Below are positions 1 to 64,000 of a DNA stretch of 64,000 nucleotides, piece after piece (within the stretch, counting starts at the first letter, position 1; the number at the start of each line of letters is the position of its first letter). Under the pieces are notes generated by a model. That model saw only the letters and a list, made by a program, of their open reading frames with translations, was not told the origin of the DNA and ran no database searches. Origin of the DNA: Burkholderiales bacterium (GTDB lineage: Bacteria; Pseudomonadota; Gammaproteobacteria; Burkholderiales; Burkholderiaceae_C); NCBI GenBank assembly GCA_947377275.1, contig CANCFV010000002.1, positions 1 through 64,000 on the forward strand, read 5' to 3'. The translations under genes were made by a program, and so were the position numbers.

Positions 1-1897
1 ACAACATCCGCCTGCTGCTGAGCCTGTTGAGGCTTTTTGTTGCCCATTTGCTGGCCATGACGCTGGCTTGGCCGGGGCAATCTGACGGTGACCACGGTTG
101 CCAGGTCGAACTGGCCGCAGCTTGAGTCAATTGTTCAGGGCGGACTAACGAGCCCTGGTTTAAATGTTGGAGCAGATGTTCTGAAAATTCCCGCCTTAGG
201 GGCACGACGACACCCAAGCGCCCCGGTAGACAAAACAAAACTGGTGAGAGCACGCTTTCAAGCCTGAGCAATGGGAGGTGTGTACGATTACCATCAGCGG
301 CATGCACTTCAATGTGTTGTTCGACCCCTCTGAACGTTGGCGGATCTACCGGCAGGCGAACGTCGCATGCAACAGCCAACGCTTCACGTTGCTGCTTCCA
401 ATTCATGTGCGTAATCACGCCATTGATAGCTACCTTCTGAAGCTGCGTATCAACCCCACGGCATCCCGTGAAACCGAGCGCAATCGCTTCCTCTTTAACA
501 GCCACCTGATGAGCAGGGAAATTCAAACGAATTAGCAAAACAGAGCTATGTCCAATTTGCCCATTTAGATTGCCCAGCATCAAGCGAACCGCATCAACAG
601 CCACCGGAGACGCCTCAGCAACGGCCATCAAGGCATTAATAGACGTTTGCGCCACAGCGCGGGTCCAGGCAACATATCCTATAAGCTCTAAATCATGCCG
701 GACCACATAACGATGGCACGCACGGCGGCTACCATCTACAGCCGCCCACTCACCCAACTGCTGGGCAGGGGATACGTTCAAAGTGGTTAATAACGCTCTC
801 ACTTCCATTTCATCAGCTTGAGTTGCCTCTTCAAAGGATAGAACGACTTGTTCCGGATCGGAGGTGTGAGCGACGGCATCTAGCCGAGGTGCGTCAGCAA
901 GTGTGAACGCTGCTGGCGATAGAACTTCAACCCCAAAGGTTTCACGGAGTAATGAGGCTGCCGCAAGCACGGATGAATCACTGGTCACTAGTCCACGCAA
1001 ACCATGACCGATCACAGTGCCCAAGTGCCGCAGGTCAGACACATCGTTTGAGGTAAGAGTACCTAGCCTATATCGCTCTGGAAAAACGACCGATCCTAAT
1101 TTTGCAGAGAGGCCTTCCCAAGCTGCATCTTCCGGAACCTTATATGTTGGCAGAATGCCGGCGAAATCCTGCATTGGGTCGGTCTTGCCGGAAGGGCAGG
1201 TTCTTTGGAGTTCCGCGAGGATCTCTGAGCTAATAGCCAAACTACATACCTGCATGCGCTCAGCTCGAAATACATTGGCGACGTCCTCGCGACGCTGCCT
1301 ACGAGGACCCAAATCGAACAGCACGTTCATATCCAGCAGATAAGTCGGCTTCTCGTTCACCGCCGCAAAATTGAATCCAAAAGGATTCGCCCCATCAATT
1401 CCGCTTCCTTCAAAAAGCTGAGGGGTTAACAACTCATGGCTTCTAACAACGATCATGCGTCGGCGACTCGCGCCGCCCTGGACAACACGTTGTGCGTAGA
1501 AAGCTTGGCGTTCCCAGAAAGCATGAGCTTCAATCATGTCCTCGCCGACTCTCGCGTAGATCGCGATGAACTGAAGCTCGGTCAAATAAGCCTTCAATTC
1601 GCCAACCAACTTAATGCCAATTTTCAATCGCCGATGCGGTGCCGAGACGTAGACCTGAAGAACCTTGGCCTTTGGATGCCGGAGATCAAACAACAAATGC
1701 CCGGCATACTCGCGATGTCCGTCAATTTCGACAACTGCAACAAAGAGATTGCCCTTTAAAGCGTATTCGCCATAAACTGAAGATGGCAGAAAACCCAATG
1801 TCTCCCGAGCTGAATCGGCGGCTTGCCGAACCGCCTCTACAAACGGCGCCACATCCTCATAGCGCTTCAAAACATTCAGGGGTGTCGAATGGGTCAT
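1..1897 (-). CDS. GNAT-PIN fusion protein, 3' end beyond the window
   Basis: This gene is absent from the ORF track because it has no stop inside the window, but the minus strand reads open from an ATG at 1897 to base 1 (632 codons). Residues about 45-155 form a GNAT acetyltransferase domain: a YVSAPHRRLKIGI acetyl-CoA loop and a later AHAFWERQAFY helix. Residues about 185-335 form a PIN nuclease domain: LLDMNVLF with D189, acidic E225/E229, D288, and LVTSDSSVL with D307. Residues about 400-495 resemble a second GNAT fold (GYVAWTR, then VKEEAIALGF). Around 550-590 is an unassigned block (LPGRLGVVVPLRREF). The last 40 codons look less protein-like, and another frame there reads better (MGNKKPQQAQQQADV), so an overlapping next gene or a frameshift near base 125 is possible. 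An in-frame ATG at 2050 would add 51 residues of Arg/Ser-rich sequence and is less likely. Codons such as TTA, CTA and AGA are common, unlike the neighbours, suggesting transfer. A LexA box lies upstream. Domain calls are by eye; function is unknown. Confidence 0.8.
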   Translation of the reverse strand, partial: MTHSTPLNVLKRYEDVAPFVEAVRQAADSARETLGFLPSSVYGEYALKGNLFVAVVEIDGHREYAGHLLFDLRHPKAKVLQVYVSAPHRRLKIGIKLVGELKAYLTELQFIAIYARVGEDMIEAHAFWERQAFYAQRVVQGGASRRRMIVVRSHELLTPQLFEGSGIDGANPFGFNFAAVNEKPTYLLDMNVLFDLGPRRQRREDVANVFRAERMQVCSLAISSEILAELQRTCPSGKTDPMQDFAGILPTYKVPEDAAWEGLSAKLGSVVFPERYRLGTLTSNDVSDLRHLGTVIGHGLRGLVTSDSSVLAAASLLRETFGVEVLSPAAFTLADAPRLDAVAHTSDPEQVVLSFEEATQADEMEVRALLTTLNVSPAQQLGEWAAVDGSRRACHRYVVRHDLELIGYVAWTRAVAQTSINALMAVAEASPVAVDAVRLMLGNLNGQIGHSSVLLIRLNFPAHQVAVKEEAIALGFTGCRGVDTQLQKVAINGVITHMNWKQQREALAVACDVRLPVDPPTFRGVEQHIEVHAADGNRTHLPLLRLESVLSPVLFCLPGRLGVVVPLRREFSEHLLQHLNQGSLVRPEQLTQAAASSTWQPWSPSDCPGQASVMASKWATKSLNRLSSRRML

Positions 1898-2061
1898 TGA
1901 ACGTACATCGCATCCAATTGTGAATGGAGCAAATGTACGCCATGACCTAGCAGACCTTGGCTTCGGATGCGTGAAGACGCGACTCCTCTGACCTAAAAGA
2001 GGTGACCGTACAAGGTGGCGCTGAAAATGATCCACGCTTGAAGATGTCATGCTGCGCCATT

Positions 2062-2081
2062 TACTGTATGTTTATACAGTA
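2062..2081. promoter_or_regulatory. LexA-binding SOS box
   Basis: TACTGTATGTTTATACAGTA matches the beta/gamma-proteobacterial LexA consensus (CTGT-N8-ACAG, with flanking TA on both sides). On the minus strand it contains TATAAA, a fair -10 element, so a promoter reading leftward into the GNAT-PIN gene is plausible. Its right half also faces the region to the right, but no recognisable gene starts there. Confidence 0.8.
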
Positions 2082-2297
2082 TACGTATTTTCTGAAGAAC
2101 AGGAAGTGATCATCCCACTGCGCATGGAGAGTCATCAAAAGCGCCAACTGCCAGAAGAGCGAGAAGGCTCATGCTTGTGAGGGTAACTTTGCGGGTAACC
2201 ATGAACCTGAAAAATGCCAAACCCAGCATCCATGCGCCTTCCCAGCCACAGTTCGTGTGACCCCGGCACACGTTCGCCGAACTTCGACGAACACCCG

Positions 2298-2332
2298 AAA
2301 GGCCCTGAGTGCGCAAGCGCTTGGGGCTTTTT
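2298..2332 (+). terminator. Possible rho-independent terminator
   Basis: AAAGGCCC and GGGGCTTT pair imperfectly around an inner AAGCGCTT palindrome, and TTTTTCTTT follows on the plus strand. It lies just downstream of the lysR stop, but its T-run is in the opposite direction. No plus-strand gene ending here was recognised. Confidence 0.45.
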
Positions 2333-2341
2333 CTTTGGGCG

Positions 2342-3244
2342 TCACGCCTGACGCCAATGCGCCGCCTGGGCCAGCAGGTGCGTCTGAAAAACTTGCGCAA
2401 TCGGCGAGGGCTGCTTGCCCTTTTGCCGCACCACGTGCCAGTTCGATGCAATGGGGAAACCGTCAACCCGCAGCACCGAAACACCATACCCGGCCGCATC
2501 TCCCTGCAAGGCATGCGACGAGACCACCGAGATGCCCAGATCGCCCGCCACGGCCGCACGGATGGCCTCGTTGCTGCCCAACTCCAGGCGCAGATTGGGT
2601 TTGAAGCCAAGCTGTTTGAAGTGGGCATCCACCGCCATGCGGGTGCCAGAGCCACGCTCACGCAAGATGAAGCGCCAGGGGCTCAGGTCAGCCAAGGTCA
2701 CGTGTGCGCGCGCCGCCAAAGGGTGCGTGCTGGCCGCAATCATCACCAGGGGGTTGGGCATGAAGACCTGGTCGTCCAGGTCCATGTCGCTGGGGGGCTG
2801 CGACATGATGTAGAGGTCGTCGAGGTTGTCACGCAGGCGTTGCACCACGCCATCTCGGTTCAGCACCTCCAGCGAGATGTCGATCTCAGGGTAGCGGGCA
2901 CAAAAGGCGCCCAGCATGCGCGGCACAAAGTACTTGGCGGTGCTGACCACGGCCACCCGCAACTTGCCACGTGACAGGCCCTTGGTCGCGTCGATCTTTT
3001 GCTCGAAGGCCGCCCACTCGTCTGCGATGACGCGGGCCGTTCGGGCGAGGTCTCGGCCGGCATCGGTCAAGTGCACGCGCTTGGCAATGACCTCGTACAG
3101 CGGCACACCCACCGACTCAGACACCTCTTTCAACTGCATGGACGCGGTCGGTTGCGTGACATGGCATTCGCGCGCCGCCCGGGTGACGCTGCCGGTGTCG
3201 GCCAAGGCCATGAAGAGCCGCAGCTGTCGGAAAGTGATGTTCAT
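2342..3244 (-). CDS. LysR-family regulator (CbbR-like)
   Basis: The 300-residue protein has the standard LysR layout: an N-terminal winged helix-turn-helix (residues about 3-62, with GSVTRAARECHVTQPTAS) and a C-terminal periplasmic-binding-protein-like effector domain (about 90-295). The sequence resembles the CbbR/CysB-type subgroup. It is transcribed divergently from an SbtA-type bicarbonate transporter only 86 bases away, the arrangement expected of a regulator that controls its neighbour, so a role in responding to inorganic carbon or a related metabolite is inferred. The effector is not evident from sequence. The ATG at 3244 gives the normal family N-terminus. Confidence 0.9.
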   Translation of the reverse strand: MNITFRQLRLFMALADTGSVTRAARECHVTQPTASMQLKEVSESVGVPLYEVIAKRVHLTDAGRDLARTARVIADEWAAFEQKIDATKGLSRGKLRVAVVSTAKYFVPRMLGAFCARYPEIDISLEVLNRDGVVQRLRDNLDDLYIMSQPPSDMDLDDQVFMPNPLVMIAASTHPLAARAHVTLADLSPWRFILRERGSGTRMAVDAHFKQLGFKPNLRLELGSNEAIRAAVAGDLGISVVSSHALQGDAAGYGVSVLRVDGFPIASNWHVVRQKGKQPSPIAQVFQTHLLAQAAHWRQA

Positions 3245-3284
3245 CGATTTTTATCTATACATAGCCGCTCACAAATCGATTTTA
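3243..3284. promoter_or_regulatory. Direct repeats ATCGATTTT in the lysR/sbtA gap
   Basis: ATCGATTTT occurs at 3243-3251, touching the lysR start codon, and again at 3275-3283, 32 bases apart, or about three helical turns. The gap is otherwise AT-rich compared with its surroundings. It is a candidate binding region for the divergent LysR protein. This is inferred from position and spacing only. Confidence 0.4.
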
Positions 3285-3330
3285 CGCAATCCATGCAACT
3301 CTCTAGCATCGGCGCCATAGGAGCGTTCTG

Positions 3331-4311
3331 ATGCAAAACTTGACCGACCCCGCCATTTTGTTTTTCGTCTTCGGTGTGATTGCGGGTGGCTTGAAATCGA
3401 ACCTGGAGATCCCACCAGCGATCGCCAAGTTCTTGTCCCTGTACCTGCTGATGGCGCTGGGGCTCAAAGGCGGCTTCGCGCTGGCGCATTCGGGCATGAA
3501 CGCCGGGGTGGTGTTGAGCTTGGGGGCCGCGGCCCTGATGGCTTTTCTTGTGCCGGCCATCGGCTATCAGTTGCTCAAGCACCGGGTGTCGCGCTTTGAT
3601 GCGGCGGCCATCGCGGCCTCGTACGGATCGGTCAGCGCGGTGACCTTTGTGACCACGGTGCAATACCTGGAGGCCAATGCCATGCCCCCTGGTGGACACA
3701 TGACGGTGGCCCTGGTGGTCATGGAGTCGCCTGCCATCATCATGGCGGTGCTGCTGGCCAACGCGCTGCGGCGCGGCGCATCGGTCACGGGCGCAGGCAC
3801 CGCGGAGCCGCCTCAGCGCGTGGGCCTGGGCCACATCCTGCATGAGTCGTTCACCGACGGCGCTCACTTGCTGCTGCTGGGCTCCATGGCCGTGGGCTAT
3901 GTGAGCGGCGACGCCGGGCAATCGGTGATGGCGCCTTTTTCCAGCGGTTTGTTCAAAGGCATGCTCGCCTTCTTCCTGCTGGACATGGGCTTGATGGTGG
4001 CCAAGAACTTCAGTGGCGTGCGGGGTCAGTCGTGGACCTTGCTGGTCTACGCCACGGTGGGGCCCTTGGTGCATGCATCGATGGCCTTGTTGCTCGCCTG
4101 GGTGCTGCAATTGCCGGCGGCCGATGGCGCGTTGCTGATGGTGTTGTCGGCCAGTGCGTCTTACATCGTGGTGCCAGCGGTGTTGCGCTACGCCATTCCA
4201 GAGGCCAACCCCTCGCTGTATTTCGGGCTATCTCTGGGGGTCACCTTTCCCTTGAACATCACGCTGGGCATCCCTTTGTACGTGTTCGTGGCCCGGCAGG
4301 TGCTCGGTTGA
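3331..4311 (+). CDS. sbtA: SbtA-family sodium-dependent bicarbonate transporter
   Basis: The 326-residue integral membrane protein has about ten hydrophobic segments in two similar halves, as in SbtA. N-terminal DPAILFFVFGVIAGGLKSNLEIP and the FLSLYLLMALGLKGG segment are characteristic of the family, which co-transports sodium and bicarbonate across the cytoplasmic membrane. AGGAG lies about ten bases upstream of the ATG. The gene is divergent from a CbbR-like LysR regulator. Many SbtA-like proteins outside cyanobacteria have not been tested for bicarbonate transport, so the substrate is inferred from family. No SbtB-type PII partner is seen nearby. Confidence 0.88.
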   Translation: MQNLTDPAILFFVFGVIAGGLKSNLEIPPAIAKFLSLYLLMALGLKGGFALAHSGMNAGVVLSLGAAALMAFLVPAIGYQLLKHRVSRFDAAAIAASYGSVSAVTFVTTVQYLEANAMPPGGHMTVALVVMESPAIIMAVLLANALRRGASVTGAGTAEPPQRVGLGHILHESFTDGAHLLLLGSMAVGYVSGDAGQSVMAPFSSGLFKGMLAFFLLDMGLMVAKNFSGVRGQSWTLLVYATVGPLVHASMALLLAWVLQLPAADGALLMVLSASASYIVVPAVLRYAIPEANPSLYFGLSLGVTFPLNITLGIPLYVFVARQVLG

Positions 4312-4315
4312 GATT

Positions 4316-4340
4316 GGGGGGATCAGGCACCCCCCTGTTT
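4316..4340 (+). terminator. Rho-independent terminator after sbtA
   Basis: GGGGGG and CCCCCC pair around an eight-base loop (ATCAGGCA), followed by TGTTT. It begins five bases after the sbtA stop. Confidence 0.7.
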
Positions 4341-4485
4341 GCCCGGAGCACCCCCTCATCAAGCGGTGATCAAGCTGGCAAAGCCATGCACAATCAGTCC
4401 ATTGATGCGGGGTCGTTGTGCTGAGGCCCTCCAAGCGCCAATCGCGTCACCAGCGTCTGGCGTCACCTTGTGTGAGGTCCACCGG

Positions 4486-4845
4486 ATGATCGAACCTGGA
4501 ACGCCCCAGACCACGCCGCCCTGGCTGATGACGGCACTGCGCTTCAACACCATCTTGTGCCTGTGCGCTGTCAGCGCCTTGGTGCTCGATGAAGTCTCGC
4601 CCGTGGCGCTGAGTGTTTTCACACTGATGCTGCACGCCAGCCTGTTCGCCACCATCTTGGGTGACGCCTTCTTCCATGAACGCATGTGCGCGCTGGCGGT
4701 GCATAGCCACGGCTGGGGCGCACAGATCGCCAAACGCTTGTGGCCCAACCAAGGGCGCACCACCTTGTGGCGTCAACCTTACTTCTGGGGCTTGGCTGCT
4801 GGCGCTGCCTTTTCTTGCTTTTACAGCCACCTGCCGCCGGGCTGA
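4486..4845 (+). CDS. Small membrane protein of unknown function
   Basis: The ORF track starts at 4339, but the first 49 residues have no hydrophobic or conserved character, and the ATG at 4486 begins a compact 119-residue protein. It has two or three hydrophobic segments (LRFNTILCLCAVSALVL, SVFTLMLHASLFATIL, and FWGLAAGAAFSCFY at the C-terminus) separated by a basic loop. It ends 53 bases before the acyltransferase gene on the same strand and may be co-transcribed with it. No family was recognised. Confidence 0.6.
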   Translation: MIEPGTPQTTPPWLMTALRFNTILCLCAVSALVLDEVSPVALSVFTLMLHASLFATILGDAFFHERMCALAVHSHGWGAQIAKRLWPNQGRTTLWRQPYFWGLAAGAAFSCFYSHLPPG

Positions 4846-4898
4846 GCAGGCGGTATCCTCGCGGGTTTCGCGCACGCGCCGCACCCTGGCGCCCGATC

Positions 4899-6833
4899 AT
4901 GCATGCACTCCGAGGGGACATCCAGGTCCTGCGCGCCGTGGCCGTCCTGGCCGTGCTGGCCTTCCACTTTGACCTTCCTGGGCTGAGCCGCGGCTACCTG
5001 GGCGTCGACATCTTTTTTGTGATCTCGGGCTACCTGATGTCGGGCGTGATCGTGCGGGCGCTCGATGCCGGACGGTTCAGCGCCACAGACTTTTACTTCC
5101 GGCGGGCCAAGCGGCTTTTGCCCGCGGTCATGGTCACCTTGACGGCCAGCACCTTGATCGCCCCCTGGGTGTTGACCCACAGCGCACTGACCGACTACGC
5201 CCACCAGTTGCTGGGCACCTTGACCTTCACGGCCAACATGGTGCTGTGGTCGCAAAGCGGCTATTTCGACGGTGCGGCCGAACTCAAGCCTTTGTTACAC
5301 ACCTGGTCGCTGGCCTTGGAAGAGCAGTACTACCTGGTGCTGCCCGCGGCGCTGTGCTGGGCAGGCGCACGGTGGCGCTCGGCGATGCTGTGGGCGCTGA
5401 GCGCCGCCAGCTTGGGCGCCTGCCTGGTCTGGCAAAAACACGATCCGTCAGGCACTTTTTACCTCTTGCCCACCCGCGCCTGGGAGATGCTGGTGGGCTC
5501 GCTGTGCGCCTTGCCGGGCACCGACAGGTGGCGCGATGCGGTCAAGCGCCACATCCCTTGGGACATGGGAGCCGTGCTCATGGCGGCCATCGCTGCCGTG
5601 ATGTGGCGCGGTTTGGACTCGGTTCACCCGCGGGGCGATGCGCTGCTGGTGTGCCTGTGCACCGCGGGCTTGATCGTGTGGCCCTCGCGGTGCTTGGGCG
5701 GCGCGTCAAACCTGCACCGCGCGATGCATTGGGTGGGAGACCGCTCGTACTCGCTTTACCTGGTCCACTGGCCCTTGATCGCCCTGGCCAAGAACGTGTG
5801 GCTGCAGGGCCTGCCTGCGCAGGTGGCCTGGGCACTGGCCGGCGGCACGGTGGTGCTGGCCCACATCAACCACGCGCTGGTGGAAGAACGGTTTCGGCGT
5901 GCCACGGCGGCAGGGCCATGGGCCTGGCAAATGCGCTGGTTGCTGCTGCCCTTGGCGGTGGCTTGTGCCGGCTTGTGGCTGCACTTGCGCGCGCCACACC
6001 GCGCCGACCCGCATGACGCGATGAAGCCCAACCTGGGCTTGGGTGCCGCTTGCGAATACGAGGGCCAATTCACCCCCCAGCCGAGCTGCCAAACCCGGGC
6101 GCACCCGCGCACCGTGGTGTGGGGTGACAGCTATGCCATGCACCTGCTGCCGGCCCTGCAAAGCAGCCAGACCGACGACGGTGGCCTGATGCAAATCACA
6201 CGCAGTGCGTGCACACCCAGCCTGCGCCACGCGCGCCTGGGTCCGCAAGATCCACCTGCGCGCGCCGCGCAATGCCTGAGCCTGAGCCAAGAGGTGCTGG
6301 CGTATCTGGCGAGGGCCCCATGGGTGACGCAGGTGGTGATCGCCTCGCGCTGGCAATACCTGCTGGACGAGGCTGTGGTGGATGCGCAAGGCCGCCGCGT
6401 GCACCCCAGCGCAAGCGACATTGCAGACGACACGGCTGCGTTGGTGGCGCGCCTTCGCCGCATGCACAAGAAGGTGGTCATCGTGTCACCCCCGGCCCTG
6501 TTGGGCCCGCAAACCAACCTGGGTTTGTGCACTGAGCGGCGCCAACAGGGCCTGTGGACCGTGATGCCCGACCTGGCCATGGACTGCTCGTTCAGCGAAG
6601 GCACATTCAAACAAAAACAGGCTGCGGTGCTGGGCTTGCTCAGCGACATCGAACGCCGCGCTCAAGTCGGTGTGATTGACCTGAGCCGCTTCAATTGCCA
6701 CCGGGGCCGGTGCCAAACGATCTGGGAAGACCAAGCCCTGTACCGCGATGCGGGCCACTTGACGGTGGGCGGCGCGCAGCGTCTGGGCACGGGCCTGTCG
6801 CTGATGCACCAGGTGGACCAGCTGGCCCGTTAG
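4899..6833 (+). CDS. Acyltransferase-3 / SGNH fusion (OafA-like)
   Basis: This 644-residue protein begins at the ATG at 4899, where the conserved LRGDIQVLRAVAVLAVLAFH motif of membrane acyltransferase family 3 starts; the 53 extra residues in the track overlap the upstream gene and are rejected. Residues about 1-360 carry roughly ten membrane segments, with the family motifs GYLGVDIFFVISGYL and HTWSLALEEQYYL. Residues about 400-640 form a soluble SGNH-type domain (VVWGDSYAMHLLPAL carries the Ser block). Such proteins O-acetylate or otherwise acylate cell-surface glycans, with the SGNH domain outside the membrane. The target glycan is not evident; the EPS locus is 40 kb away. It converges on a second protein of the same architecture. 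Confidence 0.88.
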   Translation: MHALRGDIQVLRAVAVLAVLAFHFDLPGLSRGYLGVDIFFVISGYLMSGVIVRALDAGRFSATDFYFRRAKRLLPAVMVTLTASTLIAPWVLTHSALTDYAHQLLGTLTFTANMVLWSQSGYFDGAAELKPLLHTWSLALEEQYYLVLPAALCWAGARWRSAMLWALSAASLGACLVWQKHDPSGTFYLLPTRAWEMLVGSLCALPGTDRWRDAVKRHIPWDMGAVLMAAIAAVMWRGLDSVHPRGDALLVCLCTAGLIVWPSRCLGGASNLHRAMHWVGDRSYSLYLVHWPLIALAKNVWLQGLPAQVAWALAGGTVVLAHINHALVEERFRRATAAGPWAWQMRWLLLPLAVACAGLWLHLRAPHRADPHDAMKPNLGLGAACEYEGQFTPQPSCQTRAHPRTVVWGDSYAMHLLPALQSSQTDDGGLMQITRSACTPSLRHARLGPQDPPARAAQCLSLSQEVLAYLARAPWVTQVVIASRWQYLLDEAVVDAQGRRVHPSASDIADDTAALVARLRRMHKKVVIVSPPALLGPQTNLGLCTERRQQGLWTVMPDLAMDCSFSEGTFKQKQAAVLGLLSDIERRAQVGVIDLSRFNCHRGRCQTIWEDQALYRDAGHLTVGGAQRLGTGLSLMHQVDQLAR

Positions 6834-8782
6834 CGCACCAGCAAAGGCACCAACACATCGCGGGCAAAAGCGCGCGACGCCATCGGCGTCAGGTGGCCGT
6901 AATCCCAACTGGTCAAGCCGGTGCTCATGTCATCGCCCAGGTACACCTGGCAGCCCTGTTCGTTGCAGAAGTAGTCGATGAGGCTGACGTACTGCATCGA
7001 AGCGGAATGGGGGAAGGCTGCCTTGACGCTGCGGTCTGTGTCCACCTTGGTGGTGTTCAAGCCAACCCAGGTGTGCCTCGGGCGCTCGTCCCACAATTTG
7101 TAGGCCGCGATCTCAGGCAAATCGGCACGCCAGTGCGGCGCAGGGCCGGCGAACACCACGCGGCGCACGCCCAGGCGCAACAGCTCGGTGCCCAAGGCCT
7201 GCATGTGCTGTGCGTCGTGGTGGCTGTTTTGCCCGATCAACACGATGTCGGGCTTGGTTTGAGCGATCTGGCGCAGCGCAAACCAATTCGAGTGCTTGCA
7301 GTAGTCCTCGGGATCAGGGTTGAGCGACACCTCGGCCGCGCACCCCGAACTGGCCACTTGCAGGATTTGCCAATCGGACGGCAAGTGGTCTTTCAAACCC
7401 ACGTGCAGGTGCTGCGCATGGCTGTCACCCCACACGAAAACGGCGTGCGGCTTTTGGGGGTCACGGGTGTAGCAGCTGTCGGCAATGCTGGGCAGGGGCA
7501 CACGGCTCTCAGCACCGGCGCGGAACTTGGCGATGTCGTAGAAATTGCAGTCGTTGCGGAACTTCTCGCTGATGCCTTCGCGGACCTTGTATCGCCACTC
7601 GGGCAGGCTGTCTTCGTAATACCGAATGAACTCGCCTTTGGCACCGGTCAATCGGTCTTCAAACCCATTGGTGCGATAGCCCTGGTAACCCAGGGCCATG
7701 AAGGCCATGCCACCCAGCACCGCCATGGCCGCGACCCATTTGACGCTGACAGAACGCGCGTGCCGCACCGGCTGCTCCACCCAACGCCAACTGGCGTAGG
7801 CCAAACCAAAGGTCAGCGCCAAGGCCACAACAATGTCTGGCGTATCGAGCTCACCCAACACGCGGTGACGCGCAAACACCAACAGGGGCTGGTGCCACAG
7901 GTAAGCGCTGTAACTGATCAGGCCAATGCCCACCAAGGGCTTGCATCCCAAAGCCCGGCCGACCAGCCCCTGCTTGGTCACACAGAGCAACAACAGGGCC
8001 GTGCCCACGATGGGCACCAAGGTGTAGACACTGGGGAATGGCGTCTCGGGCGTGAACCCGAACACCGCGTAGGCCAACAGGCCCAGCCCCAACACGCCCG
8101 CGGCGTCTTGCGCCCACACCGACCAGGGCACAGTGGGCTTGGCCGCTTGGATCGCCATGTGCACCGCCACCATCGAGCCGGCCAGCAGCTCCCAAGCGCG
8201 CGTGGGCAGCAGGAAGAAGGCGAAGTCATGTGAGGTGTGGACCGTCTTTTGCGCCAAGGCCAAGCTGCCCACAGCCAGCACGGCCAGCACGCACTGCAGC
8301 ACCACCCAACCCCAGCGCCGCAAGCTGAGCAAGAGCAAAGGGATGAAGAGGTAGTACTGCTCTTCGACCGCGAGGCTCCAGGTGTGGAGCAAGGGCTTGA
8401 GGTCAACGGCTTTTTCGAAGTAACCGCTCTGGTGCCAGAACAACACGTTGGACACGAACAGCGGCACCGCGGCCAAGCTCTCGGAAAAGTCCTTCATGTC
8501 GTCGGGCAGCAGCACGAACCAGGCCCCCACCACCGCGCAGGCCATCACCACGTACAAGGCGGGCAGGATGCGACGGGCGCGGCGTTCGTAAAAGCGCAGG
8601 ATGGAAAACGTGCCTTGCGCCTGCTCGGCCAACAGGATCGACGTGATCAGGTAACCGCTGATCACGAAGAAAACGTCGACACCCACGAAGCCGCCATCGA
8701 AGCCGGGCACGCCTGCGTGGAACAAGATCACGGGCAACACGGCCAGCGCGCGCAGGCCGTCAATTTCTCGCCTGTATTGCAT
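6830..8782 (-). CDS. Acyltransferase-3 / SGNH fusion (OafA-like)
   Basis: This is a second surface-glycan acyltransferase of the same build, 650 residues from the ATG at 8782 (MQYRREIDGLRALAVLPVILFH, the usual family start). The membrane domain has the GFVGVDVFFVISGYL and HTWSLAVEEQYYL motifs, and the C-terminal SGNH domain contains VFVWGDSHAQHL and a late DYGHLTPMASR catalytic block. Its stop overlaps the stop of the convergent paralogue by four bases. The track's longer start at 8857 crosses a run of eight C's that directly precedes the chosen ATG. The two proteins are related but clearly diverged, so this is not a recent duplication. Confidence 0.88.
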   Translation of the reverse strand: MQYRREIDGLRALAVLPVILFHAGVPGFDGGFVGVDVFFVISGYLITSILLAEQAQGTFSILRFYERRARRILPALYVVMACAVVGAWFVLLPDDMKDFSESLAAVPLFVSNVLFWHQSGYFEKAVDLKPLLHTWSLAVEEQYYLFIPLLLLSLRRWGWVVLQCVLAVLAVGSLALAQKTVHTSHDFAFFLLPTRAWELLAGSMVAVHMAIQAAKPTVPWSVWAQDAAGVLGLGLLAYAVFGFTPETPFPSVYTLVPIVGTALLLLCVTKQGLVGRALGCKPLVGIGLISYSAYLWHQPLLVFARHRVLGELDTPDIVVALALTFGLAYASWRWVEQPVRHARSVSVKWVAAMAVLGGMAFMALGYQGYRTNGFEDRLTGAKGEFIRYYEDSLPEWRYKVREGISEKFRNDCNFYDIAKFRAGAESRVPLPSIADSCYTRDPQKPHAVFVWGDSHAQHLHVGLKDHLPSDWQILQVASSGCAAEVSLNPDPEDYCKHSNWFALRQIAQTKPDIVLIGQNSHHDAQHMQALGTELLRLGVRRVVFAGPAPHWRADLPEIAAYKLWDERPRHTWVGLNTTKVDTDRSVKAAFPHSASMQYVSLIDYFCNEQGCQVYLGDDMSTGLTSWDYGHLTPMASRAFARDVLVPLLVR

Positions 8783-8790
8783 GGGGGGGG
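8783..8790. repeat. Eight-base G/C homopolymer beside the acyltransferase start
   Basis: A run of eight G's on the plus strand (C's on the coding strand) immediately precedes the ATG of the minus-strand acyltransferase. If translation began at an upstream in-frame ATG, slippage here would switch the frame. With the chosen start, it would change only the ribosome-binding spacing. Confidence 0.6.
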
Positions 8791-8937
8791 CTTGCGGTGC
8801 AAAAAGATGACGCTGCATCTTATCGATCAGCGACGCGCCTTGGGGGGCGCACCCCATGTGCCTGGGGGCACGCGAGCCGGGGAGAATGACGCAAATGGCC
8901 GAGTCTGCCGAGCCTCAAGCCAACTTCAGTTTGCGGG

Positions 8938-10176
8938 TTAGCCCCCGTGCGCGATCCGATCGGCGATGAACGAGGCGTCGCGGGCCACACCCGAAAAGCG
9001 CCCAGACCCCCAGGTGTGCAGCCAGGGCAGCCCCAGGAAGAACAGGCCCGGCTGCTGGGTGACGCCGCGGGCGTGGACCGGGTGGCCCTTGCCATTGAAG
9101 ACCGGCGCATCCACCCATTTGAAATCGGGCTCGAAGCCGATGCACCAGACGATGCTGGTGATGCCGGCGGCGCTCAGGTCGAGCGCCGTGGCTTCGGCCT
9201 CAGGCTGCCAGACGGGCGCATAGACAGCCGGCGGTAGGGCACTGAGGCCCTGGGCGGCAATGTGCTTGTCAATGGCCGCATTGATGCCGTTGTAGGTCTG
9301 GTCGGCGCGGTCCAGCGACTCGGTCAAGGTGGGTTTGAACTGCAGGGTGTGGCCGCTCAAGCCGTCCAGCAGGCCATGGAGCGCCATGCCTTCCAGGGCG
9401 AACTGGCGCAGGTCGATGTCTCGCCCACCGTCGCGGCCGGTCACATAGTGGTTGGTGTTGTCTCGCACGCCTTCACGCAGGGGGTGCTGGTCGACGGGCA
9501 TGTCGTAGTAGCCCATGTCGGCCAGCCAATCCACCACATCGCGACCGCGGTAGAAGCGGGCACAGCGCGGCGCATCACCCACGGCCAGGTGCACCTTCTT
9601 GCCAGCCAGGTGCAGGTCTTCGGCGATCTGCGAGCCCGACTGCCCGGAGCCCACCACCAGCACAGCCCCCTCGGGCAAGGCCTGCGGACTGCGGTACTGC
9701 TCGGAGTGGATCTGGGTGATGCTGTCGGGCAGGCGCTCGGCCAAGCGCGGGATGATAGGTTGGTGATATCCACCCGAAGCGATCACCACCTGATCGGCCG
9801 TGAAGTCGCCCGCACTGGTCGCCACCGCAAACCCACCCTCAGGGCGAGGCCTCACTTGGCGCACGCTCGTCTGCGTGAGCATGGGGGGCTGCACCTTGGC
9901 GAGGAAGGCGTCCAGGTAGGCCACGATCTGGTCCTTCTTCATGAAGCCATGAGGGTCGTCACCCGCGTAGTCGTGGCCCGGCAATTTGCATTGCCAGTTG
10001 GGCGTGACCAGGCTGAAGGCATCCCAGCGCTGGGTGCGCCAGCTGTGCATGGGCGTGTGCTTCTCGATCACCAGGTGATCGATGTCTTTGTGCTGCAGGT
10101 AATGGCTGAGAGACAAACCCGCTTGCCCGCCCCCCACGATGATGACGGGCAGGTGCTGGGGCGTGGTGGTGTTCAT
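8938..10176 (-). CDS. MSMEG_0569-family flavin-dependent oxidoreductase
   Basis: This 412-residue FAD/NAD(P)H enzyme resembles flavin monooxygenases. The FAD-binding GGGQAGLS motif is at residues about 15-22, and a second dinucleotide-binding GSGQSGSQIAEDL motif near 175-190 is for NAD(P)H. FFLGLPWLHTWGSGRFSGV near the C-terminus is typical of the MSMEG_0569 group. It is the last gene of the nitrilase cluster, downstream of the MSMEG_0570-like gene by about 60 bases. In the literature as I recall it, this cluster is tied to nitrile/cyanide nitrogen use, but the substrate of this oxidoreductase is not established. Confidence 0.88.
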   Translation of the reverse strand: MNTTTPQHLPVIIVGGGQAGLSLSHYLQHKDIDHLVIEKHTPMHSWRTQRWDAFSLVTPNWQCKLPGHDYAGDDPHGFMKKDQIVAYLDAFLAKVQPPMLTQTSVRQVRPRPEGGFAVATSAGDFTADQVVIASGGYHQPIIPRLAERLPDSITQIHSEQYRSPQALPEGAVLVVGSGQSGSQIAEDLHLAGKKVHLAVGDAPRCARFYRGRDVVDWLADMGYYDMPVDQHPLREGVRDNTNHYVTGRDGGRDIDLRQFALEGMALHGLLDGLSGHTLQFKPTLTESLDRADQTYNGINAAIDKHIAAQGLSALPPAVYAPVWQPEAEATALDLSAAGITSIVWCIGFEPDFKWVDAPVFNGKGHPVHARGVTQQPGLFFLGLPWLHTWGSGRFSGVARDASFIADRIAHGG

Positions 10177-10238
10177 GGGGCGTTCTTTTGGATGAGGTTG
10201 ACGGTGACGTTGCCTGGTGGAGCAGGGTTGCTGCTGTG

Positions 10239-10529
10239 TCAGCCAAGGTCGAAGGACTCGACCTTGACGCGGGCATCGGCTTGCCGGGCATAGGCGGTGG
10301 CGGTTTGGTGGATCTCAGCCCACTGATCCATGGCGCGCGAACAGGCAAAGCCGTACTTGGCACGCACGCGCTCAGAGGCGATCTCCAGGGCCTCGCGCAC
10401 GCGGGCCAGGAAGTCGTCGAGCGCGTAGTCCTGGCCCGGCGTGAGGAAGTCCTGAACGATCAGGGAGGGCGAGTAGCACTGGCTGACCTGGCCATCGGGC
10501 CAGCGCACAGAGAAATGCATTTCAGGCAT
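10239..10529 (-). CDS. MSMEG_0570-family nitrogen starvation response protein
   Basis: The 96-residue protein (MPEMHFSVRWPDGQ, then YSPSLIVQDFLTPGQDYALDDFL) matches the small conserved MSMEG_0570 family found only in nitrilase clusters. It has no catalytic motif, signal peptide or membrane segment. Its start overlaps the end of the glycosyltransferase gene by eight bases, implying translational coupling. Its biochemical role is unknown. Confidence 0.88.
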   Translation of the reverse strand: MPEMHFSVRWPDGQVSQCYSPSLIVQDFLTPGQDYALDDFLARVREALEIASERVRAKYGFACSRAMDQWAEIHQTATAYARQADARVKVESFDLG

Positions 10530-11817
10530 GGTGGAGAGACTCCGCGGATAAGGTGGAAAGACCGGCGTCAGGGTTGAGATGCAAGGAACCCAAACCGCGA
10601 TAGAGCGCCTCGTGGCGACGCGCGCTTTGGTCCCAGCTCATGCGGGCACACACGGCACCGGCACCCTGCACGATGGGGGCGGTGTGAAGCGGATCGAGGC
10701 TGTGCCACAAGGCCTGCGCGATGCTGTCGACACGGGTAGGATCGACCCAGAGCACCTCGTGTTCGCCCAGGTGCTCGGTGAACGGGGCCATGCGGGAGGC
10801 GATGGCCGGGGTGCCGCAGGCCAGCGCTTCAAGCACACACAAGCCGAAGCCCTCGCACAAAGAAGGCATGGCCAAGACCGTGGCGCGGCGGTAGAGGGCG
10901 GGCATGGCCTCATCGGGCAAAGGCCCCGTGACCCGCACCCGGCCCTCACCCGCTTGGCCTGGCGCCAGGCCGTTCTCGGTCAGCACGGCACGGAACGACG
11001 CTGCGATGGCCTCGTGGTCCAGCAGGCTCGCGCCACCGGCGATCACCAATTGCGCTTGCATGGCCTGCTGGGCCTGGTCTGGCCTGTGGCCTTGAGCATC
11101 TGTGGCTGCGCTGGCTTCTCGCCGCACCTGGGCAAAAGCCTGCAAGAGACGAACGGTGTTTTTGCGCGCTTCCACGCCACCCACGGCCAACCAAACAACG
11201 CCCTCAGGCTGCACGCCAAGGCTGGCGAGCAGGTCTGCATCACGTCGTGCCTGGGTCTCGTCGACCTGCGCCTGAAAGCGCTGCACATTGACGCCGTTGG
11301 GCACCCACTGCGCCAACCGAGACCAGGTCTGTGCCAACTCGCACTGCCAGAGTGTGCTCACGCAGCACAACTGGCTCGCGGCCATCACACCGCGGGTCTG
11401 CCAGCGTCTCAGCTGGGGTTCATCAAAGTGGTCCAGGTGGTGCACCGTTCGCACAAAGCCTGGGATGCGGCCTTCTTCCCGCAGCGTGGCCAGCGCGTTG
11501 GCCGTGATGCTGTCTTGCGAGTGCAGCACGTCGAAGGTGCCCAGATCAGGCAGGGCGCGCAGGTGATCGGTCATGAACTGGATGCGTGCACCGACCATGT
11601 CGACCAGCCCCGCAGGCAGGGCTTGCGGCAGCGAGGCCACAGACAGCTTGGCGCGCGTGGGGCGGAACAAGGTCTGGCCTGCCTTGGCGCTGGCCATGAG
11701 GGTGACGTCGTGCCCGCGCTCGGTGAGGGCGTCGGCAAGCTCCAGGGCGTGGACCACACCACCGCGTGGGTTGAGCGAGTGCATCAACAAGCCGATGCGA
11801 AGCGGGCGCGGGCTCAT
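10522..11817 (-). CDS. MSMEG_0565-family glycosyltransferase
   Basis: This GT-B fold glycosyltransferase (GT4 type) is 431 residues long from the ATG at 11817, which makes an ATGA overlap with the upstream AIR-synthase-like gene; the track's 44 extra residues are rejected. The N-terminal RIGLLMHSLNPRGGVVHALELADAL is typical of the acceptor domain, and MPSLCEGFGLCVLEALACGTPAIAS near the C-terminus is the donor-binding EX7E region. It is a constant member of the nitrilase cluster, but its sugar donor and acceptor are unknown. Confidence 0.9.
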   Translation of the reverse strand: MSPRPLRIGLLMHSLNPRGGVVHALELADALTERGHDVTLMASAKAGQTLFRPTRAKLSVASLPQALPAGLVDMVGARIQFMTDHLRALPDLGTFDVLHSQDSITANALATLREEGRIPGFVRTVHHLDHFDEPQLRRWQTRGVMAASQLCCVSTLWQCELAQTWSRLAQWVPNGVNVQRFQAQVDETQARRDADLLASLGVQPEGVVWLAVGGVEARKNTVRLLQAFAQVRREASAATDAQGHRPDQAQQAMQAQLVIAGGASLLDHEAIAASFRAVLTENGLAPGQAGEGRVRVTGPLPDEAMPALYRRATVLAMPSLCEGFGLCVLEALACGTPAIASRMAPFTEHLGEHEVLWVDPTRVDSIAQALWHSLDPLHTAPIVQGAGAVCARMSWDQSARRHEALYRGLGSLHLNPDAGLSTLSAESLHHA

Positions 11818-12854
11818 GCGGCAGCCTCTGTGGCAGTGCGGGGGCAGATGAAGGGCTCGCGCTGAAAGTCCCACAGCAAAGCGGGCTCGGCATCGCCTTG
11901 TGTCAGCCACACTTCGCGGCTGTCGTTGACTTGCCCGATCACGGCGCAAGCTAGGCCTTGGGCCTCACAGCGCTGCATCAAAGGAGCGAGGTTCGGCGTG
12001 TCAACCGAGAGCAAAAAGCCAAAGCTGGGGAAGGCCTGCAACCAACGCAGCCAGGCGGCAGGTGCATCCAGCGGGCCATGCCCCGGGGGGTGCGGGATGG
12101 CATTGAGGTTGATGCGACAACCCACACGAGAGCACTCCAGCAGCATCAAGGCCGTGCCCAAGATGCCCGCCATGCTGATGTCTTTGGCAGCGGCGCTCCA
12201 GCCCGCTTCGGCGATCTCGGGCAACAAGGCCAGGTCGCTTCGAAGGCGCGCGGGTGGCGCCTCGGTGGAGGCGTTCCAGAAGGGCTGGTTCTGCTTCCAG
12301 CGTCCCCTCAAGTCCACCAACATGACCAGGCTCTGCCCGGCGCGCGCCTGGAAGCTCGACAGCAAGGCCTTGGCACGCCCCAGCACCGCCACGGCCAGTT
12401 GCCCGCGTGCCGCGCGGTTGTTGCTGTGGCCGCCCACAATGGGCACGCCATACGCGGCCGAGGCCGCCGCCATGCCCTTGAGCACGGGGTCGGCGCCGGC
12501 CTGACCTTGCGACCACAAGGCATCGACCACCGCGATGGGCCGCCCGCCCATGGCGGCGATGTCTGAGAGGTTGACCATGACGCCGCTGTAGCCCGCGAAC
12601 CAAGGCATCTGCTCCACAAAATCTTCGACCATGCCCTCAATGGCCAAGAGCAGGTGGCCATCGGCATCGGGGATGGCCGCGCAGTCATCGCCCAGCAGCA
12701 CGCCCTGATCGGCCGCGAGCGTGGTGTCGGCCAGGCCGCCTGGCAGCGCTTGCGCCAAGGCCGTGACCACATCGCTGATGTCGCGCTTGTGGGCAAATCC
12801 GCGGCCGGCACGCAGCGTGCTCACCAGGTCGGTCAAGGGCAAGGGGCTGCTCAT
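11814..12854 (-). CDS. Sll0787-family AIR synthase-like protein
   Basis: This 346-residue protein resembles PurM/HypE/SelD-type ATP-binding enzymes. DQGVLLGDDCAAI carries the metal- and phosphate-binding aspartates, and MVNLSDIAAMGGRPIAVVDAL and GHSNNRAARGQLAVAVLG are the further family blocks. The start is the ATG at 12854, which overlaps the GNAT stop by four bases. Related proteins activate a substrate through phosphorylation with ATP. In Synechocystis the counterpart (Sll0787) lies in the nitrilase cluster. In some actinobacteria I recall it fused to the GNAT; here the two are separate but coupled. Confidence 0.88.
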   Translation of the reverse strand: MSSPLPLTDLVSTLRAGRGFAHKRDISDVVTALAQALPGGLADTTLAADQGVLLGDDCAAIPDADGHLLLAIEGMVEDFVEQMPWFAGYSGVMVNLSDIAAMGGRPIAVVDALWSQGQAGADPVLKGMAAASAAYGVPIVGGHSNNRAARGQLAVAVLGRAKALLSSFQARAGQSLVMLVDLRGRWKQNQPFWNASTEAPPARLRSDLALLPEIAEAGWSAAAKDISMAGILGTALMLLECSRVGCRINLNAIPHPPGHGPLDAPAAWLRWLQAFPSFGFLLSVDTPNLAPLMQRCEAQGLACAVIGQVNDSREVWLTQGDAEPALLWDFQREPFICPRTATEAAA

Positions 12855-13480
12855 CGGGTGCTGCCTTTGCCGGCCAAGGTCACATAGCCCCACTCGGGCG
12901 CCATGCAGGGCGGGTAGTGGGCCAAGCTGGCCTGCATCAAGCCGTGCGGGCGGCCATGCAGCAGCTTCTCGCCGTGCAGGGCCCAGTTCAGCTGCGTGAA
13001 CAGGGGCACGTTCTGCGCTTGCACATGGGCCCAGAACGCGGTGGCGCCTTGTGCGTGCGCCATGCCCACGGCCAGTCGGATCAAGGTCGCGCCCAGCCGC
13101 CCCACATGCCGGAAGGAGGGGTGCACGGCCAGGCGAGAGCCCCACCACACGCCAGGCTGGTCCGGGTCTTCGTGGATGCGCACCGTGCCCACCACCTGGT
13201 CGCACTCGCCCGCCACACAGGTGCAGGCCACGAGCAATTGGGCGTGTGCGTCGATGGCATCGCGGTCGTCGCCCACGAACACGCCTTGCTCCATGCAGAA
13301 CACCATGCGGCGCAAGGCATGGGCCTCGCGTCGCTCCCAGGCCTCGCTGGCTTGCTTGACGCGGAACTCGGTGGGCGTGAAAGCGGTGGGCAGCTCATTG
13401 CCCCAATCGCCATGCCACGTCGGCAAGGCATGGGTGCTTGGCATCACCGTTGAAATCACCGTTGAAGCGAGGTCAGACAT
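12851..13480 (-). CDS. MSMEG_0567/Sll0786-family N-acetyltransferase
   Basis: This 209-residue protein has a GNAT fold from about residue 40 to 195. The line RLAVHPSFRHVGRLGATLIRLAV is the acetyl-CoA-binding motif, and WGYVTLAGKG closes the protein. The N-terminal 35 residues look poorly conserved. It sits between the radical SAM and AIR-synthase-like genes of the nitrilase operon, with a 21-base gap before it and a four-base overlap after it. The acyl acceptor is unknown. Confidence 0.88.
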   Translation of the reverse strand: MSDLASTVISTVMPSTHALPTWHGDWGNELPTAFTPTEFRVKQASEAWERREAHALRRMVFCMEQGVFVGDDRDAIDAHAQLLVACTCVAGECDQVVGTVRIHEDPDQPGVWWGSRLAVHPSFRHVGRLGATLIRLAVGMAHAQGATAFWAHVQAQNVPLFTQLNWALHGEKLLHGRPHGLMQASLAHYPPCMAPEWGYVTLAGKGSTR

Positions 13481-13501
13481 GGCGGGTGCTCCTGCAAGGT
13501 C

Positions 13502-14641
13502 TCAGGCCAAGGGGGTGGTCTCGTACACCGACAAGGACGAGCAGGCGCCGCACTTGCCGCAGCCGGCCTTGATGTCGCCCGAACGCAGGCCAGCGGCGCT
13601 GACCATGGCGCCCAAGGGCTCCAGCACGCTGCGCATGAATTGGGGGTCGGGCGCGGGGTGGCCTTCGAGCGGGGTGCCGCTGATGGGCACAAAGGGCACG
13701 ACGAAGGGGTAGACGCCCATGTCCAGCAGGCGCTGGCTCATGCCCAAGATGGCCTGTTGGCTGTCACCCAAACCGGCCAGGATGTAGGTGCTGACCTGGC
13801 CGCGTCCAAACACCTTGACGGCCGCCTCGAAAGCACTGAAATAGCGCGACAAGGGCATGCTGGCCTTGCCCGGCATGATGCGTTCGCGCACCTCGGGCGT
13901 GACGGCCTCCAGGTGCATGCCCAGGGTGTCGACGCCCGCGTCCAGCATGCGCTGGAACCACGCGTCGTCATCGGGCGGCTCGCACTGCGCTTGGATGGGC
14001 AGGTTGACGGCCACCTTGATGGCACGGGCGCTCTCGGTCAAGATGGCAGCGCCACGGTCGGGTGTGGCCGGCGTGCCGGTGGTGAGCACCATGTGCTTGA
14101 CGCCATCGAGGGCCACCGCGGCCTTGGCCACCTCGGCCAACTGCGCCGGCGTCTTGTGCGCGATGGTGCGCCCTGCAGCCAGCGATTGCCCGATCGAGCA
14201 GAACTGGCAGGTCTTCTTGCGGCTCTCGTAGCGGATGCAGGTTTGCAGCACCGTGGTGGCCAGCACATCGCGGCCATGCAGGGTGGCGATGTGCGAGTAA
14301 GGCACACCCTCGGCCGTTTGCAGCGCATAGAACTTGGGCGTGGCCGGGAAGCTCAATTGGGCAATGGGGATGCTGGCGTGTCGCAGCGTGCTCATGCCAT
14401 CGGGGCCCGGAGCATCGGCCAGGAAGGGCGAATCGAAGGCTGGGGCCGTGTGCACGGGCACCATCACCGTGTGCCCTTCAATGGTCACGGCCTTGTGGTC
14501 AGAAGGGCCGGCCCCGCCACGGCGGCTGGCCAGGCCGGCGCCAGGGTCGAGCAGGCGCATGCCCCTGGACTGCAGCTCGGTCACCAGCGCGCGGGCTTGT
14601 GGGCTCAAGGTCGCGGCCATCACATCGGAACTCGGGGACAT
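13502..14641 (-). CDS. MSMEG_0568-family radical SAM protein
   Basis: This 379-residue enzyme has a radical SAM barrel whose cluster-binding cysteines are spaced CX9CX2C (CIRYESRKKTCQFC) rather than the usual CX3CX2C. A C-terminal CGKCGAC motif probably binds a second iron-sulfur cluster. TPKFYALQTAEGVPYSHIA and NLPIQAQCEPP are further conserved blocks. It is ten bases upstream of... that is, it follows the nitrilase gene by about ten bases in the operon. The reaction is unknown; its constant pairing with the nitrilase suggests that it makes or processes the nitrile substrate. Confidence 0.9.
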   Translation of the reverse strand: MSPSSDVMAATLSPQARALVTELQSRGMRLLDPGAGLASRRGGAGPSDHKAVTIEGHTVMVPVHTAPAFDSPFLADAPGPDGMSTLRHASIPIAQLSFPATPKFYALQTAEGVPYSHIATLHGRDVLATTVLQTCIRYESRKKTCQFCSIGQSLAAGRTIAHKTPAQLAEVAKAAVALDGVKHMVLTTGTPATPDRGAAILTESARAIKVAVNLPIQAQCEPPDDDAWFQRMLDAGVDTLGMHLEAVTPEVRERIMPGKASMPLSRYFSAFEAAVKVFGRGQVSTYILAGLGDSQQAILGMSQRLLDMGVYPFVVPFVPISGTPLEGHPAPDPQFMRSVLEPLGAMVSAAGLRSGDIKAGCGKCGACSSLSVYETTPLA

Positions 14642-14650
14642 GCTTGCTCC

Positions 14651-15745
14651 TCAGGCCACACGGGCCAGCGGGTTGCGGGAGAGATCGGGCGTGCTGGCCG
14701 TGGCGGCTTCGGCAGCAGCACGGCTGGCAAGGTTCAGGCCAGGCGTGCTCACCGCCCCGATGCCATCGGCACCGGCGGCTTGCATCGCGGCCGAGAGGCC
14801 ATGCACGGGCGAGGTCGGGCGGTCGTCGAGGTTGAGGCTGAGCAACTCGGGGCGGGCGTAGTGCCCCACCGAGTCCATCATGCGTTTGCGCTTGGTGATC
14901 AGGCTCATGTCGAGGTCGGCGATCACCAGGCCCTCGCCCTCTTTCAGGATGGGCGCCAAGGGCACACCTTCCGGCGAGATGATGGCCGTGCAGCAACCGC
15001 CACGCAGGCCGCGTTGCAAGCCCTTGTCAGGCGTGATCGACTCGATCTGCTCGTCCGTCAACCAGCCCGTGCTGTTGATGACAAAGCAGCCCGCCTCCAG
15101 CGCGTGGTGGCGGATGGTCACCTCCATCTGGTCGGCAAAAATGGGGCCCACCAAAGAGCCCGGGAACTGGGCGCAGTGGATCTCTTCATGCTGCGCCATC
15201 AGGGCGTAGCGGGCCAAGGGGTTGTAGTGCTCCCAGCAAGCCAGGGCACCCACGCGGCCCACGGCGGTGTCGACCACCTTGAGCCCCGCGCCATCGCCCT
15301 GCCCCCACACCATGCGCTCATGGAAGGTGGGCGTGAGCTTGCGGCGCTTGAGGCGCAAGGCCCCGGTCTCGTCAAAAATGAGCTGGGTGTTGTAGACGCT
15401 GCCGTGGTCGCGCTCGTTCACACCGAGCACCACCACCATGCCGTGCTGACGGGCCCGTTGGCCCACCGCATCGGTCACCGGGCCAGGCACCACCACCGCA
15501 TGCTCGTAGAGCGCCATGTGCTCCGCGCCAGACAACATGGGCGGGCGGATGAAGCTGAAGTAAGGGTAGTAGGGCACGAAGGTCTCTGGGAAGACGATCA
15601 GCTCGACGCCTTTGGCCGCAGCCTCGTCGATCGTGGCAAGCACTTTGTCCAACGTGCCCCCAGGCTCGTGGGCCGCCTTGTTCAGCACCGGTGCGATCTG
15701 CACCGCAGCCGCCTTGACGATGCGCTTGGTGGTGTCCTGGCTCAT
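14651..15745 (-). CDS. Nit6803-family nitrilase
   Basis: This 364-residue nitrilase (carbon-nitrogen hydrolase superfamily) would convert nitriles to carboxylic acids and ammonia in the cytoplasm. The catalytic triad is visible as E54 (FPETF), K136 (RRKLTPT) and C170 ([12 protein letters not shown]). The family otherwise shows [11 protein letters not shown] and [17 protein letters not shown]. It is second in the cluster, 18 bases after the Sll0783-like gene. The C-terminal 40 residues are Ala-rich and variable. Nit6803-type enzymes act on a range of nitriles in vitro; the physiological one is not settled. Cluster members of this kind have been linked to growth on cyanide as nitrogen source in pseudomonads. 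Confidence 0.93.
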
Positions 15746-15763
15746 GGTGGTGTCCGCCTTGCT

Positions 15764-16246
15764 TTACAGCGTCCAGGTGTCGATCACGACGGCGTTGGCC
15801 TTCTTGTGCAGCAGCACGATGTCCAGCACGTCGAGCGGGTTGATCGGGCGGATGCCTTCGATCAGCGAGCCTTCACCGTGGCCATACAGGGCTTGCAAGG
15901 CAAAGCGGCAGGCGTAGACCTTGCCGCCCTCTTCCATGAACTTGGTGATCTGCTTGTTGAAGTTCTGGTGGCCAGGGAAAGCCTCGTCGCCCAGCTTGGG
16001 AAAGCCGCGCTTGACACCCAGGGTCACACCTGGGCCGTACAGCAGCACCGAGGTCTCGTAACCCTTGCGCTGCAGGCGTGTGGCTTGCAGCAGGTTGACG
16101 AAACCGATCGAGCCTTCAAAGGCCACGGTGTGGAAGGTCACCAGGGCCTTTTCGCCGGGCGAGGCCTTCACGTCTTCAAAGACCTTTTCTTCGTAGTCGA
16201 CCAGGAATTCGCCGATTTCATTGGGGGCTTTGGTCACAGCAGGCAT
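15764..16246 (-). CDS. MSMEG_0572/Sll0783-family nitrogen starvation protein
   Basis: The 160-residue soluble protein is the first gene of the nitrilase operon. Its sequence ([28 protein letters not shown], then [17 protein letters not shown]) resembles the DsrE/DsrF-like fold and matches the Sll0783 family, whose cyanobacterial member is nitrogen-starvation induced. The C-terminal [29 protein letters not shown] is characteristic. No catalytic function is assigned. It starts about 100 bases from a dense set of GCGATCAA repeats shared with the divergent MocR regulator. Confidence 0.9.
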
Positions 16247-16347
16247 GGGTCATCTCCAAAAAGTGAGGTTGTCAAACGGGTGGAACGGAAAGGGGCGCGC
16301 GCTGGTTCAACGGGTGCATCAGGTGTGCCACCGCGGGCCAAGCTGAT

Positions 16348-16447
16348 GCGATCAATCAGCGATCAATGCAAACGCGCCCCTGGAGGTGGATCAGCCCCAT
16401 TCCTTGATCGCGAGAAATGCGATCAATCCACAGCGAACAGCGATCAG
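16348..16447. promoter_or_regulatory. Operator array: five GCGATCA(A/G) copies
   Basis: Within 100 bases of the divergent gap, GCGATCAA occurs at 16348, 16359 and 16419, its reverse complement TTGATCGC at 16404, and GCGATCAG at 16440. The copies at 16404 and 16419 form a perfect eight-base inverted repeat around seven bases. The first two are direct repeats 11 bases apart, about one helical turn. They lie between the nitrilase operon and a MocR-type regulator, so they are probably that regulator's binding sites. The remainder of the 342-base gap shows no gene. Confidence 0.6.
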
Positions 16448-16588
16448 ACCCATCACGCACAGGTGGCGAGCATCCGCACCACCGTGGCGCCAAACAAGCT
16501 GCGACACCCAGGTGCCGGGGCCAACGCGCCCTCATTGAGTGCATTTGCACAACCAATCAAATGGAACAAAAGATGCAATCAATGCCGC

Positions 16589-17986
16589 ATGCCTCACACC
16601 TTTGCACGCCTTTGGGCTCAGCGTTTGCGCGACAGCGGCAAGCCGGCCTACCTGCTCATCCCTGAACTGTTGGCCGAAGACCTGGCCAGTGGGCGCCTGG
16701 AGCCCGGCGACCGCCTGCCGCCCTTGCGCGAACTGGCCGTGGCGCTGGGCCTGAACTACACCACCGTGGCCCGAGGGCTGTCGGAGGCGCAAAAGCGCGG
16801 ACAGATCGACGCCCGGCCCGGCCGCGGCAGCTTTGTGCGTTCAGCGACGCCGGCCTTGCCCTTGCGGGGTGGCACCTCGGCAGAGATGACGATGAACCTG
16901 CCCCCAGAGTCCGACGACCCCGCCCTGCTGCAGCGCATGGCCGATGGCTGCGCGCAACTGCACAGCGACCCGCAGCGCCTGCTGGCCCACCTGCGCTACC
17001 AAGATTTCGGCGGCAGCCCCGCAGACCGCGACGCCGGCGCCCGCTGGCTCAGCGGCATCATGGGCGCGACCCAGGCCGAACGTGTGCTCGTGGGCCCTGG
17101 CATTCACGGCGTGCTGTGTGGGTTGTTGAGCCTGCTGGCCAGGCCAGGTGACACGGTGTGTGTGGAGTCGGTCAGCTACCCCGGCATCAAGGCCTTGGCC
17201 ACCCAATTGGGCATCAAGCTCTACGCCCTGCCGGTGGACCAGGAAGGGCCTTGTCCTCAGCACTTTGAAGAGGCCTGCAAGCACGTGCACCCCAAGGCGC
17301 TGTACTGCAACCCCACCATGCTCAACCCCACGTCGGTGACCATGAGCCAGGCGCGCCGAGAAGCCCTGGCCGACATCGCACTGCGCTACGCCATCCCCAT
17401 CATCGAAGACGATGCTTATGGCGCCTTGCCCACCAAAGCGCCCACCACGCTGGCCGAACTGGCGCCCGAGCTGACCTACCACGTGACCGGCTTTGCCAAG
17501 TGCCTGGGCGCGGGCCTGCGCGTGGCCTATGTGCACGCGCCCACGCTGCAAGCCACCCAGCGCTTGGCCGGCGCGATGCGGGCCCTGACCGTGATGGCGG
17601 CACCGCCCATGGTCTCTCTGGCCACGCATTGGATCAACGATGGCACGGCCCGGGCGGTGGTGCAGGCCATCCGAAAAGAAACCAATGTGCGCCACAGCAT
17701 GCTGCTGCAGCACCTGAGCGAGTGGGAGGTCTGGAGCCAGCCCGAGTGCTTTCACGCCTGGCTGCGCTTGCCCGACACGCTCAGCCCCAACGAAGCGGCC
17801 TCGTTCTGGCGTTCACGCGGGGTGGCCGCGGTGGCCAGCACGGCCTTTGCCACCAACACCGCGCCCCCGCGGGCCGTGCGACTGTGCCTGGGCGGCCCGA
17901 CCACACAGGCGCAGTGCGAGCAAAGCCTGCGCGTGGTGGCCGACGTGCTGCGCCACCCCGAGCAAGTCCACGCCTCGGTGATGTGA
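16589..17986 (+). CDS. MocR-type regulator (GntR HTH + aminotransferase domain)
   Basis: The ORF track gives 1448 residues starting at 13640, but everything before 16589 is antisense to the nitrilase genes. The ATG at 16589 starts a normal 465-residue MocR protein. Residues about 1-75 form a GntR winged helix (LEPGDRLPPLRELAVALGLNYTTVARGL), and the rest is a class-I aminotransferase domain with the PLP region YCNPTMLNPT, IIEDDAYG and the lysine-containing GFAKCLGAGLR. It ends two bases from the convergent ccoG stop. Its divergent placement beside the nitrilase cluster suggests it controls that cluster; MocR proteins typically sense PLP-reactive amines or amino acids. Confidence 0.87.
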   Translation: MPHTFARLWAQRLRDSGKPAYLLIPELLAEDLASGRLEPGDRLPPLRELAVALGLNYTTVARGLSEAQKRGQIDARPGRGSFVRSATPALPLRGGTSAEMTMNLPPESDDPALLQRMADGCAQLHSDPQRLLAHLRYQDFGGSPADRDAGARWLSGIMGATQAERVLVGPGIHGVLCGLLSLLARPGDTVCVESVSYPGIKALATQLGIKLYALPVDQEGPCPQHFEEACKHVHPKALYCNPTMLNPTSVTMSQARREALADIALRYAIPIIEDDAYGALPTKAPTTLAELAPELTYHVTGFAKCLGAGLRVAYVHAPTLQATQRLAGAMRALTVMAAPPMVSLATHWINDGTARAVVQAIRKETNVRHSMLLQHLSEWEVWSQPECFHAWLRLPDTLSPNEAASFWRSRGVAAVASTAFATNTAPPRAVRLCLGGPTTQAQCEQSLRVVADVLRHPEQVHASVM

Positions 17987-17988
17987 AC

Positions 17989-19407
17989 TCAGCGAGACAC
18001 CACGAAGGTGCTGGCCTCGCTGACCAGGCTGCTGGCCTTGCTCGATCGGCTGGCCACCTCGAAGCGGATCGGCAGCGTGCGGCCGGCCAGGGCTTGCACT
18101 TGCGACGCAGGCAGCGTCACTTCAACCTGCACCATGCGGTGCTCCACCGGGCTCAGCAGCACGGGCGCGGCATGGATGACGGCGCCACCCAAACCGCTCA
18201 GCCCGATGCGGATTGCTTGCGGCTCGTCGGTCTGGTTCATCACCTGAACCCGGTAGACGTTCTCGACCGCGCCGTCGTCCACCACACGGGCCAACACGCC
18301 ACGGTCACGGATCACATCGACCCGCACATCGGGGCGCTGCCAAAGGGTCCAGACCAAAGCGGTCAGCAAGGCCATCATCAGTGCGCCGTACACGCCCACG
18401 CGGTGTCGGGCCCAGCTCGACAGCTCGCCCATCTTGGACGCCGGCGCGGCCAGTTGACGCTGCGTGGCCAAGCGCACCAGCCCGCGCGGCTGCCCGATCT
18501 TGTCCATCACCTGATCGCAGGCGTCAATGCACAGGCCACAGGCGATGCAGGCCGGCTGCAAGCCCTCGCGGATGTCGATGCCGGTGGGGCAGACCTGCAC
18601 GCACATCGTGCAATCGATGCAGGCACCGGCCCCTGAAGCTTGCGCGGCTTGACGCGCCGTTCCGCGGGGCTCGCCGCGCAGGGCGTCATACGCCACGATG
18701 CGGGTGTCAACGTCCATCAAAGCGCCCTGAAAGCGCCCATAAGGGCACATGTGCAGGCACACCTTCTCGCGCAGCAGGCCTGCGTTGAGGTAGCAAAAGC
18801 CACCGTAAAACAGGGCCCAAAAGCCATCCCAAAAGCCCAGCGTCGCGGCCAACACACCCTGGGCAAGCTCACGCATGGGTGAGAACCAGCCCACGAAGGT
18901 CAAGCCCGTCCACAAGGCGATGAGCAGCCAGCTGAGCTGCTTGCCACCCCGGCGCCACAGCTTGTCAACGCCCCACGAAGCCTGGTCCAGCCGGATGCGT
19001 TGGTAGCGGTCGCCTTCAAATCGGCGCTCCACCCACATGAAGAGCGCGGTGTAGACGGTCTGCGGGCAACTGAAGCCGCACCACACGCGCCCCCACAAGG
19101 CCGTGACCATGAACAGGCCCATGGCGCAAAACACCAGCAAGCCAGCCAAGAAGATCAGGTCTTGCGGCAAGAGGACCACGCTGCCCAGGTAGAAACGCTG
19201 CGCCTCCAGGTCAAAGCGCACCATCTGGCGGCCATGCCAGTTCAGCCAGGGCACCACCATGAAAAACAACTGCGTGGCCACCAGGCTGACCATGCGCCAT
19301 GAGGTGAAGCGCCCTCGCGTGGCGCGGGCCTGCACCTTGTTCGCCGCCTCTACTCCGGGCAGCGACAAGATGGGCAGGATGGGGATGGTGCGTCGGGAAT
19401 CGCTCAC
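17989..19407 (-). CDS. ccoG: Cytochrome cbb3 oxidase assembly protein CcoG (RdxA/FixG)
   Basis: This 472-residue membrane ferredoxin-like protein reduces or delivers copper for cbb3-type cytochrome oxidase assembly. Several transmembrane segments (about 35-60, 80-105, 155-180, 190-210, 330-350) flank the cysteine motifs CGFSCPQTVYT and CLHMCPYGRFQ, and two 4Fe-4S motifs follow (CIDCTMCVQVCP and CIACGLCIDACDQVM). The C-terminal 100 residues form the expected periplasmic Ig-like domain. In many relatives it lies beside ccoNOPQ; here no oxidase gene is seen, and a truncated acyl-CoA-dehydrogenase-like gene is 22 bases upstream. Confidence 0.95.
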   Translation of the reverse strand: MSDSRRTIPILPILSLPGVEAANKVQARATRGRFTSWRMVSLVATQLFFMVVPWLNWHGRQMVRFDLEAQRFYLGSVVLLPQDLIFLAGLLVFCAMGLFMVTALWGRVWCGFSCPQTVYTALFMWVERRFEGDRYQRIRLDQASWGVDKLWRRGGKQLSWLLIALWTGLTFVGWFSPMRELAQGVLAATLGFWDGFWALFYGGFCYLNAGLLREKVCLHMCPYGRFQGALMDVDTRIVAYDALRGEPRGTARQAAQASGAGACIDCTMCVQVCPTGIDIREGLQPACIACGLCIDACDQVMDKIGQPRGLVRLATQRQLAAPASKMGELSSWARHRVGVYGALMMALLTALVWTLWQRPDVRVDVIRDRGVLARVVDDGAVENVYRVQVMNQTDEPQAIRIGLSGLGGAVIHAAPVLLSPVEHRMVQVEVTLPASQVQALAGRTLPIRFEVASRSSKASSLVSEASTFVVSR

Positions 19408-19429
19408 GTTCGGGCTCCGTTGGTCATGC

Positions 19430-20158
19430 TCACGTCAAGGCGCCGGCCCACAGGGCCGCACGCAGGGTCTGGTCCAACACCAGCAGGCTGGCACTCAAGG
19501 TGTCGCCCTGGTCGGCCAGCAATTCGTCTTCGCGGAAGTACACGCGCTCCAGGTGCAAACTGCCGCAGGCGGCTTGCCGCATCCAGGGGCGGCTGTTGTG
19601 CGGCACCTGGCGCAGGCCGTCTTCTTCGCTTCGCAGCAGGGTCCAGCCCATGCGGGGTGGCCGGCTGTCGGGTGATGCAAACCACACTGGGCACAGCACC
19701 ACATGACCTGCCCACTGCAGGTTGAGCACCTGTTCCAGGCGGCCACTCAAGTGCCACCCACGCTCCAAGGGCTGTGCCTGCACCGGCATGGGCGGCAGGC
19801 CCACACCCAGGCTCGGTGCCCAAGAGACCGCACCCGCGCGCTCACCCGTCATCAGGTCAGGCAGCACATGCTCGCGCACGGCCACGTTGGCCGACTTCAG
19901 CAAGGCCTCGATCACCAGCGCTTGGGACCAAGCCACCCACCCCGCGGCAGGGTGCCGGCTCGCCAAGCGCCGCAGCGCATCGGCCACCTCGGTCGGGTCC
20001 GCCCCTTCGCCACCCTGGGCGCGGGGCACGAGCAAACGGGGCCAGCCAGAAGCCACGACCTCCGCCAACAAGGCCTCAGGGTCGGACGCGGCTGGGGGCA
20101 GTGCAAGCGGTGCTGGGTTCATGACCGCATCTTCCTGCTGATCCATCTGATTCGCCAT
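19430..20158 (-). CDS. Short acyl-CoA dehydrogenase-like protein, C-terminal domain missing
   Basis: The 242-residue protein resembles the N-terminal and middle domains of acyl-CoA dehydrogenase/DszC-type flavoproteins: GWPRLLVPRAQGGEGADPTEVADALRRLA, then LPDLMTGERAGAVSW, then a beta-rich WHLSGRLEQVLN block. It stops where the C-terminal helical domain, which completes FAD binding and the tetramer, would start, so it is about 150 residues shorter than the family. No frameshifted remainder is present: ccoG begins 22 bases later. It may be a degraded enzyme or a repurposed one. M13 (20122) is an alternative start. It is divergent from a MocR-type regulator. Confidence 0.6.
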   Translation of the reverse strand: MANQMDQQEDAVMNPAPLALPPAASDPEALLAEVVASGWPRLLVPRAQGGEGADPTEVADALRRLASRHPAAGWVAWSQALVIEALLKSANVAVREHVLPDLMTGERAGAVSWAPSLGVGLPPMPVQAQPLERGWHLSGRLEQVLNLQWAGHVVLCPVWFASPDSRPPRMGWTLLRSEEDGLRQVPHNSRPWMRQAACGSLHLERVYFREDELLADQGDTLSASLLVLDQTLRAALWAGALT

Positions 20159-20216
20159 CTGCAGAAATCATTGAAAATGACCAGATCAGATTGCGCCACA
20201 CCTTGCCGAACACGTC

Positions 20217-21647
20217 ATGGCCACCCTCTACGAACAACTCGCCGAAGCCCTGGCCTTGCGCATCCATGAGGGCAGCCTTCAACCCGGCGAGCGCCTTCCT
20301 TCGGTGCGACAAACCTGCGGGCAGGCCCAGGTCAGCGCCTCCACCGTCTTCCAGGCCTATGACCTGCTGGAATCGCGCGGCCTGATCGAGGCCCGCCCGA
20401 GGTCGGGCTTTTTCGTGCGCAAACAGCCCCGAAAGGCCGCCCCACCAGCCCTGGCCCTGCCCGCACGTGCCGACAGCACCGAGGTGGCCATCAGCGAACT
20501 GGTCTTCGAGGTGCTGCACAGCACCCGTGACCGCGACGTGGTGCCCCTGGGCTCGGCCTTCCCCTCGCCCGACCTCTTCCCGCTGGACCGCTTGGCCCGC
20601 GACGGCGCACGCGCCATGCGGCGGCTGGCACCCCAAGCGCTGACATCCGAGCTGGCGTCGGGCAACGCCCGCCTGAGAGAGGCCCTGCGCGCCCGTTGTG
20701 TGCGCCAAGGCATGCAGGTCGGCAGCGACGACCCCATCATCACCAACGGGGCCATGGAGGCGCTGAACCTCAGCCTGCAAGCCGTCACGCAACCGGGTGA
20801 TGTGGTGGCCCTGGAAGCCCCCACGTTTTATGCCGCGCTGCAAGCGTTGGAGCGGCTGCACCTGAAAGCGGTTGAGATCCCGACGCACCCGCAATGGGGC
20901 GTCGAACCCGATGGGCTGGCCGAGGTCATCCAGCGCCACCGCGTGGCCGCCTGCTGGCTCATGCCGCAGTTCCAGAACCCGCTGGGCGCCCTCATGCCGC
21001 ACGCACGCAAACAGGCCGTGATGCACACCTTGACGCAGGCCGGCATCCCCGTGGTGGAAGACGATGTGTATGGCGAACTGCACCATGGCAGCACCCGTCC
21101 GCTGCCGCTCAAGGCCTTCGACCGCGAGGGGCTGGTGCTGTACTGCAGCTCGTTCTCAAAGTGCTTGGCGCCCGGCTACCGCGTGGGCTGGGCCATGGCC
21201 GGTCGCTTCAGCCACCAGGTGCACAAGCTCAAGATGATGAGTTCGCTGGCCACATCGGTGCCATCGCAGTTGGCCATTGCCGAATACCTCGAAGAGGGCG
21301 GCTACGACCGGCACCTGCGGCAACTGCGCCATGCCCTGGCAGACAGCCTGGCCCTGTTGCGCGAGCAGGTGCTGCGCCACTTCCCCAAAGGCACACGCGT
21401 GTCACGCCCGGATGGCGGCTACTTCTTGTGGGTGCACATGCCCGATCAGGTCGACACCCTGGTGCTGCACCGGCAAGCACTGGCCCAAGGCATCAGCATC
21501 GCACCAGGCGTGCTGTTTTCAGCAGACCAGCGCTTCCGAAGCGCGATGCGCCTCAACGGCGGACACCCCAGCGACGCACGGCTCACCCAAGCGGTTCGCT
21601 GGCTGGGTGCGCAGGCCCAAATGCAGATGCAGACGGGGGCAGCTTGA
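20217..21647 (+). CDS. MocR-type regulator (GntR HTH + aminotransferase domain)
   Basis: This 476-residue protein has an N-terminal GntR helix-turn-helix (LQPGERLPSVRQTCGQAQVSASTVFQAYDLLESRG, residues about 20-65) followed by an aminotransferase-fold domain with PLP motifs (IITNGAMEALNLSLQAV, PVVEDDVYG, and SSFSKCLAPGYRVGW, whose lysine would bind PLP). It belongs to the PdxR/MocR group of dual-domain regulators. Only about 58 bases separate it from the divergent acyl-CoA-dehydrogenase-like gene, and it may regulate that gene and ccoG. It differs markedly from the MocR protein at 16.6 kb, so the two are not recent copies. Confidence 0.88.
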   Translation: MATLYEQLAEALALRIHEGSLQPGERLPSVRQTCGQAQVSASTVFQAYDLLESRGLIEARPRSGFFVRKQPRKAAPPALALPARADSTEVAISELVFEVLHSTRDRDVVPLGSAFPSPDLFPLDRLARDGARAMRRLAPQALTSELASGNARLREALRARCVRQGMQVGSDDPIITNGAMEALNLSLQAVTQPGDVVALEAPTFYAALQALERLHLKAVEIPTHPQWGVEPDGLAEVIQRHRVAACWLMPQFQNPLGALMPHARKQAVMHTLTQAGIPVVEDDVYGELHHGSTRPLPLKAFDREGLVLYCSSFSKCLAPGYRVGWAMAGRFSHQVHKLKMMSSLATSVPSQLAIAEYLEEGGYDRHLRQLRHALADSLALLREQVLRHFPKGTRVSRPDGGYFLWVHMPDQVDTLVLHRQALAQGISIAPGVLFSADQRFRSAMRLNGGHPSDARLTQAVRWLGAQAQMQMQTGAA

Positions 21648-21693
21648 ACGGCGCCGGACGCCCGCCTTGAAGGTGGCGCCCAGCGCCACACCG

Positions 21694-22674
21694 TCAGGAC
21701 GAACGCTGAATGGAATCGACACCCAATTCCAACAAAGCCTGCTTGTACGGGGAGGCAGGCAACACGGCCAGTGCGGCCGCAGCCAGGTCGGCTTGTTCTT
21801 GTGCGGCCTGGCGCGTGGCCTCCAGGGCGCCCGTGGCTTTGACGATCTCCACGATCTGCGCCATGCGCTCGACTTCGCCGTGGATGATGGCGTTGCGGAT
21901 CAGCTCGCGCTGCTCGGGCGTGCCGCGCTCCATGGCCACCAGCAAAGGCAGTGTCGGCTTACCCTCGCGCAGGTCGTCACCGATGTTCTTGCCCAACTCG
22001 GCGGTGCTGCCCTCGTAATCCAACAGGTCGTCGATCAGCTGGAAAGCGGTGCCCAGCGCGCGGCCATAGGCGGCGCAGGCGGCTTCCACCTCGGCAGGCG
22101 CGTCGGTGACGAGGGCCCCCAGGCGGGCGCTGGCCTCAAAGAGCTTGGCTGTTTTGTACTCGATGACACGCAGGTAGTCGTCCACCGAGATGTCGGGGTC
22201 GTGCATGTTCATGAGCTGCAAGACCTCGCCCTCGGCGATCACGTTGGTGGCTTCGGCCAGCACGTCCATCACGCGCAAACGGTTGGTCGAAACCATCATC
22301 TGGAAGGCGCGCGAGTACAAAAAGTCACCCACCAACACGCTGGCGGCATTGCCGAACATGGCGTTGGCGGTTTGACGTCCGCGGCGCAGGTTCGACTCGT
22401 CGACCACGTCGTCGTGCAACAAAGTGGCGGTGTGGATGAACTCCACCACGGCGGCCAGTTCGTGGCGTTGGCTGCTGTCGTTGCCCAGCGCACGCGCGAT
22501 CAGCAGCAGCAACATGGGGCGCACACGCTTGCCACCTGCGCTGACGATGTAGTGCGAAATCTGGTTGACCAAGGCCACCTTCGAGGCCAGGCGGGCGTGG
22601 ATGACCTGATCGACCTCGGCCATGTCAGAGGCAGAGAGGGTCCGGTAGCTGGCTGGGGAGGTGGAGGAGGTCAC
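21694..22674 (-). CDS. ispB: Octaprenyl diphosphate synthase
   Basis: This 326-residue trans-prenyltransferase makes the polyprenyl chain of ubiquinone by condensing isopentenyl diphosphate units. Both aspartate-rich motifs are present: DDVVDE (first, with HTATLLHDDVVDESNLRRG) and LIDDLLDYEG (second). GGKRVRPML is the IPP-binding region. Translation probably starts at the GTG at 22674 or at the ATG at codon 18. The usual betaproteobacterial neighbours rplU, rpmA and obgE are not seen upstream; instead a ubiquinone-pathway hydroxylase is divergent from it, a functional pairing. Confidence 0.93.
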   Translation of the reverse strand: MTSSTSPASYRTLSASDMAEVDQVIHARLASKVALVNQISHYIVSAGGKRVRPMLLLLIARALGNDSSQRHELAAVVEFIHTATLLHDDVVDESNLRRGRQTANAMFGNAASVLVGDFLYSRAFQMMVSTNRLRVMDVLAEATNVIAEGEVLQLMNMHDPDISVDDYLRVIEYKTAKLFEASARLGALVTDAPAEVEAACAAYGRALGTAFQLIDDLLDYEGSTAELGKNIGDDLREGKPTLPLLVAMERGTPEQRELIRNAIIHGEVERMAQIVEIVKATGALEATRQAAQEQADLAAAALAVLPASPYKQALLELGVDSIQRSS

Positions 22675-22795
22675 GCGAGGTCAGCAGGCTGGGGTGCCTG
22701 TGTGGCTGTCAAGGTTCAGATTATAGAAAGAGGCCAAGGCACGCCCTCTTCCAAAGCGCTGACAATAGCGCATCAAGCCGCTCACGGTCGCCACC

Positions 22796-24136
22796 ATGTC
22801 TTTTGATCCCCCGCACGACAGCCCCGAGGCCACAGCACAACGCCACACCCACGCCCTGGGCGCGCCTTTGCGCTTGGGCATCGTCGGCGCAGGCCCGGCC
22901 GGCTTGAGCCTGGCCCTGCAAGCCGCACGGGCCCTGCCCGACGCGCACATAACCGTGTTCGACGCCCGCCCGGCCGAAAAAGACGTCTCGCAAGACGGAC
23001 GCACCCTGGCCCTGTCGCTGGGCACCGTACAAGAGCTGCAACGCATGGGCGTGTGGGACGCCATCGAGGCCAGTGGCCGCAGCGCCGCCATCCGCGAAGT
23101 CCATGTCTCGCAGCAACAACCCACGGTGTTGTGGCCGGGCACGAACCAGCCCGAGGTGCGCATCACCGCCGCCGAGCAAGGCGTGGCCCAACTGGGCGCG
23201 GTGGTGAGCTACGGCACCCTGGTCGCCCCGCTGCAAAGCGCCTGGCAGCAGGCCACGCAAACCCAGGGCGAGCGCCTGAGCATGCGTTTTGGCACGCCCG
23301 TCAAAGGCCTCAAACGCCTGGATGACAGCACGCGCGGCATCGAGGTCGACGCCGACATCGCCGAGCGCTTCGACCTCGTCGTGGTGGCCGAAGGCGGTGT
23401 GTTTGCCGACCAGGCCAAGCTGCAATGGCCCCATGGCGTGAGCCGCGACTACGAACAAACCGCTTGGGTGGGCCAGGTGCTGCTCGACGACAAGGGCTCG
23501 GCCGGCGTGGCCTACGAGCGCTTCACCCCCTCAGGCCCCGCGGCCCTGTTGCCCTTGCCGAACGGCAGTGTCAGCCCAGGCGGCACCGTGGGCCGGCGCG
23601 CCGCGCTGGTGTGGTGCGTGCAGCAGGCCGACGACCCCGTGCTGGCTTTGAACGATGCCCAGCGCCTGACCTTGCTCAACACCGTGTTCCACCCCGAGGT
23701 GGGCGGCATCGGTGAGGTCTCCAGCCTCAAGGCCTTCCCGCTGGGGCTCAACGCCCACCGCAAACTGGTCAGCGACGGCGCGGTGGTGCGCATTGGCAAT
23801 GCCGCGCAGACGCTGCACCCAGTGGCGGGCCAGGGCTTCAACCTGGGCATGCGCGACGTGCATGAACTGCTGGTGGCCTTGCGCGAACACCGGCTGTTGA
23901 ACGACGACGATGCCGATGCGCGTGAAGTGAAATTGCAGCGCGCCTTGCGCCAGTTCGAGCGCCGCCGTCAGGGCGACCGCTGGACCTTGCTGGCCACGAC
24001 CGATTTTTTGGCCCGCAGCTTCACGCTGACGGCACCGGTGCTGGCCACGGTGCGTGGCCTGGGGCTGGGCGCGGTTCAGGCCCTGGGCCCCATCAAGCGG
24101 CTGGTGGCGCGCTCGATGATGTTTGGCGTGCGCTGA
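22796..24136 (+). CDS. FAD-dependent ubiquinone hydroxylase (UbiH/UbiF/UbiM family)
   Basis: The 446-residue flavoprotein has the three signature regions of aromatic-ring hydroxylases: GIVGAGPAGLSLALQAA (FAD ADP-binding, residues about 29-45), a central region where DLVVVAEGG stands in place of the usual DG motif, and GNAAQTLHPVAGQGFNLGMRD near residue 340, which binds the flavin ribityl chain. It is expected to hydroxylate the ubiquinone precursor ring. It is divergent from ispB. Which ring position is used cannot be told from sequence. The first 25 residues are a non-conserved extension. Confidence 0.88.
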   Translation: MSFDPPHDSPEATAQRHTHALGAPLRLGIVGAGPAGLSLALQAARALPDAHITVFDARPAEKDVSQDGRTLALSLGTVQELQRMGVWDAIEASGRSAAIREVHVSQQQPTVLWPGTNQPEVRITAAEQGVAQLGAVVSYGTLVAPLQSAWQQATQTQGERLSMRFGTPVKGLKRLDDSTRGIEVDADIAERFDLVVVAEGGVFADQAKLQWPHGVSRDYEQTAWVGQVLLDDKGSAGVAYERFTPSGPAALLPLPNGSVSPGGTVGRRAALVWCVQQADDPVLALNDAQRLTLLNTVFHPEVGGIGEVSSLKAFPLGLNAHRKLVSDGAVVRIGNAAQTLHPVAGQGFNLGMRDVHELLVALREHRLLNDDDADAREVKLQRALRQFERRRQGDRWTLLATTDFLARSFTLTAPVLATVRGLGLGAVQALGPIKRLVARSMMFGVR

Positions 24137-24160
24137 AGCGCACGACTTGGACCCGGTGAA

Positions 24161-24295
24161 TCAGCGCTGAGCCCAGGGGGTGGCCGAGGCCATCACTGGC
24201 TCGGCTTCTGAAGCTTGCGCCTGCACTTGCACCGAATACAGGGCCCAAGCGGCCATGGCAGCGAACAAGGTGTTTTGCAGCAGTTTTTTGCGCAT
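24161..24295 (-). CDS. Small exported peptide of unknown function
   Basis: A 44-codon frame starts at an ATG preceded by AGGAGT at good spacing. MRKKLLQNTLFAAMAAWALYSVQVQAQA is a clear signal peptide, with cleavage likely after AQA, leaving about 16 residues. The gene is too short for confident family assignment and is not given separately in the track. It lies between the ubiquinone hydroxylase and a cysteine-cluster protein. Such small secreted peptides are frequent in Burkholderiales, but no function is known to me. Confidence 0.5.
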   Translation of the reverse strand: MRKKLLQNTLFAAMAAWALYSVQVQAQASEAEPVMASATPWAQR

Positions 24296-24389
24296 GGTGG
24301 ACTCCTGTTCCGTGAGGTGACGTTGAACCCATCGTAGGCCCCAGGCCGTGTCCCTCAAACCCAGAGAAAACACCATGGCACCGGCCATT

Positions 24390-24707
24390 TCAGGGCTGGG
24401 GTGGCACCTCGATGCTGGCATCGCACCCACTGCCGGCCGAGATCATGCGGCGCACCCAGCGCTGCCACAAGCGGCGCCACAGCGGCACCTTACCCGCTGA
24501 GGCCATCGCCTCGCCCATCAAACCGCAGTGGTAGCGCTTGGCCGCGTCCGACCAGACCAAAACCTTGCACGCGCCCTTCCAGCGCCGGCTGACCAACACG
24601 CCCACCGGACAGGGCTCGGCCAGACAGCACACACCACAGCCATTGCAGGGCTGGCCCTCAGGCGGCTTGGGCGGCGCCTCGGTGTGGATGTGGATGACGC
24701 GGTTCAC
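24390..24707 (-). CDS. Cysteine-cluster (YkgJ-like) metal-binding protein
   Basis: The track's 208-residue frame begins inside proA and is not credible upstream. A GTG at 24707 gives a 105-residue protein with CNGCGVCCLAEPCPVG, the motif of the YkgJ family (zinc/iron-chelating domain), plus further cysteines at CKVLVW, YHCGLMG and SGCDAS. The C-terminal half contains a basic stretch (PLWRRLWQRWVRRM). No ribosome-binding site is evident at the GTG, so the exact start is uncertain. It is divergent from proA. Function is unknown. Confidence 0.65.
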   Translation of the reverse strand: MNRVIHIHTEAPPKPPEGQPCNGCGVCCLAEPCPVGVLVSRRWKGACKVLVWSDAAKRYHCGLMGEAMASAGKVPLWRRLWQRWVRRMISAGSGCDASIEVPPQP

Positions 24708-24833
24708 GCAGGCAGCATAGGCCAAGGGCGCACCGAGCACGTCGGCAAGTGAGCGCCAAATGAGCACCAAATCAGCGCCAGCTTCTGGCCATTTGCTGAC
24801 GCCGCCCGCACGGCGCGGCGCAGGTTTGCGACA

Positions 24834-26159
24834 ATGCAGCCCATGAACACCGCCGCAACTTCGTCCGCCACACTGTCCGCCGCTGGCCAGTCGGTTCAAC
24901 AGTACATGAGCGCCGTGGGCCAAGCCGCCCGCGTGGCCGCCACCACCATGGCCGCGTCCAGCACCGCTTTGCGCAACAACGCCTTGTTGGCGCTGGCCGA
25001 GCAAATCCGCGCCCACGCCGGTGAGCTCAAGGCCCGCAACGAAGCCGATGTGCTGGCCGCTGAAAAGAACGGCCTGTCAGCGCCCATGGTCGACCGCCTG
25101 CGCTTGACCGACAAGGTCATCGCCACCATGGCCGAAAGCTGCGAACAAGTCGCGGCCCTGCCCGACCCGGTCGGCGAGATCACGAACATGCGCCGCCGCC
25201 CCACCGGCATCAGCGTGGGCCAGATGCGCGTGCCCATCGGCGTGTTCGGCATGATCTACGAAAGCCGTCCCAACGTGACGATCGAGGCGGCATCGCTGGC
25301 GATCAAGAGCGGCAACGCCTGCGTGCTGCGCGGTGGCTCTGAAGCCATCCATTCGAACCTGGCGCTGTGGAAGCTGGTGCAAGCCGCGTTGACGCAAGTG
25401 GGCTTGCCCGCCAATGCCGTGCAGCTGGTGCAGACCACCGACCGTGCCGCCGTGGGCGAGCTCATCACCATGCCGCAGTACGTCGACGTGATCATCCCGC
25501 GCGGCGGCAAGGGCCTGATCGAGCGCATCAGCGCCGAGGCGCGCGTGCCCGTCATCAAGCACCTCGACGGCAACTGCCACACCTATGTCGACGCAGAAGT
25601 CGACCTGGCCCTGGCTGTGACCGTGACCGACAACGCCAAGACGCAAAAGTACAGCCCCTGCAACGCCACCGAATCGCTGCTGGTGCACAGCGCGCAAGCC
25701 GCCGCCTTCCTGCCTTTGATTGGCAAGGTGTTTGCTGACAAGGGCGTGGAGATGCGCGCCGACGCCCGCGCCAAGGCCATCTTGTCAGACGTGCCGGGCG
25801 CCCAGGTGCTTGAGGCCACCGAGCAAGACTGGTTCGAGGAATACCTGGCCCCCGTCATCGCCATCAAGGTGGTTGACTCACTGGACGAGGCCATTGCGCA
25901 CATCAACCAATATGGCTCGCACCACACCGATGCGATCCTCACCACCAACCACCCCAACGGCATGCGCTTCATCCGCGAGGTGGACTCGAGCAGCGTCATG
26001 ATCAACGCCTCGACGCGCTTTGCCGACGGCTTTGAATACGGCCTGGGCGCCGAAATCGGCATCAGCACCGACAAGTTCCATGCGCGCGGCCCGGTCGGCT
26101 TGGAAGGGCTGACGTCGCTGAAGTACGTGGTGCTGGGTCAGGGTGAGATCCGGGGCTGA
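24834..26159 (+). CDS. proA: Gamma-glutamyl phosphate reductase
   Basis: This 441-residue enzyme reduces gamma-glutamyl phosphate to glutamate semialdehyde with NADPH, the second step of proline synthesis. The family pattern is complete: [17 protein letters not shown] (nucleotide region), [11 protein letters not shown], the [11 protein letters not shown] segment, and [14 protein letters not shown] containing the catalytic cysteine. [27 protein letters not shown] is the conserved C-terminus. ATGs at codons 1 and 4 are both possible starts. The stop overlaps the ATG of the TSUP gene (TGATG), so they are probably co-translated. proB is not in the window. Confidence 0.97.
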
Positions 26160-26944
26160 TGCCCGCGCTTGACCTCACCCCGGTCAACATCACGCTGATG
26201 TTGTTGGCCTCCACAGGCGCCGGCCTGATCGACGCCATCGTGGGCGGTGGCGGCCTGATCATGGTGCCCTCGCTGTTCGGCCTGTTCCCGCAAGCGGTGC
26301 CCGCCACGCTCTTGGGCACCAACAAGGCCGCGTCCATCTGGGGCACGGGCTGGTCAGCGTGGCAATACGCCAAACGTGTGCAGCTGCCCTCGCGCCGCCT
26401 GATCGGCGCTTTGCTGGCCACCGTGCTGGGCGCTGTGGGTGGCGCCTGGCTGGCCACGCGCGTGCCTGCGCAAGGCTTTCGCAGCGCATTGCCCTTGGTG
26501 CTGGCCGCCGTGTGGGCCTACACCCTGTGGCGCAAAGACATGGGCCACACCCATGCACCCCACTTGTCTGCACAAGCCGAAACCCTGATGGCCACGGCCA
26601 TTGGCGGCATCATCGGTTTTTACGACGGCGTGTTTGGCCCCGGCACGGGCAGCTTTTTCGTGTTCGCTTTGGTGCGCCTGCTGGGCTGGGATTTCTTGCA
26701 CGCCAGTGCTGCGGCCAAGCGCCTGAACTTCGCCACCAACGCAGCGGCCCTGGCCTGGTTCATCCCGCACGGGCATGTGGTGTGGGCGCTGGCCCTGCCC
26801 ATGGCGGTGGCCAATGTGGCGGGCAGCACCGTCGGCACGCGCCTGGCGCTGCGCCATGGCACCGGCTTTGTTCGTCTGGTGTTTTTGGGCGTGGTCGGCG
26901 CGCTGATCGTCAAAACCGGCTGGGATGCCTGGGCACCCCACTGA
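26159..26944 (+). CDS. TSUP-family (TauE/SafE) membrane transporter
   Basis: The 261-residue protein has seven or eight hydrophobic segments in two similar halves. The repeated signatures of the TauE/SafE family are visible as GLIDAIVGGGGLIMVP near the N-terminus and GFYDGVFGPGTGSFFVF in the middle. Members export sulfite, sulfonates or organic acids; the substrate here is unknown. The gene is translationally coupled to proA, but no proline-related transport is implied by sequence. Its stop directly abuts the stop of the convergent SMP-30-like gene. Confidence 0.9.
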   Translation: MPALDLTPVNITLMLLASTGAGLIDAIVGGGGLIMVPSLFGLFPQAVPATLLGTNKAASIWGTGWSAWQYAKRVQLPSRRLIGALLATVLGAVGGAWLATRVPAQGFRSALPLVLAAVWAYTLWRKDMGHTHAPHLSAQAETLMATAIGGIIGFYDGVFGPGTGSFFVFALVRLLGWDFLHASAAAKRLNFATNAAALAWFIPHGHVVWALALPMAVANVAGSTVGTRLALRHGTGFVRLVFLGVVGALIVKTGWDAWAPH

Positions 26945-28207
26945 TCACGGCTTGGCAGGCCCTGCGTAAGGCATCCAAGCGATGCTGTGAGCGTTCAGGC
27001 TCTGGATGAACAGCTTGCCGTCCAGCTCGGTGGCTGCGGTCGTCTCGGGATAAGCGCCGGTGGGGTCTTGCAGGTCGTCCAGCACCTTGCCAGACTCGTC
27101 AAACGCGATCACGTGGCCATAGGCTTTGGGCACGGGCCACAGCGCATGCGGCAAACGCAGCGTCAATTCGCGCATGAAGGGGTAAGGCGCCACGGCATCG
27201 ATCACGAAGCTGCGCGGCTTGGTCAAGCCCACCCACAAACGGCCCGACGCGCTGCGCGTGAGGTTGTCAGGAAAGCCAGGCAGGTTGTCGATCAGCACCA
27301 CGGCAGCGCCCTGTTGCAATGCCTGATTCAGCGTGGGCACCGCGGTGGCGCCTTGTGGCGAGCGCACCAGCGAAAGCTTGGCCAAGTCAATTTTGAGGAC
27401 GCGGTAAGTGCCGGTTTCAGACACGAACATCGCTTTGCCGTCGCCCGAGAACGCGATGCCATTGGGGAAGCACAGGCCCTGCAAAGCCACGCGGGCCACG
27501 AGGGTCTCGGGGTCTTGCGCGATCAGGCGCCCGGTGCAGCTGTGCTCCAGGGTGTCGAGCACACTGGCGTCAAAGGTGCTGCCCACTTCCTTGGCGCCGA
27601 AGCGCCGCGAGGCATCGGTGAGCCAAATCACTCCACTCGGCCCCACTTTCACCGCATTGGCGTAACGCACGCGGTCGTCAGGCACAGGCTGAGGCACGGT
27701 TTGCAAAATGGCATCGACCTTGGCTTGACTGCCTTGCTCGGTCACGGTCACACGCAACAGGCCCTTCATGGCGTCGGCCACCAGCAGGCGGCCTTGCGCA
27801 TCGATGTCCAGGCCCAGTGGGCGCCCACCCGTGTTGACGACCACCTCGCGCTGCGCGCCGTCCGGGCTCAGTTTGAGCACGTCACCGTTGTCCAGCCCCG
27901 TGTAAAGCGCGCCGCCACGCGCCAAAATGAACTCGGGGCCCGTTTGCGTGCCATCCAGGGCAATTTGCTGCAGCCCAGCCAAGCGGCTGTTGACGGCATG
28001 CTGGCCGGTGTGGCCCGCGTCTTTCGCCGACTGCCAAGCCACCGGCGAAATGGCGACCGGCCAGAACGCCAGGTAGGCCACCAGTGCGGTCACCGGTGTG
28101 GCCCACGACATCCAAGCCGACATGCGGCCTCGCTGCAAACGCAGCGACCGCGGCGCGCGCTGGCGGCCAGCAGGGGCCACAGAGACCAATGAGAAGGGGC
28201 TGTGCAT
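26945..28207 (-). CDS. Membrane-anchored SMP-30/strictosidine-synthase-like protein
   Basis: The ATG at 28207 gives 420 residues; the track's 18 extra residues are not supported. One hydrophobic segment near residues 30-55 (WATPVTALVAYLAFWPVAIS) anchors a six-bladed beta-propeller: GPEFILARGGALYTGLDNGDVLKL, GRPLGLDIDAQGRLLVADAMKGLL, and NGIAFSGDGKAMFVSETGTYRVL. This is the strictosidine synthase/SMP-30/gluconolactonase type, whose members hydrolyse lactones or other esters. LPGFPDNLTRSASGRLWVGL is a typical strictosidine-synthase-like block. The propeller probably faces the periplasm. The substrate is unknown. Confidence 0.85.
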   Translation of the reverse strand: MHSPFSLVSVAPAGRQRAPRSLRLQRGRMSAWMSWATPVTALVAYLAFWPVAISPVAWQSAKDAGHTGQHAVNSRLAGLQQIALDGTQTGPEFILARGGALYTGLDNGDVLKLSPDGAQREVVVNTGGRPLGLDIDAQGRLLVADAMKGLLRVTVTEQGSQAKVDAILQTVPQPVPDDRVRYANAVKVGPSGVIWLTDASRRFGAKEVGSTFDASVLDTLEHSCTGRLIAQDPETLVARVALQGLCFPNGIAFSGDGKAMFVSETGTYRVLKIDLAKLSLVRSPQGATAVPTLNQALQQGAAVVLIDNLPGFPDNLTRSASGRLWVGLTKPRSFVIDAVAPYPFMRELTLRLPHALWPVPKAYGHVIAFDESGKVLDDLQDPTGAYPETTAATELDGKLFIQSLNAHSIAWMPYAGPAKP

Positions 28208-28264
28208 GGCGGTGTCGCTTTCCGATGTGAACGCACGAGTGTCGGTCAGATCACGCCCCACGCA

Positions 28265-29041
28265 TCACTTCTCGACGAACGCGCGCTCGATCACGTAATC
28301 GCCGGGCACGCCTTGCGAGTCAGAGACCTTGAAGCCTGCATCGTCCAGGATCTGGCACAGGTCTTTGAGCATCGAGGGGCTGCCGCACATCATGGCGCGG
28401 TCGTTCTCGGGGCTCATCTGGGGCAAGCCCACACCCTTGGCCAAATCGCCGTTGACGATCTGGTCGGTCAAGCGGCCCTGGTTGCGGAACGCCTCACGCG
28501 TCACCAAGGGGTAGTAGATCAGCTTGTCGCGCACCAGCTCGCCGAGCAACTCGTGGTTGGGCAGCTCTTGGCTGATGAAGTCGTGGTACGCCAACTCGCT
28601 CACCAAGCGCACACCGTGCACCAGCACCACCTTGTCGAACTTCTCGTAGGTGTAGGGGTCTTGGATGATGCTCATGAAGGGCGCCAAGCCCGTGCCCGTG
28701 CCGAAGAGGTACAGGTTCTTGGCAGGCTTGAGGTCGTCGACCACCAAGGTGCCCACGGCCTTGCGGCCCACCAAAATCTTGTCGCCCACTTGCACCTTTT
28801 GCAGGCGTGAGGTCAGAGGGCCGTCTTGCACCTTGATGGACAAGAACTCGAGGTGCTCTTCGTAGTTGGCGCTGGCCACCGAGTAGGCGCGCATCAAAGG
28901 CTTGCCGTCGACCTGCAGACCGATCATCACAAAGTGACCGCTGGAGAAACGCAGCGAAGGATCGCGCGTGGTCCTGAAGCTGAACAGGGTGTCGTTCCAG
29001 TGGTGAACGGAGGTGACGGTCTCTTCGTTGAACGCGGCCAT
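28265..29041 (-). CDS. fpr: Ferredoxin--NADP reductase
   Basis: This 258-residue flavoenzyme transfers electrons between NADPH and ferredoxin or flavodoxin. The FAD-binding motif RAYSVAS and the NADP-binding GTGTGLAPFMSI are clear, as is MMCGSPSMLKDL, and the protein ends with VIERAFVEK, the C-terminus seen in the bacterial subclass of Fpr. It is separated from the SMP-30-like gene by 57 bases and may share a transcript with it. The start codon follows a weak purine-rich region. Confidence 0.95.
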   Translation of the reverse strand: MAAFNEETVTSVHHWNDTLFSFRTTRDPSLRFSSGHFVMIGLQVDGKPLMRAYSVASANYEEHLEFLSIKVQDGPLTSRLQKVQVGDKILVGRKAVGTLVVDDLKPAKNLYLFGTGTGLAPFMSIIQDPYTYEKFDKVVLVHGVRLVSELAYHDFISQELPNHELLGELVRDKLIYYPLVTREAFRNQGRLTDQIVNGDLAKGVGLPQMSPENDRAMMCGSPSMLKDLCQILDDAGFKVSDSQGVPGDYVIERAFVEK

Positions 29042-29205
29042 GTTGTGGTGTCCTGAGGGGCGCTACAGCCCGGGGTGATGCCTGACGAAAACCCTAGATT
29101 GTCGCGCAGAACCGGCTCCACAGCCAAACCGCCCCCACGTATCCGGGGCCTGCGGGTGGGCATAAGTTATGCTCGAAAACGAATAAGCCACCGCGCAACG
29201 CACCC

Positions 29206-29925
29206 ATGAGCGACACACCCGCACCCGTCCTTGACCCACGCACAGCCCTCGTGGTGTTTTCGGGTGGACAAGACTCCACCGCTTGCCTGGCTTGGGCCCT
29301 GGCCCGTTACAGCCACGTCGAAACCATCGGTTTTGACTACGGCCAGCGCCACCGCGTCGAGTTGCACTGCCGCCCGCGCGTCCGCTCCGAAATCTCGCGC
29401 ACCTTCCCGCAATGGGGCGCCCGATTGGGCAGCGACCACCTGCTCGACCTGCGCCTGCTGGGCCAGATCTCCGACACGGCTTTGACCGAGTCCCGCGCCA
29501 TCGAGATGCAGGCCAACGGCCTGCCCAACACCTTTGTGCCCGGGCGCAACCTGCTGTTCTTGAACTTCGCAGCCGCCCTGGCTTACCGCCGAGGGGCCAC
29601 CGTGCTGGTGGGGGGCATGTGCGAAACCGATTTTTCGGGCTACCCCGACTGCCGCGACAACACGCTCAAAGCCTTGCAAGTGGCCATCAGCCTGGGCCTG
29701 AACAGCCCCATGACCATCGAGACGCCGCTGATGTGGCTGACCAAGGCACAAACCTGGGCCCTGAGCGACGAACTGGGCGGCGCCGCCCTCAACGACATCA
29801 TCGTTGAGCACACACACACCTGTTACCTGGGCGAACGCACGCAGCGACACGCCTGGGGCTACGGCTGCGGACATTGCCCCGCCTGCGAGTTGCGCGCTCA
29901 GGGTTACACCGCCCACTTTGGGTAA
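29206..29925 (+). CDS. queC: 7-cyano-7-deazaguanine synthase QueC
   Basis: The 239-residue ATP-dependent enzyme converts carboxy-deazaguanine to preQ0, a step in queuosine tRNA modification. The PP-loop SGGQDST is at residues about 19-25, with [11 protein letters not shown] and [16 protein letters not shown] following, and the zinc-binding cysteines are in [25 protein letters not shown] near the C-terminus. It is divergent from fpr. No other que genes are seen in the window. Confidence 0.97.
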
Positions 29926-30007
29926 CGCCAGCTGACACGGGCCCGCGGCCTTTGCCTGTAAAGTTCATAGCCAATAAAACACCAACGCACTGCACACAGG
30001 GACCCGC

Positions 30008-30601
30008 GTGAGCCAATCCAACCTCCTTTTGCTGGCCCTGGGCGCGGTGCTGCTGTTCTGGGCCGTGGGCGCCTACAACCGCTTGGTGCGATTGCGCAAC
30101 GAGATCACCAACGCCTTTGCGCAAATCGACGTTCAGCTCAAACGCCGGCACGACCTCATCCCCAACCTGGTGGACGTGGCCCGCAAGTACCTGGAACACG
30201 AGCGCGACACCCTCGAGCGCGTCACGGCCGCGCGCGCGCAAGTCATCGCGGCCACCAACCTGGTCAAGTCCCAGCCCAACCAATCGAGCCCGCTCAAAAG
30301 CCTGAGCATGGCCGAAGGCGTGCTGACCGACGCCATGGGCCGCTTCAATGCCGTGGTCGAGGCCTACCCCGAACTCAAGGCTGACCAGAGCCTGCGCGAG
30401 CTCAGCGAAGAGCTGACCCACACCGAAAACAAGGTCGCTTTCTCGCGCCAACTGTTCAACGACGCCACGCTCGACTACAACAACGCCGCGCACCAATTCC
30501 CCGCCAGCATCGTGGCGGGCGTGTGTGGCTTCAAAACGGCCACCATGCTGCAATCTACGGCCAATGAAGCCGAGCGGGCCGCCATCCGCGTCAAGCTCTG
30601 A
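30008..30601 (+). CDS. LemA-family protein
   Basis: This 197-residue protein begins at a GTG. One N-terminal transmembrane segment (LLLLALGAVLLFWAVGAYNRLV) is followed by a long helical domain with the family pattern RLRNEITNAFAQIDVQLKRRHDLIPNLVDVARKYLEHE, and KVAFSRQLFNDATLDYNNA near residue 150. LemA proteins are membrane proteins, often paired with HtpX-type proteases. Here an M48 peptidase gene follows within about 20 bases, consistent with one operon. The exact role is unknown. Confidence 0.93.
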   Translation: MSQSNLLLLALGAVLLFWAVGAYNRLVRLRNEITNAFAQIDVQLKRRHDLIPNLVDVARKYLEHERDTLERVTAARAQVIAATNLVKSQPNQSSPLKSLSMAEGVLTDAMGRFNAVVEAYPELKADQSLRELSEELTHTENKVAFSRQLFNDATLDYNNAAHQFPASIVAGVCGFKTATMLQSTANEAERAAIRVKL

Positions 30602-30619
30602 CCCCCTGCGTTGTTGGCC

Positions 30620-32521
30620 ATGCAGTTCAGACAACACCAACTCCGGGCCCACGCGCGCACCCTGCGCTTGCTGCTGTGGTTCGGCTTCTTGCTGGCCGGG
30701 CTGACGCTGGCGATCAACGTGCTGGTGGCACTGGCCTACAAGCTGTTGATGCCCTTGAGCCAAGGCTTCCCCGCCTTGTTTTTTGAGACCAACTCCGGGC
30801 TCATCGTGCTGTTTGTGCTGGGCGGCTGCCTGGTCGAAACCCAGCGCTTGCGCGATGGTGGCGGTGCGCGCGTGGCCCATTGGCTGGGCGGCCGCGAAGT
30901 GAGCGCCCCTGACGACGCGCTGGAGCGCCGGCTGCTCAACGTGGTCGATGAAATGGCCATCGCCAGTGGGCAACCCATCCCCCGCGTGTTCGTGCTGCCC
31001 CGTGAAGACGCCATCAACGCCTTTGTGGCCGGTTGGTCGCACGGCGACATGGCCTTGAGCGTGACACGCGGCGCCTTGGAGCGCCTGACCCGCGCCGAAC
31101 TGCAAGGCTTGGTCGCCCACGAATTTGGCCACATCAAAGAAGACGACCTGCCCTTGTCCATGCGCGTGCTGGCCCTGGTGTGGGGGCTCTCGCTCATCCA
31201 TGGCTACGGCCAGAGCCTGATGGCCGCCAACGACGAAGGGCACGTTAACCCGCTGGCCTGGTTGGTGGGCTTGGTCGTGTCGGCCGCTGGCTGGATGGGC
31301 TGGATGGCAGGGCGCATGCTGCAAGCGGCCGTGTCGCGCGAACGCGAGTTTTTGGCCGACGCCAGCGCCGTGCAGTTCACCCGCAGCAAAGACGGCCTGA
31401 GCCAGGTGCTGCGCAAAGTCTGGCACGACCAGCAGGTGCTGGCCGGCCGCATGCGGCACCCTGCAGCCGGCATGGTGGCCTCGTTGCTGCTGCACCAGCC
31501 CGGTGGCTCGCAGTGCATGTCGACACACCCTCGCTTGTCAGAGCGCATCAGGCGCATCTGTGGCGCACTGCAGCCGCCCCTGCCCGCCCCCCTGTTGCGC
31601 ATGGACGTGGTCGAACCAAGGCGACGCACACCGCCGCAATCCGAAGCCGCCGTCTTTGCCGCCAACGCAACGTCAGCCGCCTCCAGCGACCCCATCGCGC
31701 AGGCCATGCAGGCGCGCCAAACCCAATTGAGCGACGAACGCGACGCCTTGGGCCGCTTGCAACGCCTGAGCGGCCCCACCGAGCTGCGCTTGAGCGTGTT
31801 GGCCCTGATGATGAACAACGGCAACGAGCGCGAAGCCAAGCTCTGGCGCCGTGCCGCAGAAGGCATTCACCACGCTGAACAGATCCTGTCTGACGTGGCC
31901 AAGCTGTCGCCCAACCGCCGCGTGATCGAATTTGAGCGACTGACCCAGCAAATCGCTGCAGGCAGCATCGAAGAGCGACGCGCGCTGGTCGAGGCCGGGC
32001 GAGACCTGCTGCGCTCGGATGGCCGTGTCAGCCCCCGCGATCGCTTGTGGTGGCTCACGCTGCGTCACCGCATGGGCGTGGCCCTGCAAAAGCAAAACTA
32101 CATGCGCCCCATGACGGGTCAAGGTAAAGAGCTGCAGCAGCTCGAACCCGACGAGCGTGCCCATGTGGCCACCTTGTCCGCCTACCTGGCCCGCATCGTA
32201 CCCATGGACGAGTCTGAGGCCGGCGCAACCACGGCCGCACAAGCGTGGTTCTCGGGCGTGATGCGCCGCTGCGGGCATTGGGACACGGCAGGCGCCCCGC
32301 CATCACCGGACGCCGACGCCCTGATGCACGCCCTGGCTGGCGTGCAAGAACTTTCGTGGATGCTGCGCCCGGTGTTGCTCAAGGCCTGGGTGGAAGAGGC
32401 GGTGAACCACAGTCGCCAGGGGTTGCTCTCCAACGACACGGCCGATGCCCTGCGGCTGGCGGCCAGCCTGATCGACTCGCCCCTGCCTCCGATGCTCGCG
32501 TCGCACTACGCCACGCGTTGA
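30620..32521 (+). CDS. M48-family membrane metallopeptidase with a long C-terminal extension
   Basis: About 633 residues if started at the ATG at 30620 (the track uses a TTG three codons earlier). Two N-terminal membrane segments precede the zinc-binding HEFGHIKEDD motif and the downstream SREREFLADASAVQFTRS, which supplies the third zinc ligand; further hydrophobic segments lie between. This is an HtpX/Oma1-like intramembrane-associated protease arrangement, ending near residue 310 (HPRLSERIRRICGAL). The remaining 300 residues form a hydrophilic, partly helical domain (AKLSPNRRVIEFERLTQQIA, then RRCGHWDTAG) with no recognised motif. It probably acts at the cytoplasmic membrane with LemA. Confidence 0.88.
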   Translation: MQFRQHQLRAHARTLRLLLWFGFLLAGLTLAINVLVALAYKLLMPLSQGFPALFFETNSGLIVLFVLGGCLVETQRLRDGGGARVAHWLGGREVSAPDDALERRLLNVVDEMAIASGQPIPRVFVLPREDAINAFVAGWSHGDMALSVTRGALERLTRAELQGLVAHEFGHIKEDDLPLSMRVLALVWGLSLIHGYGQSLMAANDEGHVNPLAWLVGLVVSAAGWMGWMAGRMLQAAVSREREFLADASAVQFTRSKDGLSQVLRKVWHDQQVLAGRMRHPAAGMVASLLLHQPGGSQCMSTHPRLSERIRRICGALQPPLPAPLLRMDVVEPRRRTPPQSEAAVFAANATSAASSDPIAQAMQARQTQLSDERDALGRLQRLSGPTELRLSVLALMMNNGNEREAKLWRRAAEGIHHAEQILSDVAKLSPNRRVIEFERLTQQIAAGSIEERRALVEAGRDLLRSDGRVSPRDRLWWLTLRHRMGVALQKQNYMRPMTGQGKELQQLEPDERAHVATLSAYLARIVPMDESEAGATTAAQAWFSGVMRRCGHWDTAGAPPSPDADALMHALAGVQELSWMLRPVLLKAWVEEAVNHSRQGLLSNDTADALRLAASLIDSPLPPMLASHYATR

Positions 32522-32557
32522 AGCATGGCGTGGCAATGGGCGCGCAGCCCCATGAAA

Positions 32558-32577
32558 ACGGGCCCCGCGGGGCCCGT
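32558..32577. terminator. Bidirectional terminator hairpin
   Basis: ACGGGCCCC-GC-GGGGCCCGT is a perfect nine-base stem with TTTT following on the minus strand. It sits between the convergent M48 and chalcone-isomerase-like genes, 36 bases after one stop and four bases after the other. Confidence 0.8.
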
Positions 32578-32581
32578 CTGC

Positions 32582-33259
32582 TCAACCTTCGGCTTTCTCA
32601 CCCACACGCGGCAAACGCGTCAGCCCCAGCAGGCCATTGCGCAGCTCTTCCGGCGCAGCCTGGCCGATGTACATGCGCAAGTAGATCTGGTAGGCCAACT
32701 CGTCTTTGATCGCCATCGGGCCCGTGCCATCGCCGACCAAAGCCTTGCCGTTGTGGCTGGCGACCCAGCCTGTGCCCGGCAGCCAGTCCAGGTTCACCAC
32801 ATCGCCCTTGGTGACCCGTTTGACGTTGGCGTAAGCCGCGCCGATCAAGCCGATGGGGCCGATCAGCCGCTTGAACTCGTCATCCGTGGCCGACTGCTTG
32901 AAGTCAGCCAGGAAGATGCGGGAGATGGTTGACGAGGTGAAATCACGCAGGATGTTCAGCTGGATGCGCCGGATGCCGTTGAGCTTGTAGATGGCATCGG
33001 CCGTGGTGCGCTTTTCAGGCAGGTACAAAGCCGTGACGTCGGCTTTGAAATAGCCACGGCGACGCACCCCAGCGCCATTGAGCACCAATTTCTGGCCATA
33101 GGCCGTCACGGTGTCAGGCAACTCCACACCTTCCAACTCCACGTTGGCGGCATGCGCTGGTGCAGCCCAGGGCAACAAGGTCGTTGCCGCGGCACCAGCC
33201 AAAATTTGACGCCGCAAGGCATTGGGTTCGTGCAGCAGATCAGGGCTCGGCATGGTCAA
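32582..33259 (-). CDS. Chalcone isomerase-like periplasmic protein
   Basis: The 225-residue protein starts with a leader containing twin arginines and a hydrophobic stretch (ALRRQILAGAAATTLLPWAAPAHA), suggesting Tat or Sec export. The mature part matches the bacterial chalcone isomerase-like domain: YGQKLVLNGAGVRRRGYFKADVTALYLPEKR, then FTSSTISRIFLADFK, and ELAYQIYLRMYIGQAAP. Bacterial members are not known to be isomerases; many are small periplasmic proteins of unknown role, in some cases binding fatty acids. It follows the SphA/MetA-like porin gene by 20 bases. Confidence 0.85.
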   Translation of the reverse strand: MTMPSPDLLHEPNALRRQILAGAAATTLLPWAAPAHAANVELEGVELPDTVTAYGQKLVLNGAGVRRRGYFKADVTALYLPEKRTTADAIYKLNGIRRIQLNILRDFTSSTISRIFLADFKQSATDDEFKRLIGPIGLIGAAYANVKRVTKGDVVNLDWLPGTGWVASHNGKALVGDGTGPMAIKDELAYQIYLRMYIGQAAPEELRNGLLGLTRLPRVGEKAEG

Positions 33260-33279
33260 CTCCTCTCACCCAATGGCGC

Positions 33280-34359
33280 TCACAGGGGCTTGGACAAGGT
33301 CAGCCAAAAAGCATGACCTTCGGTGCGGTTGCGCGCATCGAACTCTTTGAGCACCTTGCCCTCAAGCAAGAACTCGCCGCCGTTGCGCAGCCAGGCCACC
33401 GCAGGGCCTATGGCGTTCACGCTGGTCTTGTTGCCATCGATCATTTCCTTGGCCAGCAGGGCACGCTGCGTCGCGGTGAAGCCGCTCAGGTCCTGGGTGT
33501 CATGGTTCAACTGGCGCACGAAATAGCCCTGCAAGCCCATGCGCACGTCTTCGCTCACGAAGGTCATGAACTGGTAGTCCAGGTTGAACATGTTGCCGGA
33601 GTAGTAGCCGGTGTCCTTGTTGCGGGTGTTGAACGACAACACAGCGCGCGCGCCAATGTCCCAGCCGTCGCCGATGAAGGCGTACTGCACCGATGGGCGG
33701 AAGGTCAGGAAGTTGCCGTAGCCGCTGTTGACGCGCTGCAAGGGGTCGTATTCACCTGTGGGCAACACGATGGTGGGCGTGAACGTGACAGCTTGGTGAT
33801 CGCCGATTTCCCAGTGCAGCAAAGGCGACAACTCCAGATCGCCCAAGCCCAATTCGCTGCCCGTCTGGCGAGCGGCATTGGCGTCAACACCAGCTTGGAT
33901 GGCCTGTTGCGTGCCGGCACTGGTACCCGCAGGGAACTGAGGCGTGGCCTTGAAATACGCACTGCGCTTGACCAGCGGCAGCATCACGGTGAAGCCCACA
34001 TTCGCATCCAGGAAACGCTCGGTGCCCAGGTAGGTCAGACGAGGCAACACCGCGTAATTGGCGGCATTGACATCGACGTTGGCCCGATAGGGCAGCACGG
34101 AGCCGTTGGGCAACACGATGGCCGAGGTCGCTTGCTTGCCATCAGCACCCTTGATTTTGTTGGCGTGGTAGGCCACCAGAGGTGCCTGCACGTACCAGCC
34201 AGGCACCAGGGGCGCGGTCATGTCGCTGCCGCCAATGCCAGGCGAGTAACGCTGGCCGCCGTTTTCGGCCGCCAAGGCCGGCACGGTGGCGGCCATGGCC
34301 AAAACCATGACGCTCAAACGCGCCAAAGACTGGGTGCGGGAAGGCTGGGGGCGAACCAT
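33280..34359 (-). CDS. Outer-membrane SphA/phenol-MetA-like protein
   Basis: The ATG at 34359, preceded by AAGGAG, gives 359 residues; the track's earlier start is rejected. A signal peptide (LARLSVMVLAMAATVPALAAE) leads into a beta-rich protein with repeated aromatic strand patterns (DLELSPLLHWEIGDHQAVTFTP, VNSGYGNFLTFRPSVQYAFIGDGWDIGA). This is typical of the 'phenol degradation MetA-pathway' transporter family, probably an outer-membrane channel. The C-terminus EGHAFWLTLSKPL lacks the terminal Phe of most barrels. The neighbour downstream is a chalcone isomerase-like protein, a pairing that suggests a shared hydrophobic substrate. Confidence 0.8.
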   Translation of the reverse strand: MVRPQPSRTQSLARLSVMVLAMAATVPALAAENGGQRYSPGIGGSDMTAPLVPGWYVQAPLVAYHANKIKGADGKQATSAIVLPNGSVLPYRANVDVNAANYAVLPRLTYLGTERFLDANVGFTVMLPLVKRSAYFKATPQFPAGTSAGTQQAIQAGVDANAARQTGSELGLGDLELSPLLHWEIGDHQAVTFTPTIVLPTGEYDPLQRVNSGYGNFLTFRPSVQYAFIGDGWDIGARAVLSFNTRNKDTGYYSGNMFNLDYQFMTFVSEDVRMGLQGYFVRQLNHDTQDLSGFTATQRALLAKEMIDGNKTSVNAIGPAVAWLRNGGEFLLEGKVLKEFDARNRTEGHAFWLTLSKPL

Positions 34360-34561
34360 GGAGACTCCTTGAAACTGAAAATGGGGTGAGCACGGGCGCA
34401 TCCATGCCGTGCGGACGCTGCCCTCACTTCGCGGCATTCACTGTGCCTCGTTCAACGTGCAATTGGGGCGCCAATGTGGCCGACATGCCACGGGGTTTGT
34501 CATGCCAAGCCTTTGAACGCCAAGCCCCCCGCCTGATTCAAGGGGGCACGAAACCGAGGGT

Positions 34562-34831
34562 TTACTCGCCCTCGCCAAATTTGTCGTTGATCAGCGCCAG
34601 CAGCGCACGGCTGGCCTCTTCTTCCCGGGCACCTTCGCATTCCAACTCGACGCTGGCGCCCAGTCCGGCCGCCAACATCATCACGCCCATGATGCTTTTG
34701 GCATTGACGCGGCGGTCGTTGCGGCTCATGAACACATCACAGGGAAAGCTGCTGGCCAATTTGGTGAGTTTGGCCGAGGCGCGGGCGTGCAAGCCCAGCT
34801 TATTGCTGATGGTGACGGTGATCTTGATCAT
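34562..34831 (-). CDS. ptsH: HPr phosphocarrier protein
   Basis: This 89-residue HPr has the phosphorylated histidine H15 in GLHARAS and a serine at 46 in NAKSIMGVMML, the classical regulatory site. The ATG at 34831 gives the standard N-terminus and overlaps the end of the EIIA gene by 32 bases. HPr would pass phosphate from enzyme I to EIIA. No ptsI follows on this strand, where related genomes usually have one: the next gene downstream is an outer-membrane protein 202 bases away. Confidence 0.95.
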   Translation of the reverse strand: MIKITVTISNKLGLHARASAKLTKLASSFPCDVFMSRNDRRVNAKSIMGVMMLAAGLGASVELECEGAREEEASRALLALINDKFGEGE

Positions 34832-35258
34832 GGGTGGGTTGGCTGGCCTGGTTGTGGGGCTTGCTCGTGGCGATTTGCATGACGCCCTGGGTGCCCCCCG
34901 CCACCGCACGGGTGATCAGGACGTCCAGCGGCTCGTTGGCATAGTTCAGCGCACGCCACAGCATGGGCACATTGGCCCCCGTGATCACCTTGACGCGCAC
35001 GCCATCGGCCAATCGCTGAACGGTGTTGCTGGGGGTCGCGCCAAACACATCGGTCAGGACCAAGGCCTCTCCGCGCGGGTCGGCGTCTTGTACCAAACGC
35101 AAGAGGATGCGCGCTTGGGCCTCGACCTCTTCTTGAGGGACGTTTGGCAACACGTCCAGCACCTGCAACGTTTCGCAAGCTTCAGGGAAGCAATGCTGCG
35201 CCGCCGCCTTCAGGGCGGAAGCCAAGGGTGCGTGCGCGATGATGAACAGGCCAGGCAT
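34800..35258 (-). CDS. PTS EIIA, mannose/fructose family
   Basis: This 152-residue cytoplasmic domain has the phospho-histidine at H9 in LFIIAHAPLASAL and VLTDVFGATPSNTVQRLADG as the second family block. In Burkholderiales such stand-alone EIIA proteins have a regulatory role, without a sugar permease. The last 20 residues (QPTHDQDHRHHQQ) are encoded by the part overlapping ptsH and look non-conserved. It is 20 bases downstream of a lipoprotein gene. Confidence 0.92.
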   Translation of the reverse strand: MPGLFIIAHAPLASALKAAAQHCFPEACETLQVLDVLPNVPQEEVEAQARILLRLVQDADPRGEALVLTDVFGATPSNTVQRLADGVRVKVITGANVPMLWRALNYANEPLDVLITRAVAGGTQGVMQIATSKPHNQASQPTHDQDHRHHQQ

Positions 35259-35278
35259 ACGTTGGGATTATCGGCGGC

Positions 35279-35899
35279 TCAACCCGGGAATTGAAAACTG
35301 TGAAAGAAGGTGTTCGCCACATCTTCCCCGTTTTGGCCACTGACCTGCTCCTGGGGACGCCATACCGACCCTTGGAAAACGGTCAAACCGTGGGAAAAAT
35401 GCCACGCTTGCACATCCATGCGCAAGGGACGCCCCAAGCCATCGGCACGTTCGGCCTGGTGTCGCCAGCCCGTGGCATCGGCGTGCGGGGTCATGCCTCG
35501 GACTTGGATGCCACCCAAATCCTGGCTGCTGACAGCCGGCGCATTCGGCTCGGCACCCGAGGCTGCGGCCAAGTTGCTGCGCAGGGCCGCCTCCAAACCG
35601 CGCAAAGCGGAACCCACCTCGGTGGCGTCGTCCAGCGTCGCGTAGCTCAGCGCCCACGTGCCCTCCATGGCTTGGCAGGACAGGACGTGCAAGCGCACAT
35701 CGCGGCTCACGCCGGGCCACCGCAACGTGCGCTCGTGTGACTCTGGCTTGCATGGGAAGAGCGCCTGCAGCCCATCGGCCTGCGTGAGCTTGACTTCGCG
35801 CCAATTCAGCTCGGGCGCACAGGCAGACGCCAGCACCGCGAAAGTGACCACACCGACCCAAGAGCGTGACAACGCAAATGGCGCCTGACGTTGACGCAT
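35279..35899 (-). CDS. Lipoprotein of unknown function
   Basis: About 206 residues from an ATG at 35899 (the track uses one four codons earlier). The N-terminus has a lipoprotein signal with lipobox LASAC (VVTFAVLASACAPELNW). The mature protein shows ALFPCKPESHERTLRWPGV and WALSYATLDDATEVGSAL, with no known domain. The spacing to EIIA suggests a shared transcript. Several Burkholderiales have an uncharacterised lipoprotein of this kind in the chromosome. Confidence 0.75.
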   Translation of the reverse strand: MRQRQAPFALSRSWVGVVTFAVLASACAPELNWREVKLTQADGLQALFPCKPESHERTLRWPGVSRDVRLHVLSCQAMEGTWALSYATLDDATEVGSALRGLEAALRSNLAAASGAEPNAPAVSSQDLGGIQVRGMTPHADATGWRHQAERADGLGRPLRMDVQAWHFSHGLTVFQGSVWRPQEQVSGQNGEDVANTFFHSFQFPG

Positions 35900-36023
35900 A
35901 GCTACACCCAATGACGCAAAACACCCGGATGCTCACTCAAGCATCGGATGGACAAGCCCTGAGGGGGCCGCAAGACTGGAGACAGTACTCTAAAAACAGA
36001 CAGTCGGGCGGCCGACGGACTGA

Positions 36024-36518
36024 TCACCGCGCAGGCTGCGCGAGGAGTTGCGTCAACAAGGCGGACAAAGCCGCCATGTCGGGCTCGCCCTGATAGCGCT
36101 TGACCTCATGGCCACGGCGATCAAAGACGAGCGTTGTCGGCGTCGCTTCAACCCCGCCAAAGGCCCTCGCCAAGGCGCCATCGTGGTCCATGGCAACCCT
36201 GAATGGCATGGGTTTGACTTGGGCAAACTGCATGACATACGCTGGCGGGTCATACTGCATGGCAATCGCGAGCGTTTCCAAGCCCTGGTCTTGAAAGCGC
36301 CGATGCAGCGCGATCAATTGCGGCATTTCTTTCACGCAGATGCTGCAGGTGGTCGCCCAGAAGTGCACCAGAGTGACCTTGCCGCTCAAGGCCTGCGTGC
36401 GATGTTGGCTACCATCGAGTTGGGTGAATGCCATGTCCGGCATGCGGTTCGCGGCTGGGTCACACCCACTCAACAGCGCGAGCAAAAGGCCGCACAGCAT
36501 CGCCAAAGACAAGCGCAT
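36024..36518 (-). CDS. TlpA/ResA-like thioredoxin lipoprotein
   Basis: From the ATG at 36518 the protein is 164 residues. A lipobox (LLALLSGC, Cys 19) suggests membrane anchoring. The thioredoxin fold contains the redox motif CSIC at residues about 58-61 (HFWATTCSICVKEMP) and a cis-proline region ATPTTLVFDRRG. Such proteins handle disulfide exchange outside the cytoplasm, often during cytochrome c maturation. The gene is divergent from DUF4197. Confidence 0.88.
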   Translation of the reverse strand: MRLSLAMLCGLLLALLSGCDPAANRMPDMAFTQLDGSQHRTQALSGKVTLVHFWATTCSICVKEMPQLIALHRRFQDQGLETLAIAMQYDPPAYVMQFAQVKPMPFRVAMDHDGALARAFGGVEATPTTLVFDRRGHEVKRYQGEPDMAALSALLTQLLAQPAR

Positions 36519-36556
36519 CAGGGTCACCACATCGATCCAAAGGAAGAGAAAACAAC

Positions 36557-37252
36557 ATGAACCGTCGCACTGCATTGTCGTCTGCCGGCGCCACCGGCCT
36601 GGGCTGGCTGTTGCTGAGCACCTCCGGCCCCTCCGCTTGGGCTGCTGTCGTGAATGCGTCCGATGCGTCGGCCGGACTGAAAGCGGCTCTGCAGCGAGGT
36701 GCCGAGGTCGCCGTGGCCCAACTGGGCGCTGCCGATGGCTTTCTGGGCAACGACAAGGTGCGCATCGGCCTGCCAGATGTGCTTGAAAAAGCCGCCCCCA
36801 TCTTGCGCACCATCGGCCAAAACAAACGCCTGGATGAGCTGGTCAACGCCATGAACCATGCCGCAGAGGAGGCCGTGGCCTTGGCCAAACCGCTGCTGCT
36901 GCAAGCCATCAAGGGCATGAGCGTGCAAGACGCACAAGGCATCCTCAAGGGCGGCGACACGGCCGTGACCGATTACTTTGTCGGCAAAACGCGCACGCCC
37001 TTGTCGCAACAATTTCAGCCGGTCGTCAACAAGGCGATCGACAAGGTCGCGCTGGTCGACAAGTACAACGAACTGGTGGGCAAAGCCGCCAAGTTGAGCC
37101 TGCTCAGGGGCGACGCGATCACGGTGCAGCAGCATGTGACGCAAAAGGCGCTGGATGGCCTTTACTTCGTGATCGGCGAAGAAGAGCGCCGGATTCGCCG
37201 CGACCCGGTGGGCACGGGCAGCGCGCTGCTCAAGAAGGTTTTTGGGATTTGA
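36557..37252 (+). CDS. DUF4197 exported protein
   Basis: The ATG at 36557 gives 231 residues. The start MNRRTALSSAGATGLGWLLL has a twin-Arg signal-like sequence ending near AWAA. The mature part is entirely helical, with VRIGLPDVLEKAAPILRTIGQ and TVQQHVTQKALDGLYFVIGEEERRIRRDP, the DUF4197 signature. Function is unknown. The last 23 bases overlap the 3' end of the convergent yhdP-like gene. Confidence 0.9.
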   Translation: MNRRTALSSAGATGLGWLLLSTSGPSAWAAVVNASDASAGLKAALQRGAEVAVAQLGAADGFLGNDKVRIGLPDVLEKAAPILRTIGQNKRLDELVNAMNHAAEEAVALAKPLLLQAIKGMSVQDAQGILKGGDTAVTDYFVGKTRTPLSQQFQPVVNKAIDKVALVDKYNELVGKAAKLSLLRGDAITVQQHVTQKALDGLYFVIGEEERRIRRDPVGTGSALLKKVFGI

Positions 37253-40200
37253 CCGGCTCGTCAGGGCTCGGGGCGGTTTTGCCACCCTGCACCTTCTCGA
37301 CCTGAGGGGCAGCCCAAGGCCCGGTGATGGTGAACTCCTGCGTGCTGGCGTCGGCCACTTGCTTGCGCAACAACACCTGCGCCAGGAAAGTGCCCAAGCC
37401 GATGACGGGGTTGATGGCGGCATAAGCCAATGAGGCGCCACCCGCGTTCACATCAGGCACCACGTACACGTGCAGGTTCTGGGTTTCACGGCTGATGTCG
37501 GCTTGCCCCTCCATCAGCACCACGGCCTGCACACCGCGCATGCGCAGGTTGCGCGTGGTGGCGACGCCCTGGCTGATCTTCACGTCGCCATCGATCGCGT
37601 CGAACGCAAAGCCCTCTTGGAACACGTCACGGAAGTCGAGCGACAAGCGCCTGGGCAAAGACTGCAGGCTCAACACACCCAGCAGCTTGGCCACGCCCGG
37701 GTCCACCTTCAAGAACTGCCCTTCGTTGATCAAGACCTTGATGTCGCCGGCCATGGTCAAGGGGTCAGGCTCCATGGGCGAGCCCAGCCAGCTGACCTGC
37801 CCGGTGAGCTGACCTTTGCCCCCTTTGACCGTCTGGGGCAGACCCAGACGTGACAGCAGTCCGCCGCTGTTTTGCAGGTCGAGCGTGAAGGCAAAGGCAG
37901 AGCGAGGCTTGCTGCGAGGCGCCCCTGTGGCGCGACGCGACGCGCTCTGCGCCCCGAGCGCCGCCCAATTGCCGCTGGCGCGCAACTGCGCCTCCGGCGT
38001 GGTGATACTGAACTTGGTCAGGCGCCACTCCGGCACCGCTGCTGCACCGGACACGCCCAAGGTGCGGTTGACGGCTTCGATTTCGACCCGGCCCAAGGGC
38101 AAACCTCGCCACTCGAACTGGTCCACCACGATGTCCAGCGCCGGGATGCTGCGGGCGGTCTCGGTGCTCAAGATCTGCTCTGCCGCTTGCTCCTGCAAGG
38201 TCTGCGCATCGGCGTTGGGCACAGACAACCTCGACAAACGCGCCACGACACGGCTGTTGGCAGAGGCTTGAGCAAGAGGCGCTGTCTCAGGCACCCACTC
38301 CAGAGACCCCGCGACCTGACGGGCATCGATCTGCGCTCGCCACACACCCGGTGCGGGGTGGGCCAAGGTGCCGCTGACGTCGTTGAGCGTGCGCTGCTGG
38401 TAACTCAATGCGCCCGTCTTGACCGTGATGCTGTCAGGCAGGTAACTCTCAGCTGGGTCTTTGCTCGAGTTGTTGCGGGGCACCGTATCGGGCGCATGAA
38501 AGCCCCGCGCCACCGCCAACCAGCCGTCCAATTCCAGGGCCGGCACCACCACTTGTGCGGCGACGCCTTTGGCCGGCATGGGCAGCACCCCGGTCGGGGC
38601 GGCGCCAGTGGCCGCGGCTTGGATCAGGCTGATCGCGCCCCGCGTGACGCGGGCTTGCTCACCACTGGTGTCACGTCGGAAATCCACACGCAGCCACGGC
38701 ACCGCCAAGGTGCTCATCTGCAAAGACTGCGGGTTGCCCAGGTCGACCACCAAGGCGTCTCGCTGTCCGGTCGCGTCGTCCAGGCGGTGTGTGACCTTGA
38801 GAGGCCACACCGCTTGGGCGGGCTTGCCCAAAGGCGCAGGCAGGGCCGAAGCCATGCCCTGCAGGCTGGAGTTGACCGAGACTTCGGCCTGCGGCGCGCC
38901 ATGCCCATCGCCCTTGCCCACGGTGACATTGACCGAGAACGGCGTCTCGCCCGTGAAAGCAGATGCCAGTTGGGCCAACACAGGGTACTCGTCGGCATGG
39001 CGCAAGCCCTCAGCCGACATGTTGCCTTGCGCCAGCACGCGCGTGATGCCATCACCGCCACGCTGTCCGGTGACCTGCACCTCGTGCCCCCACACCCGCG
39101 TTCGGGCCTGGATGTTCAATGCAGACTCGGTGAAGCCCACCGTGCCGCGCAATGCAGCGAACAGGGGCACGTTGGGGTTGAGCCGCACACTGGCCTGGTC
39201 TTTGTCAAGCAAGGTCACAAGGCCTTTGACACGGGTGTCGTTCGCGCGGTCCAGCGGGATGTCCAAGGAAAGCTGCAATGCGCCCGTGCCGGTGGACTGC
39301 ACCTGGTCGAACACATGCCCGGTCCACGCACCGACGGGCGACACCGCCAGGAAGCGCATCAGGTCGTTCAAAGGCCCTTCGCCCTGGCCTTTGATGGTCA
39401 GATGGGGGTCCTTGTCACCCAGGTCATCGATGCGCCCCTCGACGTTGCGAAGTGCAAACCGCCCACTTCCGACGTTGCCCAGTTGACCGCGCCCGCCCTG
39501 GATCAGCATGCGCTGCCCTTCGAACTGCAGCAAGCCATCGAGCGAGGTGAAAGCTGGCCACGCACCGGCGGCCGGATCCACGGGCGAGCCCATGAGGGCT
39601 GCGGGCACATAGTCCAAGGCCACCCCTCGCAAAGGCACTTTGACGCGGAAGCGTCCACCCACGTCGTTTTTGAACGGGAAGGCGTTCAGGTCGCCATCGA
39701 CCTCGAAATCGACCTTCTCACCGACCCCGCTGCGCAAGGCCTGGCGCACGTAGTCGCGCGGCGCCAACGGGATTTGGGAGGGCAAATAGCGCCACACGCG
39801 CGCCACCTGGGCTTGGTCCAACACGCCGCGCAGCTGCAAACGCCCCGGGAAACGCAACGCCCCCTCGCCCGTTTCCCAGCGTGCCTGCAAGTGGCCGCTG
39901 GCATCGTCGTTGCTGAATTGGGCCTGCGTGACGTCGACACGGATCGCTGCGGGTCCGGCCGGCAGCTTGGGGGCGTCAATGCGCCAATCAACGCGTGCTT
40001 GCAGGCGGCCGAGCGGCAACTCTGGCTCGTCAAACACCCCAGGCAAAGTGAGACTGCCTTGCTGCACCGAAACATCGGCCCGCCCGCCGGCCTCGGTCGC
40101 ACTCACCTTCACATCGGCTTGACGCAAGCCTGGCACCGCCGGCTGCTCGGCAGCTTGCCAGCTCAAACCCCGCGCACGTCCATCCAGGGAGTAGCTGACA

Positions 40201-41663
40201 GGCGCATCGATCGCGCCTCGCCACTGCCAGTTCAATGGTTCGATCACACCTTGCGGCGCCAGGCGGGACAGGGTGTCTCGCAACGAAGCATTCACCGGCA
40301 GACGGTCGACCAAGCGAGCCAACAAGGCCAGGTCCAGGCGGTCGGCTTGTGCGCGGCCCCCACGGGTCAGTCGAGTCAGGGTTTCACGCCACTGAGCGGC
40401 ATCCAGTTGCGGCCATGGCGCGTGCTCCCACGCCACCGACGCGCTGCTGCGGGGCCAGACCACGCCATCTTCCAACACAAAGGCCAAGCCATCGAGCGAC
40501 AAGGTAGAGAGCTCGGCGGCATGTGTCAGCTTGAAGCGCCCGTTCAATTGCTTGAACGCCAAGGGCTGCAAATTGGGCGCCAGACGCAAATGCACGCCTT
40601 GGACATTGGCGTCCAGCGACAAAGCACTGGGCGTGCCCCCTTGCAAGGTGAGCTGGGCCGCCAACGCGCCTCGCCCACCTTCGATGTCAATGGGCAAGCG
40701 CACGTGCTGCTTCAAGCGCTGCACGTCCACCTGCGGCAAGCGAACATCGACGGAGCCCGACCAGGTTTGCCACTGAGCCGGCCGCGTCGCCCCGGCCTTC
40801 ACACGTTGCCACCAAGACGCGGGCTGGCTGGACGAAGCCGATGGCGCGACGGGCTGCCAAAAAGGCTGCGTCAATTGGGCCTTGACCTCAAAACGCTGCC
40901 CGAAAGCAAGGGGAGGGGTGGCTTCCACACTCAGATCATGTCGTCGCAACCCCAAACCCGGCCGGTTGCGCAACAACAAATTCAACTGCTGCAACGCCAG
41001 CGGTTGCGCATCCATGAGTTCGTCCGTCCATCGCACCGTGCCTTGACTGATTTCAATGTGCGGCTGAGACAGCGCCCAATCGGCACCTTGCGTGTCTGGC
41101 GATGCGGATGCGGGGCTGGCCTGCGGCCACTTCAGGCCCGCCACATGGATCACACCCAGGCGGTCACGGCGCACATCGAGCTCGGGTTTGACGAGCACCA
41201 GGCGGTCCAGACGCAACTCGCGCGCCACCAAGGCCGAGGGCGAGAGCGTGCTCAAGGAAATCCGGGCGGAGACCTCGGGCAAGCGCAAACCTGGCCGCCC
41301 CTGTTCATCCAGCAACTGCACGTCCGTGAGCGTGAGGCTGGGCCAGATGCCGTCGGCCTGCCCCTTGATATGCCCGATGCGGACGTTCACCCCCAAGGCC
41401 CGCGAGGCCTGTTCGGCCAAGTCGACACGCCAGTTGTCAATCCGCGGCAGAATCTGAAGGAGCAACACCGCCCAAGCCACGGCGGCCAACACCACCACCG
41501 CGCCCAATACCATGGACAGGCCCATCAAACCACGCCAAGCAACGCGCCCCCAGGGCCTCCTGGTCCGGGACGCACGCTGCGGAGCCCCGCCCGGTGCACG
41601 GGCAGCAGGCTGGGGGTGGTTGTGCGTCTCAGCCACCGAAGGCTTGTCTGGGGTCGTGGGCAT
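37230..41663 (-). CDS. YhdP-family AsmA-like envelope protein
   Basis: This giant protein (1477 residues from the ATG at 41663) has one N-terminal membrane segment (LMGLSMVLGAVVVLAAVAWAVLLLQ, about 45-70). The rest is a long periplasmic beta-rich body of AsmA/DUF3971 type, ending with a DUF3394-like AsmA_2 region: GGGKG-type LTGQVSWLGSPMEPDPLTMAGDIKVLINEGQF, then LLGVLSLQSLPRRLSLDFRDVF. YhdP-type proteins help transport phospholipids across the periplasm to the outer membrane. The track's longer frame starts antisense to glnE's leader. It is divergent from glnE, a gene order common in betaproteobacteria. Confidence 0.93.
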   Translation of the reverse strand: MPTTPDKPSVAETHNHPQPAARAPGGAPQRASRTRRPWGRVAWRGLMGLSMVLGAVVVLAAVAWAVLLLQILPRIDNWRVDLAEQASRALGVNVRIGHIKGQADGIWPSLTLTDVQLLDEQGRPGLRLPEVSARISLSTLSPSALVARELRLDRLVLVKPELDVRRDRLGVIHVAGLKWPQASPASASPDTQGADWALSQPHIEISQGTVRWTDELMDAQPLALQQLNLLLRNRPGLGLRRHDLSVEATPPLAFGQRFEVKAQLTQPFWQPVAPSASSSQPASWWQRVKAGATRPAQWQTWSGSVDVRLPQVDVQRLKQHVRLPIDIEGGRGALAAQLTLQGGTPSALSLDANVQGVHLRLAPNLQPLAFKQLNGRFKLTHAAELSTLSLDGLAFVLEDGVVWPRSSASVAWEHAPWPQLDAAQWRETLTRLTRGGRAQADRLDLALLARLVDRLPVNASLRDTLSRLAPQGVIEPLNWQWRGAIDAPVSYSLDGRARGLSWQAAEQPAVPGLRQADVKVSATEAGGRADVSVQQGSLTLPGVFDEPELPLGRLQARVDWRIDAPKLPAGPAAIRVDVTQAQFSNDDASGHLQARWETGEGALRFPGRLQLRGVLDQAQVARVWRYLPSQIPLAPRDYVRQALRSGVGEKVDFEVDGDLNAFPFKNDVGGRFRVKVPLRGVALDYVPAALMGSPVDPAAGAWPAFTSLDGLLQFEGQRMLIQGGRGQLGNVGSGRFALRNVEGRIDDLGDKDPHLTIKGQGEGPLNDLMRFLAVSPVGAWTGHVFDQVQSTGTGALQLSLDIPLDRANDTRVKGLVTLLDKDQASVRLNPNVPLFAALRGTVGFTESALNIQARTRVWGHEVQVTGQRGGDGITRVLAQGNMSAEGLRHADEYPVLAQLASAFTGETPFSVNVTVGKGDGHGAPQAEVSVNSSLQGMASALPAPLGKPAQAVWPLKVTHRLDDATGQRDALVVDLGNPQSLQMSTLAVPWLRVDFRRDTSGEQARVTRGAISLIQAAATGAAPTGVLPMPAKGVAAQVVVPALELDGWLAVARGFHAPDTVPRNNSSKDPAESYLPDSITVKTGALSYQQRTLNDVSGTLAHPAPGVWRAQIDARQVAGSLEWVPETAPLAQASANSRVVARLSRLSVPNADAQTLQEQAAEQILSTETARSIPALDIVVDQFEWRGLPLGRVEIEAVNRTLGVSGAAAVPEWRLTKFSITTPEAQLRASGNWAALGAQSASRRATGAPRSKPRSAFAFTLDLQNSGGLLSRLGLPQTVKGGKGQLTGQVSWLGSPMEPDPLTMAGDIKVLINEGQFLKVDPGVAKLLGVLSLQSLPRRLSLDFRDVFQEGFAFDAIDGDVKISQGVATTRNLRMRGVQAVVLMEGQADISRETQNLHVYVVPDVNAGGASLAYAAINPVIGLGTFLAQVLLRKQVADASTQEFTITGPWAAPQVEKVQGGKTAPSPDEPVKSQKPS

Positions 41664-41791
41664 GAAAGAAAGCAATCCTGGCTCGACCCTGCGTGATCGC
41701 AGCGGCCCGGGCGCACGCTTCTTGCAGTACAGCAACGGGGGTCGACAACCGATAACCCTAGCACAGACCCACTTGCCGCACGCTCGCCGCC

Positions 41792-44698
41792 ATGTTTGAC
41801 TTTCCGATCGACGCCGTCCCGACGCAAGCCAAAGCGGCCCATGCCCGCTACGTGCAACGCATCCGCAGGCGCTACGCATCGGAGGTGGCCGCGTTTGAAC
41901 AAACCGCTCCGGGTGTGCCCACAAGCCCACACATCCGCGAGCAGATCACGCACCTCCTCGACCAAGGGCACGGCTTGCCATCTGCCTTGCGCATCACACG
42001 GCAATTGGTGCTAGAGCGGCTGGCTGTGCTGGACGTTGAACAAGGCGCGGCCATGCTCGACGTCACCGCGGCCATGACCGAGCTGGCGGAAGTCACGTTG
42101 GACCTGGCCCTGGCCAGCGCCGAGGCCGAACTGGACGCCGTGCACGGTGCGCCCTTGAACGAAGCAGGCCAGCGCATCGACCTGTGGGTGGTGGGCATGG
42201 GCAAGCTGGGCGGCCGTGAGCTCAACGTCTCGTCCGACATCGACCTGATCTACGTCTACGAAGAAGACGGTCAAACCACCGGGGTTGACGCCGGCAACGG
42301 CATCGTCAGGGGACGCACCTCGGCCCACGAGTATTTCAGCCTGGTCGCCAAAAAACTGTCGACCCTGATCGGCGACACCACGGAAGATGGCTTTGTGTTC
42401 CGCGTGGACCTGGCCCTGCGTCCCAACGGCAACTCGGGGCCCGCCGTGGTCAGCCTGAGCATGCTGGAGGAATATTTCTTGGTGCAAGGACGCGAATGGG
42501 AGCGTTTTGCCTGGCTCAAAAGCCGCATCGTGGCGCCCCGTCGCGCCATGCCGGGCGGCGAGCACCACGCCCGCGCCCTGCACCTGCGCAACCTGGTGAT
42601 GCCATTCGTGTTTCGCCGCTACCTGGACTACGGCGTGTTCGAAGGGCTGCGCCAGTTGCACCGCAAGATCCGCGACGAAGCCAACCGCCGCGCCGCCGGT
42701 CGCCCCGAGCGGGCCAACGACGTCAAGCTCTCCCGGGGAGGCATCCGCGAGATCGAATTCACCGTGCAACTGCTGCAAGTGGTGCGTGGCGGCCAATTCC
42801 CTGAAATCCGCACGCGATCCACCTTGCGCGCCCTGCCCCGTCTGGCTGCCCGTGGCCTGATCCCCCACAGCACGGCTGAGCACCTGGCTCAGGCCTACAC
42901 GCTGCTGCGCCGCATTGAGCACCGCATCCAGTACCTCGACGACCAGCAAACCCACCTCCTGCCGACCCAAGACACCGACTTGGCCTGGATCGCCGACAGC
43001 CTGGGCCTGCAGGGCCGCGAACAAGGCACCCCATCGCGCCCCGACTGCCACAGCGGCACCTGCCAGTTGCTCGAAGTCCTGTGCGCCGTGCGCGAACTGG
43101 TGGCCACCGAATTTGACGCCTTGCTGCACGACGGTCGCAGCCCCGCTGCCAACGCGGCGGGTTGCAAGTCGTGTGGCGGTCCGCCCCTGCCTGTGGACAG
43201 CGATGAGTTCATCGCCAAATTGCCTGCCCCCATTGCAGACCATGTCCGCGCCTTTGGGCAACAAGGCAAAGTTGCCATGCTCAGCGACACGGCCAAACTC
43301 AGGCTGGCCAAACTGATTGGCCGCGCCACACACCTCGCCCTCACGCCCAGCCCGCACCCAGATCAGCCCGAAACCACAACGTGCCTGGGGCCACAGGCCG
43401 TGATGCACTTCGTTGACTGGCTCAACCCATTGCTGCGCCGCGACAGCTACCTGTCGCTGCTGGCAGAGCGCCCAGAAGTGCTCAGTCGCCTGCTGCGCCT
43501 GCTCGGCCTGGCCAAGTGGCCGCTGCGCTACCTGCTGCGCCACCCGGGCGTGATCGACGAGCTGGCCGATCCACGGCTGCTCGAAGGCCGCTTTGACGCG
43601 GCCAGCTACCAACAAGACCTCACCGAACGCCACCGCGCCTGGTCGCGCGCGGGCCAAGCCGACGAAGAAGCGCTGCTAGACACCCTGCGTCGCGCCCACC
43701 ACGCCGAAATCTTCCGCACCCTGGTCCGAGACATCGAAGGCCTGATCACCGTCGAGCAAGTGGCAGACGACCTCTCTGCGCTGGCGGACGCCACGCTGCA
43801 CACCGCCATCCAATGGGCCTGGGGACACCTGCAACAGCGCCCCGGCAAACAAGGCGCTTGGGCCGTGGGCAGAGCACCACATTTCGCCGTCATCGCCTAC
43901 GGCAAACTGGGCGGCAAAGAGCTGGGCTATGGGTCTGACCTCGACGTCGTCTTCCTTTATGACGACACGCAGGACGACACCGACGCCAACGCCGGCCCCG
44001 ACAGCCCCAGCCCCATCGATGCCTACCTGCTGTTCGCCCGCAAGCTCATCACCTGGCTGACCCTGCGCACATCTGCGGGCGAACTGTTCGACATCGACAC
44101 CGCCTTGCGGCCCAACGGCAACTCGGGTCTGCTGGTCACCTCCTTCCACGCTTTCGACGACTACCAACGACAGCGCGGCAGCAACACCGCCTGGACCTGG
44201 GAGCACCAAGCCCTCACCCGCGCCCGCTGGTGCGCCGGTGAGCCCGCCTTGGCAGCGCGCTTTGACGCCACTCGCAACAGCGTGCTGGCCAGCGAGCGCG
44301 ATCCGGCCGCCTTGCGCGAAGAGGTGGTGACGATGCGCGAGCGTCTGCGGGAAGCGCACACATGCCCCAGTGACCAGTTCGACATCAAGCACAGCCGAGG
44401 CGGCATGATCGACGTGGAGTTCGCCGTGCAGTACCTGGTGTTGGCGCACAGCCGCCATCACCCCAAGTTGCTCGACAACAAGGGCAACATCGCCTTGCTG
44501 GAAAGAGCCGAGGCCTGCGGGCTGCTGCCCTCCGGGGTGGGCCTCCAAGCCGGCAGCGCCTACCGCGAACTCAGGCGCGTTCAGCACCGTGCCCGTTTAG
44601 ACGATGCCCCCACGCGGCTGCCTGTCGATGACATGGCGAACACAGCGCCGCACCGCGAAGCGGTCCTCACCCTGTGGGCCGCGGTGTTTCCAGCTTGA
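41792..44698 (+). CDS. glnE: Bifunctional glutamine synthetase adenylyltransferase/adenylyl-removing enzyme
   Basis: This 968-residue enzyme attaches and removes AMP on glutamine synthetase in response to nitrogen status. The two nucleotidyltransferase domains are recognised by GMGKLGGRELNVSSDIDLIYVYEE (N-terminal, adenylyl-removing) and AYGKLGGKELGYGSDLDVVFLYDD (C-terminal, adenylylating). Each is followed by an ALRPNGNSG motif and a helical linker (SRGGIREIEFTVQLLQ; SRGGMIDVEFAVQYLV). Its activity fits with a bacterium that also carries a nitrilase nitrogen-acquisition cluster. The stop overlaps the start region of the rhomboid-like gene. Confidence 0.97.
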   Translation: MFDFPIDAVPTQAKAAHARYVQRIRRRYASEVAAFEQTAPGVPTSPHIREQITHLLDQGHGLPSALRITRQLVLERLAVLDVEQGAAMLDVTAAMTELAEVTLDLALASAEAELDAVHGAPLNEAGQRIDLWVVGMGKLGGRELNVSSDIDLIYVYEEDGQTTGVDAGNGIVRGRTSAHEYFSLVAKKLSTLIGDTTEDGFVFRVDLALRPNGNSGPAVVSLSMLEEYFLVQGREWERFAWLKSRIVAPRRAMPGGEHHARALHLRNLVMPFVFRRYLDYGVFEGLRQLHRKIRDEANRRAAGRPERANDVKLSRGGIREIEFTVQLLQVVRGGQFPEIRTRSTLRALPRLAARGLIPHSTAEHLAQAYTLLRRIEHRIQYLDDQQTHLLPTQDTDLAWIADSLGLQGREQGTPSRPDCHSGTCQLLEVLCAVRELVATEFDALLHDGRSPAANAAGCKSCGGPPLPVDSDEFIAKLPAPIADHVRAFGQQGKVAMLSDTAKLRLAKLIGRATHLALTPSPHPDQPETTTCLGPQAVMHFVDWLNPLLRRDSYLSLLAERPEVLSRLLRLLGLAKWPLRYLLRHPGVIDELADPRLLEGRFDAASYQQDLTERHRAWSRAGQADEEALLDTLRRAHHAEIFRTLVRDIEGLITVEQVADDLSALADATLHTAIQWAWGHLQQRPGKQGAWAVGRAPHFAVIAYGKLGGKELGYGSDLDVVFLYDDTQDDTDANAGPDSPSPIDAYLLFARKLITWLTLRTSAGELFDIDTALRPNGNSGLLVTSFHAFDDYQRQRGSNTAWTWEHQALTRARWCAGEPALAARFDATRNSVLASERDPAALREEVVTMRERLREAHTCPSDQFDIKHSRGGMIDVEFAVQYLVLAHSRHHPKLLDNKGNIALLERAEACGLLPSGVGLQAGSAYRELRRVQHRARLDDAPTRLPVDDMANTAPHREAVLTLWAAVFPA

Positions 44699-45369
44699 GA
44701 CCCCTGCCAAAGCCAGCGCTGCGAGGCATCGTGCTCTGGTGGGCCGTGGGGCTGTGCCTCGCTGTACCGGCACTCTGCCTGGCCCCCGTGCCGCTGGCTC
44801 AGCCCAGCACCACGTGGCCGGCTTCGGCCCAACTATGGGTCATGCACCCCAGCGCCGGGTGGCATCAACCCGTCTGGACCTGGTGGACCACCGCCTGGTT
44901 ACACGGCAGCGACCTTCACTTGCAAAGAAACCTCTTGGGTGCCGGCATGGTGCTGCTCCTGGGCAGCACCCCAGACGCACGGGCGAGCCAGGCCCTGGCA
45001 TGGCTCCTGGCATGGCCGTTGACACACCTGCTCATGCTGTGCCAGAGCGGCCTCAGCAGCTACATCGGCCTGTCTGGCGCTTTGCACGCGGGGCTGGCGG
45101 TGTGGTGTATCCACCAAATCACCCAAACAGACACAGCTGGTTTCAAATGGGCCGGCTGGGCCGTTCTCACAGGAGTGATCTTCAAAGTGTTCATGGAAAA
45201 CCCCTGGCAGCATCAGCTGATCCAACCCATGGGCTCGGATATAACTGTGGCCCCCTGGGCGCATTTGAGTGGCCTGGTGTCTGGTGTGCTGATGGCTGGC
45301 CTCGTCACGGGATGCGCTGCGGGCCTTGCCGTCAAAAACTGTCACCGTGCACGACGTACACTCATTTGA
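44674..45369 (+). CDS. Rhomboid-like intramembrane protease (rhombosortase-type)
   Basis: The 231-residue frame has about six hydrophobic segments. TWWTTAWLHGSDLHLQRNLLGAG is the rhomboid H-x-x-x-N region; SYIGLSGALHAGLAVW contains the catalytic-serine motif GLSG; and APWAHLSGLVSGVLMA supplies the catalytic histidine. This pattern resembles rhombosortase, which processes GlyGly-CTERM proteins. Start choices are GTG 44674 (overlapping glnE) or TTG 44695, which overlaps the glnE stop as TTGA. It lies next to an exosortase-type EPS locus, where a second protein-sorting protease is noteworthy. Confidence 0.75.
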   Translation: MGRGVSSLRPLPKPALRGIVLWWAVGLCLAVPALCLAPVPLAQPSTTWPASAQLWVMHPSAGWHQPVWTWWTTAWLHGSDLHLQRNLLGAGMVLLLGSTPDARASQALAWLLAWPLTHLLMLCQSGLSSYIGLSGALHAGLAVWCIHQITQTDTAGFKWAGWAVLTGVIFKVFMENPWQHQLIQPMGSDITVAPWAHLSGLVSGVLMAGLVTGCAAGLAVKNCHRARRTLI

Positions 45370-45477
45370 GCGCCCTGATGAAACCCCTGGGAACTTCAGG
45401 GACAACAAGTGATCTTGCTTAAGCCCCCGTCTCTGGGGAGACGCCTTTCTGTGACACTACAACCTACCTGCCCGACC

Positions 45478-46476
45478 ATGCAAACCCGTTCGCAAGTCCC
45501 TGCCCGCCAACGCACCATCCGTCTGGCAGCGTTGCTCCCCGTTGTCGCTGCTGTGGCCCTGATGGCCGGCTGTGGTGACAAAGGCAAATCAGAAGGCAAG
45601 GCCAGCCAAGCGGCCGCCCGCGTCAACGGTGACGAAATCACCGTGCACCAAATCAACCAAGTCCTCGAACGCCAGCAAGGTCTCAAGCCTGACCAGGCCG
45701 AAGCCGCCAGCCGTCAGGTGCTGGAAAGCCTGATCGACCAGCAACTGGCGGTCGCCAAGGCTGAAGAGCAAAAGCTCGACCGAGATCCCCAAGTGGTTCA
45801 ACTGCTGGACGCCACGCGCCGCAGCATCCTGGCCCGCACCTACATCGAGAAGGCCGCTGCCGCCGGCGCGGGCACCCCTGCGCCAGAAGAGTTGCGCAAG
45901 TACTACGATGCCAAGCCTGCACTGTTCTCACAACGCAAGGTCTACGCCCTGCAAGAGTTCACGGTGCCCGCACCCAAGGAAGTGGCCGGCCCCTTGATGG
46001 AAAAACTCAAGGCCACCAAGAACGCGCAAGAGTTCGTGGAAGTGATCAAAGCCAGCGGCGTGAAATTCTCGGCCAACCAGGTCACGCAGGCGGCTGAAGG
46101 CTTGCCCATGACCATCCTGGACCCCTTGAGCAAGGTGGGTGACGGCGAAGCCCTGTACATCACAGCCCCCGACGGCTTCAAAGCCCTAGTGATCGTGGCC
46201 AGCAAGAGCCAGCCTGTGACGTTTGACCAGGCCAAACCTGCCATTGAGCAGTTCCTGACCACCGAGCGCCGCCGTGATTTTGCGCAAAAAGAGATCAAGA
46301 GTTTGCGCGCCGCGGCGAAATTGGAATACATCGGCAAGTTTGCTGAAAAGGCTGCCTCTGGTGCGGCGGCTGCCAGCGCCCCCGCAAGCGCGGCAGCACC
46401 GATCGCGGCATCGGCCGCCGCTTCAGCCAGCTTGGACGCCGACGCACTGAACAAGGGCTTGTCGGGCTTGAAATAA
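45478..46476 (+). CDS. epsD: EpsD-family peptidyl-prolyl isomerase lipoprotein
   Basis: From the ATG at 45478 the protein is 332 residues. A signal with lipobox (AVALMAGC) is followed by a SurA/PpiC-like helical domain (VNGDEITVHQINQVLERQQGL) and a parvulin-like region (RKVYALQEFTVPAPKE onward). The C-terminal 40 residues are Ala-rich. EpsD-type proteins accompany exosortase EPS clusters and probably help fold export components. The track start (45409, GTG) lacks a signal-like N-terminus. An inverted repeat and epsF follow. Confidence 0.88.
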   Translation: MQTRSQVPARQRTIRLAALLPVVAAVALMAGCGDKGKSEGKASQAAARVNGDEITVHQINQVLERQQGLKPDQAEAASRQVLESLIDQQLAVAKAEEQKLDRDPQVVQLLDATRRSILARTYIEKAAAAGAGTPAPEELRKYYDAKPALFSQRKVYALQEFTVPAPKEVAGPLMEKLKATKNAQEFVEVIKASGVKFSANQVTQAAEGLPMTILDPLSKVGDGEALYITAPDGFKALVIVASKSQPVTFDQAKPAIEQFLTTERRRDFAQKEIKSLRAAAKLEYIGKFAEKAASGAAAASAPASAAAPIAASAAASASLDADALNKGLSGLK

Positions 46477-46493
46477 GTCGCAGAGGACCTTGA

Positions 46494-46525
46494 CCGAGGG
46501 GGACGCAACCAAACGCCCCCCTCGG
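46494..46525 (+). terminator. Hairpin between epsD and epsF
   Basis: CCGAGGGGG and CCCCCTCGG pair around a 14-base loop, just after the epsD stop. No T-run follows, so it may be an attenuator or mRNA-stabilising element rather than a full terminator. Confidence 0.45.
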
Positions 46526-46576
46526 CAAGTCATGGCAATTTAAAATGACACTACGGTTTATCAGAGAACAGACAGC

Positions 46577-48031
46577 ATGACCTTCAATCAATTTCTGCGC
46601 ATCATCAAGGCCAGATGGATACTCGTGCTGTTGATCGTGATCTTGGCCGTCAGTGCAACGCTCGTTGTCAGTCTGCTGCTGCCCAAGTCATACACAGCCA
46701 CGGCTACCGTGATGGCCGATGTGCGGCCTGACCCGATCGCGGCCATTGCCAGCGCTGGCAGTTACTCTGGCACCTACCTTGCCACCCAGGTGGACATCAT
46801 CAAGAGCGCCAACGTGGCCCAACGCGTGGTGCGCAACCTGCGCCTGACTGAAAACCAGACCATGCGCAAGCGTTGGGAAAGCGCGACTGACAGCAAGGGT
46901 GACCTGACCGCCTGGGTGGCAGAAACCATTGGGCGCGGCCTGGAAGTCAAACCGTCACGCGAATCCAACGTGATTGAGATCAATTACGACGGCGCCGACC
47001 CTGCCTTTTCGGCAACCCTGGCGAACGCATTTGCCAAGGCATACATCGAATCCACAGTGCAGATCAAGGTCGATCCCGCTCGCCAGTACGCAGAATTCTT
47101 CGAAGACCGCGCACGTCTGGCCCGCGAAAAACTCGAGCGCGCCCGCACCAAGCTGGCAGAGGCTCAGCGCGAGAAGGGCATCATCGTCACCGACGAACGC
47201 CTGGACGTTGAGAACGCTCGACTCAACGAGCTTTCAACCCAAGTGAGTGGTCTGCGCGCACTGAAGGCAGAAACCAGCAGCAGGAATGTGCAAGCTGGCA
47301 ACAGCCCTGATCAACTGCAAGACGTGTTGAACAACGCCGTTGTCGCCGGGCTGAAAACAGACTTGGCACGCGCAGAGGCCAGACTGCAAGAGTTGTCAGA
47401 GAAATATGGTGATGCACACCCGTTGGTGCTTGAGGGCCGAGCGAACATCGCCTCGCTGCGCGACAAAATCAGAGCGGAGACAATGCGCGTCACCGGCAGC
47501 GTGCGAATGAACAACACGGTCGCGACCTCCCGTGAGGCGGATGCCGTGGCCGCATTCGATGCACAGCGCGAGCGTGTCCTCAAACTCAAAGATGCACGGT
47601 CGCAACTGCAGGTGCTTGAACGTGAGGTAGAAAGTGCCCAGCGTGTCTATGACTCGATCCAAGAGCGCTTGAGTCAAACCAGCATGGAGAGCAGCACCAG
47701 CCAGTCCGGGATTTACCTGCTGAGCCAAGCCACTGAGCCGACACATTCCACATCTCCCAGAGTCGTGCTGAACACCTTGGTGTCGCTCGTTTTGGGCGCG
47801 CTCCTGGCGCTGATGATCGCGCTGAGCGTGGAACTCTATGACCGTCGCGTGCGCGGGCCCATCGACATCCTGCAAGCGCTCGACATGCCTGTGATTGGCA
47901 CCTTGCCTCAGCCCAAGCTCAAACAGGGCAAGCGCACCATCTTGGGTCTCGGCAAACGCCCTGCCCTGCCCACCACCACCGCTGCCGTCGCTGTTGCCAC
48001 GAGCAGCTCCGATGCCTTCGACGCTGCGTAA
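46577..48031 (+). CDS. epsF: EpsF chain-length determinant protein (Wzc-like membrane part)
   Basis: This 484-residue inner-membrane co-polymerase has a membrane segment near the N-terminus (RWILVLLIVILAVSATLVVSLLLP), a long periplasmic coiled-coil region (EDRARLAREKLERARTKLAEAQREKG through AFDAQRERVLKLKDARSQLQVLEREVE), and a second membrane segment near residues 390-415. The pattern matches EpsF of exosortase-B EPS loci; it would set polymer length together with EpsG. The C-terminal 60 residues carry a Gly/Lys-rich tail (LPQPKLKQGKRTILGLGK). epsG follows after 14 bases. Confidence 0.92.
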   Translation: MTFNQFLRIIKARWILVLLIVILAVSATLVVSLLLPKSYTATATVMADVRPDPIAAIASAGSYSGTYLATQVDIIKSANVAQRVVRNLRLTENQTMRKRWESATDSKGDLTAWVAETIGRGLEVKPSRESNVIEINYDGADPAFSATLANAFAKAYIESTVQIKVDPARQYAEFFEDRARLAREKLERARTKLAEAQREKGIIVTDERLDVENARLNELSTQVSGLRALKAETSSRNVQAGNSPDQLQDVLNNAVVAGLKTDLARAEARLQELSEKYGDAHPLVLEGRANIASLRDKIRAETMRVTGSVRMNNTVATSREADAVAAFDAQRERVLKLKDARSQLQVLEREVESAQRVYDSIQERLSQTSMESSTSQSGIYLLSQATEPTHSTSPRVVLNTLVSLVLGALLALMIALSVELYDRRVRGPIDILQALDMPVIGTLPQPKLKQGKRTILGLGKRPALPTTTAAVAVATSSSDAFDAA

Positions 48032-48045
48032 AGGCAAGGGCTCAC

Positions 48046-48960
48046 ATGAACACGAATTTCAAAGCCTCCCGTTTCAGCTCGGTCGACGACAACACCGAAT
48101 TCAGAGAGACGCAGCCGGCACCTCCTGAGCGCTCCATTGGCGACATCATCAGTGAAGCCAACAACCTGTCCACGGACCAGATTGAGCAGATCCTGGTCTA
48201 CCAAAAGGACAACGGCGTGCGGTTCGGCGAGGCCGCTGTCGCCCTGGGTCTGGCCAACACCGACGACGTGATGTGGGCACTGGCCCAACAGTTTCACTAT
48301 CCCTACGCGTCCGAAGGCAAGAACAAACTGAACCCAGAGCTGGTGGTGGGTGCCAGCCCATTCACCGACCAGGCCGAAGCGTTCCGGTCGATCCGCAGCC
48401 ACCTGATCATGAAGGTCTACAGCAGCGAGGGCCCCCGCCCTGCGTTGGCCATCCTGAGCCCGGACAGCGGCGACGGCAAAACCTACTTCGCGGCCAATCT
48501 GGCGGTGGCGTTCTCACAACTGCCCGGCCGCACCCTGCTGATCGACGCAGACATGCGCAGCCCCCGCATCCACGAGTTGTTCGACATTCCCAGCCGCAGT
48601 GGCGGCCTGTCGTCGATCCTCTCTGGCCGAACGGCTTCCAAGGTCATCCAGTCGGTCAAAGAACTGCCCAACCTGTTCATCTTGCCAGTGGGGCCCACGC
48701 CGCCCAATCCACTTGAACTGCTGGAGCGCCCAGCGTTCGACATGTTGATGCGCGAACTCAAAACCAAGTTTGACCGCATCATCATCGACACCCCAGCTGC
48801 GTCGCATGGCACCGATGGCGCCGTGATCGCTGCACGCGCAGGTGCCGGCATCATCATTTCTCGTCAAGACAAGAGCCGCATTGCCAGCCTGAACCACTTG
48901 GTCAAGACCGTGCAGATGAGTTCGGCCAAGCTCGTGGGCGCCATCGTCAACGAGTTCTGA
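48046..48960 (+). CDS. epsG: EpsG chain-length determinant tyrosine kinase
   Basis: The 304-residue cytoplasmic kinase pairs with EpsF. The first 100 residues resemble the small GSPII_E N-domain found in EpsG (QIEQILVYQKDNGVRFGEAAVALGL). The P-loop kinase follows: a Walker-A-like SPDSGDGKTYFAANLAVAF, the Walker A' LLIDADMRSPRIHELF, and a DTPAA Walker B. The tyrosine-rich tail of BY-kinases is not obvious. It is probably coupled to epsF. Confidence 0.92.
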   Translation: MNTNFKASRFSSVDDNTEFRETQPAPPERSIGDIISEANNLSTDQIEQILVYQKDNGVRFGEAAVALGLANTDDVMWALAQQFHYPYASEGKNKLNPELVVGASPFTDQAEAFRSIRSHLIMKVYSSEGPRPALAILSPDSGDGKTYFAANLAVAFSQLPGRTLLIDADMRSPRIHELFDIPSRSGGLSSILSGRTASKVIQSVKELPNLFILPVGPTPPNPLELLERPAFDMLMRELKTKFDRIIIDTPAASHGTDGAVIAARAGAGIIISRQDKSRIASLNHLVKTVQMSSAKLVGAIVNEF

Positions 48961-48975
48961 TGGGCGCCAGCGTCG

Positions 48976-50910
48976 CTAAGGTTTCAGCAACTGGGGCCTG
49001 AAGTCGACACCCAGTGTCGACCCTGGCTCAAGGTTGCGGCACTTGCCGGCCAGGTCACAGGCTTTCCCAAACACGGCGAGCGGCTTGACCTGTGCCGCCG
49101 GGGAATCTTGTGCATGCTGCGAGGGATTCCAAACAATCTGGCTCTTGACCCCTTTGGCGTCTGCCAGATTCAGTCGCCAAAGCCCGTTCGAGGCCCCGGT
49201 TTCTACGGACGTGACTCGTTTACCAACGAGCCAAGAGGCCACTTGGTTATAAGCCACCCCCGCATCCGTCAGCCCGATGGTTGCATTGGTTTGCCTGGAC
49301 ATCCTGGAGGGTGAACTCGGCCAATTGTGCTTGTCGTCCCAAGCGTACTGATACACACGGGCATAGCCCGACACCCAACTCACCAACATGAACCGGGCCA
49401 CGTAGGCAGGTCCAAGTTCCTCTTTGGTCGGCTGGGGTTGTCCAGCTGCGCGGGCGGTCGCACAGGCCGGATCCAGATCCTGACTGATGCCTTCGATGGC
49501 CGACTCGGTGCTCCAAAGTGGCTTGTCACCGACGCCGGCGTCCCGCATGAGGGCCTTGACGGCCAGGGTTTGAGTCATCAACAACTCAGGATAGCCCAGC
49601 AGGTATTGGTGATACCCGATCACGTCGGCCGAGCGACCTCCTCCGATGCGGAGGTAGTAATCGAGGTACTCGCGATGCAAATAGCTGACGCCAGGCGACA
49701 CCACCTTGGCCTGCGGATCGATCTTCTTCAGGACTTCTGCTGCCTCGTTTTGAAGCTGCAGCAACTGTTCAGGGCTGCCGCGATAGCCAGACCCCAGTCC
49801 GGAAACGCACATATTGGGATCAGGGCACCAATCGTGCGAGGCATTGAAGGCTGGCTCGTTCCATATTTCCCAGTACCGAATCGCACGGCCCTTGTATCGC
49901 TTGGCGATGTCCGCCACCCAAGCTTGCCAATCCACTGAACGGCGTGGCGACTCGTCACACCGAAAACAATTGTTCCCCAGGGGCGCACTGTCGTCGCCAT
50001 CGACATCCAAGGATGCCCATGCGGGTGCATAACCTCCCACCACCATCAGCAAGTCGCGCGCATTGCGCTCGGCCACGCCAACGCGCTCATCCAATGAGCG
50101 CCACTGGTAGCTGCGACGCCCATCGGAGGGTTTGCTTTTTTGAACAAAGGCCCACTGAGCGTTCTCGCTGTCCCAGATGCGAACCGATCCTGCCTCTGAC
50201 TCGTCCACGAAGGTCGGCATGTTGCGGCCATGCATGACGTGTGTACCGAAGTAGCTGCGAGGCACCTCGATCGTTGGGAAGGCCAGCGTTTGTGGCTCGG
50301 CCAACAAGGCTGCGTCGTCCAACCACACGGTTCCTGGTGTCGCGCTGCTTACCATGAAGAGCGCCTGCTTGGCATCGCCCTCACGCAAGCCGTGCGAAAA
50401 CGCCGTCACGACCAAACGCTCCCACCGGTCTGTGACGCGCAGGTAGCGCGCTCCGTATTCGACATAGGGGGGGCCGCTCTGGCGCAGAGACACCTTCACC
50501 ATCATGGGTGCCGCCGCTCTGACCCAAACAGAAGCCACCAAGCGATGGTCAAGCGGCAGAGTGACAGGCTGAGCCAATTGGAAGAGCCCTCGCGCCAGCG
50601 TCACCTTGACGCTCTTGCCTTGCCGACCGGTCATTGCCTCTTGCTCGTATGTGACCGCGGTGCCGGGATTCCAGCAAGAGTTATCGCCCCATCCCAGGGG
50701 CAAGCGACCTTGAACCCTCGCGCAGCCCGATGGCTGGGCGGTCGCCCCCTCAAACCCACCATCGACCAACAAGCCCGATGGCGAGGGCTGCGGGGCGGCC
50801 ATCAGTCCGCCCGCACACAGACCGAAGCCCACGCTCATCACCCAAGCTCGACACCGATGCCAATTCGTGAACATGAAACCGGGGCGATTGGTCACAGGCA
50901 AAGGCGACAT
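48976..50910 (-). CDS. Exported GH39-like glycoside hydrolase (PslG-like)
   Basis: The 644-residue protein carries a signal peptide (SVGFGLCAGGLMAAP), an N-terminal beta-sandwich that may bind carbohydrate (residues about 45-205), and a TIM-barrel hydrolase. The acid/base E352 lies in WEIWNEPAFN and the nucleophile E469 in LWSTESAIEG, as in GH39/GH5-like enzymes such as PslG. The enzyme is probably periplasmic and would cut or trim the EPS made by the same locus. M13 is a plausible alternative start. It is the last gene of the leftward EPS operon, convergent with epsG. Confidence 0.82.
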   Translation of the reverse strand: MSPLPVTNRPGFMFTNWHRCRAWVMSVGFGLCAGGLMAAPQPSPSGLLVDGGFEGATAQPSGCARVQGRLPLGWGDNSCWNPGTAVTYEQEAMTGRQGKSVKVTLARGLFQLAQPVTLPLDHRLVASVWVRAAAPMMVKVSLRQSGPPYVEYGARYLRVTDRWERLVVTAFSHGLREGDAKQALFMVSSATPGTVWLDDAALLAEPQTLAFPTIEVPRSYFGTHVMHGRNMPTFVDESEAGSVRIWDSENAQWAFVQKSKPSDGRRSYQWRSLDERVGVAERNARDLLMVVGGYAPAWASLDVDGDDSAPLGNNCFRCDESPRRSVDWQAWVADIAKRYKGRAIRYWEIWNEPAFNASHDWCPDPNMCVSGLGSGYRGSPEQLLQLQNEAAEVLKKIDPQAKVVSPGVSYLHREYLDYYLRIGGGRSADVIGYHQYLLGYPELLMTQTLAVKALMRDAGVGDKPLWSTESAIEGISQDLDPACATARAAGQPQPTKEELGPAYVARFMLVSWVSGYARVYQYAWDDKHNWPSSPSRMSRQTNATIGLTDAGVAYNQVASWLVGKRVTSVETGASNGLWRLNLADAKGVKSQIVWNPSQHAQDSPAAQVKPLAVFGKACDLAGKCRNLEPGSTLGVDFRPQLLKP

Positions 50911-50916
50911 CGAGCG

Positions 50917-52077
50917 CTATCCTTTTAGAAATGACAGCAGATTCTGGCCGACGGCAGCGGCTTCGAAATGGGTCTGAAAGCGTGTCAAAGCGGCGCTTCT
51001 CATGGCGGCCAATCTCTCACCATCGTCAAGCGTGGCAAGAAGGATGTCACAGGCGCGCTGCAGGTCGTCCAGAGGCCAAAAACGCCCTTCTACCCCGTCT
51101 TCAAAAACTTCGACGATGCCGCCGACCGCTGGGGCCAGCACGGGCACACCGGCAGACAGGGACTCCAGCAAGACAATGCCCTGGCTCTCCATCAAAGCCG
51201 CATGCACGAACAAGCAGTGCCCGGGAATGAACGCGCGCGCACCTGGTGCAAAACCTTCGAAATGAACCTGCTCAGAGAGACCGTGATGCGCCGCGAATTG
51301 CGTCAACATCGCTCGGTCAGGCCCGTCTCCAACCATGGTCAACGTCAACACACGGCCTCGCTGCTTGGCCAAGGCCAGCACTTCCAGCAAAAAGCGCTGG
51401 TTCTTTCTGGACTCCAAAGTGCCAATCGCGACCAAGTCTCGGCCGGTCACGCGCTCCACGCGCTCGTCAGGGCCCAGGGGGCGGACGAAGTTCGGAATGA
51501 CTGCGCAGCGCATGCCACCCAGTGCTGGAATTGACTTGACGAGCTCATGCTTCATGAAGGCCGACACGCAAACCAAGCCATTTACACGCGTCAGCACTTC
51601 ACGCTCAAGGTGCCGAATGTTCCGATCCATCCACCCGCCCGGCGCAATCATGCCTTTGCCGATCCACTCGTCGGCCTGAGACACATTGAAGTGCACCACT
51701 TGAACCACGCGCTGCGTGGGTCGACGCACACAACGCAAGGCCATGGCCGCTGACATCGGACACTGGGCATACACAATGCAATCATCGTGCTTGGCCATCA
51801 CGTGGCGGAGGTAGCACCACAACAAAAAGGCGTGCCCGTACCGATACAGCCAAACGGCCGCCGGCTTACAGACTTTTTCCAGCACACGCCGCAGCGCAAT
51901 CAGCAACAGCAACAAAGGCGTTCCCAGCGCATGGAACGGCGTCGCGAATGCATGCGGGTGCCCCACTGCTGACAAGTAAGCGTCAAATTCCGTCATGTGC
52001 GTTTGCACGCCAGTGCTGCCCTTTGGGCGCAGAAGCGACGCAAAAATGATCCATGGTTGAGGCGCGCGCGCGGTCAC
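50917..52077 (-). CDS. GT4-type glycosyltransferase
   Basis: The 386-residue GT-B enzyme has a donor domain with IPNFVRPLG, then AIGTLESRKNQRFLLEVLALAKQRG and VHAALMESQGIVLLESLSAGVPVLAPAVGGIVE, the EX7E region of GT4 family members. The N-terminal domain contains GSTGVQTHMTEFDAYL. It probably adds a sugar to the EPS repeat unit on the cytoplasmic face. Its start overlaps the previous glycosyltransferase stop by four bases (ATGA), implying coupling. The donor is unknown. Confidence 0.9.
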   Translation of the reverse strand: MTARAPQPWIIFASLLRPKGSTGVQTHMTEFDAYLSAVGHPHAFATPFHALGTPLLLLLIALRRVLEKVCKPAAVWLYRYGHAFLLWCYLRHVMAKHDDCIVYAQCPMSAAMALRCVRRPTQRVVQVVHFNVSQADEWIGKGMIAPGGWMDRNIRHLEREVLTRVNGLVCVSAFMKHELVKSIPALGGMRCAVIPNFVRPLGPDERVERVTGRDLVAIGTLESRKNQRFLLEVLALAKQRGRVLTLTMVGDGPDRAMLTQFAAHHGLSEQVHFEGFAPGARAFIPGHCLFVHAALMESQGIVLLESLSAGVPVLAPAVGGIVEVFEDGVEGRFWPLDDLQRACDILLATLDDGERLAAMRSAALTRFQTHFEAAAVGQNLLSFLKG

Positions 52078-53177
52078 GATCTCCCCTTCGCCGCTTGACG
52101 CACAGCCATCATCACGCCCTCAGCCGCGCGCTCAAAGGTGAACCGACGCACCAGACGCAACGACGACTGTGAAAAATCAGCCCACAAGGCCTCGTCTTTG
52201 AGTAGATTGGCGCAACGCGTCACCCACAAGTCTCGGTCCAAACGGCAAACGTAGCCGTTCACACCATCCACAATGAGTTCGCCAGCAGCGCCGGTGTGAG
52301 GCGAAGAAACGCATGGCAAGCCCGCCGCGCATGCCTCATTGGCGACAACCCCCCAGGGATCCAAAGAGGTTGGAAACAGAAACACGCGAGAAGCGGCGTA
52401 CTCCAGCGGCAATTCATCCTGAGACAAATACCCGGCGAAACTCACCTCGACGTGCTCAGACAAGGCTTGGGCATGCTGGCGTATTTCGTCTTGCAAGGGA
52501 CCTCGCCCTACGTAACGCAGGGTGACCTTGCGGCCTGATTTGATGGCAACGCCCTTGGCGACATCCAACGCGAACAAGGGGTTTTTATGCGGCAAAAAAC
52601 GACCGCAAAACAAGAGGTCATAAACCTTTTTTGTACCCGAGGCTTCCGCGAAATGTGCATTATCGATGCACAACGGGGCCAAGTGAATTCGATCAGCAGA
52701 GACACCGTACGACTCAAACAGCGCACGACCGCCCTCACACGCGGCAATGAAACTGCTGGTTTGAGAGAACACAAAGCGTCGAACGATTCGATGCAATGGG
52801 GTCAAACCACTCTCTGACTCCAAAGTCCCATCGGTCATGACCGCGTGCTTGACACGATGCAAACGTGCCCAGATGAAGGCATACAGAAAGGTTGGTATAT
52901 AGCCCGTCGTGATCACCACATCGGGCTTGATCTGCGATAGCAAAGTCATGACCGAGAGATCCGAATGACTGAAACGGGTGTCATACACCTTGTAGTCACC
53001 TGGCAGGAAATGCACGGCATACGCACACGACTTGCCGTCTTGGCTAGTATCAATGTGCGCCGGCGCGCAGTAGATGATGATCAACTCAATATCGGAAGAC
53101 CGTGCCACCACGTCCCAAGCCGGGAGTCGGTATGGCACAGGTACATTTGTAACCAACACGCAGCGGGTTTTTGCCAT
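52074..53177 (-). CDS. GT4-type glycosyltransferase
   Basis: About 367 residues from the ATG at 53177; the track's start 19 codons earlier lies inside wzy. The Rossmann-like N-terminus MAKTRCVLVTNVPVPYRLPAWDVV precedes donor-domain motifs LLFCGRFLPHKNPLFALDVAKG and LFPTSLDPWGVVANEACAAGLPCVSS. It would add one sugar of the EPS repeat unit. The gene is one base from wzy, and the region has lower GC than the flanks, typical of serotype-specific glycan genes. Donor and linkage are unknown. Confidence 0.87.
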   Translation of the reverse strand: MAKTRCVLVTNVPVPYRLPAWDVVARSSDIELIIIYCAPAHIDTSQDGKSCAYAVHFLPGDYKVYDTRFSHSDLSVMTLLSQIKPDVVITTGYIPTFLYAFIWARLHRVKHAVMTDGTLESESGLTPLHRIVRRFVFSQTSSFIAACEGGRALFESYGVSADRIHLAPLCIDNAHFAEASGTKKVYDLLFCGRFLPHKNPLFALDVAKGVAIKSGRKVTLRYVGRGPLQDEIRQHAQALSEHVEVSFAGYLSQDELPLEYAASRVFLFPTSLDPWGVVANEACAAGLPCVSSPHTGAAGELIVDGVNGYVCRLDRDLWVTRCANLLKDEALWADFSQSSLRLVRRFTFERAAEGVMMAVRQAAKGRS

Positions 53178-53178
53178 G

Positions 53179-54423
53179 TCAGCGATACCCCATGGCCAAG
53201 TCCGGAACCTTGCGCGCCTCCGCAGGATGAGCATCCAATTCCGGGTCGTCTTTGATGATGTAAATCATCACCAAAATCAATGCAAGCGGCCAAGTTTTCA
53301 AAGCATACACCGACACGTTCACCGACAACGCCTGAACGTAATACATGAGAAAAGCGGTAAACGCCAACCCGGATGCCCAGCGCCGAGAGCCACCTGACTT
53401 GGTAATCCGGTAAAGGATGATCCAACCAATGAAACTCATGGTAAGCCCAAAAATGCCCTGTGTGGTTAACTGGAAAAGGTAGTCATTGTGCGCGCCATGG
53501 GCCGCACCATCACTCACATTTTCCATGTAAATCAGCATGTCGGCGTACAACCCCTTGCCAAACAACAATTCCAATGGACCGTAATTTGCCAAACCGTACT
53601 TCAAAAGCACTTGGAAAATGCGATCTCGCCCCTGAGTGAAACTCCCCATATTGGAGGTATCAAACCCAACAACTTTGCTTGGATCGTACAAATACGCTGC
53701 GACCCCACCGAGGCCGCATAGAAAGACGGCATACATGGCCAAAGTCAGAGGCTTAGCGCCATTCTTGATGGCCACAAAGCCCAAAACGATGAAAAGCGTC
53801 AGGTAATTCATTCGGGAATTCGACAGAAGCACCTGAATCAGAACCAGCAGGGTCAAACCCAGAAAAATTGGGGTCGGCCTGTAGCGACTCCATGCAGCAA
53901 AAACCAATAGCGACGTGGCCAGACTGTAGGAGAGGTCCGTTTTGAAAAGATAAAAACCCTTGAACGTCCTGACATTTCCCCAATACACCCACCCCTGCTC
54001 CAAGGGCAGCATGGCCGCGTTCGCCAAGATATTCAAAGCCGCCCCAGCCGCGAAAGCCAGCGGCAGACTCTCATCATCGGCTGCGACCAACAATCCGAAA
54101 AACATGAACGGACTGACGATCTTGAAAACCATTTGCGGCGTACCGTTATGGAGCATCATGATCATCGTCAAAAAAGAAAAATAAACGACGATGAAAATCC
54201 AAAGCATGGGCTGGAGGTTACTTACCCCGCCTGACGAACCTCGCTGCTGCATGAACCCTTTTCCGGTTCGCAAAAAGAAAACGCCAAATATCAAAAGGAA
54301 GAAATAAAGATATTTAACGGAATTGACTTCGTAAAATGCATCAACCCCTGACTTCAGGCACACAGCCAAAAAAATTGGAATGGCACAAAAAGTCGGCAAA
54401 GCCAGTCGATTGGCGGTCGTCAT
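53179..54423 (-). CDS. Wzy-like O-antigen/EPS polymerase
   Basis: This 414-residue protein is almost entirely hydrophobic with about ten or eleven membrane segments. A large loop near residues 270-310 has AHGAHNDYLFQLTTQGIFGL, the pattern seen in O-antigen ligase/polymerase proteins. It would join repeat units on the periplasmic face. Adjacent wzx and glycosyltransferase genes support this. The sequence is lower in GC than the flanking genes. Polymerase and ligase cannot be told apart with certainty by sequence. Confidence 0.82.
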   Translation of the reverse strand: MTTANRLALPTFCAIPIFLAVCLKSGVDAFYEVNSVKYLYFFLLIFGVFFLRTGKGFMQQRGSSGGVSNLQPMLWIFIVVYFSFLTMIMMLHNGTPQMVFKIVSPFMFFGLLVAADDESLPLAFAAGAALNILANAAMLPLEQGWVYWGNVRTFKGFYLFKTDLSYSLATSLLVFAAWSRYRPTPIFLGLTLLVLIQVLLSNSRMNYLTLFIVLGFVAIKNGAKPLTLAMYAVFLCGLGGVAAYLYDPSKVVGFDTSNMGSFTQGRDRIFQVLLKYGLANYGPLELLFGKGLYADMLIYMENVSDGAAHGAHNDYLFQLTTQGIFGLTMSFIGWIILYRITKSGGSRRWASGLAFTAFLMYYVQALSVNVSVYALKTWPLALILVMIYIIKDDPELDAHPAEARKVPDLAMGYR

Positions 54424-55710
54424 TCAAGCCCCCTTGGTGACATGATTCACCTTGCTTCTCAATATTCTGCGCATACAGTAAAACAGCACCACCGCATAGG
54501 TAGCCTCACCCAAAACAACGCCAAACATCAGCCCGTTCTTGGCAAATAGCAATCCCAAGGCGTACATGACAGGGATGCTCACCACCGAACTGACAACTGA
54601 GGCGTAAAAGGAATGCTTGAAATGCCCACCGCCCAGCAAGACACCGTTGCTGATGCCAGAAACGCCGCTTGCGCAAAAAAACAGCGCCCACCACAAAATG
54701 TCAATGCGCAGCCCACGGTATTTCTCGCCGAGGACGTAAGACTCAAGATGCGGGTAAGCAACCAACAGCACCATGACGTATAGGGAAGCGATGCCAAACA
54801 CCCCAGCGATGGACCAATTGGTCAGTCGGGTGATGTCGCGCACTTCGCCTTTTGCAATTGCCCGGCTGACTTTTGGCCTGAACACATTGGCCCAAGACAA
54901 AAACAACATACCCAACGGCGCCATGAACAATTTTGCGGCGACGACCTCGGCTGTGACTGCGGGGCCCACCACTTGTGCGCCAATGAGCAGATAACCATTC
55001 CCAAATGCCCAAGCAACAACACTTGCGGGCAAGGCCCACTTGGCCAATGGCCACACCTCAATCAGCAGTTGACGCCATGCGTCCCAGCCAAAATGCGCCG
55101 CCAATCCAGACGCCCGGACCCAAGGCAATGCCGTCAAAATCCCTGAGCCCGAAATGGCCAACAAGACCAAGTCCGCACGGACATTGCCCGTCATGATCAA
55201 AGTGCCCACGCTGGCAGCCAAAACCGTGACGTAGGCAATGTCCAGCTGCAGGCACAAGTCGGGTCTCAAGTTGATGTATTGAACGTTGCGCACAAATTCG
55301 CGCAACCACACCGACAGGATCATCGTACCGGTCGCCATGGGAAACGCCCATCCCACCGCATCCATCGCGATCGCGTCGGGAAATATCCAAATGGCCAGTC
55401 CGCCTAACAGCGCCAAAACCGAGCTCAGTGCAATTTGCAGCCCGAAGTAGACCGAGGTTGTTCGCTGTCGGTGCTCACCATCCCGCTGAGGCAAGATGGT
55501 GAGCGCCGTTGTGTTGATCAGCGCGCCTTGCAACGCCAGCGTCAAGGCAAAGTAGCCGATCAGTTGGCTGTAGACGTAGTACTCGTGCTTGGTGGCGAAC
55601 TTGATGAACACCAACCCAAGCAAGAAGTTACTGGCGCTGAGCAAGGCCTGATCCAACAGGGAGTGAGACACCCCTTTGAACACCGCTCCCTGCCTGGTCA
55701 AACCTGACAT
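54424..55710 (-). CDS. Wzx-like polysaccharide flippase
   Basis: From an ATG at 55710 the protein is about 428 residues (the track's start is eight codons earlier). Twelve or so hydrophobic segments, with QALLSASNFLLGLVFIKFATKHEYYVY at the N-terminus, are typical of the MATE/polysaccharide transport superfamily that flips lipid-linked repeats to the periplasm. It directly abuts the wzy stop. GC content is low relative to the housekeeping genes. The tail KVNHVTKGA is basic, as is common in this family. Confidence 0.85.
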   Translation of the reverse strand: MSGLTRQGAVFKGVSHSLLDQALLSASNFLLGLVFIKFATKHEYYVYSQLIGYFALTLALQGALINTTALTILPQRDGEHRQRTTSVYFGLQIALSSVLALLGGLAIWIFPDAIAMDAVGWAFPMATGTMILSVWLREFVRNVQYINLRPDLCLQLDIAYVTVLAASVGTLIMTGNVRADLVLLAISGSGILTALPWVRASGLAAHFGWDAWRQLLIEVWPLAKWALPASVVAWAFGNGYLLIGAQVVGPAVTAEVVAAKLFMAPLGMLFLSWANVFRPKVSRAIAKGEVRDITRLTNWSIAGVFGIASLYVMVLLVAYPHLESYVLGEKYRGLRIDILWWALFFCASGVSGISNGVLLGGGHFKHSFYASVVSSVVSIPVMYALGLLFAKNGLMFGVVLGEATYAVVLFYCMRRILRSKVNHVTKGA

Positions 55711-55743
55711 GCAAGGCCCCGCAGCAAACAGCACGTCACAGCG

Positions 55744-56874
55744 TCACTCATGGTAGTCGTAGGCCTGGAAACCGGCTTGCTTGACCAGGCTGTCGCGCTT
55801 GGCAGCGGTGTAGTCGCTGAGCACCATCTCCTTGACCAACTCGGCCAAGGTGGTGGTGGGCGTCCAGCCCAATTTGGTTTTGGCCTTGGAAGGGTCGCCC
55901 AATAAGGTCTCCACCTCGGTGGGACGGTAGTAACGAGGGTCGACCTTGACGACCACATCACCCACTTTGCACGACGCCAGCATTTGCCCGTTGACCGCTT
56001 CAACGGCAAGCACCTTGCCAACCTCGTGCTCGCCCTCGCCCTCAAACGCCAAGGTGATGCCCAACTCTTTGGCGGAGAACTCCACGAACTGGCGAACGCT
56101 GTACTGCACGCCGGTGGCGATGACGAAGTCCTCGGCCACCTCTTGCTGCAGCATCAGCCATTGCATCTCAACGTAGTCTTTGGCATGCCCCCAGTCGCGC
56201 AGGGCGCTCATGTTGCCGAGATACAGGCAGTCCTGCAGACCCAGCGCAATGCGGCTGATGGCCCGCGTGATCTTGCGGGTGACGAAGGTCTCGCCACGCA
56301 CCGGGCTTTCGTGGTTGAACAGCACGCCGTTGCAAGCATACATGCCATATGCCTCGCGGTAATTCACCGTGATCCAGTAGGCGTAGAGCTTGGCCACGGC
56401 ATAAGGGCTGCGCGGATAAAACGGCGTGGTTTCTTTCTGAGGGATCTCTTGCACCAAACCGTACAGCTCTGATGTGGAGGCTTGATAAAACCTGGTCTTT
56501 TTCTCCAAGCCCAAAATGCGGATGGCCTCCAGCAAGCGCAAGGCGCCGATGCCATCGGCATTGGCTGTGTACTCAGGCTCCTCGAAGCTCACGCCGACAT
56601 GGCTTTGCGCCGCCAAGTTGTAGAGCTCGTCGGGCTGCACCTTCTGGACAATGCGCACCAAGCTGGTCGAATCGGTCAAGTCGCCGTAATGGAGCACGAA
56701 GTTGCGGTTGTCAACGTGCGGATCTTGATAGAGGTGATCGATGCGGTCGGTGTTGAACAGGGAGGACCGACGTTTGATGCCATGCACCTCGTACCCCTTC
56801 TTCAACAAGAACTCAGCCAGATAAGAGCCATCCTGGCCAGTGACGCCCGTGATCAATGCAACTTTCTTAGCCAT
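55744..56874 (-). CDS. gmd: GDP-mannose 4,6-dehydratase
   Basis: The ATG at 56874 gives 376 residues; the track start 23 codons earlier is not supported. The protein is an SDR with the NAD(P)-binding [19 protein letters not shown] and the catalytic pattern STSELYG, then [15 protein letters not shown] (YxxxK). It removes water from GDP-mannose to give GDP-4-keto-6-deoxymannose, the precursor of GDP-fucose, GDP-rhamnose and related sugars. The GDP-fucose synthase at 61 kb completes the fucose branch. Confidence 0.96.
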
Positions 56875-56905
56875 GACTTTCAAATCCGTTCCAATGTATG
56901 AACCA

Positions 56906-58093
56906 TCAGTGCGCTTGCTCAGCGGTAACCCCGCCGATGGCACGCTCGTAAATCGAGATCAACTCTCGGTAGTTTTGCTCGGGAGAGTAACGTGACTCGT
57001 ACTCTGCCCGAGCCGCAGAACCCATGCGCGCCATTTCTTGTGGATGCGCATCGGCCCACCGCAATTTCGCGACGAAATCGGCCGCGTCGCCGGGGTTGAA
57101 CAGCAACCCTGTTCGACCGTCGGCCACCAACTCGGCCATCGAACCCAAGCGGCTGGCAATGACCGGCACGCCGCTGGCGAAAGCCTCAACCAGCGTTCGG
57201 GGAAAACCTTCGTAACAGACGCTGGGCAACACAAGGTAAGACGCTCGCGTCAGACGCTGCATGATCTCGCTCAAAGGCAAAAAACCTGCATAGGCCTCAC
57301 CCGCAACCGCTTTTACCTGGGCCTCGAATGGCCCACTGCCGATGATCGTGAGCTCATGCGCCGGGTAAGCCGACAAGGCGGCCATCAGCACCTCAACTCC
57401 CTTTTCGACAGACAGCCTGCCGACCGAGAGCCCGCCCCGGCGCCCGCTGACATCAGGCACAGGAACCCAAGGCACGAAATTGGGTTTGACGTCGATGCGA
57501 TCGGCGGGAAAACCGCCTGCAATGAACTTGCCACGACAGAACTGGTTGAGCGCAATGTACCGCGACACTTTCCGATCGAAAGTCTTCAAACCGCGATGCA
57601 CGGCCAACATGCCAACCAAAGCACCCGTCTGCAACACAGAGTCGCGGTAACAACTGTGCTTGAGCGCCGGCAAGGGCAGCTTGCCGAGGCAGTCCTCACA
57701 CACAGCGCCGTCGCGCAAGAACGTGGCCTGAGGACACATCAGCCTGAAGTTGTGCAAGGTTTGCACAACCGGCACGCCTGCTTTGTCCGCGGCCCAATAA
57801 ATGGACGGCGAGATGAGCGGCCAGCTGTTGTGCACATGCAGGACATCGGGGCGGAAGCGCTCGACCGCATCGGCAAGCTCCTGCATGGTACGGCGCGACC
57901 ACACCGCCTGAGCCGCAACGCCGAGTTTGGAGGCGCCTGCCACGTCGTCGTTGTGCCGACTCAGCAATGACACCGCATGGCCACGCTCTGTAAGCAAATC
58001 CATTTCGGCGTCGACGACGCTGTCCTCACCACCGCGCAATTGATACGCGTTGTGAGCCACCAGCACCCTCAGTCCACCCGTCCCTGTTGACAT
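56906..58093 (-). CDS. GT4-type glycosyltransferase
   Basis: About 395 residues from the ATG at 58093, four bases after the epsI stop. The N-terminal [22 protein letters not shown] and [20 protein letters not shown], a cysteine-containing loop [23 protein letters not shown], and the donor-domain [25 protein letters not shown] are all typical of GT4 glycosyltransferases. It would add a sugar during repeat-unit assembly. Donor and acceptor are not known. It precedes gmd by about 30 bases. Confidence 0.88.
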
Positions 58094-58097
58094 GAAA

Positions 58098-58847
58098 TCA
58101 CGAACCAAAAATACGGGGTCGGACTTGCGGGCTCAGGCTGGCGTACCAATCACGCGCAAACGCCTCTTGCAGCGCATACTCCGATTGGGTATCGGTGCCC
58201 ACGGAAGACAAACGCACCAACATGCCATCGACGATTTGACCTTGCAATCCGTAACGCAGTTGCTGAATCTTGCGCTGCACACCCGGTAGCGCCGTGTGGG
58301 TCCCCAAGGTCACCCAGTACATGATGGGCTCGGTCCGAGGCCCGACCGCAGCCACAAGCCTCATGGCTGTGACGTCCCCGGCGGGGAAGGCGACCGCCTT
58401 GGGGCCGACCTTGTTGATCAAGAATCCCTGGGCAACGTAACAAAACTCAGGACGGTGCGCTGCGGTTGACTCGGAATTCTGGTCGCGCCCATACGCCAGC
58501 GCCAACATGACACGCTGGCCCTTGCTGTTGACATAGGTGCGCGCCAGCGATTGCGAGTAAATCGCGTCCATTTTGCTCTGGAGCTGAGGGTCCGCCACAA
58601 CCACGCGACCTGCTGGGTCCTCTTGCCAGTCGCCGATCCGCTGGGGAGCAACCTGATCCAAGTGCATGGGCGCCATGTCATCGGCCAGGTAATGCCGAGG
58701 TTCAAGAAGGTAGGCGGCGGCGGCCGCTGCCAACATCAAAGCGAACGCCACGAAGAGGGCCTTGTGGACCTTGCCAATCGAATCAGACGCGAGCACGGGC
58801 GCCTCCTTGGTCGTCAAAGCGTTTGGCAAGCAACTGGTCAAACCCAA
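58098..58847 (-). CDS. epsI: EpsI exosortase-associated protein
   Basis: This 249-residue protein has one N-terminal membrane segment (ALFVAFALMLAAAAAAYLLEP) and a periplasmic domain with GDWQEDP and the HRPEFCYVAQGF motif, characteristic of EpsI (often fused to or next to exosortases). Its start region overlaps the 3' end of xrtB by 65 bases, so the two are coupled. EpsI proteins are needed for the polymer in some related systems, but their biochemistry is unresolved. Confidence 0.9.
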   Translation of the reverse strand: MGLTSCLPNALTTKEAPVLASDSIGKVHKALFVAFALMLAAAAAAYLLEPRHYLADDMAPMHLDQVAPQRIGDWQEDPAGRVVVADPQLQSKMDAIYSQSLARTYVNSKGQRVMLALAYGRDQNSESTAAHRPEFCYVAQGFLINKVGPKAVAFPAGDVTAMRLVAAVGPRTEPIMYWVTLGTHTALPGVQRKIQQLRYGLQGQIVDGMLVRLSSVGTDTQSEYALQEAFARDWYASLSPQVRPRIFGS

Positions 58848-59694
58848 AGGTCAAGACCAAGGCCACCGCGAACAAAACCATGCCAGAGAACGAGTGGGCA
58901 AACCCCTGCCCGACCTCATCGCCAAAATGAAACGTGAGCAACACCAAAGTGATCACCCGAATGACATTCGACACGAATGAAATAGGGACGATCATCAAAG
59001 CCAGCAGCAAATTGCGTGTTTTGGACTTGTAATCCATGATGTTCATGTAAAGCAAACCCAGGGACTCCAGCGTGAAAAGGGAGTTCAAACCTGAGCAAGC
59101 GTCGGCAACAAGCAGCTGGTAAGGGCCTACCGTCAAAGTCACGCCCGTGCGCCCAATGGGGTAATGCATCCAATACATGAGCTGCTCAGCCACCACCGAA
59201 ACAGCCATTTTCAAAGGCAAGGTGATGGCCTGAGCCAAAACACCAGGTATTGGCACGGCGAATATCAAAAAAACCACTGGAAACCAGACCAGTTTCAGCC
59301 CGCGGGTGCCCGCCAGCAACAAAATGCCCGCCGCCAAAACAGGAATCTGGGCCAGCGCTTCCAGCTCACCCACGGCTTGAGAGCGACCAAGCGCATACAT
59401 CAACAAGGCTGGCAGCAGCAACGCAAACGCGGGCCCGACGGCAGGCACCGCCACTCGGTCAAACAACTGGTGCCTCTTGGACCAAATCAGCCACACGCTG
59501 GCGCCGATGATCATGGGGCCATGCCCCTGGTCGTCAGAAGCCCACGATGTGTGTGCCAAACGGTAATAAGTTGGGGCAAAAAGTGCCAGGTAGCCAAGCA
59601 AAAACACCCCCAGCGACCACAGCGGGAGCAAAATTTGATCGGTGGCTTTTGCAGGTGCTGGTGCACCCGACGTTTGTAGAACTGGCTGCGCCAT
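58783..59694 (-). CDS. xrtB: Exosortase B (XrtB)
   Basis: The 303-residue integral membrane cysteine protease-like protein starts at the ATG at 59694. About eight membrane segments are present. The catalytic residues are C200 (VADACSGLNSLFTLESLG), R246 (SNVIRVITL) and H267 (FAHSFSG). Exosortases process proteins bearing a PEP-CTERM-type sorting signal. No PEP-CTERM protein is encoded within the window, so the substrates must lie elsewhere. It heads the leftward EPS operon. Confidence 0.93.
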   Translation of the reverse strand: MAQPVLQTSGAPAPAKATDQILLPLWSLGVFLLGYLALFAPTYYRLAHTSWASDDQGHGPMIIGASVWLIWSKRHQLFDRVAVPAVGPAFALLLPALLMYALGRSQAVGELEALAQIPVLAAGILLLAGTRGLKLVWFPVVFLIFAVPIPGVLAQAITLPLKMAVSVVAEQLMYWMHYPIGRTGVTLTVGPYQLLVADACSGLNSLFTLESLGLLYMNIMDYKSKTRNLLLALMIVPISFVSNVIRVITLVLLTFHFGDEVGQGFAHSFSGMVLFAVALVLTFGFDQLLAKRFDDQGGARARV

Positions 59695-60019
59695 GTCGGT
59701 GTGGGAGCGTTGGAAGTGGCAAGAGGGCTGAACGCCCCCCATGTCCTAGATTGTGTCTCAAGGCTGTGAGAAGTTCCCCACACGAACGGCTGGTAACAAC
59801 CCGGCAGGGTTTACACCCAAACCCAAAAGGGAACCAAGTCACAGTACGGCGCTCTGAACTTCACCGGTGAGGTCAGCACAGGGAAAAACCTAGGCTGGTA
59901 TCAGTGGGTTTCCCCGAATCCAGCCGCAGCACCCCCAACCTACAATGTTAAACATCAGGGAAGAGGCACCGATAGAACAGGTGCTCCGCCACACAAAAAA
60001 CCCCAAACAGGGGACGTCT
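59695..60019. other. Divergent gap upstream of xrtB and the WecG-like gene
   Basis: This 325-base stretch has no gene. TACAAT at 59941-59946 is a possible -10 element for the plus-strand gene, but no good -35 hexamer is at the right distance. A small AACCC-GGCA-GGGTT hairpin is near 59800. I see no riboswitch or sigma-54 site with confidence. Confidence 0.4.
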
Positions 60020-60892
60020 ATGAGACATCCAGATCCCAATTTCGGCTACCCATCTCTCTCGTTCGCTGAACACGAACGCGTGCTGACCCGTCTGAAGCTC
60101 AAGCCCAGCAAGAGCTTCCTTCGCAGGGGTGCCTATGTGCTGGACTCGCACATTGACGCCGTCAGCTGGGATGACGCCATTTCCCGCATCGCAGCATGGA
60201 GCGCACGACACCAGTCGCGTTATGTCACCTTGTGCAATGTGCACTCGGTGGTCACCGCGAGCCAATGCACCGAATTCAACGCGGTCCTGAGTCAGGCGGA
60301 CATGGCTCTGCCCGACGGCGCCCCAGTTGCGTGGGCTTTGCGCCGCGAAGGATTCGCCCAACAACAACGCATCAACGGACCGGACCTGACTTGGCGTTAC
60401 CTGGCAGTCGCTGAAAAGCTGGGGCAATCGGTGTTTTTCTACGGCAGCACCGAAGACACGTTGGCCAAGCTGCTGTCGCGCATCCGCACAGAATTCCCCA
60501 AATTGCGCGTGGCTGGCGCCATGTCGCCCCCCTACCGTGCGCTGACCGAGCAAGAAGACCAAGCACACGTGAACCTGATCAACCAGTCGGGCGCCAACGT
60601 TGTGTTCGTTGGCTTGGGCTGCCCCAAGCAAGAAACCTGGATGGCGGCACACCGTGGCCGCATCCAAGCTGTGATGCTCGGCGTCGGCGCGGCCTTCGAC
60701 TACCACGCCGGCACGATCGAACGCGCACCGGCTTGGATGCAGAAAGCTGGCTTGGAATGGCTGCACCGTCTGGCCAGCGAGCCACGCCGCTTGGCCAAGC
60801 GCTACGCCGTGACCAACACGGTGTTCATTTACAGAATGATGAAATCTGCGCTGCTGGGACAACCCAGCCGGCGCAAAGAAGAATCGGTCTGA
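60020..60892 (+). CDS. WecG/TagA/CpsF-family glycosyltransferase
   Basis: The ATG at 60020 gives about 290 residues; the track's 25 upstream residues are leader. The family blocks are visible: NVHSVVTASQCTEFNAVLSQADMALPDG (residues about 74-101), FFYGSTEDTLAKLLSRIR, and VFVGLGCPKQETWMAAHRGRIQAVMLGVGAAFDYHAGTIERAPAWMQKAGLEWLHRLASEPRRLAKRY. Members transfer N-acetylmannosaminuronic acid, N-acetylmannosamine or glucose onto a lipid-linked carrier. It probably adds the second sugar of the EPS unit. A strong terminator follows. Confidence 0.93.
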   Translation: MRHPDPNFGYPSLSFAEHERVLTRLKLKPSKSFLRRGAYVLDSHIDAVSWDDAISRIAAWSARHQSRYVTLCNVHSVVTASQCTEFNAVLSQADMALPDGAPVAWALRREGFAQQQRINGPDLTWRYLAVAEKLGQSVFFYGSTEDTLAKLLSRIRTEFPKLRVAGAMSPPYRALTEQEDQAHVNLINQSGANVVFVGLGCPKQETWMAAHRGRIQAVMLGVGAAFDYHAGTIERAPAWMQKAGLEWLHRLASEPRRLAKRYAVTNTVFIYRMMKSALLGQPSRRKEESV

Positions 60893-60914
60893 CCCTCAGT
60901 TTGAGCCCCACTCG

Positions 60915-60939
60915 AAACGCCGCGTTCTTCGCGGCGTTT
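60915..60939 (+). terminator. Rho-independent terminator after the WecG-like gene
   Basis: AAACGCCGCG and CGCGGCGTTT pair perfectly around a five-base loop, ending in TTTT. It lies 23 bases after the stop. Confidence 0.85.
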
Positions 60940-61078
60940 TCACATTTGGGCGCCCCACGGACGGGTCAGTGCAATAGATTGACACAATCACCCCCTAAAC
61001 TGCACCAAAACAGGTAGGCAATGGCTTCAGGAGATCGCAGCTCTGGGCCCTGGCTTCCTGCGAACGATTTCGAGACGC

Positions 61079-62011
61079 ATGAAAACTGACGCGAAAATTT
61101 ACGTGGCGGGACACCGAGGCATGGTGGGCTCGGCCTTGGTTCGTCGACTGGCTCAGGGCGGTCACAAGCAAGTGATCACACGCACGCACCAAGAGCTCGA
61201 CTTGCTGGACCAGCGCGCCGTGCACGACTTCCTACAAACCGAGCGGCCTGATTACATCTACATCGCCGCGGCGAAAGTGGGTGGCATCCAGGCCAACAAC
61301 ATCTACCGCGCCGACTTCATCTACCAAAACCTGATGATCGAGGCCAACTTGGTGCATGGTGCCCACCTCGCCGGTGTGCAAAGCCTGATGTTCTTGGGCT
61401 CCAGTTGCATCTACCCGAAGATGGCTCCCCAGCCGATGACCGAGGACGCGCTGCTCACCGGCCTACTCGAACCCACGAACGAGCCCTATGCGATCGCCAA
61501 AATCGCAGGCATCAAGTTGTGCGAGGCCTACAACGCGCAACACGGACGTCAGTACATCAGCGTGATGCCCACCAACCTCTACGGCATCAACGACAACTAC
61601 GACCTGAACAACAGCCATGTGCTGCCTGCCCTGATCCGCAAAGCCCATGAAGCAAAGCTGCGCGGCGATGCCCAACTGGTGGTCTGGGGCACGGGCACGC
61701 CCATGCGTGAATTCCTCTACGCAGACGACCTGGCTGACGCCTGCGTGCACCTGATGCTGTCGGGCTACACCGGTCCATTGGTGAACATTGGCACGGGCAG
61801 CGACGTCACGATCCGCGAGCTGGCTGAGACCGTGGTGGACGTCGTGGGATTTGAAGGCGCCCTGACCTTCGACACCAGCAAACCCGATGGCACGCCTCGC
61901 AAATTGATGGATGTCTCCCGACTCAAATCGCTGGGATGGCAAGCCAAAACCAGCCTTCGCGAGGGCATTGCCCTGGCTTACCAAGACTTTCTGAGCAAAG
62001 AAATCAATTGA
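61079..62011 (+). CDS. fcl: GDP-L-fucose synthase
   Basis: The 310-residue SDR enzyme has the NADP-binding [17 protein letters not shown], then the [11 protein letters not shown] motif of GDP-fucose synthases and LGSSCIYPK, and the catalytic YAIAKIAG. It epimerises and reduces GDP-4-keto-6-deoxymannose to GDP-L-fucose, the partner of gmd at 56 kb. That the pair is split between two strands of the locus implies local rearrangement. The sugar-nucleotidyltransferase gene follows 50 bases later. Confidence 0.95.
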
Positions 62012-62061
62012 GTTCGGTGCACCGAGCTCACGGCCCATCCAAAAACTGACTTCCGCTGAGC

Positions 62062-63165
62062 ATGACCAAAGCAATGATTCTGGCCGCTGGCCAAGGCACC
62101 CGCATTCGCCCTCTGACCAAGGGCATGCCCAAACCCATGATCCCCATCCTGGGCAAGCCGGTGCTGGAGTATTTGATCGAGCACCTGGCTCGGCATGGCA
62201 TCAAAGAGATCATGATCAACGTGGCTTACCACCACTGGAAGATCGAGAATTACTTTGGTGACGGCAAACGCTGGGGCGTTGAAATTGGTTACTCGTTCGA
62301 AGGAGAGCGGGTGCACGGTGAGATCACGCCCAAGCCCTTGGGCTCGGCCGGCGGCATGCGCTACATCCAGGATTTCAGCGGCTTTTTCGACGAGACCACT
62401 TTGGTGATGTGCGGTGACGCCATCATCGACCTGGACATCACGGCCGCTTTGGCCGAACACCACGCCAAGGGCGCCGTGGCCAGCGTGGTCACCCTGGAGG
62501 TGCCCCGCGATCAAGTGAAGAACTACGGGATCGTGGTCGCCGACGACAACGGCAAGGTCTTGTCCTTCCAGGAAAAGCCCAAGCCCGAAGAGGCCCTCTC
62601 GACACTGGCCAGCACGGGCATCTACATCTTTGAACCTTCGGTTCTGGCGCATGTGCCTGCAGGCAAAGAGTACGACATCGGCAGCGAACTCTTCCCCACG
62701 CTGGTCAAGCAAGGGCTGCCCTTCTTTGCGCAGAGCCGGCCTTTCCACTGGATCGACATTGGCCGCGTGAGCGACTACTGGACAGTGCTGCAGCGCGTGC
62801 TCGCGGGCGAAATCGCCGACATGCACATGCCTGGCAAAGAAGTGCGCCCAGGCGTGTGGGTTGGGCTGAACACCCAGATTGACTGGGATCAGGTCAAGAT
62901 CCAGGGGCCGGTTTACATCGGCTCGGGCAGCCGCATCGAGGCAGGCGTGTCCATCGAAGGCCCGGCTTGGCTGGGCAATGGCTGCTTGCTGCGCCAAGGC
63001 AGCCAACTCACCCGCAGCGTGTTGTTTGACTACACGCGCCTGAACGCTGATGCGGCCCTGACAGACGTGATTGCATCGCCACAGTACGTGGTCGACCGCA
63101 ACGGCCACACCACCTACCAGGGCGAGGAAGGCACCAGCTTGCGCTGGGGCGACGCTCGCGCCTGA
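62062..63165 (+). CDS. Sugar-1-phosphate nucleotidyltransferase
   Basis: This 367-residue enzyme has the nucleotidyltransferase signature MILAAGQGTRIRPLTKGMPKPMIPILGKPVLEY and GDAIIDLDI in its N-terminal domain, and a left-handed beta-helix-like C-terminal tail (WVGLNTQIDWDQVKIQGPVYIGSGSRIEAGVSI). It resembles GDP-mannose pyrophosphorylase/glucose-1-phosphate nucleotidyltransferase-type enzymes. Making GDP-mannose would feed gmd and fcl, but the nucleotide and sugar cannot be fixed by sequence. It follows fcl by about 50 bases. Confidence 0.9.
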   Translation: MTKAMILAAGQGTRIRPLTKGMPKPMIPILGKPVLEYLIEHLARHGIKEIMINVAYHHWKIENYFGDGKRWGVEIGYSFEGERVHGEITPKPLGSAGGMRYIQDFSGFFDETTLVMCGDAIIDLDITAALAEHHAKGAVASVVTLEVPRDQVKNYGIVVADDNGKVLSFQEKPKPEEALSTLASTGIYIFEPSVLAHVPAGKEYDIGSELFPTLVKQGLPFFAQSRPFHWIDIGRVSDYWTVLQRVLAGEIADMHMPGKEVRPGVWVGLNTQIDWDQVKIQGPVYIGSGSRIEAGVSIEGPAWLGNGCLLRQGSQLTRSVLFDYTRLNADAALTDVIASPQYVVDRNGHTTYQGEEGTSLRWGDARA

Positions 63166-63174
63166 CCGACTGCG

Positions 63175-63912
63175 TCACAAGGCGATCTTGACGAAGATCG
63201 CCTCGGGGATGTGCTTGATGATCAGCATGATGTACCGCCAGAAACCTGGCGTGTACACGATGCTTCGGCCTTGATCGATGGCGCGCGTGATGTCGCGGGC
63301 CACTTGGTCAGGCTTGGCCCACAAGGCGCCCTTCTTGAGGTGGGCGGTCATGGGGGTGTCCACAAAGCCAGGCTTGATGGTCACAACGCTCACCCCCTTC
63401 TTGGCCAGGCGTTGGCGCAGGCCCGATGCAAAGGCCGACACCAGTGCCTTGGCGCTGCCATAAACATAATTGCTCTGCCGGCCACGGTCGCCGGCCACCG
63501 ACGAGATCACGGCGATTGCGCCGTGCCCTTGTTGTTCGAACTGCTCGCCAGCCAAGGTCATCAGGGCGATGACCGAGGTGCCGTTGGTGGCCACCTCGCG
63601 CAGGGCGTAGGCCACGTCTTGCTGCGCCTTGGGTTGGTCGGTCAAGGTGCCATGGGCGATGAGGACCGTATCGAGCCCCCCCATGGACTGGGTGGCTGCA
63701 TCGAACAGCGCGGCGTGTTGATCGAACGCTGTCGCATCAAACACCTGAGTGCCCACCTTGGCAGCGCCTCGCGTTTGCAGGTCTGCAGCCACAGACTGGA
63801 GCTGGGCGTCACTGCGGGCCGCCAAGAAAAGGTGGTCGCCACGCTGCGCCCATTGCCTTGCGCAAGCCTCGGCGATGGCCGACGTGGCCCCGACGATCAG
63901 GATTTTTCTCAT
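63175..63912 (-). CDS. SDR oxidoreductase, DprE2-like
   Basis: From the ATG at 63912 the protein is 245 residues. It has the Rossmann motif GATSAIAEACARQWA, the catalytic Ser in ISSVAGDRGRQSN and YVYGSAKALV (YxxxK). The C-terminus, PGFWRYIMLIIKHIPEAIFVKI, closely resembles DprE2, the reductase that makes decaprenyl-phosphate arabinose in mycobacteria. In the EPS locus of this organism it might epimerise a lipid-linked sugar. Its start overlaps the stop of an upstream gene (ATGA) that is cut by the window edge. Confidence 0.85.
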   Translation of the reverse strand: MRKILIVGATSAIAEACARQWAQRGDHLFLAARSDAQLQSVAADLQTRGAAKVGTQVFDATAFDQHAALFDAATQSMGGLDTVLIAHGTLTDQPKAQQDVAYALREVATNGTSVIALMTLAGEQFEQQGHGAIAVISSVAGDRGRQSNYVYGSAKALVSAFASGLRQRLAKKGVSVVTIKPGFVDTPMTAHLKKGALWAKPDQVARDITRAIDQGRSIVYTPGFWRYIMLIIKHIPEAIFVKIAL

Positions 63913-64000
63913 GTGATCTCCATGACCCTGCGCCAAAAGCCGGAGCCAAAGCGAGGGTCGACATACGAAGCAAACTCAGACCAGCGCGGGTAGCCCGCCT
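63909..64000 (-). CDS. 3' fragment of the gene upstream of the DprE2-like SDR
   Basis: The last 30 codons of a gene entering from the right end. They read YPRWSEFASYVDPRFGSGFWRR near the C-terminus, and the TGA overlaps the SDR's ATG by two bases. DprE1-type FAD oxidases commonly precede DprE2-like SDRs and end in a similar EF...VDP...F.S...RR pattern, so a DprE1-like oxidase is a possibility, but 30 codons are too few to be certain. Confidence 0.5.
   Translation of the reverse strand, partial: AGYPRWSEFASYVDPRFGSGFWRRVMEIT

Follow-up and report, generated by a model that had tools for sequence, protein, structure and literature searches.

The window analysed here, a stretch of 64,000 nucleotides from a Burkholderiales bacterium (contig CANCFV010000002.1), carries a Nit1C gene cluster on its minus strand (NCBIfam TIGR04043-04049, all above cut-offs) and, facing away from it, a gene for a MocR-type regulator. 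Because nitB occupies 15764-16246 on the minus strand and mocR starts at 16589 on the plus strand, the divergent gap between them spans 16247-16588. The features discussed below are the following:

8938..14641, minus strand: other Nit1C genes (radical SAM, GNAT, AIR synthase-like, glycosyltransferase, small ORF, flavin oxidoreductase; NCBIfam TIGR04043, 04045, 04049, 04047 and 04046, all above cut-off)
14651..15745, minus strand: nitC, Nit6803-family nitrilase (TIGR04048, 574 bits, cut-off 503)
15764..16246, minus strand: nitB (MSMEG_0572/Sll0783 family), first Nit1C gene (TIGR04044, 280 bits, cut-off 110)
16315..16330, minus strand: sigma-54-like nit promoter TGGCACACCTGATGCA (-24/-12), sole TGGCAC-N5-WTGCW match in the window
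16348..16366, plus strand: module A, GCGATCAA-tca-GCGATCAA, a direct repeat with a spacing of 11 bp that lies upstream of the nit promoter
16404..16426, no strand assigned: module B in its clade variant, perfect inverted repeat TTGATCGC-N7-GCGATCAA, a layout common to close relatives
16440..16447, plus strand: fifth box GCGATCAG, 21 bp from 16419, as seen in the window sequence
16476..16490, no strand assigned: tentative NtrC-like site GCACCACCGTGGCGC, weak alone in the window and only partly palindromic
16553..16582, plus strand: module C, CCAATCAA-N14-GCAATCAA (22 bp), adjoining the mocR start, with the same layout in L002, L032 and L051
16589..17986, plus strand: mocR, regulator of 465 aa with a GntR winged helix-turn-helix and a class I aminotransferase-like domain (PF00392, PF00155), the proposed box binder

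Within the Nit1C cluster, a 96-aa ORF at 10239-10529 (minus strand) without a Pfam match occupies the place of the MSMEG_0570 gene in other Nit1C clusters. The MocR protein combines an N-terminal GntR winged helix-turn-helix (PF00392, 48.7 bits, cut-off 27) with a C-terminal fold-type-I aminotransferase domain (PF00155), and its PLP lysine K304 is present in 119 of 119 readable orthologues. Pfam gave no AAA+ domain. Identity with the ectoine regulator EhuR/EnuR, the closest NCBIfam model (NF052286), was rejected: the score of 380.5 bits lies below the cut-off of 480 and no ectoine genes are adjacent, the neighbour being Nit1C in the window and in 100 divergent gaps. Membership in the HutC subfamily was rejected as well, as there is no UTRA ligand domain and Pfam gives the aminotransferase domain instead. 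A second MocR-type regulator is located 2.2 kb from the first (20217-21647, plus strand); its matches to PdxR (261 bits) and YczR (242 bits) are both below cut-off.

A sequence-only reading of this DNA had described five copies of GCGATCA(A/G) between 16348 and 16447, including one perfect inverted repeat and a direct repeat spaced by one helical turn. In a pattern scan of the window we found exactly these copies, at 16348(+), 16359(+), 16404(-), 16419(+) and 16440(+). The direct pair 16348/16359 measures 11 bp from start to start, and TTGATCGC-N7-GCGATCAA at 16404-16426 is a perfect 8-7-8 inverted repeat that remains the sole match in the window when up to three mismatches are allowed. From 16419 to 16440 the spacing is 21 bp (two turns). 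GCGATCAR occurs 17 times in the 64 kb (5.5 expected), and the densest 100 bp hold five copies, against at most two in 200 dinucleotide-shuffled versions of the entire window. The 11-bp direct pair is seen once in the window, where none is expected; a scan of the whole own genome (3.8 Mb) for further regulon members returned a single perfect match, again the one at 16348, and neither a further perfect 11-bp pair nor any perfect 13-bp pair. The range assigned to the array, however, was too narrow. When a weight matrix of the boxes, built from other genomes only, was run over the window, rank 1 went to 16573-16584 (ATGCAATCAATG), adjoining the mocR start, while 16417 and 16346 ranked second and third and 16357, 16402(-) and 16551 also scored high. 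Two further boxes thus adjoin mocR outside 16348-16447. Module C, which lies there, is a probable autoregulation site of mocR as judged from its position.

To follow the boxes across genomes, nitB and MocR loci were gathered from family genomes and GTDB species genomes, which gave 100 divergent mocR/nitB gaps and, after removal of near-duplicates, 83 non-redundant ones. The repeat is present in these orthologous regions across proteobacteria, so that its absence there, which had been named as refuting the sequence-only reading, does not apply: SCRATCAA boxes occur in 81 of the 83 gaps, against about 10 in shuffles, with 365 sites against 10.6 expected; two gaps are without boxes. Same-strand pairs less than 20 bp apart are spaced by 11 bp (58 pairs) or 13 bp (59), with one at 12 bp, and wider same-strand spacings are scattered, 22-23 bp being found in 11. 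Three modules recur: module A, aTGCGATCAAtnnGCGATCAA, lies close to the nit promoter, module B, aTGCgATCAATGCacCCGATCAA, occupies the central part of the gap, and module C, ATGCaATCAAtnnaTGCgATCAA, is found beside mocR. Other lineages have a 13-bp direct repeat where the clade of the window has the inverted repeat, whose 8-7-8 layout was found in six close-relative loci (L002, L049, L052, L031, L051 and L058, some of them duplicated between collections). In this clade, module A and the inverted repeat are 56, 67 or 79 bp apart, distances that differ by about one turn. Across the gaps, the A-to-B distances cluster at 99, 110, 118, 128-129 and 139 bp. In the conserved putative operator the modules are direct repeats, spaced by 11 and 13 bp, and the perfect inverted repeat is limited to this clade.

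Searching 301 family genomes for the 11-bp pair gave 54 matches (28 near mocR and 26 elsewhere), compared with 0 for a reversed-pattern control; the pair lies at most 600 bp from mocR in 28 of the 35 family genomes that carry this MocR. Two family genomes (G046 and G167) contain 11-bp tandem arrays of GCGATCAAnnn (L149:987-1027 and L150:962-991), without MocR and with no nit or mocR similarity nearby. Such unrelated repeats of the same word might suggest that here, too, a GATC-rich word has clustered by chance or formed a simple tandem repeat, but the shuffles described above and the conservation with fixed spacing in 81 of 83 gaps speak against it; the conservation refutes this reading, and we attach practically no weight to it. 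A search for Nit1C across the whole class yielded few loci. In a plasmid collection searched with nitB, Nit1C was common (515 records, 374 of them Klebsiella).

Which protein the boxes belong to can be judged from four comparisons. In Methyloversatilis and one related genome (L034, L056, L061, L063, L068) the mocR orthologue is not divergent; it follows the nit genes downstream, in the same orientation, 7-8 kb from nitB where contig coordinates are comparable; modules A and B are still located upstream of nitB, and no paired boxes were found upstream of the displaced mocR. Nit1C loci without a MocR neighbour (Synechococcus, Elainella, Rhodococcus, Acinetobacter) have no paired boxes, the Acinetobacter cluster (NitA-type, with a sigma-54 regulator) showing two isolated single boxes. 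No box pairs were found upstream of ten MocR paralogues with 36-38% identity. Finally, the box varies with the recognition helix: a change from Tyr57 to Phe57 goes along with a change from TTGAT to TTGAC (TTGATCGC against TTGACTGC), as 96 loci with Asn56-Tyr57 have 453 TTGATYGS and 0 TTGACYGY sites and 22 loci with Phe57 have 13 and 30, a covariation that is largely nested in phylogeny, Phe57 being mostly alphaproteobacterial, with one clear independent case. Oxalicibacterium (L109), a betaproteobacterium with Phe57, has three C-type boxes and no T-type box. Neither box type was found in several alphaproteobacterial MocR/nitB gaps (L132, L158, L186). Relatives of the alphaproteobacterial MocR (L183, L184, L186, L190) also have DUF983 genes and a gene of the cysteine-synthase family as neighbours, and Nit1C is not in every case nearby; a wider role of these relatives in the cyanide response is possible.

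Since the four comparisons (displaced mocR, MocR-less Nit1C, paralogues and helix covariation) agree, we infer that the GCGATCAA boxes are very probably landing sites of the adjacent MocR, predicted to bind them physically on a promoter of the sigma-54 type. It might be argued that the proximity of MocR and boxes is mere linkage and that the binder is NtrC, a different enhancer-binding protein or some global regulator, particularly as NtrC-like elements lie in the same gap. Yet the boxes track the presence of MocR and its recognition helix, they remain at nitB in clusters where mocR has changed its place, and they are nearly unique in the genome, unlike the sites of a global regulator; we consider such a binder very unlikely. 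Still less probable, and hardly worth entertaining, is that the boxes serve autoregulation of mocR alone and leave the nit operon untouched. Module C does abut the mocR start, but Methyloversatilis keeps A and B at nitB with mocR 7-8 kb away, and module A is held at a fixed distance from the nit promoter.

This promoter has features that the sequence-only reading had missed. Alone, the TGGCAC-N5-WTGCW match in the window is not significant. Across the collection, a TGGCAC-N5-TGC-like element was found on the nit strand in all 83 gaps at a score of at least 9/12, and the best site reaches at least 10/12 in 66 of 83 (1.2 expected in shuffles), with a full match to the sigma-54 consensus TGGCACG-N4-TTGC in Azospirillum, Ancylobacter and Pantoea. 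A consensus scan of the gap gave no sigma-70 promoter, and Rfam gave no match to a structured RNA. The nit promoter looks sigma-54-dependent. Box A is placed 33-34 bp from the sigma-54-like element in 45 of 58 gaps; in 8 others the distance is one turn longer (44-45 bp). Module A thus lies upstream of the -24/-12 element without overlapping it, unlike the site of a classic blocking repressor. On the mocR strand, sigma-54-like elements with a score of at least 10 are present in 27 of 83 gaps (1.9 expected). The copy in the window, TGGAACAAAAGATGC at 16562-16576(+), is degenerate and lies about 12 bp from the assumed ATG; in this clade (window, L002, L031, L051) the element overlaps module C.

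Sigma-54 promoters require an AAA+ activator, and MocR is none. The own genome encodes NtrC (677.6 bits, cut-off 558.6), and a search of it (G000, assembly 87% complete) with Acinetobacter NitA gave AAA+ domain matches only and no full-length NitA. Control by NitA was rejected for this Nit1C cluster, given that its divergent neighbour is MocR and that G000 has no full-length NitA match. NtrC is the likeliest candidate for activator of the nit operon. In 25 of the 83 gaps (3.7 expected) the best NtrC-like site (GCACC-N5-GGTGC) scores at least 10/12; such sites concentrate in two zones, some 120-145 and 180-205 bp upstream of the promoter element, and family-wide the GCACC elements flank module B in fixed register. 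Nitrogen control would fit with the induction of sll0783, the nitB homologue of Synechocystis, on nitrogen starvation (PMC3901256). In the open-access papers searched, no link between Nit1C and NtrC was found.

Taken together, it seems moderately likely that NtrC and sigma-54 activate the nit operon under nitrogen limitation and that a PLP-dependent, autoregulating MocR, probably a repressor, gates this activation. The modules would serve two divergent promoters, with A just upstream of the nit promoter, B further up and C at mocR. NtrC would activate the sigma-54-type nit promoter through enhancer binding and, being the best activator candidate in this lineage, would turn the operon on when nitrogen is short. 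MocR dimers may sit on the paired boxes along one face of the helix. From A, next to the polymerase, and from B, flanked by the NtrC-like sites, they would most likely keep the nit promoter in check, and the DNA between the two modules may loop. A PLP-reactive signal tied to cyanide or nitrile would then release MocR, and through module C MocR would regulate its own gene. A reaction of PLP with cyanide as this signal is speculation on our part. It is also conceivable, but unlikely, that we are looking at a proteobacteria-wide MocR regulon in which PLP senses cyanide or nitrile chemically and a sigma-54/NtrC promoter is gated by helically phased looping, a mode of action without a MocR-family precedent in the open-access papers searched.

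The sign of the regulation deserves separate consideration. Several MocR regulators, such as TauR and GabR, are activators. MocR could act positively on the same boxes: in an architectural or cooperating role, as a co-activator, it would assist the sigma-54 activator by IHF-like bending or by recruitment. Module A is located upstream of the sigma-54-like element rather than over it, at a helically fixed distance, and the phasing of A and B is compatible with bending or looping of either sign; as box A leaves the -24/-12 element free, we regard co-activation as possible, though clearly less probable than repression. MocR has no AAA+ domain and cannot itself open a sigma-54 complex, and the sole tested cyanide-linked MocR is a repressor (PMC8567248). 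We favour a MocR repressor that is released by a nitrile- or cyanide-linked signal, on the analogy of the MocR mutant of strain CECT5344 (PMC8567248) and of HutC at a sigma-54/NtrC promoter (PMC8871633, PMC12977541). The specific MocR-dependent nitrilase switch that had been proposed from the sequence holds in so far as the boxes are conserved and track MocR; the sigma-54-like promoter and the NtrC-like sites had been overlooked, and MocR is probably one of two inputs.

If so, the regulatory parts of a widespread bacterial cluster for scavenging nitrogen from cyanide or nitriles, as it exists outside pseudomonads, would become open to test: regulator, operator and promoter. The locus would also add a probable instance of sigma-54 promoters under a MocR regulator, and the pairing of Tyr57/Phe57 with TTGAT/TTGAC offers a natural covariation set for studying the poorly known code by which MocR proteins recognise DNA. 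For Nit1C, a putative MocR operator at a promoter of the sigma-54 type appears to be new: in the accessible text of the open-access papers searched there is no report of MocR control of Nit1C, and those naming both MocR and nitrilase concern the cio/Nit4 system or mention MocR in passing.

Among the MocR regulons of Suvorova and Rodionov 2016 (PdxR, GabR, TauR, EutR and others), multi-box direct and inverted repeats with helical-turn spacing and an adjacent autoregulated regulator are described as well (PMC5320631). The boxes reported here differ from the TGT/TGG core noted there, and the EutR motif given there is palindromic, unlike our direct-repeat modules; the main text names no nitrilase, and the relevant passages do not take up sigma-54 promoters. 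The EhuR/EnuR/EutR ectoine regulator, although its model comes closest to the MocR of the window, stays below cut-off and lacks adjacent ectoine genes here. HutC at Pseudomonas hutU resembles the proposed model, as a GntR-family regulator gates an NtrC-activated sigma-54 promoter with sites that crowd and overlap (PMC8871633, PMC12977541). However, HutC belongs to its own subfamily, with urocanate as ligand and a TGTA-N2-TACA palindrome, while an aminotransferase-like MocR with direct-repeat GCGATCAA boxes is found here. The MocR of the cio cluster in CECT5344 is likewise a MocR over a nitrilase in a cyanide setting: in its mutant the cio proteins including Nit4 are constitutive, as stated in the relevant passage of PMC8567248 and given there as unpublished proteomics. 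That MocR represses the cio genes and Nit4 rather than Nit1C, and neither its operator nor its promoter type is described in the text passages concerned. The Nit1C cluster of CECT5344 itself (Pseudomonas pseudoalcaligenes/oleovorans, NitA-NitBCDEFGH) shares with ours the operon family, a divergent regulator and an expected control of the sigma-54 type. Its regulator is the sigma-54-dependent, enhancer-binding NitA (PMC11049912), where the window has MocR. The earlier suggestion that pseudomonads control this cluster differently is therefore right for the regulator, whereas the sigma-54 promoter type is probably shared.
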